Part shown: piece by piece, positions 1-38,880 of the stretch | Layout: each line of letters begins with the position of its first letter | Position numbering within the stretch: the stretch's first letter is position 1 | Position numbers and translations under genes: made by a program | Notes under the pieces: generated by a model | What the model saw: the letters and a program-made list of their open reading frames with translations, nothing else | What the model was told of the DNA's origin: nothing | Databases searched by the model: none | Assembly (NCBI GenBank): GCA_903930455.1 | Contig: CAIYYT010000055.1 | Location: forward strand, 1-38,880 | Source: an uncultured bacterium | GTDB lineage: Bacteria > Zixibacteria > MSB-5A5 > CAIYYT01 | Direction of reading: 5' to 3' | Length of the DNA stretch: 38,880 nucleotides

Positions 1-527
1 AAGAAGACCTCAGAGATCAGCACAATGCTTCCAAGCATGATCCCGGCGAAAGTCATGAAGAGAACATCGCGATTGACGATATGCGACGTCTCATGTGCGA
101 CAACTCCCTGTAGTTCGTCTCGGTTCAACCTCGACAGGAGCCCTGCGGTAACGGCAATAGCGCATGTCTCCGGCTTGCGGCCGGTCGCAAATGCATTCGG
201 CGCAGCAGAGTCAATGATGTAAACTTTGGGCATTGCCCGCAAACTGGCGGCGATCTTCATCTCCTCGACAACATTGAAAAGCTGAGGGTGAATGTCAGGC
301 GTGATTTCCTGTGCGCCGCTTATACCGAGGACGATGCTATCACCGGCGAAAAAACTGATCAATGAAAGTATGATCCAAATGATCAAGGCGAGCGTGATTC
401 CGATCATTCCGCCGTCGGGAGGAAGATAGGCAGCGCCGAGCAGATAGCCGAGCAGCACAAGGCAGCAGCCCATCAGGAAAAACAAGAGGAGCGACTTGCG
501 CCTATTCTGTTGAATCAGTTCCCACAT
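1..527 (-). CDS. htpX: HtpX-like M48 membrane metalloprotease (partial, 3' end outside window)
   Basis: The ORF track misses this gene because it runs off the left edge. Reading the minus strand from ATG at 527 gives MWELIQQNRRKSLLLFFLMG, then two hydrophobic segments, a cytosolic stretch with the PNAFATGRKPE signature, the zinc-protease motif HETSHIVNRD (HExxH) and the start of a third membrane segment, where the window ends. This order is typical of HtpX, the integral-membrane zinc endopeptidase that degrades misfolded membrane proteins. An in-frame stop lies three codons upstream of the ATG, so this start is well supported. It sits 55 nt downstream of lemA in the same direction, a neighbourhood commonly seen for these two families. 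About 175 codons are visible; the C-terminal half, with the third zinc ligand, is not. Confidence 0.9.
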   Translation of the reverse strand, partial: MWELIQQNRRKSLLLFFLMGCCLVLLGYLLGAAYLPPDGGMIGITLALIIWIILSLISFFAGDSIVLGISGAQEITPDIHPQLFNVVEEMKIAASLRAMPKVYIIDSAAPNAFATGRKPETCAIAVTAGLLSRLNRDELQGVVAHETSHIVNRDVLFMTFAGIMLGSIVLISEVF

Positions 528-582
528 ATAGTCTCAGCCATCAAGGAGTCGTTCGGACAAGCGCATGACAACGTTTCAATCA

Positions 583-1146
583 TCACTTCTGAGAAAAATC
601 GACTTTCGGCGCTTCGCGGTCGCCCTTGTCTTCAAGCTCAAAAAAGTCGCTCTGCTGGAAGTTGAACATGCCGGCGATGATGCTCGACGGGAACATCTGA
701 ATTTTGTTATTATAGAACAGCACCTGATCGTTGTATGCCTGGCGACTGAAAGCGATCTTGTTTTCAGTCGAGGTCAACTCCTCTTGCAGCGCCAGGAAGT
801 TCTGATTGGCTTTTAGATCAGGGTAGTTCTCGACTACGAGCATGAAGCGACTGATGGCGCCTGAAAGCTCGCCTTCGGCCTTGGCTTTGTCGCCTACCGA
901 GTCAGCGCCCATCGCTTTGCTGCGGGCGTTGGTCACGCTTTCGAGGGTACCGCGCTCGTGCTGCATATAGCCTTTGGCGGTTTCAACCAAATTGGGGATC
1001 AGATCATGACGGCGTTTGAGTTGCACATCAATCTGCGCCCAGGCATTCTTGACCTGATTGCGCAGACCGACTAGGGAGTTGTACATCCCTACCAGCCAGA
1101 TGACGATCAGGACGATAATACCCAGCAAGACAAGTAAGACAGCCAT
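583..1146 (-). CDS. lemA: LemA family protein
   Basis: A 187-residue protein with one N-terminal membrane segment (VLLGIIVLIVIWLVGMYNSL) followed by the LemA signature VKNAWAQIDVQLKRRHDLIPNLVETAKGYM. The rest is the expected helical bundle, including LQEELTSTENKIAFSRQAYND and the conserved late motif FPSSIIAGMFNF. LemA proteins are small inner-membrane proteins with a helical soluble domain; their biochemical role is poorly defined. The length is normal for the family. Here lemA is between a zinc-ribbon gene (24 nt upstream) and htpX (55 nt downstream), all on the minus strand, so the three are probably co-transcribed and linked to membrane protein quality control. The family assignment is secure; the function is inferred from context. 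Confidence 0.93.
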   Translation of the reverse strand: MAVLLVLLGIIVLIVIWLVGMYNSLVGLRNQVKNAWAQIDVQLKRRHDLIPNLVETAKGYMQHERGTLESVTNARSKAMGADSVGDKAKAEGELSGAISRFMLVVENYPDLKANQNFLALQEELTSTENKIAFSRQAYNDQVLFYNNKIQMFPSSIIAGMFNFQQSDFFELEDKGDREAPKVDFSQK

Positions 1147-1170
1147 TGAGTTTACCTTTCTAGTGTGAGT

Positions 1171-1554
1171 TTACTTTCCAAACATGCTTTTCAGAAGCCC
1201 GCGGACCGCGCTATGGTCGTCGGTATCGAAGATCGTGAGCACCATCTCGAGTTCGCCCCGATCAAACCAAAGACCGTGATTCTTCCGACAATGATCAATT
1301 TTCACTTCCCCTTTCGGACCTAAGTTGATGATTTCCATCTTCTTAAGGCAGATCGGGCACTTGCGTTTCCCCGGCTGCCGATTTTGCCCCTCGCCCAGTT
1401 GCGCCAATAGCCTGTCCGTCTCCGGTTTGCTGTTTATCAGCAACTCGATCTCACCGGCATCCAACCAGACCCCGCCACAGGCAAGGCAGTAGTCAATTTC
1501 CACGTCCTGTAGTTCCAACACTACCATCGGTTCATTGCAGGTGACACAGTTCAT
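1171..1554 (-). CDS. Double zinc-ribbon (TFIIB-type zf) protein
   Basis: The track starts this ORF at 1617, but the better start is ATG at 1554: it is preceded by a GGAG ribosome binding site and opens directly into the first zinc ribbon. The resulting 127 residues hold two copies of the same module. The first is MNCVTCNEPM...DYCLACGGVWLDAGEIE (CxxC...CxxC). The second is CPICLKKM...DHCRKNHGLWFDRGELE (CxxC...CxxxH). The GVWLDAGE/GLWFDRGE endings are typical of the bacterial zf-TFIIB family. No catalytic function is known for such proteins; a nucleic-acid or protein-binding role is possible. It is the first gene of the apparent zf-lemA-htpX operon. Confidence 0.82.
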   Translation of the reverse strand: MNCVTCNEPMVVLELQDVEIDYCLACGGVWLDAGEIELLINSKPETDRLLAQLGEGQNRQPGKRKCPICLKKMEIINLGPKGEVKIDHCRKNHGLWFDRGELEMVLTIFDTDDHSAVRGLLKSMFGK

Positions 1555-1797
1555 GCTAATCTCCGTATACGATGCTTTGACCGCAACAATAGCAACATTT
1601 TCGATAGCTGTCAACATTCATTGCCGTCTTCTCAAAAGTGGCATCGAACCGGTGGTGAGGTGTGAAGGGCACAAATTGATTGGCGACCTCATTTTTTTTA
1701 AGAATTGTGAATACTGACTGACAGGTTCTGTCAGGGGGTATGCCTATCTTGTTTTGAAGGACTCAAGGGATGCCTTGTGGAGGGCGGGAGTTTGTCT

Positions 1798-1834
1798 AGC
1801 CCGAAAGGAGCTCGTTCTAGCAACGGGCTCTTTT
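1798..1834 (+). terminator. Possible terminator-like hairpin
   Basis: AGCCCG (1798-1803) pairs with CGGGCT (1824-1829) and is followed by CTTTT. The 20-nt loop contains GAGCTC. The shape fits an intrinsic terminator or a small-RNA 3' end on the plus strand, but no recognised plus-strand gene lies upstream to be terminated. Low confidence. Confidence 0.3.
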
Positions 1835-1957
1835 CATTTGTGCCCATCGGATCCGATGTGGATCCCCAGAAAGGGGGGGGCGCACGCACTGTCGGAAGCT
1901 CCTTTCCAACACCTGGCCGATTTTCAACGCAACCTTTTTTCGCAACCCACGTATTGA

Positions 1958-1977
1958 TAACCGATTAAACTCGGTTA
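1958..1977. promoter_or_regulatory. Inverted repeat just upstream of the triple-repeat protein gene
   Basis: TAACCGA (1958-1964) and TCGGTTA (1971-1977) form a perfect 7-bp inverted repeat with a 6-nt AT-rich centre, ending about 6 nt before the GGAGG ribosome binding site of the gene starting at 1996. Its position suits an operator or a 5' UTR hairpin controlling that gene. No regulator is identified. Confidence 0.35.
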
Positions 1978-1995
1978 ACCTTTGGAGGTCCATCG

Positions 1996-3237
1996 ATGCG
2001 CACACTGTTGCTGTTACTGGTTGCTTTCGTCATCCTCGGCGCAGAGCACCTCTTAGCCGAATCAGGCCGACTCTACGGAAAGCTTTTTACTACTGACAAC
2101 GAAGTTTTTGAGGGGTGGATACGCTGGGACAAAAATGAAGCGTACTGGGATGATCTTATCGATGGCACCTGCGATCAGAAGCCGAAGGGCGAAACCAAGT
2201 CCAAGACGGGGAGGCACTATCGTAGCAAAGAACGTCGAACCACCGTCAGTATTTTCGGACTGAAGTTTGGTGATGAGGGTTCGGTGGTCAGTTTGGGTGG
2301 TTCGTCCACCTGCCAATTGGCCTTTGGGCATGTCCGCACTCTTCTCAATGACGGTGAGGACGAGGGGACTTTGGTGCTCAAGACAGGGGACGAAGTGACA
2401 TTCTCTTCAAGCGCCGACCTTGGCGGCTCGGTACGCGAGATTCTTCTGAGCGACATCAAAGAAGGCGACATCTATTTCGACTGGGAAGATATCGAGAAGA
2501 TCGACTTCATGAAGGAGCCGAAAGACCCCAGCGATGGTATGGAGCGTCTGTACGGCCGCGTAAGCACAAGGCGCGCCGGCGAGTTCGAAGGTTGGGTTGA
2601 GTGGGATGTTGATGAAGTGTTTGGCAAGGACGACCTTGACGGCGAAGAACAGGGTGGCCGCACGCGTAAGATTACGTTCGACCGCATCACGGCCATTGAG
2701 CGACGCTCTTCATCTTCAGCCAGTGTTACCATCAAAGACGGCAAAGAAATGATCCTCAGCAACTCAAACGATGTCAATTCCGAGAACCGAGGCATCGTTG
2801 TCAAATCCGCCGAATTCGGCAGAATCAAGGTCTCTTGGGACGATTTCGAGAGGGTCGAGTTTATGCCTGTTCCCAAGGACAAGCTGCCGAAATATCAGGA
2901 TTTCGATGGTGGTACTCCGATTAAAGGCACGGTGACGACTGAAGACGGCGCGCAGTACAGCGGGCATATTGCGTGGGATGACGACGAAGAATTCACTTGG
3001 GAACACATCAATGGCGAATATAAAGGCATCGAAATGGATATTCCGTTCTCTGCCATAGCTTCCATTGAAAAAAGCTCTCAGCGCGGAGCGACTGTGACTG
3101 TCAAAAACGGCACCAGCTACCTCTTGCGCGGCTCGAACGACGTTGACGAAGACAACAAAGGTATCCTCATCACTCCCGATAACGGCAAAACTGAAGAAGT
3201 TGATTGGTATGACTTCGCCAAGTTAATTGTCAAATAA
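1996..3237 (+). CDS. Exported protein of unknown function with three tandem repeats
   Basis: A 413-residue protein with a classic signal peptide (MRTLLLLLVAFVILGAEHLLAES) and a strong GGAGG ribosome binding site. I do not recognise the family. The mature part consists of three repeats of roughly 105-155 residues. Each opens with a Gxxx(S/T)T....(F/Y)xGxIxWDxxE pattern: LYGKLFTTDNEVFEGWIRWD, LYGRVSTRRAGEFEGWVEWD and IKGTVTTEDGAQYSGHIAWD. Each continues with a TV.(V/I)K(D/N)G.....L..SNDV....GI stretch and closes with a V.W.DFE.V.F motif (DWEDIEKIDFM, SWDDFERVEFM, DWYDFAKLIVK). The repeats are acidic and look beta-rich. The next gene, 55 nt downstream, is also exported. A broken copy of the tail of repeat 3 lies at 4578-4685. 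A periplasmic or surface structural or binding role is a guess. Confidence 0.85.
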   Translation: MRTLLLLLVAFVILGAEHLLAESGRLYGKLFTTDNEVFEGWIRWDKNEAYWDDLIDGTCDQKPKGETKSKTGRHYRSKERRTTVSIFGLKFGDEGSVVSLGGSSTCQLAFGHVRTLLNDGEDEGTLVLKTGDEVTFSSSADLGGSVREILLSDIKEGDIYFDWEDIEKIDFMKEPKDPSDGMERLYGRVSTRRAGEFEGWVEWDVDEVFGKDDLDGEEQGGRTRKITFDRITAIERRSSSSASVTIKDGKEMILSNSNDVNSENRGIVVKSAEFGRIKVSWDDFERVEFMPVPKDKLPKYQDFDGGTPIKGTVTTEDGAQYSGHIAWDDDEEFTWEHINGEYKGIEMDIPFSAIASIEKSSQRGATVTVKNGTSYLLRGSNDVDEDNKGILITPDNGKTEEVDWYDFAKLIVK

Positions 3238-3292
3238 GCCTTACTCATAGTGACGTGCGGTGTGAGAGAATTGACCTAACGCAGAGCGATCT

Positions 3293-4498
3293 ATGATTGT
3301 CCCAAGCACCCGGATGAAATCAATATTATCAAGTATCTGTAGCACAGGAAAGCTAGCGCTGGCGCTGATGCTCGGCTGTCAGGTCGTCATTGCGGCCGAA
3401 AATCCGCCGCAAGTCGACTCCTTGCGGGCATACATAAAGGCCCACTCGCAGGCGCCGGAAGACTACATTGTCAGCAAGTTCAAGAAATACGACTATGTCT
3501 TTGTGGGGGAATACCACAAAATCAAGCAGGATCAACTGCTCATTCAGAAACTGATTCCCATACTCTATACCGCCGGCATCTACAATCTGGGGATCGAGTT
3601 CGGTAATCATGACTATCAGCCGCAGATCGACAGTCTCACCACTGCCGGAGACTATGATGCGAACAAGGCGCGGTGGGTGACTTTCAAGTGGTCTACTTGG
3701 TGGGGTTATCAGGAGTACGAGGACCTCTTTCGCTCTGCCTGGCAACTCAACCGATCTCTTCCCGCAGGCGCGCGGAAGTTCCGGGTTGTAGCTCTAAACT
3801 ATGCGCCTGACTACCGTAAGCTGACTCAAGAGGGCGGTCAGGAGAACTGGAAGCAGGTAAACTACCGAGGTGACCAGGATAGCTATATGGCGAGGATGAT
3901 CCTTGATGAATTTGTACACAAAGGCGAGAAGGCATTGATCTACTCCGGATCGCACCATGCCTTCACAGCTTATCATCAACCCGATTGTGATTTCAATCCG
4001 CTGAAGTTCTACCGGTTTGAGACCGGGCGTATGGGCAATCTCGTTCACGATTCGATTCCCGACCGCGTTTTCAACATCTTCCTGCACTCACCCTGGATGA
4101 CAATTCGTGGAGAGAATGATTACGAGTCGCCGATCATGGGCGCAATCGATACAGTTATGACCGCCTTCAAGAATCCGCGTTTCGGGTTTGATTGCGAGGG
4201 CACTCCGTTTGGGGAATTGCGCGACACGATGGCTTATTACAGCGTTGGCTACAAGGATTTCAAACTCGCCGATTTCTGCGACGGATATATTTATCAGAGT
4301 GACTTCTGCACGCTTGAAGGCGGAACACCCGATACCTTGTTTGTGTCCGAGGAAAATCTGCAGGAAGCGATCAAGGGCATAATGACCTGGAAAGGGCAGC
4401 AGAACTACAAGACGGTCGCTGATTTCAGCAATACTTTCAAATACTATACCGATCCTGCCGTGCTGTTTCCGGGTTTGTGTGCGGAGAGGAAGAAATAG
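3293..4498 (+). CDS. Exported Tiki/ChaN/EreA-like superfamily protein
   Basis: A 401-residue protein with a signal sequence (ALALMLGCQVVIAAEN; cleavage probably after AA, as the LGC is a poor lipobox). Two motifs place it in the broad ChaN/EreA/TraB-Tiki-like superfamily: FVGEYHKIKQDQLLIQKLI near residue 70, containing the GE.H core followed by a helix, and the strand YSGSHHAF near residue 220, preceded by a long helix. Members include putative haem-binding lipoproteins, erythromycin esterases and Tiki proteases, which use the GExH and later GxHH-type residues for metal or catalysis. The rest (WGYQEYEDLFRSAWQLNRSL, FRVVALNYAPDY) suits the same fold. The substrate cannot be told from sequence. 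An alternative start at Met 8 (3314) would give a tidier signal peptide. It follows the triple-repeat gene closely and may be co-transcribed with it. Confidence 0.7.
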   Translation: MIVPSTRMKSILSSICSTGKLALALMLGCQVVIAAENPPQVDSLRAYIKAHSQAPEDYIVSKFKKYDYVFVGEYHKIKQDQLLIQKLIPILYTAGIYNLGIEFGNHDYQPQIDSLTTAGDYDANKARWVTFKWSTWWGYQEYEDLFRSAWQLNRSLPAGARKFRVVALNYAPDYRKLTQEGGQENWKQVNYRGDQDSYMARMILDEFVHKGEKALIYSGSHHAFTAYHQPDCDFNPLKFYRFETGRMGNLVHDSIPDRVFNIFLHSPWMTIRGENDYESPIMGAIDTVMTAFKNPRFGFDCEGTPFGELRDTMAYYSVGYKDFKLADFCDGYIYQSDFCTLEGGTPDTLFVSEENLQEAIKGIMTWKGQQNYKTVADFSNTFKYYTDPAVLFPGLCAERKK

Positions 4499-4514
4499 CG
4501 CTTGTGTCTGGCAT

Positions 4515-4547
4515 CTTGACCCCTTTCCCTCGGGAGAGAGGGTCAAG
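4515..4547. repeat. Palindromic intergenic element, copy 1
   Basis: CTTGACCC (4515-4522) pairs perfectly with GGGTCAAG (4540-4547) around an inner CCCTCGGGAGAG segment, followed by GCGTGAGGATG. The CCCTcNNGGGAGAG core recurs at 4693-4712, so the two look like members of one dispersed palindrome family. They bracket the pseudogene fragment. No T-run follows, so an intrinsic terminator is less likely, though the hairpin could help end transcription after the ChaN-like gene. Confidence 0.5.
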
Positions 4548-4577
4548 GCGTGAGGATGCTGACATCAAGGCTGTTGC

Positions 4578-4685
4578 GGCTCAAACCACGCCGACGAAGA
4601 CAACAAAGGTATCCTCATCACTCCCGACAATGGCAAAACTGAAGAAGTCGATTGGTATGATTTTGCCAAATTGGTGGCAGAGTAG
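4578..4685 (+). pseudogene. Broken duplicate of the 3' end of the triple-repeat gene
   Basis: Read in frame from 4578, this encodes GSNHADEDNKGILITPDNGK and continues through EEVDWYDFAKLVAE to a TAG stop. The end of the gene at 1996-3237 reads GSNDVDEDNKGILITPDNGK...VDWYDFAKLIVK stop. By my hand alignment 90 of 108 bases and 30 of 35 residues match, and about half of the base differences are silent third-position changes. The homology fades just upstream (GTTGC--GGCTC against CTTGCGCGGCTC, a 2-nt deletion), there is no start codon or ribosome binding site, and a palindrome lies on each side. It is best read as the relic of a once-functional paralogue. The track ORF 4477-4728 crosses it in the wrong frame. 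Confidence 0.85.
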
Positions 4686-4692
4686 AGATTGC

Positions 4693-4712
4693 CCTTCTCC
4701 CAGTGGGAGAGG
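4693..4712. repeat. Palindromic intergenic element, copy 2
   Basis: CCTTCTCCC (4693-4701), AGT loop, GGGAGAGG (4705-4712): a short, strong hairpin sharing its core with the element at 4515-4547. It lies 8 nt after the stop codon of the broken tail copy. Confidence 0.45.
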
Positions 4713-4803
4713 TAAGCAGTACGAATGATCTCTCTGGCAAATTGAGCGCCAGCGACCGCATTTTGCCCCTCGTGATTCCTTTCACAAACTCCCCCGATTT
4801 TGT

Positions 4804-4882
4804 TTGACTCTCTTGCTATTTTCCGCGATATTATTAGCTAGTAAGATGCCCTCTTCGTGCCGGCCTGAACTGGTTCACCGGC
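4804..4882 (+). promoter_or_regulatory. Candidate promoter and 5' leader hairpin for aminotransferase-pckA
   Basis: TTGACT (4804-4809) is a near-perfect -35 box. It is followed by GATATT at 17-nt spacing or TATTAT (4829-4834) at 19 nt as the -10. Downstream, GCCGG (4859-4863) and CCGGC (4878-4882) enclose TGAAC-TG-GTTCA, giving a stable two-stage hairpin in the untranslated leader about 45 nt before the start codon. It could be an operator or an mRNA-stabilising structure for the two-gene operon. Confidence 0.5.
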
Positions 4883-4925
4883 AAGAAGGAGGCAGTTATA
4901 ATTTTAGGATGCGAGGCAAAAGACT

Positions 4926-6143
4926 ATGAGTATTAGCCAGCTTGCGCGCGAGATTGCCGAATCACCGACTCTAAAACTCAATGAGGAGGCGCAAGACCTT
5001 CGTGACCGAGGTGAAGCGGTCATTCATTTGGGCGCAGGAGAACCGAAAACCAAGATTCCTTTCGAGGCCATGTTGAGTACCGCTGCCCAACTTGCCACAG
5101 CCGAAGTCCGTTACACTCCGACCGAGGGTATCGGTTCGTTGCGGAGAGCGATTCTGCGCTACATGGAGGAGAACTACAACAAGGTCCTGGGCAAGGACAA
5201 CGTTATCGTCTCCAATGGCGCCAAACAGGCCATTTCTGCCGTGCTGACCACAATCATCAACCCGCTTGATGAAGTCATCATTGTGGCGCCGTACTGGGTC
5301 AGTTACCCGGAAATGGTCAAGATGGTTTACGCCAAACCGGTGATTGTCACGCCGGGGGATGGCAGATTCCAGCCGGAGCTTGATGATGTTACCGACATGG
5401 TCAGCTCCTACACCAAGGCGATCATTATCAACAGCCCTAACAACCCCTCGGGCGCGGTGTATTCTGCTGATTTCATTGGCGGTCTGGTTGAGTTTTGCGA
5501 GAAGAAGGGCATCTACTTGATCATGGATGACATCTATCATAAGCTGGTCTCTCCGCCGGCGCAATGGACGCCCTGCTACAAGTACTCGCAAGTTGATCCT
5601 AACCAGTCGAAGCTGATTGTGATCAACGGCGTGTCGAAACTCTATGCCATGACCGGATATCGTATCGGCTGGACGATTGCTAGCAAGCAGATTGTTGATA
5701 CGATGGTGAATGTGCAGGCCCAGACAACCTCCTGCCCACCGCTGTTGTCGCAGGTCGCGGCAGTCGGAGCGTTAACCGGACTACAGAGTGGCGTCGAAAG
5801 CTTGCGTCTGACTTTGGAAAACAACCGTAAGGTGATGATTCAGGAGCTGAATGCATTTGAAGGCGTGAAGCTGATTCCGCCGGACGGCACATTCTACTCG
5901 CTCCCCGATTTCCGCGCCTACAGCAATGATTCGGTCAAGCTGTCCAGGATGCTACTGGAAAAAGTATATGTCGTCGCGGTTCCGGGCAAGGAATTCGGCA
6001 TGGAAGGGCACTTGCGTTTGAGCTATTGCACGTCGGTCAAGGATATCATGGAAGGAGTTGCGCGCATCAAATGGGCGCTGGATCCAAATTCTCCTAACGA
6101 AATCTACATTGGCGACCGCAAGCTTGTGAGGGATTGGAAATGA
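4926..6143 (+). CDS. PLP-dependent class I aminotransferase (aspartate aminotransferase-like)
   Basis: A 405-residue fold-type I aminotransferase. Visible signatures are IVSNGAKQAISAVL (cofactor phosphate region), the substrate/PLP-binding Asn in INSPNNPSGAVY, the pyridine-N-binding Asp in LIMDDIYHKLV, the Schiff-base lysine in NGVSKLYAMTGYRIGW, and the carboxylate-binding arginine in GHLRLSYCTS. It most resembles subgroup I-beta enzymes, which transfer amino groups between aspartate (or similar amino acids) and 2-oxoglutarate; exact specificity cannot be read from sequence. A GAGG ribosome binding site sits 9 nt before the ATG. Its stop overlaps the pckA start (ATGA), so the two are translationally coupled: the oxaloacetate made by an aspartate aminotransferase is the substrate of PEP carboxykinase. 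Confidence 0.92.
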   Translation: MSISQLAREIAESPTLKLNEEAQDLRDRGEAVIHLGAGEPKTKIPFEAMLSTAAQLATAEVRYTPTEGIGSLRRAILRYMEENYNKVLGKDNVIVSNGAKQAISAVLTTIINPLDEVIIVAPYWVSYPEMVKMVYAKPVIVTPGDGRFQPELDDVTDMVSSYTKAIIINSPNNPSGAVYSADFIGGLVEFCEKKGIYLIMDDIYHKLVSPPAQWTPCYKYSQVDPNQSKLIVINGVSKLYAMTGYRIGWTIASKQIVDTMVNVQAQTTSCPPLLSQVAAVGALTGLQSGVESLRLTLENNRKVMIQELNAFEGVKLIPPDGTFYSLPDFRAYSNDSVKLSRMLLEKVYVVAVPGKEFGMEGHLRLSYCTSVKDIMEGVARIKWALDPNSPNEIYIGDRKLVRDWK

Positions 6144-7783
6144 TAGGCAATATCTGGAACATAAAGACACCGGCGGTTGATATCGCACAAGCACGCGCCA
6201 GCGAATTCAAACTGAGCAATCATGGCTTGGGCAATCTTGGCGTCGTGTATTGGAACCTGACCTCGGCTGCATTATATGGCGAGGCGTTGTTCCGCCGCGA
6301 AGGTACTCTGGCGCACATGGGACCACTTGTGGTCAACACCGGCAAGCACACGGCACGCGCCGCCAATGACAAATTTATCGTCCGCGAGCCAACCACCGAA
6401 AATAACATCTGGTGGGGACAGTACAATCGTCCGTTCAGCGCCGACAGATTCTCGGCCGTTTACGAACGACTACAGGCTTATTTGCAGGGACACGATTTGT
6501 TCGTGCAAGACTGTTATGTTGGCGCCGATCCGAACTACCAAATGCCGATTCGCGTGATCACCGAATTCGCCTGGCACTCGCTATTTGCTCGCAACATGTT
6601 CATCAAGATCGACGAGTTGGACAAACTGAAACGCTTTGCGCCCGACTTTACGATCATTGCAGTTCCGACCTTCCAGGCGATGCCTTCCATTGACGGCACG
6701 CTTTCTTCGACCTTCATCCTGCTCAACTTTGAACAGCGTTTAGTGATCATCGGCGGCTCTGCGTATGGTGGCGAGATCAAAAAATCGGCGTTTACGATTC
6801 TGAACTATCTGCTGCCGCTGCGGGGCATCATGTCGATGCACTGTTCGGCCAACGTCGGCAAAGATGGTGACACAGCGTTGTTCTTTGGTCTCTCCGGTAC
6901 CGGCAAAACTACGTTGTCCGCTGATCCCAGACGCAACCTGATCGGCGATGACGAGCACGGTTGGAGCGATGAAGGCGTGTTCAATTTCGAAGGGGGTTGC
7001 TACGCGAAGGCCATCAACCTGTCCGCGACGGCGGAACCGGAAATCCATGCCTGCACGCGCCGTTTCGGTACGATCCTCGAAAACGTCATTTTTGATCCTG
7101 TGACGCGCAAGCTTGACCTTGATGATGACGAGCGCACCGAAAATACACGCATCTCGTATCCGCTTGAATACATCGCCAACGCCATGCCGGAAAAGCGGGC
7201 AGGGCATCCCAAGAACATCATCATGCTCACCTGCGATGCAAGTGGTGTTATGCCACCCATCGCGCGCTTGACCCCTGATCAGGCGCTTTATCATTTTATC
7301 TCCGGATACACGGCGAAGGTCTCCGGCACCGAAATCGATATGGGCAAGGAACCGGAAATCACTTTCTCGGCCTGCTTTGGCGCGCCGTTTATGGTGCATC
7401 ATCCGGCCTACTATGCCGACCTGCTAAAGAAAAAAATCCAACGGCACAACGTCAATTGCTGGCTGGTCAATACCGGTTGGGTTGGTGGACAGTACGGCGT
7501 AGGACGACGCATCAGTATCAAATACACTCGCGCGTTGCTTGAAGCCGCTTTGACCGGCGCTTTGGACAAGGTCGAATATTATAAAGACGAAGTGTTCGGC
7601 TATAACGTCCCCAAAACTTGTCCGAACGTCCCCGATGATGTTCTGTACCCCTGGAAAAGTTGGCCTGACAAAAAGTCATACGACCAGAAGTACAAACAAC
7701 TGGCATCGTTGTACCGCGAGAATTTCAAGAAGTACGCCGACGGCTGCACGCCGGAAGTCTGCGCCTGCGGACCGAAGCTGTAG
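6140..7783 (+). CDS. pckA: Phosphoenolpyruvate carboxykinase (ATP)
   Basis: A 547-residue ATP-dependent PEP carboxykinase, which converts oxaloacetate and ATP to PEP, CO2 and ADP, the entry step of gluconeogenesis. Evidence includes the N-terminal VVNTGKHTARAANDKFIVRE, the substrate loop around YGGEIKKSAFT, the P-loop FFGLSGTGKTTLSADP, the kinase-2-like IGDDEHGW with FNFEGGCYAK, and NTRISYPLEYI. Length is normal. The track begins at TTG 6134, but ATG 6140 overlaps the TGA of the aminotransferase gene (ATGA) with a GAGGG ribosome binding site just upstream, so it is the likelier start. No intrinsic terminator with a U-tract follows; a palindrome lies about 30 nt downstream. Confidence 0.97.
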   Translation: MIGNIWNIKTPAVDIAQARASEFKLSNHGLGNLGVVYWNLTSAALYGEALFRREGTLAHMGPLVVNTGKHTARAANDKFIVREPTTENNIWWGQYNRPFSADRFSAVYERLQAYLQGHDLFVQDCYVGADPNYQMPIRVITEFAWHSLFARNMFIKIDELDKLKRFAPDFTIIAVPTFQAMPSIDGTLSSTFILLNFEQRLVIIGGSAYGGEIKKSAFTILNYLLPLRGIMSMHCSANVGKDGDTALFFGLSGTGKTTLSADPRRNLIGDDEHGWSDEGVFNFEGGCYAKAINLSATAEPEIHACTRRFGTILENVIFDPVTRKLDLDDDERTENTRISYPLEYIANAMPEKRAGHPKNIIMLTCDASGVMPPIARLTPDQALYHFISGYTAKVSGTEIDMGKEPEITFSACFGAPFMVHHPAYYADLLKKKIQRHNVNCWLVNTGWVGGQYGVGRRISIKYTRALLEAALTGALDKVEYYKDEVFGYNVPKTCPNVPDDVLYPWKSWPDKKSYDQKYKQLASLYRENFKKYADGCTPEVCACGPKL

Positions 7784-7814
7784 TTTAGCCCCTTGTGGGC
7801 ACCTCATACAATGG

Positions 7815-7838
7815 GCGGCAGGTGAAGAAACCTGCCGC
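7815..7838. repeat. Hairpin after pckA
   Basis: GCGGCAGGT (7815-7823), loop GAAGAA, ACCTGCCGC (7830-7838): perfect 9-bp arms 31 nt after the pckA stop. No T-run follows, so it may act as an mRNA 3'-end stabiliser or Rho-assisted terminator, or it may be another palindromic repeat. Confidence 0.5.
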
Positions 7839-7970
7839 TCGAGCACCACGCAGTTCAAGCAAAGTTTTTTGTTGACTCGCCTAACTTATTGATGTCCATT
7901 GTTATGCAGGTGAGTTAGCGGGGGATTGTTGGAGGTTGCTGTCGCAGGCCTGTTAGTCTGGTGGAACACT

Positions 7971-8009
7971 TTGTACCCCACCCAGAGCCTTGCGTCGGGT
8001 GGGTTTTTC
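7971..8009 (+). repeat. Dispersed palindrome family A, copy 1
   Basis: TTGTACCCCACCCAGAGCCT continues to TGCGTCGGGTGGGTTTTTC. The CCCACCC and GGGTGGG arms enclose a 13-nt loop and a T5 run follows, so it could also work as a terminator. The reverse complement of 17642-17680 is nearly the same sequence, differing only in part of the loop and one base of the tail. This shows a mobile or dispersed repeat rather than a gene-specific terminator. Confidence 0.75.
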
Positions 8010-8134
8010 TTTGCTGGCTGTATCTTGCATCTTGCCACTGCTTCTAACGTGAAACCGCGACCTCCTTCCGTTCCGTCCTCTTGCGCTCCGCCTTTCACCA
8101 ATACCTCAACAATATCAATCACTTAGCTCGGCAG

Positions 8135-8157
8135 GTCAAAACCGCTTCGGTTTTGAC
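8135..8157. repeat. Perfect palindrome, 10-bp arms
   Basis: GTCAAAACCG (8135-8144), CTT, CGGTTTTGAC (8148-8157). A tight hairpin in non-coding sequence, similar in style to the GTCGAAACC/GGTTTCGAC units near 17.5 kb but with a different core. Confidence 0.6.
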
Positions 8158-8521
8158 ACCCTCTGCTCACCCCCTTTTTGTAGTGCTCTTGTAGATAAAT
8201 CACCCCCACCCCAGTTAGTAGAACGCTGGTTGCGGCACCGAAGGTCACCCCGGAGTGCTCTGCGGGTCGGGTGATTAGCGGCAGAGCAAAATCGTGTTGG
8301 GTTTTGTGTTCTACCTCCTACTCGATCAGGAATCGCCTGCGGTCTAACGGCAACGACTAAGCTAATGAAACGCCAAACAATAACCGTTACGACCCAGGAC
8401 ATGTTCGTACTTCGCCGTGGTGAGTGAGTCTGTCGTTACAAACCTAGTGGCTCGCGCTGTTTGATACAAGCCGTCCGGCTGACACGCTTTGATGTGTGAT
8501 ACGGATTGGGCAGGGTGGAAG

Positions 8522-8598
8522 GTCGCGACTAAAGTCGCTCCTACACCTTGGCAATTAACGTAGTCCCTAGGCTTTGTAGGAGCGACTTTAGTCGCGAC
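8522..8598. repeat. Inverted pair of REP-like units (BIME-like)
   Basis: GTCGCGACTAAAGTCGCTCC plus TACA (8522-8545) is the exact reverse complement of TGTAGGAGCGACTTTAGTCG plus CGAC (8575-8598). The 24-bp arms are perfect, with a 29-nt spacer. Each arm contains its own smaller palindrome (GTCGCGACTAAAGTCGC). The unit resembles the TGTAGGAGCGNNCTTNNNCGCGA style of REP elements known from pseudomonads, where inverted pairs are mobilised by RAYT (TnpA_REP) transposases. No RAYT gene is in this window. Confidence 0.75.
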
Positions 8599-8634
8599 TC
8601 GGGTAACGGGTACCCCACATCAAAGCACCGGTGC

Positions 8635-8653
8635 CCCATCGACTTCTGATGGG
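8635..8653. repeat. Short palindrome
   Basis: CCCATC (8635-8640), GACTTCT, GATGGG (8648-8653). It lies just after a GGTACCCCACATCAAAGCAC segment containing further small palindromes (GGTACC, CACCGGTG). Probably a decayed dispersed repeat. Confidence 0.4.
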
Positions 8654-8946
8654 TCTCGTATGTCTTCCGTGGCGATCGTCTTCGATTTGGGTCAAACCTG
8701 TCAAGATGATCACTACCGAAGAACAGTTAACACCGTCAACCGGAACCCAGTAATAGAGCGTATCGTGACAACCGCGAGTCCGATCGACCTCGCTACAATA
8801 GCGGACGTTTGCGATGTCGATGACTTTATGGAGGAGCGTCCCCTTTTCCCCGCAACCCGTTCCGGCTCTTTGGCAATTTGACGGATGACTTGATCCTGTC
8901 GTTGTCGTACGTGTTTCCCTCTGGGGACACTTCGTTCGCCCGTACC

Positions 8947-8974
8947 TGGTGCCCACCGCTTGCGGTGGGTTTTC
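8947..8974. repeat. Palindrome followed by a T-run
   Basis: CCCACCGC-TT-GCGGTGGG followed by TTTTC: an 8-bp perfect stem with a 2-nt separation, terminator-like on the plus strand although no gene precedes it. A second inverted repeat, CGTCAGGAA...TTCCTGACG, follows within about 25 nt. Confidence 0.5.
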
Positions 8975-9186
8975 TCCGCTATGCGCCGTCAGGAATCCTT
9001 TCCTGACGGATCAGCAAGGCGGGAATCCAGGCTTGTTACCACGGCGCGATACGACCATCAAAACACGATCGGGAACCCAGAGTCAAACAGGCCAACCATC
9101 CGCCTGCGGGAGTTGACGGCCTAGGCCCGCTTGTTCTTTGACATTGTGAATACTTGCTCGGACCAATGTGGTACGGCCCTCTGCAA

Positions 9187-9756
9187 CTATTCCCTGCCGG
9201 GGCGATTTAGCGAGCGCCAGTCATCGGGGGTGTTTTTGTCGAGCCACTTGAGGAAATCGAGTTCGGATTTGAGAAACTTGATCCGGTGCTTGATCACGGC
9301 CAGCTTGCCGAAAGACATCTCCCCTTCTCGTTCCGCCCGCGCCCAGACATCCTGAATACCCTCCAGCTCCTTCTGCAACGCTTCCTGTCTATGTTCAAGC
9401 AGCTTCTTGAAAGATACCGTGTCGGCGGCGAATCGATCAGCAAATCCCAGCAACAGATCAAAATCAAAGTAGACGTGGTTATAGAATAGCTGCGATACGA
9501 CCTCGTGATTCTGAAGTATCTCTCTCCCCTTGTCCACTAAACGGTATTCTTTCTTCAGTTCCGCTTGATCCTTCTGGAGCAGTTCCACTAGACCGGCGCG
9601 CGCCAGCTTGCGCAGTGAGTAATACAAATGGGGGCGTGAATACTCCGCCCAGTAGTCGGCGCCCATCTCAATCAAACGGCGATCGATTTCCCAGGCGTGC
9701 GCCGCTCGTTCAGAAAGGAACGCCAGAATGATCAGGTCGGTGCGGGTAATCGCCAT
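9187..9756 (-). CDS. PadR family transcriptional regulator
   Basis: A 189-residue protein. The first about 80 residues form the PadR winged helix: LIILAFLSERAAHAWEIDRR, then YSRPHLYYSLRKLARAGLVE (recognition helix) and a wing with KKEYRLVDKGREIL. The remaining about 100 residues are a charged helical region (EHRQEALQKELEGIQDVWAR, IKHRIKFLKSELDFLKWLDK) fitting the C-terminal dimerisation domain of the longer, VirA-type PadR subfamily. PadR proteins are usually repressors that respond to small hydrophobic compounds and often control efflux pumps; no such pump gene is next to it. It is divergent from the HD-GYP regulator gene, so the 214-nt gap probably holds its autoregulatory operator. Confidence 0.88.
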   Translation of the reverse strand: MAITRTDLIILAFLSERAAHAWEIDRRLIEMGADYWAEYSRPHLYYSLRKLARAGLVELLQKDQAELKKEYRLVDKGREILQNHEVVSQLFYNHVYFDFDLLLGFADRFAADTVSFKKLLEHRQEALQKELEGIQDVWARAEREGEMSFGKLAVIKHRIKFLKSELDFLKWLDKNTPDDWRSLNRPGRE

Positions 9757-9970
9757 AACTCATTATTGGTAACGCGCGGAGCGCTGTCAACATTTTACTG
9801 TTCCGACAACGTTGCCGGATGGCACACTATGTAATAAATGCACAGCGCTTTTCCTCAATGCCAGTGCGGCCACTGACGATATCTTCAACGAAAGGGAGGT
9901 GGGCATATACCGATCGAACGTACTTTTTGACAATCGCTGACGAACTGAACCTACATGATGGCGAGAGAGC
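9757..9970. promoter_or_regulatory. Divergent promoter region between padR-like and HD-GYP genes
   Basis: This 214-nt gap should contain the start sites of both flanking genes. The only structure I see is a small hairpin, CAGTG-CGGC-CACTG, at 9862-9875. I could not define convincing -10/-35 boxes or a PadR operator by eye. Confidence 0.35.
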
Positions 9971-11488
9971 ATGGCGTTTAAGAGCAGAATACTGGTGGTA
10001 GATGATGATCCGGAGGTATGCGAAGTCGCTGCCGAGATGCTGCGCGACAACGTTCACCTCGCTGTGGCATCGGAGACCGATCCCGAGAAGGCCATTGGGC
10101 TGGTGAAGGGTTCACAGTTCGACCTGATCTTGACCGACTTGATGATGGGCAGCCACTCCGGCATGGAAATGCTCGAAGCGGCGCTGGAAGCCGATCCCGA
10201 CACAGTAGTTGTGTTCATGACCGGTTATCCGACGGTCGAAAATGCCACCCAAGCGCTGAAATGCGGCGCCTACGACTTTCTGGTCAAACCATTCCAATTG
10301 GAGCAGTTGCTCGCCACCGTCGAGCGTGGTCTTCGCAAATTGCAGCTTTCGCGCGAAAACATCCGACTCAAAGAGCAACTGGCCCTTTTCAAAATTGCCG
10401 AGGCGATGGGTCTGACGATTCATCTCAGCACAGCGCTCAATCAGGTGCTAAAATTGACCATGAAAGAGTTCAATGTCGAAGCCGCGTCAATTCTGCTCTT
10501 CGATCCTTCCAAACCGGCGCCGTTCGTAATGCAGGCCTTGCAGACGCAATCTGGGATCGACCGTAGCTTCCTCGAGGGCAAAACCAACCACTCGCTGATG
10601 GCGGTCAAGTCGAAAATCGTGGAGATAGAGAATGTCTACGCCAGTTCCGCAGCCGCCGAGGATGTACTTGAACAAGACCGGATAACAACCTATCTCTCCT
10701 GCCCGCTTTTAATCCGCGGGCGCGTGATCGGCGTTCTCAATATGCAGCGCGCAAACGTCCATCACGAATTTGCGACCGGCGAACTGCAATCACTAAAAGT
10801 AATCGCTTCCAAAGCCGCTTATGCGATCAGCAACTCGAAGCTTTACGATGACCTCGAGAAGGCGTATCTTTCTACGATTATGGCGCTGGCCAACGCGGTC
10901 GAAGCGCGCGATCGATATACCAGTGGTCATACGGTGCGCGTGACCTATCTTGCCGAGTTGATGGCCAAGGAATTCGGCTGGGACGAAGAACGGATGTTCA
11001 TCCTCTCGATGGGTTGTTCGCTTCACGATATCGGCAAGATCGGTGTGCCCGACTCCATCCTCAACAAACCCGGTTTCCTCAATCAGCGTGAGATGACGAT
11101 AATGCGCAAACATACCGAGCTTGGTGCGCGAATCGTTGAAGGCATCGATTTCCTGAGACCCTGCCTCTCTTATATCACCGCACATCACGAGTGGTGGGAC
11201 GGCAGCGGCTATCCCAGTGGACTAAAAGACGAAGAGATCCCCCAAGAGGGACGCATTCTGGCTGTGGCCGATTCATTCGATGCCATGGTCACCGACAGAC
11301 CTTATCGCCGCAGCCGTTCAATCGAGCAGGCGGTCCAGGAACTAGTCGATTTCTCCGGCAAGCAGTTTGACCCTGCGATTGTAGAGATCTTCCTCGAAGC
11401 ACTCAACAAGCATCGTGAGAAGATTGAAGTGATTTATGGGGCTGCCGTTTCCGATCGCAGCTTCAAAACGGCACCGGCGAAAACGTAA
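9971..11488 (+). CDS. Response regulator with REC, GAF and HD-GYP domains (c-di-GMP phosphodiesterase)
   Basis: A 505-residue, three-domain signalling protein. Residues 6-120 are a receiver: acidic pocket VVDDDPE, phospho-acceptor Asp56 in LILTDLMM, and the conserved Lys in LVKPFQLEQLL. A coiled linker leads to a GAF-like sensor at about 150-290 (ASILLFDPS, LSCPLLIRGRVIGVLNMQ). The C-terminal about 200 residues are a complete HD-GYP domain: GCSLHDIGKIGVPDSIL, ITAHHEWWDGSGYPSGL and ILAVADSFDAMVTDRPYR. HD-GYP proteins hydrolyse cyclic di-GMP at a bi- or tri-metal site, and all the usual ligands appear present. No histidine kinase is adjacent, so the partner is unknown. The last 26 nt overlap the convergent M50 protease gene. 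Confidence 0.94.
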   Translation: MAFKSRILVVDDDPEVCEVAAEMLRDNVHLAVASETDPEKAIGLVKGSQFDLILTDLMMGSHSGMEMLEAALEADPDTVVVFMTGYPTVENATQALKCGAYDFLVKPFQLEQLLATVERGLRKLQLSRENIRLKEQLALFKIAEAMGLTIHLSTALNQVLKLTMKEFNVEAASILLFDPSKPAPFVMQALQTQSGIDRSFLEGKTNHSLMAVKSKIVEIENVYASSAAAEDVLEQDRITTYLSCPLLIRGRVIGVLNMQRANVHHEFATGELQSLKVIASKAAYAISNSKLYDDLEKAYLSTIMALANAVEARDRYTSGHTVRVTYLAELMAKEFGWDEERMFILSMGCSLHDIGKIGVPDSILNKPGFLNQREMTIMRKHTELGARIVEGIDFLRPCLSYITAHHEWWDGSGYPSGLKDEEIPQEGRILAVADSFDAMVTDRPYRRSRSIEQAVQELVDFSGKQFDPAIVEIFLEALNKHREKIEVIYGAAVSDRSFKTAPAKT

Positions 11489-12530
11489 GCAGGAAGATCA
11501 CCATCGCCACCCACCCCGTCCAGCGACAACGTTGTTCCAATGGCTGATAGTCATTCAGCGTCGGCGGATGACCAAATCGGATCACGAAGAAAATCATTAT
11601 CGCCCAAATCCACCAGCCCTGCCAGATAAATCCCAGACCGATTAGTGCGACAAACACACCGCGTGAAACCAGACGATGCCAGCGCGGCGACAGGGCGTAG
11701 ACGATGTGTCCGCCGTCGAGCTGACCCACAGGGAGCAGATTCAGCATGGTGACCACCAGCCCGACCCACGCAGCAAACAACATCGGATTATCCTGCAGAA
11801 AGATGTTGTAGCCGTCAGGGATGGACGCTGGAATTACAATCGCCTGGGCCAAGCGCATAATCAGCGGCTCCACCAATTTCGGCACATCCAGCCCCGTGGG
11901 CATGGGATGAATCACAACATTGGCAAGCCCGAAAAACAGAAACACCAGAGCCACCACGAACCCGGCGATAGGCCCGTAAGCGCCCACTTCCAGCAGATCC
12001 CGGCGCGAAGGAAACGGCGAATTCGACTTAATGAACGCCCCGAAGGTTCCGATTGCCGAGGGAGCTGGCAGGAAGTATGGTAGCGAGACGCGAATTCCCC
12101 TTCGGCGCGCCGCCAAATAATGGCCGAACTCATGAAACAGAAGAATCAAGAGCAGCGGAATTGCGAATTTCTGCCAGTGGAGGATGATGCTGAAATCGCG
12201 AAAGACTCTACTGCCTTCAATTATCCAAGCGGGCACAATCGACACCGAGATCGCCGTCGCTACAAACAGCACGATGTTCAGCCAAGGGATACGCCGTTGT
12301 GCGGGGGAAATACTGACGTTCACGACTGTTCCGTTCTGGGACACCTTCAGAGCATATCCGAGCGCCTTCAGTTCCTCGGCCAGGACCGAACGCCAGCCAT
12401 CGGTGTTCTCGACAATCGTCCCCCGTAGATTGACTTCTTGCCCTCGGGAATAATAGCCGTCCACGGACACGTGTCGGCTCACGAGAGTGACGAGTGTTTC
12501 AATGGTACTGGCGGCAACAGGCGAATTCAT
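11463..12530 (-). CDS. Site-2 protease-like M50 membrane metalloprotease
   Basis: A 355-residue polytopic membrane protein. After a soluble N-terminal domain of about 80 residues, a membrane core carries the zinc motif LFHEFGHYLAARRRG (H133, E134, H137) and the second signature NLLPVGQLDGGHIVYAL (zinc-ligand Asp271). The NAxxGP-like motif appears as VGAYGPIAGF near residue 181. These are the hallmarks of M50 intramembrane proteases of the S2P class, here closest to the short, PDZ-free forms seen widely in bacteria and plants (EGY-like). The substrate is unknown. An AAGGA ribosome binding site precedes ATG 12530. The gene ends inside the 3' end of the convergent HD-GYP gene, which may make the two mutually interfering. 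Confidence 0.9.
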   Translation of the reverse strand: MNSPVAASTIETLVTLVSRHVSVDGYYSRGQEVNLRGTIVENTDGWRSVLAEELKALGYALKVSQNGTVVNVSISPAQRRIPWLNIVLFVATAISVSIVPAWIIEGSRVFRDFSIILHWQKFAIPLLLILLFHEFGHYLAARRRGIRVSLPYFLPAPSAIGTFGAFIKSNSPFPSRRDLLEVGAYGPIAGFVVALVFLFFGLANVVIHPMPTGLDVPKLVEPLIMRLAQAIVIPASIPDGYNIFLQDNPMLFAAWVGLVVTMLNLLPVGQLDGGHIVYALSPRWHRLVSRGVFVALIGLGFIWQGWWIWAIMIFFVIRFGHPPTLNDYQPLEQRCRWTGWVAMVIFLLTFSPVPF

Positions 12531-12744
12531 ATCATTCCTTCAACACTTCCACGCGGCACTGGTTCCTGCTTTCGAGTACAGGCCGTGAGTGCCACCAAGA
12601 TACGAATGTCGTTTTGCTAACACCATCGTAAAAAGCTCTCAGAGGCCAGTGGCGCGCTTTTCGGAGCTTCGTGCAACACAACACACACAAGCCCCCCAGC
12701 ATCCACTGAAAACCAGCCGGCAACAGTTCCGAAGCGAGACAGAC
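12531..12744. other. Intergenic region upstream of the M50 gene
   Basis: A gap on the minus strand between the terminator of the large secreted-protein gene and the start of the M50 gene. It should contain the M50 promoter. I see no gene or clear promoter boxes; the short track ORFs here are antisense or overlapping shadows. Confidence 0.4.
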
Positions 12745-12777
12745 AAAAAAAGAGCAAGGGTCTTTCGACCCTTGCTC
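12745..12777 (-). terminator. Rho-independent terminator of the PQQ/dockerin-like gene
   Basis: On the minus strand GAGCAAGGGTC, loop GAAA, GACCCTTGCTC is followed by T7. The 11-bp stem is perfect and starts 32 nt after the stop codon of the gene at 12809-16711, a textbook intrinsic terminator. Confidence 0.93.
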
Positions 12778-12808
12778 ACACTATCTCAACAACGTTAAAG
12801 CTGCGAGA

Positions 12809-15800
12809 TTAGAAAACGAACGTGCTCTTCGGCGGCGTAGTCGAGAGGCCGAAGAAATACGCAGCAAGATACGTAACGTCAGCCGCGTTCACAACACCAC
12901 TATTGTCCACATCACCCAAGTGCTTGAACGGCACCGGGCCGGCGCCGAGACCATGGACGTATCTCGACAAACGCACAAGGTCGCGCAAATCAATGACATT
13001 GTTATTATCGATGTCACCGCGGCCGAAGCCGGCGAGCTTGTTCACGAACTTCCGGAGATTGTCGACATCCGTTGGCGATGTGTACGCAGATAGTCCGAAC
13101 GTAGCAAAGCCGAACGTGTGATGCCCATAGGCGCCCAGATCGGTCTTGCCAAAGGCAACCTCGTACGACTTGTCATAGGATGAGACGTCGACAGGTGTTT
13201 TGATTGTTATGCTGCCTTCAGCATACTTATCAATCCAGTTGTACAAACTGTCGAATTGCAGGTCTTGCTGGTAGTCGTCTCTGCTGTGCATGATACGACC
13301 ATTGTACATCGGGTCGGTCGGGGTGCCATCAGGCCAATTGGAACCCTTGCTGGGAAGACCAATTTGACCATAAGCTTTACCACTTCCGTACTCGTAAATG
13401 TAGCCCTTCTCAGCATCGCCTGTGCCTGCGTCAACATTAGTGAGAGAGACGTCCCAATCGACAAACGAACCGTAATACAGTCCGTTGATCGGCGTAGCAT
13501 TACGGTTGTTGATAGTCTGGACCGTCAGTTTGAAATCGGCGAAGGGAGCACCGTAAACGCCAATCTCTTGGGAATGTACCAGGATGCCCATAGACGGACC
13601 GTCCTGATTCGGATAGTAGCCCATACTCTGTCCAGAGTCGACCATCCCATAGGTGCAGATGTCGCCTTGGAGAGAAGTATAGGTTATACCGTCGGTTGTG
13701 TACTCGACAGGGAGCGTGACATTTGTCGCGCAACCACCGCAATCTTCTCCACTCGCGTAATACCCATACAGGAGGGTACCGTCAACGAGGGCATCCCAAG
13801 CGCCCTTGCCGGAGATAGGATTCCAGGCAGCGCTGTTCATGTCCTTCGCGTAGAACATGGAACCTTGGAACATGTGGTCGGAATCTGAAGCCGCTGTCGA
13901 CGGAGTGAACTCACGCGCGTAGTCGCCATGACCGAGCAAACCGATATTGTTGGCCCACGCAACACCGACAGTACCAAAGTGCATGGTGTCGATGTCGATT
14001 CCGCAGTACATATACGGCATCGAGTACGCAATTTCCGACTGTACACCCTGCGGACTGCCGAAAGGAATCTCAGGGTTGTAGTCCGGATCGTTAGTCGAAA
14101 GTTCGACGTAGAACTCATTCACGCCGAGCTTCTTCATCAGGGGAAGAGTAAACACGAACGTGAAATCCGCAGATCCGCCCGCAGCGATGGTGCCATGATC
14201 GCCCGACACCCAGTGAGCCCAAGTCGGAATACCGAGGCGAGCCGAATTGGCAATAGCAGGCTTAACCTGTGTACCCGGCAAGTACTCGTCACCCTCTCCG
14301 TTCTGCACGAGAGATTGCTCAATGAACTTACTGTACTTTGGTTCATCATTGGGCAATATATCTCCGACCTTGTGGTCAATGAGATTGGCTGCCAGATTGG
14401 CGGCCAGTTTTTGGTCGGATAAAGAAACAGTGCGAATCTTCGCGAACACAAGACCGTCAGACAATGTGGTGGTGTAAGTCAAGTCCGCACAGCCGGTGTT
14501 CGTGACGGCAGCGGTAGCCGTTCTCTGAACCGGACCTAGTAAGGCTTCGGCATCATTCGTGCTGTTGAACTGCACGAAGGTCGTAGGTACGACCAAACGC
14601 GGACGAACGCCCTTGTCTCTAAAAGCAAGCACAAGGCCGCTACCAACAACTGCCGTGCCGGCAGAATTAAGCTGCCGATAAGTTGTTGTCACGATATAGT
14701 CGTGGCCGTCAACATTACTGTGAGCAATCGCGGTACCATTAACATAGCCGCTTGTCGCGTACTGGGTGACAACGTCGCCGGTGTTACCATTGACAATTTT
14801 CCAGACACCAAAGCCCGTAGTCCTGTCTGTAACACCGTAGAAAACCCAATTGTCTTGAGTAACCGTTGCAGAATTCCACACCTGGTTATCCCAATTCGTT
14901 GAAGTACCATTAATCGCCCAAACGGTGGAATTGTACGTATTGACCGCGCGGATTCCGCGAGTGGTTGGCGCACCGTTATAGCCGGACGTGTTGTAATTGG
15001 AAAACACGGCTATCGGGCCAGCGGGCGAAGCCATCGTTGCCGCCGGAGCGTTCCAAGCCGCACCCTCAGTCATGTCAGCAAACCACAGCTGTGCACCAGT
15101 TGCCGGGTTAAGGTCTTGACGATAGCCGCAATAGCCGTCGTCGACATTACGAACAGCAGCCGATTGGATAAACAGATTGCCGCAGCGATAAGACGGGGCG
15201 GAGAAGAAACCACCCGGATATAGCAATTGCACGGCTGCCGGTTGCTCATATACCCAGTTCTGCGTGAACACGTTCGTGACCGTATTAAAACGCAGGCTAT
15301 AGACACAGCCCAAAGCCGGCGCGAGCGTAGTAACGTTCGCAGTTCCGATGAACAGGTTAGTACCGTCACTCGACAAACTGCCCATCATTTTGGCGGTAAT
15401 AGTCGACGACGGAGTAACCGTCAGATTGGTGTAGCCCAGTGTGACGCCGGTATTCTTATTCAAAGCATACAGGACACCACCCTGGTTTCCAAAGAAGACT
15501 ACGTCGCCAATAATCACTGGCGGCGAGACTTGGGTGGAAGCAGTTCCACTCTCGAGAACGGTACCGAGGCCAGCGCCTCTTCCCCAACCGAGAGCGCCGG
15601 TGACCGCATTAACCCTCAAAAATCCGGCCGGACCGCCAGCGACAGTAGCGCCGGTACCCATGTACAGCCAGCCATCTTCAATGGCTGGAGCTGACAAGAG
15701 CGTCGAGACCGCTGGACCCCAGGGGAGAGTTATCGAACTCCAAAGGGGAGTACCGGTAGACAGTTCCAAACAGACGACACGGTCTGCGTAGACCACGTAC

Positions 15801-16711
15801 ACCTTATCGTTGACGATAAGCGGTGTCGTGCGCGTGATGAGCGTAGTGGGGGTCAGATTATACGTCCAAGCGCTAGCAATGCCGCAGATGTCTGTTCCGA
15901 GGGCAATGCCCGACTGTGAGGAACGACCGTAGTCGTGACCCCAAACCGGCCATTGATCGGTTGGATTCGGGACGGCGGGGTAATCGCACGCCGGCGGAGG
16001 TGTGGCGCACTTGTAGAGGTCAATGGCCCACGAATAATCGAAGCCATAGAGATCCAAATTCGAGTAGAACGCGCCGTGATAATTTGAGGATGAGCGTCCT
16101 TCTCCGTCTACACCCCAATAAGCCATAGTCGCCGGATCACCGCTGCCGGAGAAAATAGACATATATTGGCCGGCAACGTTCACAATCGGCGAAAAGCCGA
16201 CGTTGAAATTACCCTTAAAAGCCGGCATGTCAGGAATGGTAAAGTCGACATAAGCCGTTTTGCCACTCCCTGAGTGAGGCCAAGCTGCCCAAACAATCGG
16301 GTTGTACGGAACGCTGTAAATAACCGAACTCGTGTTTGGAAGCCCATCTGCATCTGAATTCCAGATATAGAAGGTCATACCAACTCCGTTGATAGAGCCC
16401 CAACCGGGCGTGCGGAGATAGAATTCGACTAAACCCAATTCAAAATCCACGCCGTTGGTGAACCGCGTGTTAGGGAAGGTCGTGCCGTTCGTAACATCCG
16501 GAAACTGCCAGATGTAATAAGTGTTATCCCAATAAGACTCATACACCCAGTCAGTACATCCGGGGGAGGTCCTGTCACCGCGAGCTCGCGTCTCCAGTTG
16601 TCCCGCCGGCTGAGCTGGGCTAATAAGTTTGGACTTGGCAGCCAAAGCTGAGTTGAACAAACCAATCATCATGGTAAGTGCGAGCACAGCTACCAAAAGT
16701 TTTTTTAACAT
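12809..16711 (-). CDS. Large secreted protein with PQQ-type beta-propeller and C-terminal dockerin-like module
   Basis: A 1300-residue secreted protein with an AGGAGG ribosome binding site and signal peptide MLKKLLVAVLALTMMIGLFNSALA. Residues about 45-245 form a beta-rich domain (WVYESYWDNTYYIWQFPDV). Residues about 260-720 contain PQQ-propeller-like blades: VNDKVYVVYADRVVCLELST, EDGWLYMGTG, IGDVVFFGNQGGVLYALNKN. A following part has an ASPM-like/Ig character (FVQFNSTNDAEALLGPVQRTA, AAGGSADFTFVFTLP). The C-terminus has two EF-hand-like loops, GDIDNNNVIDLRDLVRLSRY and GDVDNSGVVNAADVTYLAAY, the duplicated calcium-binding arrangement of type I dockerins. Dockerins bind cohesins in cellulosomes, but in this kind of bacterium such modules are common at the ends of secreted proteins and may serve surface anchoring or secretion. 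The enzymatic role, if any, is unknown. It has its own terminator and a long leader. Confidence 0.85.
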   Translation of the reverse strand: MLKKLLVAVLALTMMIGLFNSALAAKSKLISPAQPAGQLETRARGDRTSPGCTDWVYESYWDNTYYIWQFPDVTNGTTFPNTRFTNGVDFELGLVEFYLRTPGWGSINGVGMTFYIWNSDADGLPNTSSVIYSVPYNPIVWAAWPHSGSGKTAYVDFTIPDMPAFKGNFNVGFSPIVNVAGQYMSIFSGSGDPATMAYWGVDGEGRSSSNYHGAFYSNLDLYGFDYSWAIDLYKCATPPPACDYPAVPNPTDQWPVWGHDYGRSSQSGIALGTDICGIASAWTYNLTPTTLITRTTPLIVNDKVYVVYADRVVCLELSTGTPLWSSITLPWGPAVSTLLSAPAIEDGWLYMGTGATVAGGPAGFLRVNAVTGALGWGRGAGLGTVLESGTASTQVSPPVIIGDVVFFGNQGGVLYALNKNTGVTLGYTNLTVTPSSTITAKMMGSLSSDGTNLFIGTANVTTLAPALGCVYSLRFNTVTNVFTQNWVYEQPAAVQLLYPGGFFSAPSYRCGNLFIQSAAVRNVDDGYCGYRQDLNPATGAQLWFADMTEGAAWNAPAATMASPAGPIAVFSNYNTSGYNGAPTTRGIRAVNTYNSTVWAINGTSTNWDNQVWNSATVTQDNWVFYGVTDRTTGFGVWKIVNGNTGDVVTQYATSGYVNGTAIAHSNVDGHDYIVTTTYRQLNSAGTAVVGSGLVLAFRDKGVRPRLVVPTTFVQFNSTNDAEALLGPVQRTATAAVTNTGCADLTYTTTLSDGLVFAKIRTVSLSDQKLAANLAANLIDHKVGDILPNDEPKYSKFIEQSLVQNGEGDEYLPGTQVKPAIANSARLGIPTWAHWVSGDHGTIAAGGSADFTFVFTLPLMKKLGVNEFYVELSTNDPDYNPEIPFGSPQGVQSEIAYSMPYMYCGIDIDTMHFGTVGVAWANNIGLLGHGDYAREFTPSTAASDSDHMFQGSMFYAKDMNSAAWNPISGKGAWDALVDGTLLYGYYASGEDCGGCATNVTLPVEYTTDGITYTSLQGDICTYGMVDSGQSMGYYPNQDGPSMGILVHSQEIGVYGAPFADFKLTVQTINNRNATPINGLYYGSFVDWDVSLTNVDAGTGDAEKGYIYEYGSGKAYGQIGLPSKGSNWPDGTPTDPMYNGRIMHSRDDYQQDLQFDSLYNWIDKYAEGSITIKTPVDVSSYDKSYEVAFGKTDLGAYGHHTFGFATFGLSAYTSPTDVDNLRKFVNKLAGFGRGDIDNNNVIDLRDLVRLSRYVHGLGAGPVPFKHLGDVDNSGVVNAADVTYLAAYFFGLSTTPPKSTFVF

Positions 16712-17060
16712 GTACTTCCTCCTTAAATGACTTAGGAAATAACGTTTGTAGTTTGCCTTCCGGCGTCTTTCGACCCAGAAACACCAACCTTATGCTTGCC
16801 TCAACCTCGGCAGACCATGTAATCTGCCAAAGTATCGGGCAACTTCTTAAATTGGCGTCGATCCGTTCAACTTGTCTAGGGTTTAAGGATCACAGGCCAA
16901 CTACTTCTCTACTGATTCCTAATGGAGTCAGGGGTTAAACTACTTTATCATATTCGGCGTACCAAACGGATTCTTTAGTTTTCCCCGAAGCGTCGTACAC
17001 GGAATTATCTAAGTTTCTATATCTTTACGGGAACCGCCTAAGCGATTTCACCTCCTAAAA
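16712..17060 (-). promoter_or_regulatory. Long, possibly structured 5' leader of the PQQ/dockerin-like gene
   Basis: Upstream of ATG 16711 the minus strand has no gene for over 1 kb but contains several possible RNA hairpins. GTTTAA (about 16947-16942) and TTAAAC (about 16886-16881) could enclose CTGACTCC-ATTA-GGAATCAG. GGCAGA-TTACATGG-TCTGCC lies near 16820. A GGGTC-GAAA-GACGCC tetraloop hairpin lies near 16768. It matches no riboswitch class I can recognise by eye. An AGGAGG followed by GTG near 17054 could begin a 9-codon leader peptide, but that is speculative. Confidence 0.35.
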
Positions 17061-17430
17061 CAACAATGAAGACTCAAGTAAGTAATCAACGACAAGTAAA
17101 TGAAAATGAGATTTGGTAAGAGTGGATCAAGGATCCATGCACCAAGAGTTAGTCAGATGAGGTAATAATCCACCATCATCAAACTCGAAAATGCGTGAGT
17201 CAGAGGCTTATGACTACTAAACGTGCTTGTACTGCAAATTCATGATGTGCACAGAGCACACCAAAACGTTCAATCACCGGGAGTAATGTACAAATCTGCT
17301 TCAGAATGTCAAGAACATTCTTGCATCCGCCCGGAAATTGTGGCGCTCCTGCTTCCTGTGGAAACGCCACGACCCCGTTTCGGGAAGGCGGTTTTTGCGC
17401 CAAAATGCTCCTCTCCTTATAGGGAACCCT

Positions 17431-17594
17431 GTAGGTCGAAACCCCCTATCGGACGACACCTGGCTTACAAACGCCCTTCTACGGGGTTTCGACATTCCAA
17501 TCTTGAGGGGACTTCGGGATAAGGAGCGCTGTCGAAACCTCGACGAGAGAGTGCGAACAGTCCACGCGTCTTCTCCACAGGGGTTTCGACCTAC
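17431..17594. repeat. Two nested palindromic units with a GTCGAAACC core
   Basis: Four related segments alternate in direction: GTAGGTCGAAACCCC (17431-17445), GGGGTTTCGACA (17483-17494), TGTCGAAACCTC (17530-17541) and GGGGTTTCGACCTAC (17580-17594). The outermost pair is a perfect 15-bp inverted repeat; the inner pair matches at 11 of 12 positions. The arrangement suggests two palindromic elements inserted next to each other, or one duplicated element. This explains the high apparent coding potential of overlapping ORFs in this stretch. Confidence 0.75.
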
Positions 17595-17641
17595 TACTTC
17601 CGAAAATGCATTGCTCAAAACTGACATTGTAGCCAAAGAAC

Positions 17642-17680
17642 GAAGAACCCACCCGACGCTGCGCTCTGGGTGGGGTACAA
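17642..17680 (-). repeat. Dispersed palindrome family A, copy 2
   Basis: GAAGAACCCACCCGACGCTG continues to CGCTCTGGGTGGGGTACAA. Its reverse complement matches the element at 7971-8009 almost base for base, in the opposite orientation relative to the window. The matching includes both 7-bp arms and the TTGTAC start. Confidence 0.75.
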
Positions 17681-17733
17681 TGCTAAGCGCTTATACATTG
17701 TCCGGCAGTAAGTTATCTCCTGCGGAATAGATT

Positions 17734-17754
17734 GTTATTATTAACGATAATAAC
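17734..17754. promoter_or_regulatory. AT-rich palindrome upstream of small ORF
   Basis: GTTATTAT (17734-17741) and ATAATAAC (17747-17754) with a 5-nt centre. It resembles the TATTATYAATAATA motifs at 17982, 18138 and 19591. As an intergenic site about 215 nt before the small ORF, it could be an operator for this gene cluster. Confidence 0.35.
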
Positions 17755-17968
17755 TGATTATAACAGTCGTCATCACCCTGTCTGCCGCTTTCGCCGGTCG
17801 TCTGTCGCCGAACATCCGCTTCTCCCCAATTGTTCACACGCGGGAAATCATATCTAACCCATTGCTTTATATTGTCATGGTAGCTTCCGGCAGACGCAGA
17901 TAGGACGGTGCTGTGGTTATGTAGGCAGAGCGCGATTTGAGCGGCAGACCCAGCAGCGGAGGGATTCT

Positions 17969-18181
17969 ATGGACAGTGACCTATTATTAATAATACATGC
18001 AAGAAAACTGAAGAAAACGAAAGCCCAGATACGTCGTTATTTGGACGCCCAACATGGGCACGGACCATACCTAAAGTGCCGGTATTATGAAGGCGTTAGA
18101 GAGATAACACTAGCGACGAAACAGTGCGGAGGCGATGTATTATCAATAATAGCAAAAGATAAACTTCTTGACCAATCCTAA
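17969..18181 (+). CDS. Small hypothetical protein
   Basis: A 70-residue ORF beginning MDSDLLLIIHARKLKKTKAQ, with a good GGAGGG ribosome binding site 6-11 nt before the ATG. I recognise no family. The middle is basic and could be helical (ARKLKKTKAQIRRYLDAQH), then GPYLKCRYYEGVREITLATK and a short hydrophobic stretch with a Cys. Its codon use is unlike its neighbours: many TTA, ATA and CTA codons, and AT-rich 14-mers at both ends of the gene. This hints at recent acquisition or deliberate slow translation. It lies 23 nt before the TPR gene, which has no visible ribosome binding site, so translation of the two may be linked. It could also be non-coding sequence; the ribosome binding site is the main argument for a gene. 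Confidence 0.45.
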   Translation: MDSDLLLIIHARKLKKTKAQIRRYLDAQHGHGPYLKCRYYEGVREITLATKQCGGDVLSIIAKDKLLDQS

Positions 18182-18204
18182 AAGTTGCGTACATTTACAT
18201 TGGT

Positions 18205-19527
18205 ATGAAGCTGTCTTTTAAGCAACTTATGGGAGCGATCCGCGAGCGGTTCCGGCGGCATGCCGATCCGGAAACCCAGTTCGAGATGATCAACGACGCG
18301 CTTGAGGATGGGGATTTTGAGACCGTCCTTGAGGAGACCGATAAGATCATCTCCCGGTCGCGGTATGTCTCCAATTTCGCGGGCCGCGTGCTTGCCAAGA
18401 CGCGATTTTTTAACTCGTCCGAGGAATACAACAATTACCTGCTGCGTCATCCGACGCAATCCTATATCAGTTGGGAGTTCCCGCTGGCTCCGGAAGCGCA
18501 TTTTCATCGCGCTATGGTCTTCCAGAAGTCGGGGCGGCTGAAATCGAGTCGCGAAGAGATTGAGAAATCGCTGATGGAGTTTCCCGATTCCGCGAAGTAT
18601 CTGGTGGAACTCGGCTTCATTCTCTTCAACATGAAGCAGTATTCGGACGCGGCGGCTGCGTTTGAGAGGGCGCTGGAGAACGATCTGACTGATGATCGTC
18701 TCTATTCCAGTCGCGCTCAGATCGGTCTGGGGTTGCTGCATCTGGAACAGGCGGACTACCGCGGCGCCAAAAGCTGCCTCAATGAGGCACGACGTCTCTC
18801 ACCGGACAATCGCGAAGTGATGGCGCATCTACATCTATTGTCGGAACTCGAAACCGATCCGCGCCAACGCGCCGACTACTTCCTCGGTGTCGGCAGTTTT
18901 GATTCGGCGATGGAAGCGTTTAACGAGGCGCTGCTTCAGAATCCGAATGATTTCGATATGCACCTGGGTATTGCGTTCACATACAAAGAGCTTCAGCAGT
19001 TCGATCTTGCGGAGAAGCACATCAAGAAAGCTTTCCAGTACAACCCGGGCAGCGCGCAGGTCAATTTTGCGCTTGGCTGGACCTACCTGATGCAGGATCG
19101 CCCGGAATTGGCGGAAGAGGAAATCATCAAGGCCATCCGCAAGAATCCTTACGACGGCGGTTTTTATGTCGGACTGGCCTATGTCTATCTCGAACGCGCC
19201 AGAGCGGGCGAAATCATCGAGGCCGACAAGCTGATATCAGCCACGACCCGCGCGGCAGAGTTGGATCCACATTATCCCGAATCGTACATGATCCTCGCCG
19301 AGTACTATCAGCTGGAGGAAAATCTGGCGGCGGCACGTAAAGCGATCGAGTCGGCAGTCCGCATTTCCCCGAACAATCAGTCGGCGCACATCCTCGCCGC
19401 CGAAATCTATCTTGAACTGGGACGCAAAAAACGCTCCATGCATCATCTCAACGAGGCGGCTGATTTCGGACGCGACACTGAGGAGATGCGGCAGTTGCGC
19501 GACCGGCTTCAAGGCGAAGACCTTTGA
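18205..19527 (+). CDS. Tetratricopeptide-repeat (TPR) protein
   Basis: A 440-residue, probably cytoplasmic protein made of degenerate TPR units. Clear helical pairs include AKYLVELGFILFNMKQYSDAAAAFERALEND, FDSAMEAFNEALLQNPNDFDMHLGIAFTYKE, FDLAEKHIKKAFQYNPGSAQVNFALGWTYL and ESYMILAEYYQLEENLAAARKAIESAVRISP, with the usual A/Y/P spacing. The first about 90 residues are less repetitive. TPRs are protein-interaction scaffolds; the partner is not evident. There is no signal peptide and no clear ribosome binding site before ATG 18205. Its TGA overlaps the TTG start of the membrane-anchored nuclease gene (TTGA), so the two proteins are probably made together. Confidence 0.87.
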   Translation: MKLSFKQLMGAIRERFRRHADPETQFEMINDALEDGDFETVLEETDKIISRSRYVSNFAGRVLAKTRFFNSSEEYNNYLLRHPTQSYISWEFPLAPEAHFHRAMVFQKSGRLKSSREEIEKSLMEFPDSAKYLVELGFILFNMKQYSDAAAAFERALENDLTDDRLYSSRAQIGLGLLHLEQADYRGAKSCLNEARRLSPDNREVMAHLHLLSELETDPRQRADYFLGVGSFDSAMEAFNEALLQNPNDFDMHLGIAFTYKELQQFDLAEKHIKKAFQYNPGSAQVNFALGWTYLMQDRPELAEEEIIKAIRKNPYDGGFYVGLAYVYLERARAGEIIEADKLISATTRAAELDPHYPESYMILAEYYQLEENLAAARKAIESAVRISPNNQSAHILAAEIYLELGRKKRSMHHLNEAADFGRDTEEMRQLRDRLQGEDL

Positions 19528-20189
19528 GACGATCTTCTTCCCTGACTTCTAATCGCCTGTTTTTCCTGCTTCTCATTGTAGCGCTCCTAATATTATCAAT
19601 AATAATAAAGAAGCATATTGAGAAGCCGTCTCGCCCTCCGATCGAGAAGACGGGGGCAGCACGGGTGATCGACGGCGACACGTTTGTGGACGCAGATGGC
19701 CGCAAGATACGCCTTCTGGCCATTGACACGCCGGAAAAGGGGGAACCGTACTACGAGGACGCCAAAGATGAACTCAAGCGCATTATAGGTAATCGCAGGC
19801 TTCGTTTCGAATTCGGCCCCGAATCGACCGACCGCTATGGGCGTCTGCTGGCGTTTGTTTTCGCTGACGATTCGATTTTCGTCAATGCACGCCTGTTGGA
19901 GGAAGGTTTAGCGCGCACCTATTTTTTTGAGGAGAACATGCTGACGAGCCCCTACGCCGATCACCTCTGTCAGTCGCAGAAAGTGGCGCTACACGCCGGC
20001 CTTGGGATTTGGTCGCTAAAAGAACCACGCGCCGAGACGCGCTATTTTGGCAATCCACGCACGCTGCGCTTCCACCGACCGAGCTGCAACTCAGTTGAGC
20101 ATTCGGACACGACCTCGCTTTTGCGCGCCGCTAACCGGGATTTCTTCTTGGAACAGTGCTATTCGCCCTGCCGCAACTGTAAGCCCTGA
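19524..20189 (+). CDS. Membrane-anchored thermonuclease (SNase-like) with C-terminal Ada-type zinc module
   Basis: A 221-residue protein with three parts. A single N-terminal membrane anchor (RLFFLLLIVALLILSIIIKK) precedes a staphylococcal-nuclease domain: ARVIDGDTFVDADGRKIRLL, AIDTPEKGEPYYEDAKDEL and STDRYGRLLAFVF, which carry the candidate catalytic arginines and acidic calcium ligands. The last about 40 residues (RFHRPSCNSVEHS to CYSPCRNCKP) match the four-cysteine/His pattern of the Ada metal-binding domain often appended to bacterial SNases. The protein likely faces the periplasm and cleaves DNA or RNA. The start is TTG, overlapping the TPR gene stop by 4 nt. The signal region contains the rare-codon 14-mer TATTATCAATAATA seen also in the small ORF upstream. 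Confidence 0.87.
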   Translation: MRRSSSLTSNRLFFLLLIVALLILSIIIKKHIEKPSRPPIEKTGAARVIDGDTFVDADGRKIRLLAIDTPEKGEPYYEDAKDELKRIIGNRRLRFEFGPESTDRYGRLLAFVFADDSIFVNARLLEEGLARTYFFEENMLTSPYADHLCQSQKVALHAGLGIWSLKEPRAETRYFGNPRTLRFHRPSCNSVEHSDTTSLLRAANRDFFLEQCYSPCRNCKP

Positions 20190-20229
20190 GAGCTGGCATC
20201 CAGTACAATCTTTGCCGATAGAAGGGGTG

Positions 20230-20907
20230 ATGAAACGGATGAGCATCGTTGCGCTTGTGTTGTTGTCCAGCACGGTATGTATCGCCGGTCGGTACTCGGA
20301 ACTTGATCGCACCGGCTCGGTCTATCTGTCGCCCAAATTCGGATATTCGCTTCCAGTTGGCGCTCTGGCGGATCAGGACTATACCAAACCGGCAGCAAGC
20401 TGGCGCAAGGATGGGATTTCCTTCACGCTGGAGGCGGGGTACTACCTGTCGAATACGTCGGTGTTCGGCATAGAGGGCTCCTACTCGACGTTCAATCCAA
20501 AGCAGCTTGCGGGATTCTCCGTGAATTCGGATAAGTCGCGGGTGCGCATTCGTCGCGCCGGAGTCTTCCTGCAGTACCAAATGGTCTCGACGGGTCGATA
20601 TCGTCCATTCATCAAGCTCGGCGCGGGTATTTTTGAAGCGAGCCGTTTTTCGCTACCGCAACCGTCTCAGGATCCGGTCATCTACAGTGATTATTCGCTT
20701 GGCGGCCGTCCGGTCTTTTCGCTGGGCATTGGATTCCTCGGCTACATTTCCCCGACTTTGAGCGCATCGTTCTCGGTCGAGGCGGTCTCCATGAACTCGT
20801 TTGGTTCATCCTGGGAGACGTCCGGGTCCACGTACGGGCCACTGAACAAGAATATGCTTTTCTTCCCCGTCTATTTTAGCCTGCTCTATCATCTGCCAAA
20901 CGACTAG
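20230..20907 (+). CDS. Outer-membrane beta-barrel protein
   Basis: The track starts at 20047, inside the nuclease gene, but the signal peptide MKRMSIVALVLLSSTVCIAG begins at 20230 (or MSIV at 20239, which is better spaced from the GAAGGGG ribosome binding site). The mature part of about 205 residues is alternating beta-strand: VYLSPKFGYSLPVGAL, SFTLEAGYYLSNTSVFGIEGSYS, AGVFLQYQMVSTGRYRPFIKLGAGIF and PTLSASFSVEAVSM, ending in a strand FPVYFSLLYHLPND. This fits the 8-stranded OmpW/OmpA-like porin-family fold and implies an outer membrane. Function is unknown; such proteins often serve adhesion or small-molecule passage. It lies 40 nt downstream of the nuclease gene and may be co-transcribed. 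Confidence 0.82.
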   Translation: MKRMSIVALVLLSSTVCIAGRYSELDRTGSVYLSPKFGYSLPVGALADQDYTKPAASWRKDGISFTLEAGYYLSNTSVFGIEGSYSTFNPKQLAGFSVNSDKSRVRIRRAGVFLQYQMVSTGRYRPFIKLGAGIFEASRFSLPQPSQDPVIYSDYSLGGRPVFSLGIGFLGYISPTLSASFSVEAVSMNSFGSSWETSGSTYGPLNKNMLFFPVYFSLLYHLPND

Positions 20908-21072
20908 TCATTGTTGAGCGACACGTGGAGATGGGCTTTTTGTCTGTTGAGCCTGACGTCGTTCTAAGACAGAGGGGCTATCGATCCAATTTGGTCACTA
21001 CGTAAAGCGCGTCGCGGGCGATTTTCTGCCTTCCGCCCCTATTCACAGAGCCGCGCGATAGGATGATTTCTG

Positions 21073-21101
21073 TTGCGTGATGGCGCCAACTGTGTTAAAA
21101 T
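21073..21101 (+). promoter_or_regulatory. Candidate sigma70-type promoter for the yebC-ruv-queA operon
   Basis: TTGCGT (21073-21078), a 17-nt spacer, TAAAAT (21096-21101). Both boxes are close to consensus with ideal spacing, about 34 nt before the yebC start. Transcription would begin near 21108. Confidence 0.6.
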
Positions 21102-21134
21102 AGTATGATTAGTATTGACTTGTTGGAGGAATCG

Positions 21135-21884
21135 ATGTCTGGTCATTCCAAATGGTCGACGATTAAGCGCAAGAAAGGCAAAGCCGATGCCGAGCGCGGC
21201 CGGATTTTCACCAAGCTGATCAAGGAAATCACGGTTGCGGCGCGTAGCGGTGGCGGTAATCCGGATCACAACCCACGCTTACGCTCGGCGATTCTGGCCG
21301 CTAAGGGCGGTAGTATGCCAGCGGATAATATCAAGCGGGCGATCCAGAAAGGCACCGGCGAGCTTCCCGGTGTTAATTACGAAGAAATCACGTATGAGGG
21401 CTACGGGCCCGGCGGAGTGGCTGTATTGGTTGAAGTGTTTACGGACAACAAAAATCGCACGGTGTCGGACATTCGTCATGTTTTCGCCAAACACGCCGGC
21501 AACCTCGGTGAAAGCGGTTGCGTCGGTTGGATATTCGTGAAGACGGGCGTAATCGAAGTCGAGAGGTCACGTATCAGTGAAGACGAATTGTTGGAACTGG
21601 CGCTGGAAGCCGGTGCGAACGACGTCTCAAGCGAAGGCGACGTCTATGAGATCACGACAACACCGGAAGCATTTGAAGTCGTTCGTTTAGCTATTGAAAA
21701 GAAGGGTCTGCCGATGGTATCCGCGGAAGTATCCAAGGTGCCGCAGAACTTCGTGAAACTGGACGCCAAACACGCCGAGCAAATGATCAAACTGTATGAG
21801 TCGCTGGATGAACACGACGATGTGCAGAAAGTCTACGCCAATTTCGACATCGACGACGAGATTCTGGAGAAGCTGAGCGGTTGA
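21135..21884 (+). CDS. yebC: YebC/PmpR family protein (TACO1-like)
   Basis: A 249-residue protein starting [20 protein letters not shown], the universal N-terminus of this family. ATG 21135 has a TTGGAGGA ribosome binding site; the track's earlier start adds a non-conserved leader. Other family blocks are visible: [67 protein letters not shown] and the C-terminal [16 protein letters not shown]. YebC proteins have been described as DNA-binding transcriptional regulators and, for the YebC2/TACO1 type, as translation factors relieving ribosome stalling. It is the first gene of a long operon and directly precedes ruvC, the standard order in many bacteria. The stop and the ruvC start share one base (TGATG). 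Confidence 0.96.
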
Positions 21885-22360
21885 TGAAAATCCTCGGGAT
21901 CGACCCCGGGTTGGCCGTAACCGGCTATGGCATCATTGAAGTCGACGGAGACAAGGTGAAACTTCTGAACGCGGGCACTCATTCGACGAGCAGCGGTATG
22001 CTCTCCGAGCGGCTCAAGAGCATCTTCGTGAGGATAAGAGAGCTTCTCGATGCCGAAGTCCCTGCTGAAGTGGCGATTGAAGAAGGGTTCTACGGAAAGA
22101 ACGTCAAGGTAGCCATGAGCCTGGGGCAGGCGCGCGGCGCCGTGGTGCTCGCCTGCGCACTTAACGGCGTACCAATTTATGAGTATTCACCGCGTGAAGT
22201 AAAACAGGCGGTGGTCGGTCGAGGCGCGGCCTCGAAAGAACAGGTCAATTACATGATCAAACAGTTGTTGAATCTAAGCGAATTGCCTTCGCCGCTTGAT
22301 GTGTCCGATGCATTGGCAGTCGCCTATTGCCACGTCCTGAAGAAGGCGAGGAAGTTCTGA
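21884..22360 (+). CDS. ruvC: Holliday junction resolvase RuvC
   Basis: A 158-residue RuvC, the endonuclease that cuts Holliday junctions after RuvAB branch migration. The four catalytic carboxylates are in the expected places: ILGIDPGLAVTGYG (Asp), VAIEEGFYGKN (Glu), and the final PLDVSDALAVAYCH (two Asp). The family block ALSLGQARGA appears as AMSLGQARGAVVLA, and the basic YSPREVKQAVVGRGAASKEQV segment binds DNA. ATG 21884 overlaps the yebC TGA by one base; the track's TTG at 21881 is less likely. The ruvA reading frame starts inside its stop codon. Confidence 0.97.
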   Translation: MKILGIDPGLAVTGYGIIEVDGDKVKLLNAGTHSTSSGMLSERLKSIFVRIRELLDAEVPAEVAIEEGFYGKNVKVAMSLGQARGAVVLACALNGVPIYEYSPREVKQAVVGRGAASKEQVNYMIKQLLNLSELPSPLDVSDALAVAYCHVLKKARKF

Positions 22361-22947
22361 TCGCGTTTCTGCGTGGAAAAATAGCGCGCAAATCGCCGGA
22401 CAAGGTCGAAATCGCTGTCGGTGGCGTCGGCTTCAAAGTGTTGATTCCGCTTTCAACCTATCAAGCTTTACCGGCAGAACGCGAGGAGGTCTCTCTCTTT
22501 ACTTCGATGCAGGTCAAAGAGAACGGTATAGACCTGATCGGTTTTGCAACCGAAGCTGAGCGCGAGGTGTTTGAACTGCTCATCTCGGTGTCGGGAGTTG
22601 GCGTAAAACTGGCGTTGACGATTCTGTCAGGAATCAAGATTGACGATCTGGTCAACTCGATCATGTCCGAGGACAGATCGTTGTTATCATCGGTATCCGG
22701 CATCGGCCCGAAAACCGCCGGGCGTGTGATACTGGAATTGAAGGAGAAAGTGGCGAAGGTCATGGCCTCCGCCGGCATCAGTGCGCATATAAAAATCACT
22801 CAGGTTGAAGAGGCGATCATGGCATTGGAGGCACTTGGTTACAGCCGCTACGAAGCCAAGCGCGCCGTGGATATTGTAATCAAGGAGATCGGCACGCAGC
22901 AGTCTTCGGAGACCATTATCAGAGAGGCGTTGAAAGCGGCTGTGTAG
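22357..22947 (+). CDS. ruvA: Holliday junction branch-migration protein RuvA, apparent CTG start
   Basis: RuvA binds the four-way junction and loads RuvB. The domain I OB-fold (IAFLRGKIARKSPDKVEIAV, GGVGFKVLIPLST), the two helix-hairpin-helix motifs (LISVSGVGVKLALTILSG, LSSVSGIGPKTAGRVILEL) and the C-terminal domain III helix (ALEALGYSRYEAKRAVD) are all present. RuvA proteins begin M-I-x-x-L-x-G, so the start should fall directly before IAFLRGK. That codon is CTG at 22357, overlapping the ruvC stop as CTGA, with a GAGGAAG ribosome binding site 5 nt upstream. The track's TTG at 22327 would add ten non-conserved residues encoded inside ruvC. From CTG the protein is 196 residues, normal for RuvA. 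Confidence 0.93.
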   Translation: MIAFLRGKIARKSPDKVEIAVGGVGFKVLIPLSTYQALPAEREEVSLFTSMQVKENGIDLIGFATEAEREVFELLISVSGVGVKLALTILSGIKIDDLVNSIMSEDRSLLSSVSGIGPKTAGRVILELKEKVAKVMASAGISAHIKITQVEEAIMALEALGYSRYEAKRAVDIVIKEIGTQQSSETIIREALKAAV

Positions 22948-22954
22948 CCGCTAA

Positions 22955-23980
22955 ATGGAGACTATGCCAGAGCGAATAACAGCACCAACGATTATGCAGG
23001 GGGAAGCCGAATTCGACGTCACCCTGCGACCGACCCAGTTTGACGAATTTATCGGTCAGGGCAAGGTGGTCGAGAATCTCAAGGTGTTTATCGAAGCGGC
23101 CAAACAACGCGGTGAGGCGCTTGATCATTGCCTATTCTACGGTCCACCGGGACTGGGCAAGACGACGCTTGCTTTCATCATCGCCAACGAGCTTGGCGTG
23201 TCAATCAAGGCGACCTCCGGGCCGATCATGGAGAAGGCCATCGATCTCGCCGGTATCCTGACAAATCTTAACGAGCGCGACGTATTGTTTATCGACGAGA
23301 TACATCGTATCAACCGGGTGGTTGAAGAGTATCTTTACCCGGCGCTGGAGGATTTCACTCTCGACATTATGATCGACAAAGGTCCAGCGGCTCGTTCCGT
23401 CAAGCTGCCGTTGAAGCCGTTTACGTTGATCGGCGCTACTACACGCGCTGGTCTACTAACCTCGCCGATGCGGTCGCGCTTTGGAGTCGTCGGAAGGCTG
23501 GATTATTACAACGTGCAAGATATTGAGCAGATCATTCGTCGCTCTTCACGTATTTTGAAAGTGGAGATTGACGAATCGGGCTGTCATCAGATTGCGCGCC
23601 GCTCCCGCGGTACACCGCGCGTCGCCAACCGTCTGTTGCGCCGCATTCGTGATTTCGCGCAGGTCAAGGGTGACGGCCGCATCAACGAGAGCTTGGCAAA
23701 GGACAGCCTGGACAAACTTGATGTCGACGAGCTCGGACTGGACGATATGGATAAGCGAATAATCAACGTGTTGATCGGAAAATTCCACGGAGGTCCCGTC
23801 GGCCTGAGCACGCTGGCAGCCGCCGTGGGTGAAGAAGCTGAGACAATCGAAGAGATTTACGAGCCGTATCTTATACAAGAGGGCTTGCTTGATCGTACCC
23901 CTCGTGGACGCGTGGCCACGCAAGGAGCGTATAAACATCTGGATATCGACAAAATTCCTAAACAGGGGAAATTGCTGTAG
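22955..23980 (+). CDS. ruvB: Holliday junction branch-migration ATPase RuvB
   Basis: A 341-residue AAA+ motor that drives branch migration with RuvA. Visible motifs: the N-terminal [19 protein letters not shown], Walker [14 protein letters not shown], Walker [21 protein letters not shown], sensor [12 protein letters not shown], the arginine finger in SPMRSRFG, sensor [18 protein letters not shown], and the C-terminal winged helix ([29 protein letters not shown]). Length is normal. Met 4 (22964), preceded by GGAG, is an alternative start. It completes the ruvCAB set in one operon, 7 nt after ruvA. Confidence 0.98.
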
Positions 23981-23990
23981 AAAGGTAAAA

Positions 23991-24004
23991 GCCCAAAAGA
24001 GGGC
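23991..24004. repeat. Small hairpin between ruvB and queA
   Basis: GCCC-AAAAGA-GGGC within the 50-nt ruvB-queA gap; a longer alternative pairs AGCCC (23990) with GGGCT (24013-24017). No T-run follows, so a partial attenuator or processing site is possible but unproven. Confidence 0.3.
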
Positions 24005-24030
24005 AAAAGCTCGGGCTAGAACAGGCATCT

Positions 24031-25050
24031 ATGGAAAAAATCACTTATCACTTGCCGGAGGAGTTGATCGCCCAGTTTCCGCTGGACAAACGAGACCGCT
24101 GCAAGCTACTGCATCTGGACAAGTCAACCGGCGGGTTGAGTGAGTATTTGTTCAGCGATATCGTGAAGCTGCTGGCAAAGGACGACCTTCTGGTGCTGAA
24201 CGACACGATGGTACAGCGTACGCGCCTCTACGGAGTCGGTGGACAAGCAGGCCGCAGGTGCGAGATCTTCCTGGTGGAGAAACTGTCAGAGGAAGAATGG
24301 ATCTGCCTGGTGCGACCGGGCAAGAAGGCCAAGGCCGGTGACCGCTTCTATTTCTCGGCACGCGAGTATGCGCAAATAGTAGCAGTGTTGCCGGATGGCT
24401 CACGGCGGGTCAAATTTACCGGCGCTCGCCCGGAGGCCTTGATGGAAAAATATGGTCATGTGCCTCTACCCCCTTACATCAAGCGCGAAGATTCCATCGT
24501 TGATCGCAAGATGTATCAGACGGTCTATGCGAAGGAAGGTTTTTCCATCGCGGCACCGACTGCCGGCATGCACTTCTCCGAAGAGTTGCTTGAGCAGATC
24601 GAGAAGATGGGCGTTGAGCTTTGTCGCTTGCGTCTAGACATCGGTCGAGGGACATTCAAACCGATTGAGTCCAAGCATTACGACAAGCACAAGATGGATG
24701 CCGAGGAATACTGGATCTCTAAAGATGCGGCGAAACAGATCAACAAGGCAATAAAGAAAAAGCGACGCATCATCGCGGTCGGCACCAGCACGATGCGCGC
24801 GCTGGAAGGCTGCTTCCTTAAGCACGAGGAGATCATTGCCACGCACGACGAGACCAATCTGTTCATTTACCCCGGATTTGAGTTCAAAGTGGTCAAGGCG
24901 ATAATTACCAACTTCCATCTGCCGGAATCATCCTTGTTGGCGTTGGTGGCCGCGTTCGCCGGCGTTGAGCCAATCCTGAACGCCTATCAATTTGCCGTAA
25001 CAAACAAGTATCGTTTCTACTCGTATGGCGATGCGATGTTGATTGCATGA
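24031..25050 (+). CDS. queA: S-adenosylmethionine:tRNA ribosyltransferase-isomerase
   Basis: A 339-residue QueA, which transfers and rearranges the ribose of SAM onto 7-aminomethyl-7-deazaguanine in tRNA to give epoxyqueuosine. Family blocks: the N-terminal YHLPEELIAQFPLDKRDRCK, DDLLVLNDTMVQRTRLYG, YIKREDSIVDRKMYQTVYAK, SIAAPTAGMHFSEELLEQI, LDIGRGTFKPIE, VGTSTMRALEG, and TNLFIYPGFEF with the C-terminal TNFHLPESSLLALVAAFAG. Length is normal. queA after ruvB is a widespread order. Its TGA overlaps the ispD ATG (ATGA). Confidence 0.97.
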   Translation: MEKITYHLPEELIAQFPLDKRDRCKLLHLDKSTGGLSEYLFSDIVKLLAKDDLLVLNDTMVQRTRLYGVGGQAGRRCEIFLVEKLSEEEWICLVRPGKKAKAGDRFYFSAREYAQIVAVLPDGSRRVKFTGARPEALMEKYGHVPLPPYIKREDSIVDRKMYQTVYAKEGFSIAAPTAGMHFSEELLEQIEKMGVELCRLRLDIGRGTFKPIESKHYDKHKMDAEEYWISKDAAKQINKAIKKKRRIIAVGTSTMRALEGCFLKHEEIIATHDETNLFIYPGFEFKVVKAIITNFHLPESSLLALVAAFAGVEPILNAYQFAVTNKYRFYSYGDAMLIA

Positions 25051-25727
25051 GAAATTATTGTATCATCACCGCTGCCGGCGCGGGCACGCGTTTGCCGGGG
25101 GCGGTTCCCAAACAGTTCCGGCTGATCGGGCAAAAGCCGCTTCTGGTCTGGACGATTGAGCAGTTCGAACGCACACCTTGTATCGACGCCATCCACCTGA
25201 TTGTCGGTTCAGATTACCTGGCATATGCCAAGGAGGCAATCGTTGATCGCTACGGCCTCACCAAGGTCACCAAGATTGTGCAGGGCGGACCTTCGCGCTT
25301 TGATTCGATTCTTTGCGGCTTGCGGTCAGTCCCCGAAACAGCGAATCTGGTGTTTATCCATGACGGCGTGCGACCGTTTGTGACACCCCAAGAGATAGAA
25401 AGGGTCGGCAAGGAAGCGCAGACATTTGATGCCGCCATTCTTGCGGTGAACCAGCGTGAGACTCTCAAACGGGTCGAAAGCGGCTTTATCATTGCCACAC
25501 TTGACCGCGACAAGATCTACATCGCGCAGACGCCGCAGGCGTTCAAGTATGAGGCGATTATTTCGGCCTATATTCAGGCGCTGGAACAGAAGCGCACATT
25601 TACGGACGATGCAGCCGTCTGCGAAGCTTATGGCATAAGCGTGCGCGTGGTTGAAGGAAGCAGCGCGAACATCAAGATCACGACACCGGACGATCTGGAG
25701 CTTGCAAAGAAGCTACTGATAGACTAA
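25047..25727 (+). CDS. ispD: 2-C-methyl-D-erythritol 4-phosphate cytidylyltransferase
   Basis: A 226-residue IspD, third enzyme of the MEP isoprenoid pathway, joining CTP and MEP. Signatures: the CTP-binding loop CIITAAGAGTRLPGAVPKQF, VQGGPSRFDSILCGL, the IHDGVRPFVT segment, IAQTPQAFKYEAI, FTDDAAVCEAYG, and the C-terminal ANIKITTPDDLELAKKLL. In many species the G-x-G-x-R-x-G loop ends with GS or GM rather than the P seen here, a minor variation. Translationally coupled to queA. ispF follows after 87 nt as a separate gene. Confidence 0.96.
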   Translation: MRNYCIITAAGAGTRLPGAVPKQFRLIGQKPLLVWTIEQFERTPCIDAIHLIVGSDYLAYAKEAIVDRYGLTKVTKIVQGGPSRFDSILCGLRSVPETANLVFIHDGVRPFVTPQEIERVGKEAQTFDAAILAVNQRETLKRVESGFIIATLDRDKIYIAQTPQAFKYEAIISAYIQALEQKRTFTDDAAVCEAYGISVRVVEGSSANIKITTPDDLELAKKLLID

Positions 25728-25735
25728 TGCCGACG

Positions 25736-25797
25736 CAACCCCGGCGGTTGCTATGGATTCGGAATGGATGCAGGGGCAATCTCTCTGGTTGCCCTGA
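25736..25797. repeat. Two hairpins between ispD and ispF
   Basis: GCAACC-CCGGC-GGTTGC (25736-25752) and GGGCAA (25774-25779) with TTGCCC (25789-25794). They fill most of the 87-nt gap and may set relative mRNA levels or processing of the two isoprenoid genes. The second hairpin is followed only by GATTT, weak for an intrinsic terminator. Confidence 0.45.
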
Positions 25798-25814
25798 TTT
25801 AGTAGGGATAAGAA

Positions 25815-26300
25815 ATGGCAGAACGTGTTATTAGAATTGGCTGTGGATTTGACGCCCACCGGTTTTCGGATAATCGCAAACTGGTTCTGGGCGGGGTACC
25901 GATTGAACATCCACGAGGTCTGGCCGGACATTCGGACGCCGACGTCGTACTGCATGCCTTGTGTGACGCATTGCTCGGCGCCACGGCAATGGGAGACATC
26001 GGTCAGCATTTCCCCGCTGACAACGACGAATTCAAAGACATCTCCTCGTTGGTCTTGTTCGAACGGGTGGCAATGATAGTCAGGCAGGACAAATGGAAGT
26101 TTGTCAACGCCGACATCACCGTAATCTGCGAGAGTCCCAGAATAGCTCCGTATGCCGAGAAGATGCGGCAGAATATCGCCGCGATGTTTGATGCGCCGCT
26201 GGATGCCGTATCCGTTAAGGGCACAACCACCGAGAAGATGGGATTTACGGGTCGGGAGGAAGGCATAGCCGCGATGGCGGTAGTGCTCGTGAGCAGGTAA
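25815..26300 (+). CDS. ispF: 2-C-methyl-D-erythritol 2,4-cyclodiphosphate synthase
   Basis: A 161-residue IspF, which cyclises CDP-ME 2-phosphate to MEcPP in the MEP pathway. Metal ligands are visible in GCGFDAHRF (Asp, His) and GHSDADVVLHALCDALLG (His). The family also shows MGDIGQHFPADNDEFK, and the CMP-binding segment KGTTTEKMGFTGREEGIAAMAV. Full length. A GGGATAAGAA ribosome-binding region precedes the ATG. Its stop shares bases with the dedA start (TAATG). Confidence 0.97.
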   Translation: MAERVIRIGCGFDAHRFSDNRKLVLGGVPIEHPRGLAGHSDADVVLHALCDALLGATAMGDIGQHFPADNDEFKDISSLVLFERVAMIVRQDKWKFVNADITVICESPRIAPYAEKMRQNIAAMFDAPLDAVSVKGTTTEKMGFTGREEGIAAMAVVLVSR

Positions 26301-26932
26301 TGGAGCTGGTCTTCGGGAAAGCGGATCAGGTTTTCGATCTGGTCTCGCAGCACAGCGCGCTGTGGATCTATCTGTTCGTGCTCCTGTCGATGATAGTCGA
26401 AAACATCATTCCTCCGTACCCCGGCGACGTCATCGTCTTCGTTTGCGGCGTCTATGCTGCCGGGGGACATGCCTCTTGGACTTTGATTTATGCTCTTTCG
26501 GTTGTCGGCACCCTGATCTCCGTCATGATGCTTTACTATTTCGGTCGCAGTCATGGACGCGCCGCTTTTCAAAGCCCTCGGGTACGCTGGTTGGGCGTTA
26601 AGCATCTTGACCGAGTTGAACGTTGGTTCACGCGCTGGGGTGACAAGGCGCTGTTGTTCTCACGCTGGTTACCCGGAATTCGCGCGCTGCTGGCGCTGTT
26701 CGCGGGGGTGGGCAATGTTCGCTCATCGCATGTGTTCTTCTACACTCTGATCTCCACGCTTACCTGGAATTTTGCCGTGTTGTTCCTGGCTCTGCGGTTG
26801 CGTCAGGATTGGCAGAAGATAGATCACATTTTCGCCGCATACGGCTTGTTCATTCTCATCGGCATTGGTATCATCGTTGTGATAGTCGCCGCAAAACGAT
26901 TCTACTTCAACAGAAGGAGCAGCAGTTCGTGA
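26300..26932 (+). CDS. DedA/SNARE-associated family membrane protein
   Basis: A 210-residue polytopic inner-membrane protein of the DedA family. Diagnostic features are ENIIPPYPGDVIVFVCGVYA, the first re-entrant segment with the E-x-x-x-P-x-P core, and FSRWLPGIRALLALFAGVGN, the F-x-R-x-x-P-x-x-R motif. Several hydrophobic helices follow, and the tail is basic. Some DedA proteins flip undecaprenyl phosphate or other lipids and affect membrane potential and drug resistance; which activity applies here is not known. Position between ispF (isoprenoid precursors) and ddl (cell wall) fits a link to undecaprenyl carrier recycling, but that is inference. Stop and start overlap the neighbours on both sides. 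Confidence 0.92.
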   Translation: MELVFGKADQVFDLVSQHSALWIYLFVLLSMIVENIIPPYPGDVIVFVCGVYAAGGHASWTLIYALSVVGTLISVMMLYYFGRSHGRAAFQSPRVRWLGVKHLDRVERWFTRWGDKALLFSRWLPGIRALLALFAGVGNVRSSHVFFYTLISTLTWNFAVLFLALRLRQDWQKIDHIFAAYGLFILIGIGIIVVIVAAKRFYFNRRSSSS

Positions 26933-27957
26933 AGGTTCTGGTACTAGCGGGAGGAAAATCGCGCGAGCGTGAAGTCTCGCTGAACAGCGGCAAGGCTATC
27001 GCCGAAGGATTGCAGTCACTGGGTCACCAAGTTAAGATGATTGACACGGGTGACGGCAGAGAGTTGCTGGCGACCGCCAAAGCCCGCGCGATCCCTGATA
27101 GGCGGTCCTCAATGGTCAGCTCGGTTCCGACCGCTCCTTCCGAACACATGCCTGTCGCTTTTCTGCCATCCGATCTTGGTGAGTTCGATTGCGTATTCAT
27201 TGCCCTGCACGGCGGCATCGGTGAAAACGGCACACTGCAAGCGCTCCTTGATCTTTCAGGTGTCAGCTACACCGGTTCCGGTGTTATGGCATCGGCGCTG
27301 GCGATGGACAAATACCGAGCCAAGTTGTTGTTTGATTCCGTCGGGGTTCCCACACCACAAACGGTCTTCTTTGGCAATGAAGCGTCTGCCGTCAAGTTCT
27401 GCGGCGAGGTAGAACCCGATCAGCTTCAGTATCCGATCATTGTAAAACCCAACGCCGAGGGATCAACCGTCGGGCTGACATTGGCGAAGGATCACGAGGC
27501 GCTGCTGGCGGGTATCAAAGAAGCCGCCGCATGCGATGTAAACATTCTGATCGAAGAATTCATTCCCGGTCGCGAGCTAACCGTCGCCATTCTTGGAAAC
27601 GAAGTCCTGCCTGCGGTGGAGATTGTTCCGAAGTCCGGATTGTATGACTACCAAGCCAAATACACTGTCGGCGCGTCGGAATACCTTTGCCCGGCACAAT
27701 TGGACAAACAGGTCGAAGCTGACATCAGAGTATTCGCGCAACTGGCCTACGAAGTACTGGGCTGTGAGGGATATGCGCGCGTCGATTTTCGGCTGAATCC
27801 GCAGAACGAGTTGTTCTGTCTCGAAGTTAACACACTTCCCGGCATGACAGCAACATCTCTGGTCCCGAAAGCGGCGAAAGCAGCCGGCATTTCATTTGAG
27901 CAATTGCTTGAGCGAATTGTCAAACTGGCTTTGGCAAACACGACTCAAGCTCAGTAA
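26929..27957 (+). CDS. ddl: D-alanine--D-alanine ligase
   Basis: A 342-residue ATP-grasp ligase making the D-Ala-D-Ala dipeptide for peptidoglycan. The track starts it at 26809 inside dedA; the proper start is GTG 26929, overlapping the dedA TGA (GTGA), with AAGGAG upstream and the conserved N-terminus KVLVLAGGKSREREVSLNSG. Other blocks: ALHGGIGENGTLQALLDLSG, YTGSGVMASALAMDKYRAK, IIVKPNAEGSTVGLTLAKD, IEEFIPGRELTVAILG, the omega-loop region GLYDYQAKYTVGASEYLCPA (a Tyr typical of true D-Ala-D-Ala ligases), and ARVDFR...CLEVNTLPGMTATSLVPKAA for metal binding. Full length. Confidence 0.96.
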   Translation: MKVLVLAGGKSREREVSLNSGKAIAEGLQSLGHQVKMIDTGDGRELLATAKARAIPDRRSSMVSSVPTAPSEHMPVAFLPSDLGEFDCVFIALHGGIGENGTLQALLDLSGVSYTGSGVMASALAMDKYRAKLLFDSVGVPTPQTVFFGNEASAVKFCGEVEPDQLQYPIIVKPNAEGSTVGLTLAKDHEALLAGIKEAAACDVNILIEEFIPGRELTVAILGNEVLPAVEIVPKSGLYDYQAKYTVGASEYLCPAQLDKQVEADIRVFAQLAYEVLGCEGYARVDFRLNPQNELFCLEVNTLPGMTATSLVPKAAKAAGISFEQLLERIVKLALANTTQAQ

Positions 27958-27975
27958 GCAGACGGTGCAGCGAGT

Positions 27976-28992
27976 ATGCCGACGTTGAAGTTTCATACCA
28001 TCAAGTGGCTCGACGGAGAGCTGGAAATCCTCGATCAGACGCTTTTACCTGCTCAAGAGAAGTACATTCGTCTTTCAAACATCCGCCAAGTAATTACAGC
28101 CATCAAGACGTTGCAGCTTCGAGGAGCGCCGCTAATCGGAGTGGCGGCAGCATACGCCATCGCTATGGCTGCGTCCACCTGCCGTAGTCGAATCGAATTC
28201 GCGGTGGCAGTCAACGAGATCAAGTCGGCACGGCCAACCGCAGTCAACCTGAGTTGGGCGGTGGAACGGATGCTGGTCTTGTATGACGCGAGCGCTGATG
28301 CGCCCGATCGTGAACAAAAGCTTCTCGACCTGGCGCGGCAAATCCACGCGGAGGATGCCGAGATGTGCGAGCGGATCGGAGTATTCGGTGCAGAGCTGAT
28401 GCCTGAGAATGGTGCCGTGCTTACGCACTGCAACGCAGGCGCACTTGCAACCGCTGGCTGTGGCACGGCACTGGGGGTTATTTATGAGGCAACTCGTCGG
28501 GGCAAGAAGCTCAGCGTTTTCGCCGATGAAACGCGACCGGTGCTGCAAGGTTCGCGCCTGACTGCGTGGGAGTTGATGCGCGAAGGTATCGATGTCACTT
28601 TGATCACCGACAGCATGGCCGGTCATTTGATGTCGCGTGGTACTATCGACTGCGTGATTGTCGGCGCCGATCGCATCGCCATCAACTATGACGTGGCCAA
28701 CAAGATTGGGACGTATTCACTCGCGGTGCTGGCCAAGGAACATGGCATTCCTTTCTATGTTGCCGCTCCCACCTCGACTTTCGATCGTCAGATTGCTTCA
28801 GGAATTGACATCGAGATCGAACAGCGCGATCCGTCCGAGGTCACCGACTGCGGTGGACTCACAATCGCGCCCGAACACATCCGCGTCTATAATCCCGCTT
28901 TTGACGTCACGCCTAATCCTTTGATAACTGCGATCATAACCGACCGGGAAATCATCCGCTGCAAGCGCTGGGCTGAACATACTAAATCATAG
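27976..28992 (+). CDS. mtnA: S-methyl-5-thioribose-1-phosphate isomerase
   Basis: A 338-residue MtnA, the aldose-ketose isomerase of the methionine salvage pathway. Signatures: TLQLRGAPLIGVAAAYAIAM, the catalytic cysteine block LTHCNAGALATAGCGTALGV, FADETRPVLQGSRLTAWELM, and the catalytic Asp in CVIVGADRIAINYDVANKIGT followed by PFYVAAPTSTFD. The related eIF2B-like ribose-1,5-bisphosphate isomerases share the fold, but the HCNAGALATAG and GADRI combination fits MtnA well. It is 18 nt after ddl, so it is probably the last gene of the operon. No other salvage genes are in this window. Confidence 0.94.
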   Translation: MPTLKFHTIKWLDGELEILDQTLLPAQEKYIRLSNIRQVITAIKTLQLRGAPLIGVAAAYAIAMAASTCRSRIEFAVAVNEIKSARPTAVNLSWAVERMLVLYDASADAPDREQKLLDLARQIHAEDAEMCERIGVFGAELMPENGAVLTHCNAGALATAGCGTALGVIYEATRRGKKLSVFADETRPVLQGSRLTAWELMREGIDVTLITDSMAGHLMSRGTIDCVIVGADRIAINYDVANKIGTYSLAVLAKEHGIPFYVAAPTSTFDRQIASGIDIEIEQRDPSEVTDCGGLTIAPEHIRVYNPAFDVTPNPLITAIITDREIIRCKRWAEHTKS

Positions 28993-29056
28993 CATATTCG
29001 CCATAACGCCATGTCATGTATTGCGGTTGTCTGATGTCATCCGGGTCACTGATGTA

Positions 29057-30880
29057 TCATGATTTCGAATCAAAGAACTCGCGAATTTGTTGAGCCAGTT
29101 TCTTGTTGTGAAGGACTCCGCTTAGCTCCTCGACAGTCGCCTCACGCACGGCATCTACCGACGGGAATGCCTTGAGTAGTTGCTCCTTGCGTTTGCCACC
29201 GATGCCCGGGATGCTGTCCAACACCGATTTTTCAATCTTGCCATCACGCAACTTCTTGTGGTAGGTCACCGCAAAACGATGCGCCTCGTCGCGAACACGC
29301 TGCAGCAGTCTAAGCGACGGTGAGGTTTTCGGCAACGACAGCATTTTGCGATCGGTCGGCAGAACGATTTCTTCAAATCGCTTAGCCAAACCACAGATCT
29401 GAAGATCATCAATACCCAGTTCCTGTAATGCCGCTAATGCGGCATTAAGTTGCCCGCGGCCTCCATCGATGAGACAGAGATCGGGCATTTCCTCTTCGTC
29501 CTCAAGCACCCGCGAGAAGTAGCGTGACACAACTTCCTGCATCATCGCGAAATCATCCTGCCCCACCACGGTCTTGATCTTGAAATGCCGGTAGTTCTTC
29601 TTCAGCGGTTTGCCGTTGCGGAAGAATACCATCGAGCCCACTGCATCGCTGGCGCCAAGGTTGGAAATATCAAACGCGCAGATACTCAGAGGGGGCTTCA
29701 CCAGATACAAATCCTTTTGCAGCGCGGCAACAACACCGGGTAGTTTTTCTTCACGTTCTCGACGCTGCTGCAGCAGTTCGTTCAATAGCAGCCGCGCATT
29801 GGTTTCGGCCATCTCGACAATGCGCGCTTTGTCTCCCTTCTGAGGAGACAACAGCTCAACTCTACCACCACGCTTTTCAGTCAGCCACTTGCGAATGATC
29901 TGCTCGTCATCGGTTTTGAACGAACAATAGACTTCTTCCGGGATAAACAGCGCGCTGAGATAGTACTGTTTGATGAAAGCCGATGCGATATCTGCCTCTT
30001 CCTCGTTCTTGTCTGCTTTCAGGTGAAGATTCTGCCGACCAATCAGCAGCCCATCCCGCAGCTGCAGGACGACAGCGGCAACATCGCCAGCACTGCGCGC
30101 AAAGGCAATGATGTCGCGATCGACGATGCGGTCTTCCGTAACCTTCTGCTTCTGCATGACCAATTCAATGGCGCGAATCTGGTCGCGGACGATAGCCGCC
30201 TCCTCGAAGACATGCTGTTTTGCCAATTCGACCATCTCCTGCTGCAATTGCTCAATCAAGCTTGCCGACTTTCCCTGCAATAGTTTGACTACCTTCTGCA
30301 CTTCGCGATCGTATTCTTCCGGCGAAATCAATCCCTCGCACGGTCCGGGGCAGCGTTTGATGTGATACTGCAGGCAGACTTTGTATTTGCCCCCTTTGGG
30401 GTGCGGAATTTTCAAACTGCAACTTCGCAGACGAAACAGACGAGTGATTAACCGATGGATCTCTCGCATCGGACCGACATTGGCGTAAGGCCCGAAGTAC
30501 AGCCCGTCGTTCTGCATCAATCTGCGCGTCACGATCAACCGAGGAAATCCGTCGTCCTTAGTGAGCTTCAAGAAGGGATAACGCTTATCGTCCTTGAGAC
30601 TGATGTTGTAGCGTGGTCGGTGCAGCTTGACCAGATTGGCTTCAAGAATCAGCGCTTCGACTTCAGTATCGGTAACCAGCAATTCAAAGTCCGTGATCTT
30701 TTCCCGCATCGCCGCGACTTTGGGATTCAACTCCGGAGCATTGGAGAAATAGGTTCGCACTCGATTGCGCAGAATTTTGGCTTTGCCGATGTAAATGATT
30801 TTGCCGGCGGCATCCTTCATCAAATAGACGCCGGACTTGTCGGGAAGGTCTTGAAGCTTATCTTTGAGGTCGACTGCCAT
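29057..30880 (-). CDS. uvrC: Excinuclease ABC subunit C
   Basis: A 607-residue UvrC, the dual-incision nuclease of nucleotide excision repair. The GIY-YIG domain opens with KSGVYLMKDAAGKIIYIGKA. Four cysteines, in RSCSLK and KVCLQYHIKRCPGPCEG, match the positions known to hold an iron-sulfur cluster in UvrC. The UVR motif for UvrB follows (HVFEEAAIVRDQIRAIE), then the RNase H-like C-terminal nuclease (CAFDISNLGASDAVGSMVFF, LCLIDGGRGQLNAAL, RDEAHRFAVTYHKKLR) and a final HhH (LDSIPGIGGKRKEQLLKAF). The track's TTG at 30925 adds 15 non-conserved residues; ATG 30880 fits the family start (MAVDLKDKLQDLPDKSGVY), although no strong ribosome binding site is visible. Last of the ubiA-nlpC-uvrC group. 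Confidence 0.96.
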   Translation of the reverse strand: MAVDLKDKLQDLPDKSGVYLMKDAAGKIIYIGKAKILRNRVRTYFSNAPELNPKVAAMREKITDFELLVTDTEVEALILEANLVKLHRPRYNISLKDDKRYPFLKLTKDDGFPRLIVTRRLMQNDGLYFGPYANVGPMREIHRLITRLFRLRSCSLKIPHPKGGKYKVCLQYHIKRCPGPCEGLISPEEYDREVQKVVKLLQGKSASLIEQLQQEMVELAKQHVFEEAAIVRDQIRAIELVMQKQKVTEDRIVDRDIIAFARSAGDVAAVVLQLRDGLLIGRQNLHLKADKNEEEADIASAFIKQYYLSALFIPEEVYCSFKTDDEQIIRKWLTEKRGGRVELLSPQKGDKARIVEMAETNARLLLNELLQQRREREEKLPGVVAALQKDLYLVKPPLSICAFDISNLGASDAVGSMVFFRNGKPLKKNYRHFKIKTVVGQDDFAMMQEVVSRYFSRVLEDEEEMPDLCLIDGGRGQLNAALAALQELGIDDLQICGLAKRFEEIVLPTDRKMLSLPKTSPSLRLLQRVRDEAHRFAVTYHKKLRDGKIEKSVLDSIPGIGGKRKEQLLKAFPSVDAVREATVEELSGVLHNKKLAQQIREFFDSKS

Positions 30881-30941
30881 ACGGATTGAGAGCGGGCGAG
30901 CCGGCACCGACGCCTTGCCTCGCAACCGAGATTACCCTGTC

Positions 30942-31475
30942 CTACTTAATACGCCGCGCGCCGGCATATTCGGAGACGAAGGTATCGGCAGATAGATCAT
31001 CAATGGCAACACCGCGACTCTCGGAGGCGTGCACAAACTTGCCATTATTGACGTAAATGCCCACGTGTGAGATCTTGCGACCATCGGTGCGGAAGAACAC
31101 GAGATCGCCGTAGGAAAGATCGTCCGGCTGTACACGATCTTCAAGACGGTAGAGCGACTCCACGGTTAGAGGTAAGCGCGTGCCATCATAATCGCGATAG
31201 ACGACATAAACGAACCCCGAACAATCAAGTCCCAGGACGCCCGAACCGCCTCGCTGGTATGGTGTCGTCATATAACCGGCGATTATGTGGTTCATTTTGT
31301 CCTGATCAATACGGCTGAGTGTCGGATGTCGTTGCTCGATCGGCTTAGGTTGCTGGGGCTGCTCACGCGGCTCCGCGATCGGCACATTGCCGGGCGGATT
31401 GGTAAATCGCGGCATCGGTGTACAACCGATTATGAACGACACGAGCAGCAGGGCTGCTACCACAAAGCGAGTCAT
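30942..31475 (-). CDS. NlpC/P60 family lipoprotein (peptidoglycan endopeptidase)
   Basis: A protein of about 177 residues with a lipoprotein signal ending in LLVSFIIGC, then a proline-rich linker (REQPQQPKPIEQRHPTLSR) and an NlpC/P60 cysteine-peptidase domain. The catalytic Cys lies in GLDCSGFVYVVYRDYDG, the His in ISHVGIYVNNGKFVHAS, with GDLVFF between them. Such enzymes cut the gamma-D-glutamyl-diamino acid link or related bonds in peptidoglycan stems. The linker should let the lipid-anchored enzyme reach the cell wall. Starts at GTG 31478 and ATG 31475 are both possible; both overlap the ubiA stop. Upstream GGGAAGAG may be the ribosome binding site. Confidence 0.92.
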   Translation of the reverse strand: MTRFVVAALLLVSFIIGCTPMPRFTNPPGNVPIAEPREQPQQPKPIEQRHPTLSRIDQDKMNHIIAGYMTTPYQRGGSGVLGLDCSGFVYVVYRDYDGTRLPLTVESLYRLEDRVQPDDLSYGDLVFFRTDGRKISHVGIYVNNGKFVHASESRGVAIDDLSADTFVSEYAGARRIK

Positions 31476-32437
31476 CACTCACTCTTCCCCGTCAACGCGG
31501 GATACTTGATGGAGAATCTGGCTGCGTAGTAGATTCGTGTCGCCACAACAACAAGCAAGACGATCGCCAGATACGGGGGAAAGTAAATCGCGGCAAACAG
31601 CGACAGGGCCAAAATCGAGACCTTGGTAGCCAGCGTCGCTTCCGTCAGCGACTTGTGCATCCAGGCAGCGGCGAAAAACGGCAGCGAGATGGCCGCGGCC
31701 AGAGCGAAGGCGTAGTCAGCAAACAGGATCGCGAACAGCACGGCGGCCACGGTCATCCAAAACGATATCCGTAGTGTCCTGCTGAGTCCCCACTCCATCG
31801 CGTATGTTTTCTTGCCGACTGCTTTGTCCCCCTCAAGATCGGGTAGAGTTGTATTGAGATAGACAGCGCCAACAGCCAGCACGTATGGCAGCGACTTGAT
31901 GATGCCCTCAATGTTGAAGTTCTGTGTCAACACCCAACCAAACAGGAACGCCAGAGCGCCATGTCCGATCATGTTATTGCGAAATGATTTGTAGGGATGC
32001 TCCCGCAGTTTGAAAAAAGGAAGAGAGTACTGCAAACCCACCAGTCCGCCAACCACAAACAGGAACCCCAGTTGCCAGTTTACCAAAAAAGCGCCAACGA
32101 TAGCCACCGTAGTCGTCAGTATGTATAGCACCCAGGCCTCAGTCAGCGACACGTGGCCGTCAGCAATCAGAAACAGCTTTTTGTTACGTCGATCCGACTC
32201 GACGTCAAATATCTGATTGAGAATGAAGATGCCGCCTGCCAGTAGTGTCGACATCGCTAGCATCAGGAGCATCTGTCGGTCATCCTGCGAGAAATCGACA
32301 AACGGATATCGGTCGAGTGTAAAGGGGTTGGTGCCGCGCGAACGCCATTCGGCCGCTCGCGCCCCCAGGAGAGCGATCGTCCAGACCGGGATGATCAGCA
32401 TCGGTCGTGTGAGAAAGATATAGTCGAAGAGTTTCAT
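31475..32437 (-). CDS. UbiA-family prenyltransferase
   Basis: A 320-residue polytopic membrane protein with roughly eight or nine hydrophobic helices. The two prenyl-diphosphate-binding motifs of the UbiA family are present: NQIFDVESDRRNKKLFLIAD (an N-x-x-x-D-x-x-x-D box) and LPDLEGDKAVGKKTYAMEWG (the second D-x-E-x-D/GDK box). These bind Mg2+ and the diphosphate of the isoprenoid donor. The family includes enzymes for ubiquinone, menaquinone, haem O, chlorophyll and archaeal-type ether lipids. The LPDLEGDKxxGKKT signature is shared by the chlorophyll-synthase/(geranyl)geranylglyceryl/homogentisate branch, so the aromatic or glycerol acceptor is uncertain. It heads the group with nlpC and uvrC. 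Confidence 0.88.
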   Translation of the reverse strand: MKLFDYIFLTRPMLIIPVWTIALLGARAAEWRSRGTNPFTLDRYPFVDFSQDDRQMLLMLAMSTLLAGGIFILNQIFDVESDRRNKKLFLIADGHVSLTEAWVLYILTTTVAIVGAFLVNWQLGFLFVVGGLVGLQYSLPFFKLREHPYKSFRNNMIGHGALAFLFGWVLTQNFNIEGIIKSLPYVLAVGAVYLNTTLPDLEGDKAVGKKTYAMEWGLSRTLRISFWMTVAAVLFAILFADYAFALAAAISLPFFAAAWMHKSLTEATLATKVSILALSLFAAIYFPPYLAIVLLVVVATRIYYAARFSIKYPALTGKSE

Positions 32438-32654
32438 TTGTCCTTCCGCAAAACAGGCCTGTTATCAGTAAATATGCAGCTATGCGGTGCAGGGTTCAAT
32501 AAAAAACATTGGCTCGGCCTCACGATTAAAGGCGCATTGGCTGATTCGTTTGGTTTTCGCTGTACTGTACACCTATATTCTGAGCGTACGCTTTACTGTG
32601 AGGCAAGAGAACCCTGCTGAAACACGAATTGAGAATTGACAAGGAGTTTGATAG
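32438..32654. promoter_or_regulatory. Divergent promoter region between ubiA and yedF-like gene
   Basis: A possible plus-strand promoter is TTGGTT (32550-32555), 18-nt spacer, TATATT (32574-32579), about 75 nt before the yedF-like start; the spacer holds TGTACTGTACA, a small palindrome. Nothing else is recognisable. I looked for tRNA-Sec here because of the neighbouring selD and did not find one. Confidence 0.35.
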
Positions 32655-33002
32655 ATGGAAATTCAAGCGGGATTATTGCTAGTTGTGAAGTCAGCCCACC
32701 TGGGGGACAGCGAGCCGGATTTGGGCGCAACCCTCATGAAATCGTTTCTCACGATGCTCTGGGAATCAGGCAAGTTGCCGGCAAAAATGGCCTTTTTCGC
32801 CAGCGGAGTGTTTCTGACTACCGAGGGATCGCCAGTCGCAGAAACCCTCGAGAAATTCGTCTCTTGCGGAACCGAAATTGTCTCATGCAGCACCTGCCTC
32901 GAATACTACGGCCGAAAAGAGAAGCTATTAGTAGGCCAGCCGACGACGATGCGAGACACCGTCAATGCTCTATTGGCTTTCGAAAAAGTGCTCTACGCCT
33001 GA
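32655..33002 (+). CDS. YedF-type selenium-metabolism DsrE-like protein (lacking TusA domain)
   Basis: A 115-residue DsrE-fold protein matching the C-terminal domain of the YedF selenium-metabolism family. Markers are SEPDLGATLMKSFLTMLWES, MAFFASGVFLTTEGSPVAET, the double-Cys signature EIVSCSTCLEYYGRKEKLLV, and a T-M-x-D-x-V-x-A-L ending. In many selenium-using bacteria this domain is fused to an N-terminal TusA-like domain; here it stands alone. An AAGGAG ribosome binding site lies 9 nt before ATG 32655. It is convergent with selD, with only 22 nt between their stops. The family is tied by gene context to selenophosphate metabolism, where the cysteines may carry persulfide or perselenide; the exact reaction is not established. 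Confidence 0.85.
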   Translation: MEIQAGLLLVVKSAHLGDSEPDLGATLMKSFLTMLWESGKLPAKMAFFASGVFLTTEGSPVAETLEKFVSCGTEIVSCSTCLEYYGRKEKLLVGQPTTMRDTVNALLAFEKVLYA

Positions 33003-33024
33003 GACGCTGGAATAAATCGGCGCG

Positions 33025-34083
33025 CTACCGACCAACTATGATCGTGGACTTGTCTTGCTTCACAACGGCGCCGATGTGCCATACCTGTAAGCCGCGTTGT
33101 CTCGCTTGCTCGACAAATTGCGCTCCGGCCTGCGGCGAGAAAGCAATCAACAGTCCGCCGGAAGTCTGCGCGTCATAGAGTATCTCTATTTCAGCGGCCA
33201 TCAACTGCTCCGACAAGTCTACCTTGTCGGAAATATACTCGCGGTTGGCACCGGCGCCGCCAGTCGGGTGACCTTCGGTAGCATACTTCAGAGCACCGGA
33301 GAGTAAAGGCAAGCTATTGAAATCAATCTTGAGTGAGACACCGGAACCGCTTGCCATCTCATAGGCATGGCCAAGCAAACCGTAGCCGGTAACGTCGGTG
33401 GCGGCATGTGCACCCAGACGCACCATCAATTCTGCGGCGATGTTATTCAGAGCCGCCATCATTGCAATCGCGGCGGCGACATCATCAGGGCCAGCGGCAT
33501 TGTGTTTAAGCGCTGTCGCGATAATACCGGTTCCCAGTGGCTTGGTGAGATAGAGATGATCGCCGATCTGTGCGCCGACGTTGCGGATAATCTTGTCGCA
33601 GTCGATGATGCCGGTAACGGCCATACCGTACTTGATTTCCTTGTCCTTGATCGAATGACCGCCAACTATCACGGCGCCCGCTTCCCGTACTTTCTCGGCC
33701 CCTCCTTGCAGGATTCGAGCAAGTATTTCGGGTGCCATGGTCGCTGACGGGAAAGCGACGATATTCAAGGCTGTTAGCGGTCTGCCTCCCATGGCGTAAA
33801 TGTCCGACAACGCGTTGGCTGCGGCGATTCTGCCGAACTGATAGGGATCGTCGACAATCGGAGGAAAGAAATCGACCGTCTGCACCAGCGCCTGTCGCTC
33901 ATTTATACGATAGACTCCGGCATCGTCTGATGTTTCGAAGCCGACTAGCAGATTGGGATTTGATTCCGCCGGCAGATGTTTCAGCACCTCGACCAAGAAC
34001 TTTGGTCCCAGCTTGGACGCTCAGCCCGCGCAGGAGACTTCGGCAGTGAGCTTGACGGTGATTTCTTCACGACTGTTGTTCAT
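33025..34083 (-). CDS. selD: Selenide, water dikinase (selenophosphate synthetase), selenocysteine-containing
   Basis: The track shows only 33025-33996, missing the N-terminus. Reading upstream in the same frame to ATG 34083 gives MNNSREEITVKLTAEVSCAG, then TGA (34021-34023), then ASKLGPKFLVEVLKHLP. SelD proteins carry their catalytic residue in exactly this place, as (A/H)-G-(C/U)-x-x-K, so TGA should be selenocysteine 21 with catalytic Lys24 following. The rest is typical: LLVGFETSDDAGVYRINE, LVQTVDFFPPIVDDPYQFGR, ANALSDIYAMGGRP, VIVGGHSIKDKEIKYGMAVT, ATDVTGYGLLGHAYEMA and YDAQTSGGLLIA. With Sec the length is 352 residues, normal for SelD. The enzyme makes selenophosphate from selenide and ATP, the selenium donor for Sec-tRNA and selenouridine. 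No clear ribosome binding site is visible. Confidence 0.94.
33983..34020 (-). promoter_or_regulatory. Candidate bacterial SECIS hairpin downstream of the selD TGA
   Basis: Directly after the UGA the mRNA reads GCGUCCAAGCUGGGACCAAA and continues GUUCUUGGUCGAGGUGCU. Two alternative folds are visible: CCAAG/CUUGG around a 14-nt loop starting CUGG, or GACC/GGUC with an AAAGUUCUU loop and an outer AGC/GCU pairing. Bacterial SECIS elements lie in this position, but the first fold is somewhat close to the UGA. I cannot decide between them by eye. Confidence 0.45.
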
Positions 34084-34153
34084 ACTGGTCCGACAACATA
34101 GGTTGGTTGAGTCCTTCGTGCAATAAGCTCCTGAGATCAAGACCTACACGACA

Positions 34154-34179
34154 AGAAAAAGGGCGCGGAAATCGCGCCC
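34154..34179 (-). terminator. Rho-independent terminator of cysS
   Basis: On the minus strand GGGCGCG-ATTTC-CGCGCCC is followed by TTTTTCTT, 26 nt after the cysS stop. A perfect 7-bp GC stem with a T-run: a convincing intrinsic terminator separating cysS from selD. Confidence 0.93.
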
Positions 34180-34204
34180 CAACAAATCAATATCCTTATC
34201 TCAG

Positions 34205-35611
34205 CTATAGCTTCTTCTTCCACACTGTTCCTTGCGGCGAGTCCTCCAGAACGATGCCCATGGCCAGAAGCTGATCGCGGATTTCATCAGAACGCTTAAA
34301 ATTCCGCGCTTTCCGGGAGTCATTGCGTTCTTTGATCAACGCCTCAACTTCAGAGTCTAACGACACTTCTTCCTTCTTAAGAATGGCCAGCACGGTGTCA
34401 AAGCCATCCATCGCTGCAATCACCTTCTGCGCGTCCTCTTTGGAGATGCCGTCGTCAGCAATCAGCCGATTGACGTCACGCACGAAATCAAAAATGGCTG
34501 CCAGCGCCGGCGAGATATTCAAGTCATCATCCAACCCTTCGACAAATTGTGACTTCGCTCGGTCGACGTATTCATCAGCCTTGCCCGACGCCACGCCGTC
34601 CTCGCCTGCCGACCGTACATTCTCGTAGAAATCCCGCAAGCGTTGAATCGCGCTCTTGGCACCTTCCAGCCCGTCGAAGGTGAAATTGAGCGAAGCCCGA
34701 TAGTGGGTAGAAAGCAGCAAGTAACGAATCGCTACCGCCGGATAGCCCTTGGCCAGTAGATCGCGAACGGTGAAGAAATTGCCAAACGACTTCGCCATCT
34801 TCCGACCCTCGACAATCAAATGCGCCGCGTGGAGCCAGTAATTGACGAACTTCTTGCCGTTGGCCGCCTCCGACTGCGCAATTTCGTTTTCATGATGCGG
34901 AAACATGTTATCGACGCCGCCGGTATGAATGTCGAAATGGTCACCGAGGTACTTGGTCGACATCGCCGAGCATTCGATATGCCATCCCGGTCTGCCTTTG
35001 CCGATTTCCGTCTCCCAGAAAACGTCGCCGTCGGTCTCATCCCATCCCTTCCAGAGCGCAAAGTCCGACACCTGTTCCTTTTCGTACTCATCGCTGGCGG
35101 TTCGCTGTGAAGCCCCCGCCCGCAATGACTCCAGATCCATGTGCGCCAGTTTGCCGTAATTGGGAAACTTGGCGATGGAGAAGTAAATGTCGTTGCCGGA
35201 GCGATAGGCAATGCCCTTGTCCAGGAGCTTCTTGATCAATACCACCATTTCAGGTATGTGCGTGGTCGCTTCGGGATAGTGTTCGGCGCGCTCGATGTGC
35301 AGCACTTCCAAGTCCTCGAAAAACGCCTTCTTGTAGCGCGCCGTATACTCAGCCAACGGCGTGCCCTCGGCCTTGGAATCTCTGATTGTCTTGTCATCTA
35401 CATCAGTAAGATTCATTACGTGAATGACCTTGTATCCGCGATACTTGAGATAACGGCGCAAGAGATCCTCGAACATGAAGGTGCGGAAATTGCCGATGTG
35501 GGCAAATCCGTAGACCGTCGGTCCGCATGTGTACATGCGTACCACACCGGGCTCAACCGGGGTGAACTCCTCCAGTGTTCGCGTCATTGTATTGAAGAAT
35601 CTCAGCGCCAT
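34205..35611 (-). CDS. cysS: Cysteinyl-tRNA synthetase
   Basis: A 468-residue class I aminoacyl-tRNA synthetase charging tRNA-Cys. The zinc/cysteine site is formed by MYTCGPTVYGFAHIGNFRTF (HIGN is the HIGH motif), GWHIECSAMSTKYLG, DIHTGGVDNMFPHHENEIAQ. The second ATP motif is VEGRKMAKSFGNFFTV, a KMAKS variant of KMSKS. HVMNLTDVDDKTI is another family block. The C-terminal helical anticodon-binding part ends with RNDSRKARNFKRSDEIRDQL...DSPQGTVWKK. Length is normal. The M42 peptidase gene ends 28 nt upstream; a terminator follows. Confidence 0.97.
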   Translation of the reverse strand: MALRFFNTMTRTLEEFTPVEPGVVRMYTCGPTVYGFAHIGNFRTFMFEDLLRRYLKYRGYKVIHVMNLTDVDDKTIRDSKAEGTPLAEYTARYKKAFFEDLEVLHIERAEHYPEATTHIPEMVVLIKKLLDKGIAYRSGNDIYFSIAKFPNYGKLAHMDLESLRAGASQRTASDEYEKEQVSDFALWKGWDETDGDVFWETEIGKGRPGWHIECSAMSTKYLGDHFDIHTGGVDNMFPHHENEIAQSEAANGKKFVNYWLHAAHLIVEGRKMAKSFGNFFTVRDLLAKGYPAVAIRYLLLSTHYRASLNFTFDGLEGAKSAIQRLRDFYENVRSAGEDGVASGKADEYVDRAKSQFVEGLDDDLNISPALAAIFDFVRDVNRLIADDGISKEDAQKVIAAMDGFDTVLAILKKEEVSLDSEVEALIKERNDSRKARNFKRSDEIRDQLLAMGIVLEDSPQGTVWKKKL

Positions 35612-35639
35612 AACTATCTCCTTGATCTACCGGCAGAGA

Positions 35640-36716
35640 TCAACTCTGCGTAAACGACTTCACCGTCTTGGCGTCCAATTTCTTGACCAGTTCCGCTACC
35701 AACTTGACCGAGGCATCGTAGTCGCCGCGATACATGATGGCGTTGTGCCCGTGGATGTATCTCACAGCAATGCCGAGAGCGATTGTCGGCACACCGACAC
35801 GAGACATGTGGATACGACTCCCATCCGTAGTACCACGCGCCATGCTGGAAAAGTGATACTTGATCTTAAGTTTGTCAGCAGTTTCCACGACAAACTGGCG
35901 CAACTTGACATTCGGAATCATGCCGCCGTCATACACACAGATATCGACGCCGCTGCCGCACTTTTCCAGCGGTTCACCACTGATCCCGGGAATGTCTTTG
36001 GCAATGCCGGTGTCGAGTACGAAGCAGATATCGGGATTAATCATCCAAGCCGCTGTACCGGCGCCACGACATCCGACTTCTTCCTGTACGCTACCGACTG
36101 AATAGAGCGTGTTCGGATGCTTGACTTTCTCCAGCCGCCACATCACTTCAATCGCCGCAGCGCAGCCGTACCGATTATCGATTGCCTTTCCCAGATACAT
36201 ATCCTTGGTCGCCATGATTGTGAATTTGCTGTCCGGCACAATCACGTCGCCAACATGAATACCCAGCTTCTTTGTCACATCAAACTTGCCTCTGACACCG
36301 ACATCAACGTACATATCGGTGATCTCCAGCACTTTCTTACGCGCTTCCGGTTCGAGGATGTGCGGAGGCGTTGAACCAACCACGCCAATCACCGGCCCTT
36401 TCTTTGAGAGTACCATAACGCGCTGCCCCAAAGCCACATGACCCCACCAACCACCTAACGGCAACATCTTGATGAAACCGTTGCCGGTAATCTCTGAAAC
36501 CATAAAGCCGATTTCATCAAGATGCCCGACGACCATGATCTTGGGATCGGTCGCCGTCCCCTTGCGCTCGGCAATTATCGAACCCATTTTGTCGTAAGAA
36601 ATCTTCGCCAGTTTCTCCAAATGCTTCTTGAAGATTTTGCTGATTGCCTCCTCATGTCCCGAGGGCCCATACGCATCGGTCATTTCGGCTAGTAGCAGTT
36701 CGGTTCTATCCATCAT
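35640..36716 (-). CDS. M42 family metallo-aminopeptidase
   Basis: A 358-residue M42 peptidase, a family of dinuclear metal aminopeptidases that form large tetrahedral complexes. The metal ligands and catalytic residues appear in order: VVGHLDEIGFMV (His, and Asp catalytic support), GKAIDNRYGCAAAIEVM (bridging Asp), VGSVQEEVGCRGAGTAAW (catalytic Glu-Glu), FVLDTGIAKD (Asp), and a late His in RYIHGHNAIM. SSMARGTTDGSRIHMSRVGV is another M42 block. The track's start at 36911 adds about 65 non-conserved residues; ATGATG at 36716/36713 has a GGAGG ribosome binding site. Some members are annotated as endoglucanase M, but peptidase is the established activity. Probably co-transcribed with cysS. Confidence 0.92.
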   Translation of the reverse strand: MMDRTELLLAEMTDAYGPSGHEEAISKIFKKHLEKLAKISYDKMGSIIAERKGTATDPKIMVVGHLDEIGFMVSEITGNGFIKMLPLGGWWGHVALGQRVMVLSKKGPVIGVVGSTPPHILEPEARKKVLEITDMYVDVGVRGKFDVTKKLGIHVGDVIVPDSKFTIMATKDMYLGKAIDNRYGCAAAIEVMWRLEKVKHPNTLYSVGSVQEEVGCRGAGTAAWMINPDICFVLDTGIAKDIPGISGEPLEKCGSGVDICVYDGGMIPNVKLRQFVVETADKLKIKYHFSSMARGTTDGSRIHMSRVGVPTIALGIAVRYIHGHNAIMYRGDYDASVKLVAELVKKLDAKTVKSFTQS

Positions 36717-36992
36717 TACACCTCCAGTTTCAGTGCTGCGCATAGACGACAGCGCTCTCAAATGATTCCAAAGCGCGCTCTGCAAGGATAACAATCCCGG
36801 ACTATCGAGGCAAGACTTTCTTGGCAAGCGGAGATTGGCCGGAAACACCGGTGCGGCTGGCAAGCGCCCAAACTCATTGCCTGACGCGGCGGGAGATGAA
36901 GATCGCCGCAAATCAGAAGGGGCAACTCAGTATAGTCGCCCATCCAAAACACTTGGTGCGTGCGCGGCGTGTTGCGCTTGTGGCAAGCCAGC
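36717..36992. other. Intergenic region upstream of M42 peptidase gene
   Basis: On the minus strand this lies between the end of the dockerin-like gene and the M42 start, and should hold a terminator for the former and a promoter for the latter. I see neither clearly; the only certain element is GGAGG just before 36716. Confidence 0.35.
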
Positions 36993-38880
36993 CTACTTGC
37001 AACTCGCGCAGGGCACCGCACCGCCCGAGAAAATGTAGGCGATCAAGTACACCGCATCGGAAATATCAACAATGGCGTCGCAGTTCACATCCCCCAACAA
37101 ATACGGAATTGGGGCCGGACCGCCTGCGAAGATGTACGCGATCAGAGCAACCACATCCGAGATATCTATTGCACGCTCTCCCGTTACGTCACCGCAAATA
37201 TACAGAGGCGCCACCTGCAAGTACGCCGGTATTGTCTGCAACGCATCCGCCGAGTCCGGATCATTCGAGGACACCTTCAGGCCCGCTTGATAGCTCCCCG
37301 TATCCAAATCGACTCCCGAAAAGATCAACTGCACTGTCGCTGACTGCCCAGACAGTACCTCGCCCGACGATGGTACCGCAAACAACCAGTACTTCGGCCT
37401 GATAATTTGTACAGCAAGACTATTATGCAGATAATCGGTGTTGATCGCGACCGTCATACCCATCGTCCCCGTCCGATTCTGGATGCCAACCGTGTTCCCC
37501 AGAATGTCAAATCCCGGTGCGATCGTCTGATACTGCAACTTGATATTCCCGTTTGGTGACAGGATGATTTCCGCAGTGATTACATGCCCCGGATTGATCG
37601 CCAGGTCATACTCCGGATAACGAGCATACTCGATCACAAAATCACTTCCCACCGTCTCGTACACGACCTTCCCACCCGGACTATCAGCATCCGAAATGTT
37701 TAGATCATCCCAACACCAACAGATCACATTCTTGGGCGTGGTGCTCCAAGTGTTCGGCAACGCCACGTTCTTCCAGGAATCGTAGCTTACCGTCGGCCCA
37801 AAGCCGAACACCCCATCTGAACCTACATAGAATTCCGTGTAGCTCGAATCATAAAACGAAAATGCAAATGGAAGCGGAAAGGGACCAATGAAGTTCTCGT
37901 CTGCCAGTCCCGAGGTGATATCCGTACCGGTCGCTTCGATGTCGATCCAGTTATAGGTCGGACCACCCGGTTCGTCCGAGTCAATCCAGATATTGCCCCA
38001 GGCATCCGGTCCGCCGGCGTTGTAGACCACCTCCGGTCCCAGACGCACCGTGTTATCTCCTTTTGCTTCCCGATACTCTTTCCAGCCTTCGGGATAGCTG
38101 TACTGATTGACGCGTCCCTCCTGAACTAACTTCTCAAACATCGGCGATAGAATCGGAACTGCCGTAAGTGAATAGATCAAACCGCCCGGCCCCGTATTGG
38201 TAATCAGCAGTTGGTCATACGCCGAATCCCCTTCCAGTACCGTTTGACTGAAGCTCGGCGGTGACAAACTCACATCCGGGCCATAGTCGATCCGCACGTT
38301 GTCCACAAACCAATCGTCATAAGGGCCCGACTTCGCCGTGTTGCGAATTCGCAACCGGAACGCCGCGTGATGCGCATCCGTCGGCAGGCCTACCGACACG
38401 ACCGCAAAGTTCGACATGTCACCATCCGCCCCTGAATGCTGCTTCAATATCTTCCACTGACCCCCATCATTCAAATACTCAATATAGAGATCATTCGATG
38501 AATCCGGTGAGTCGCCGCCACCCGTCTGCTCATAGGCGTAGCTCAGGTTGATTCCCTGGGCCACATTGAGGTCGATTTTCTGTGACACGATCGTGTCCGC
38601 ACCCGTTGGACTTCCATTCAAGCGCAGCGCATACGGCGATGACGGCGGATTTAGCGCCAGACCGTCAATCGTCGCTCCATGATTGTATACCCACAATGCC
38701 AGGGCAACCGTCCTCGACGAAAACGTGTCGTAGAAGGGTAGCGTCAGCGGTTGGCCGGTCGATATCGTCCGCAATGTCGCCGTCGTGTGCACTGCGCTTG
38801 AACCTTGCGACGTGGCTATCACTTGGGAGGTGTCGGCATCGCCGAACATGCTCGCACTGATGATCACCCGTATCTTGAAA
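36993..38880 (-). CDS. Large secreted protein with C-terminal dockerin-like module (partial, 5' end outside window)
   Basis: The frame stays open past the track's start (GTG 38867) to the window edge, so the N-terminus is missing; about 628 residues are visible. Order: a jelly-roll, MAM-like domain (LPFYDTFSSRTVALALWVYN to DDWFVDNVRIDYGPD), an ASPM/Ig-like stretch (PPSFSQTVLEGDSAYDQLLI), a beta-rich domain (FPLPFAFSFYDSSYTEFYVG, ICWCWDDLNISDADSPGGKV) of the kind found after secreted peptidases, another Ig-like segment (SGQSATVQLIFSGVDLDTGS), and two EF-hand dockerin-like repeats (CGDVTGERAIDISDVVALIA, GDVNCDAIVDISDAVYLIAY) with IF.GGP links. A catalytic domain, perhaps a protease, may lie upstream outside the window. 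Confidence 0.85.
   Translation of the reverse strand, partial: FKIRVIISASMFGDADTSQVIATSQGSSAVHTTATLRTISTGQPLTLPFYDTFSSRTVALALWVYNHGATIDGLALNPPSSPYALRLNGSPTGADTIVSQKIDLNVAQGINLSYAYEQTGGGDSPDSSNDLYIEYLNDGGQWKILKQHSGADGDMSNFAVVSVGLPTDAHHAAFRLRIRNTAKSGPYDDWFVDNVRIDYGPDVSLSPPSFSQTVLEGDSAYDQLLITNTGPGGLIYSLTAVPILSPMFEKLVQEGRVNQYSYPEGWKEYREAKGDNTVRLGPEVVYNAGGPDAWGNIWIDSDEPGGPTYNWIDIEATGTDITSGLADENFIGPFPLPFAFSFYDSSYTEFYVGSDGVFGFGPTVSYDSWKNVALPNTWSTTPKNVICWCWDDLNISDADSPGGKVVYETVGSDFVIEYARYPEYDLAINPGHVITAEIILSPNGNIKLQYQTIAPGFDILGNTVGIQNRTGTMGMTVAINTDYLHNSLAVQIIRPKYWLFAVPSSGEVLSGQSATVQLIFSGVDLDTGSYQAGLKVSSNDPDSADALQTIPAYLQVAPLYICGDVTGERAIDISDVVALIAYIFAGGPAPIPYLLGDVNCDAIVDISDAVYLIAYIFSGGAVPCASCK

Follow-up and report, generated by a model that had tools for sequence, protein, structure and literature searches.

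Background

Additive integration, either of the Campbell type or with one-sided homology, leaves as its scar an intact gene, an insert, a truncated end of the same gene and then the old downstream neighbour. The survey of prokaryotic pseudogenes by Liu et al. (2004, PMC522871) recognised three origins for such sequences: native duplicates that became disabled, single-copy genes that decayed, and horizontal transfers that failed. REP elements are short dispersed intergenic palindromes, typically found close to the 3' terminus of the gene before them, and a GTAG/CGTC tag defines two REP super-families (Di Nocera et al. 2013, PMC3733652). The locus described here is a gene fragment set between two palindromes. 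It lies in a window of 38,880 nt from an uncultured Zixibacteria bacterium, by which window the whole stretch of DNA that was analysed is meant, and its features are collected in Table 1.

Table 1. Features of the fragment and its surroundings, in window coordinates.
Feature	Position	Strand	Evidence and remarks
Parent gene; product of 413 aa, all-beta, secreted-looking, three repeats	1996..3237	+	ORF; AlphaFold model
ChaN/Tiki-superfamily-like gene	3293..4498	+	Pfam Cofac_haem_bdg E=1.6e-10; between parent gene and remnant
70-nt hairpin, from ChaN stop codon to remnant	about 4501..4570	.	Fold z=-3.1; core GGGAGAG...GTGAGG at 4532-4555
Remnant, 5'-truncated second copy of the parent gene 3' end	4571..4685	+	In register 4578-4685; 2-nt deletion; without usable start codon
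35-nt tract identical to parent gene 3145-3179	4593..4627	+	Diverged flanks, 4/15 and 14/58 differences
Shorter palindrome 3' of remnant, half REP-like element	4692..4712	.	Core TCTCCCAGTGGGAGA; fold z = -2.3, weaker
Class I/II aminotransferase	4926..6143	+	Pfam Aminotran_1_2 E=6.3e-60; ancestral downstream neighbour of parent gene
PEPCK gene (product presumed), ancestral neighbour	6134..7783	+	Homologues at 79% beside aminotransferase in G002, G003

Results

A truncated second copy of a gene end

The initial annotation described a 108-nt copy of the tail of the upstream gene with a stop codon of its own, and this description is confirmed. The remnant matches the final 36 codons of the parent gene at 90 of 108 positions, third codon positions hold 13 of the 18 differences, and the copy ends in its own TAG stop. 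At the protein level the remnant matches the parent with E = 2.9e-14, and in a BLAST search of the 3.77-Mb assembly to which the window belongs only the parent gene (E = 4.9e-31) and the remnant were recovered, with no third place. Judged by these scores, the match is far beyond chance. Homology extends seven bases further upstream, to 4571, past a 2-base frame-shifting deletion (CTGTTGCG--GC vs CTSTTGCGCGGC). In the downstream sequence, homology between remnant and parent gene was not above shuffles.

The 5' 377 codons of the parent gene are missing from the remnant, and the open frame at 4563-4685 has no ATG, GTG or TTG ahead of its last codons. With no usable start codon the remnant is non-coding. 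It is clearly homologous to a coding gene but has lost the capacity to code, as a pseudogene remnant has, and its 115 bases are what is left, dead and untranslated, of the parent gene's second copy. Neither of the two readings against which the initial annotation had set its own applies here. A mobile repeat is ruled out, the fragment and the parent gene being the only copies in the genome. Part of an unrelated intact gene is also ruled out, as the sole overlapping + strand ORF is off-frame and has no family match.

The parent protein has no Pfam or NCBIfam match above threshold, and a fold search with it gave no match at E below 0.001. Its AlphaFold model is moderately confident (pLDDT 79) and has three beta-rich repeats. 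The 36-residue tail of the remnant corresponds to no more than the final strands of repeat three, so that even a translated remnant could not yield a folded unit. In an alignment-profile search the parent gene was found in 90 of 133 class genomes, with one copy in each (the two complementary pieces in each of G064, G092 and G102 are as expected of a contig-split gene and were counted as single-copy). The orthologue in G001, the only other genome of the same genus that was compared, has 93% protein identity. A homologue with 29% identity is carried by the Rufibacter tibetensis plasmid NZ_CP012644.1.

Selection on the copy before truncation

The dN/dS of the fragment, which the initial annotation had proposed as a check, was computed by the Nei-Gojobori method. 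Own gene and remnant are separated by 11.5 silent and 5.5 amino-acid changes, giving dS ~1.0, dN 0.068 and dN/dS of about 0.07 (0.068), with dS noisy over a stretch as short as 36 codons. The 27 central codons carry seven silent changes and no amino-acid changes. In a simulation, the copy evolved neutrally from its origin onwards while the gene itself was constrained, and silent changes could fall on the branch of the living gene. Amino-acid changes as few as those observed arose in 0.05% of the neutral-copy runs (P ~0.0005), and with a copy-branch ratio of 0.2 the observed count was typical. As neutrality from the start is rejected, the earlier claim that the copy was under protein-level selection before it lost its 5' part is upheld: within the limits of 35 codons, the copy diverged mostly while coding, before truncation.

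REP-like palindromes on both sides

Both of the flanking palindromes with a common core that had been annotated at the locus are present, the 5' one as the core of the hairpin that takes up nearly all of the gap between the ChaN stop codon and the remnant. The GGGAGAG...GTGAGG motif was counted 61 times in G002 (control 0) and 7 times in the own genome (control 1), and palindromes with the TCTCCCAGTGGGAGA-type core occupy 6 places in the 3.77-Mb assembly (0 in the backwards control). In C176 this core is within a full REP-like element. The counts come from patterns broader than one limited to a 4-base loop, which had proved too restrictive. On dispersal, intergenic position and common core, both palindromes are REP-like. 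Given that REPs are typical near the 3' end of an upstream gene, palindromes are to be expected at the remnant. Among its family relatives, which have 1 to 13 of the REP-like motifs, G002 has ~61 (L039, G002:C109), a REP expansion in one lineage.

The palindromes had also been taken as the repeats that mediated a deletion, and this part of the initial annotation fails. The remnant lies between them, so recombination between the palindromes would delete the remnant and cannot have made it. A literature search on REP-mediated deletion found no paper with the terms used. A deletion or an illegitimate junction could still have had one of its ends at the base of the hairpin, and the palindromes should not be read as the cause of a deletion.

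Gene order around the remnant

In G002 and G003, a stretch of ~0.9 to 3.5 kb that holds small genes in convergent orientation separates the parent gene from the aminotransferase and the gene we take, from its sequence, to encode PEPCK, which follow downstream. For G003 this linkage was read across two contigs that have an identical stretch of ~100 bases in common. In G004, PEPCK is upstream of the parent gene. The order in G002 and G003 indicates that the ancestor already had the parent gene and the aminotransferase as neighbours, and the remnant is at this ancestral place, just upstream of the aminotransferase. The similarity of 4686-4925 to the region upstream of the aminotransferase in G002 and G003 was not above shuffles, whereas G002 and G003 match each other. 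In G001, the 526 bases after the parent gene hold no such fragment. The aminotransferases of G000, G002 and G003 are at 81%; no close orthologue was found in G001 or G004, where the best matches (E=5.2e-19 and E=2.0e-35, respectively) have about 26% identity, through either loss or an assembly gap.

The ChaN-like gene has relatives in 17 of the 133 class genomes. G002-G004 lack a counterpart, G001 has only a 43% partial homologue at another place, and the GC content of the gene does not stand out. Judged by this distribution, the gene would be a lineage-specific addition between the parent gene and the remnant. Its closest relative, at about 52%, is in G028 (L099:3502-5817), where it adjoins a candidate tyrosine recombinase ORF and is near a candidate restriction-modification ORF. 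These neighbours, both named by eye, hint that the ChaN-like family may move.

Divergence of remnant and living gene

At synonymous sites the remnant differs from the living gene by 0.55 and from G001 by 0.73. Between the living gene and G001 the difference is 0.69 in the tail and 0.38 in the rest of the gene. On these values the separation is at the level of genus orthologues or above, and the split between remnant and living gene is about as old as that between species of one genus, or deeper. Against G001, the tail of the living gene stands out as unusually diverged (Fisher p=0.008). Silent divergence between living gene and G001 is uneven along the gene, running from 0.09 to 0.72 over windows of 35 codons, a pattern suggestive of recombination among relatives in the parent gene.

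In the tail phylogeny, remnant and own gene are grouped weakly (63% ultrafast bootstrap, 88% by quartet sites), and the grouping is owed in part to the 35-base identical tract. This tract has a permutation p of 0.008 by base and 0.017 by codon, values to be read with the tract having been noticed after the fact. G001 differs within it at five silent sites, so that constraint alone does not account for the tract. Identity bounded on both sides by diverged sequence is the trace that a crossover or gene conversion leaves, with the same reservation that the tract was noticed after the fact.

Discussion

Origin of the second copy

The explanation that we tentatively place first, though it falls a little short of probable, is that the second copy is the homologous gene end of a relative, imported by recombination in connection with the arrival of the ChaN-like gene. 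The donor would be a close relative, of the same genus or nearby, and the gene end would have entered by recombination with one-sided sequence homology, or by a single crossover. The ChaN-like gene may have come to lie between the ancestral neighbours, parent gene and aminotransferase, in the same event or chain of events. Additive integration of this kind would produce an intact gene, an insert and a truncated copy beside the old downstream neighbour. The locus has this arrangement: a gene that is patchy in the class and lineage-specific at this place separates the parent gene from the remnant, its GC is unremarkable, and no donor was found among the genomes compared. The 35-base tract would be the crossover itself or a later gene-conversion tract, and the REP-like hairpin would mark the junction as a usual occupant of such gaps, not as the agent of a deletion.

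The initial annotation instead saw a second tandem paralogue, and an in-lineage duplication with both copies long under selection, the downstream one later losing its 5' part by a deletion ending near 4570, is a serious possibility, though a lesser one than import. The purifying-selection signature in the remnant, its placement by quartet sites with its own gene and not with G001, and a junction that coincides with the base of a stable hairpin are all in its favour. However, no intact second copy is present in the five family genomes or in the 90 class genomes with the gene, and since the gene is single-copy in all of the latter, long retention of a paralogue is out of keeping with this family. 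The ChaN-like gene must also have been placed between the copies, exchange between the palindromes would remove the fragment, and synonymous divergence as great as, or above, that to the sister species is explained at least as well by an imported allele. The genomes compared do not separate import from an old tandem paralogue; there is a modest hint of origin from a relative over local duplication.

The other readings are further from the data. A recent partial duplication of the 3' end only, neutral from the start, would suit the short size of the remnant, the non-synonymous changes and frameshift at its ends and the identical tract, but it is unlikely, being largely refuted by the simulation of a neutral copy branch and by the purely silent changes of the central codons. 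It is very improbable that the remnant is a silent cassette that still feeds variation into the C-terminus of the living gene by gene conversion, in which case it would be a silent donor varying that part of the protein. The identical tract between diverged flanks and the unusual divergence of the living tail from G001 could be read in this way, yet the encoded tails are only five residues apart, there is one cassette only, it is not conserved in relatives, and it carries a frameshift. Equally hard to credit is a functional non-coding element, a terminator or RNA, that uses gene-tail sequence by chance. The stable hairpin directly upstream of the remnant would fit such an element, but the pattern of conservation is codon-like, Rfam gave a chance-level SNORA30 match alone (E = 0.24, far under the gathering score), and terminator prediction made no call on the + strand.

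Comparison with known systems

The remnant is ordinary gene debris of a common kind, and on present evidence it has no wider consequence. Nonetheless, debris this short can preserve the trace of a past recombination event in an uncultured lineage. If imported, this one keeps an allele with genus-level divergence beside the living one, and would mark the entry point of a patchy gene. Like the pseudogenes in the prokaryotic survey (PMC522871), it is a disabled partial copy of a known gene; unlike them, it is only 36 codons long and is one gene away from its living homologue. The palindromes resemble REP elements (PMC3733652) in being short, dispersed, intergenic and near the 3' end of the upstream gene. 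A point of difference is the core, which here is GGGAGAG...GTGAGG. Additive integration scars differ in that no integrase, vector backbone or donor was found here, but they have the same layout as this locus, and it is from this layout that the resemblance is drawn.

Follow-up and report, generated by a model that had tools for sequence, protein, structure and literature searches.

We found that the selD gene in the window, the 38,880-nucleotide stretch of bacterial DNA analyzed here, very probably encodes a selenocysteine (Sec)-containing selenophosphate synthetase, the in-frame UGA at codon 21 being read, on the evidence of sequence comparison, as Sec through SelB and tRNA-Sec under the direction of a SECIS element. 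SelD makes selenophosphate, with which SelA converts Ser-tRNA-Sec to Sec-tRNA-Sec, and SelB brings the Sec-tRNA-Sec to UGA codons that have a SECIS element downstream. The positions of selD, of its neighbors, and of related genes elsewhere in the same genome are given in Table 1.

Table 1. Features of the selD locus and related genes of the same genome (window positions unless another locus is named)
Feature	Position	Strand	Remarks
selD	33025..34083	-	ATG 34083 to TAG 33025; 352 residues, predicted Sec at 21; TIGR00476 and PDB SelD alignments
Predicted Sec codon 21 (catalytic position), in-frame TGA	34021..34023	-	Opposite Cys in 3u0o and 2yye
Codon 24, catalytic Lys	34012..34014	-	Three residues past Sec; K24 in all sequences of alignment A2
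Predicted bacterial SECIS hairpin core, GACCAA-AGUUC-UUGGUC	33991..34007	-	14 to 30 nt past UGA; G at loop position 2
Truncated ORF without read-through	33025..33996	-	TTG start; 323 aa; lacks Sec21 and Lys24
cysS, cysteinyl-tRNA synthetase	34205..35611	-	Upstream neighbor of selD; TIGR00435, 484 bits
Terminator-like hairpin between cysS and selD	34160..34180	-	8 pairs, 7 of them G-C, then a T run
YedF-like DsrE-type selenium-metabolism-associated protein	32655..33002	+	Tail to tail with selD; TIGR03527, 109.6 bits
NifS-SelD fusion, 734 residues	L147:5437-7641 (contig C197)	-	Cys (GCACK), no stop
Thioredoxin-TPR frame, candidate second selenoprotein	L237:1405-2247, TGA 1576-1578 (contig C250)	+	U-x-x-C

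The initial annotation had extended the selD frame upstream through a single TGA to an ATG, and translation of positions 34083 to 33025 on the minus strand bore this out to the base: the TGA at codon 21 (34023-34021) was the sole internal stop, and it lay in the motif SCAG-U-ASK, giving U21-A-S-K24. The read-through protein matched TIGR00476 over its full length (396.6 bits against a cut-off of 125, with residues 11 to 318 on model positions 1 to 309). It also aligned across the TGA with the solved SelD structures 3u0o and 2yye, from residues 7 and 10, with Cys opposite the TGA and Lys three residues beyond. These alignments, together with the invariance of K24, agree with the earlier statement that SelD has Cys or Sec at this position followed by a catalytic Lys. 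A coding signal was present on either side of the TGA, and there was no competing frame. The only ORF left without read-through starts with TTG at 33996, codon 30 of the selD frame; since this is past both Sec21 and Lys24, the ORF does lack the essential N terminus, as had been claimed. Truncation of selenoprotein genes by standard gene callers is known behavior (PMC13188914).

We then looked across relatives to determine whether the TGA is conserved. The nearest named relatives of this SelD belong to Candidatus Zixiibacteriota, and the lineage is assigned on these grounds. Among the nearest 80 SelD loci in a species-representative collection, the position of codon 21 was occupied by TGA in 65 and by a Cys codon in 15. 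All 10 of the nearest Zixiibacteriota-type SelDs had an ATG exactly 20 codons 5' of a TGA at the same place, and relatives keep the TGA rather than pairing a stop with a different start. The class as a whole is rich in Sec-SelD, since a SelD with an in-frame TGA was present in 83 of 98 genomes (a count taken from our genome table), in most of them without any other SelD, and selB scored above its cut-off in 86 of the 98. In the tree, the SelD from the window grouped with eight Sec-SelDs of family f18 in one clade of nine. Because the TGA is kept at the same codon in many genomes and is flanked on both sides by coding signal, its occurrence in selD is not due to chance.

The hairpin that follows the UGA within the coding sequence has six pairs and the loop AGUUC, with 19 nt between the UGA and the loop. 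The bacterial SECIS (bSECIS) model calls for a loop of 3 to 9 nt with a G in its first two positions, a distance of 16 to 37 nt from the UGA, and a minimum free energy of -7.5 kcal/mol or lower (PMC13188914). The hairpin agrees with this geometry. Its core alone, at -5.7 kcal/mol, falls short of the energy limit, which the hairpin passes once the lower stem is added (-9.9 kcal/mol). Taken alone, the signal from the window is weak, as 5.8% of synonymous recodings equaled it and 2.4% retained all six pairs. An Rfam gathering scan of the window returned no SECIS or other RNA. Since the 56-nt fold starting at the UGA was, for the window by itself, no better than that of shuffled sequences, we relied on comparison across relatives. 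Over the window and nine Zixiibacteriota-type relatives, the hairpin paired in 91.7% of cells, compared with 12 to 60% in slid registers, and three of the six pairs had changed on both sides among these ten sequences. The best model-like hairpin had a median energy of -9.3 kcal/mol at Sec loci and -1.2 kcal/mol at Cys loci, with no overlap (p = 1.7e-9 with shared ancestry ignored; 66 Sec loci, including the window). The SECIS-like hairpin was absent from the Cys homologues.

The remaining Sec machinery was found in the same genome. The window corresponds to contig C55 in an assembly of 3.77 Mb, scored as 100% complete and 0.08% contaminated, and a second contig, C99, carries selC, selA, and selB in that order, packed as one cluster. 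The tRNA-Sec scored 71.5 bits and has the anticodon TCA, SelA matched PF03841 with 420 bits, and SelB scored 314 bits against a cut-off of 242. All three genes whose presence the initial annotation had proposed to check are therefore there, and this, with the retention of the TGA by relatives, supports its view that the organism decodes UGA as Sec. The window and C99 have matching G+C contents (0.531 and 0.530, respectively), and DNA identity to G001, a genome of the same genus, is 89% on the uvrC-UbiA side of the window; a foreign origin of the contig is therefore improbable.

The same evidence bears on what else the TGA in selD might be. It might be a true stop, mark a pseudogene, or stem from the misreading of a Cys codon during sequencing, such that either the downstream ORF or nothing would be made. 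That ORF does have a possible TTG start, and with another intact SelD in the genome (see below), a loss could be tolerated. We nevertheless regard this as very improbable, given the same TGA across most of the class, the intactness of the rest of the frame, the presence of selABC, and the hairpin with compensatory changes that follows the TGA. Still less credible, to the point of being almost negligible, is that UGA has been generally reassigned or that read-through inserts Trp, Gly, or some residue other than Sec. The open frame accords with such a reading, and nothing more does, whereas homologues carry Cys or Sec at this position and a tRNA-Sec with a TCA anticodon is present. Moreover, in 852,530 bases of this genome, 291 frames span 350 codons or more, and TGA terminates 110 of them; it is thus an ordinary stop here, which rules out a general change of the code.

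The least ordinary point is that the genome holds, beside the Sec-SelD, a Cys-type SelD fused to NifS, and selD in the window is therefore not the sole possible source of selenophosphate. About 10 of the 98 genomes of the class have both a TGA-containing SelD and a long stop-free SelD, the latter verified as a NifS-SelD fusion in G000 and G001 only. Such fusions are rare, one case being given by Zhang et al. 2008 (PMC2398784) and two by Mariotti et al. 2015 (PMC4561486). The fusion found here shares with them the domain order, NifS and then SelD; it differs from the Sec-containing NifS-SelD of Geobacter FRC-32 in having Cys (GCACK) and a standalone Sec-SelD alongside. In a limited search of the open literature, we found no description of this pairing. 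It raises the question of whether the Sec-SelD, with Sec inserted, might be a dispensable leftover or a recently gained duplicate, the fusion supplying the selenophosphate, a reading that concerns the role of the gene rather than its identity and is compatible with a Sec-containing SelD. The fusion is intact, and three genomes of family f1 (G002 to G004) have selB together with only a long stop-free SelD, as far as was found. Among five sampled members of the organism's own family, the standalone Sec-SelD was found only in its own genome, which speaks against the Sec reading, although the assembly of another of the five, G001, is broken at the site: its contig stops within the neighboring UbiA gene, and a search for the cysS side found nothing, so that the absence of selD from G001 is not usable. 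G002 has a different gene after cysS. Against dispensability, the frame, motif, and hairpin of the Sec-SelD are all intact, and a Sec-SelD is the sole SelD in most genomes of the class; we consider it unlikely.

The initial annotation had predicted further selenoproteins, which we sought in the genome by family searches and in about 0.87 Mb of stretches. One candidate came to light, and most of the families tested had no Sec form. In the candidate, a thioredoxin-TPR frame known from one sequence, the TGA stands where the CxxC motif would have its first Cys (DW-U-VW-C). As an independent second UxxC frame, it also favors the Sec reading of selD. The coding signal is strong on both sides of the TGA, the frame aligns to thioredoxins across the site, and the downstream fold has an energy of -17.0 kcal/mol (z = -1.97). 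This UVWC in place of CxxC is shared with the UxxC thioredoxin selenoproteins listed in PMC13188914, and the candidate is distinguished from them by TPR repeats after the thioredoxin part. Family searches for Sec forms of FdhA, AhpC/Prx, and FlpD returned stop-free members only, and those for SelW and HesB/Fe-S_biosyn returned no members. A FlpD (MvhD-type) electron-transfer subunit on contig C50 (L158, about 8956-9324) has no in-frame TGA. In a codon usage scan of about 853 kb for in-frame TGA, the top matches other than SelD looked by eye like a gene end with another gene lying behind it in frame. A search for SelU/MnmH, the tRNA 2-selenouridine synthase (TIGR03167), gave no match, and the selenouridine pathway was not seen; selenophosphate therefore seems, as far as tested, to serve Sec synthesis only.

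Of the neighbors of selD, the YedF-like protein scored just under its cut-off of 110 bits and matched only the C-terminal half of the model (positions 83 to 192 of 194), and no such gene adjoined selD in the relatives checked. The terminator-like hairpin is a consensus match only, such sites being no commoner here than in shuffled sequences.

We propose that SelB and tRNA-Sec would decode UGA codon 21 as Sec, guided by the SECIS hairpin just 3' of it, and that the resulting SelD would turn selenide and ATP into selenophosphate. SelA would use this selenophosphate to form Sec-tRNA and would thereby also provide the Sec of SelD itself. The Cys-type NifS-SelD could supply selenophosphate without prior Sec synthesis and might start this cycle when Sec is lacking. 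That it acts as a primer or backup, its desulfurase half drawing selenium from cysteine or selenocysteine and so enabling the Sec-SelD to be made, is a tentative and rather doubtful suggestion.

Sec-containing SelD is a long-known arrangement, treated by Zhang et al. 2006 (PMC1794560) and Mariotti et al. 2015 (PMC4561486), and is expected for Sec-decoding bacteria. The SelD described here shares with the bacterial Sec-SelD/SPS proteins (TIGR00476) the position of Sec, the Lys at +3, the downstream bSECIS, and selABC, and nothing essential differs; it comes from the little-studied Candidatus Zixiibacteriota and coexists with a Cys-type fused SelD. Since the decoding of UGA as Sec is almost certain in this lineage, annotation of its genes needs Sec-aware calling. 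The pairing of a Sec-SelD with a Cys-type NifS-SelD in one genome provides a natural setting in which to ask how a SelD that itself needs Sec comes to be made in the first place.
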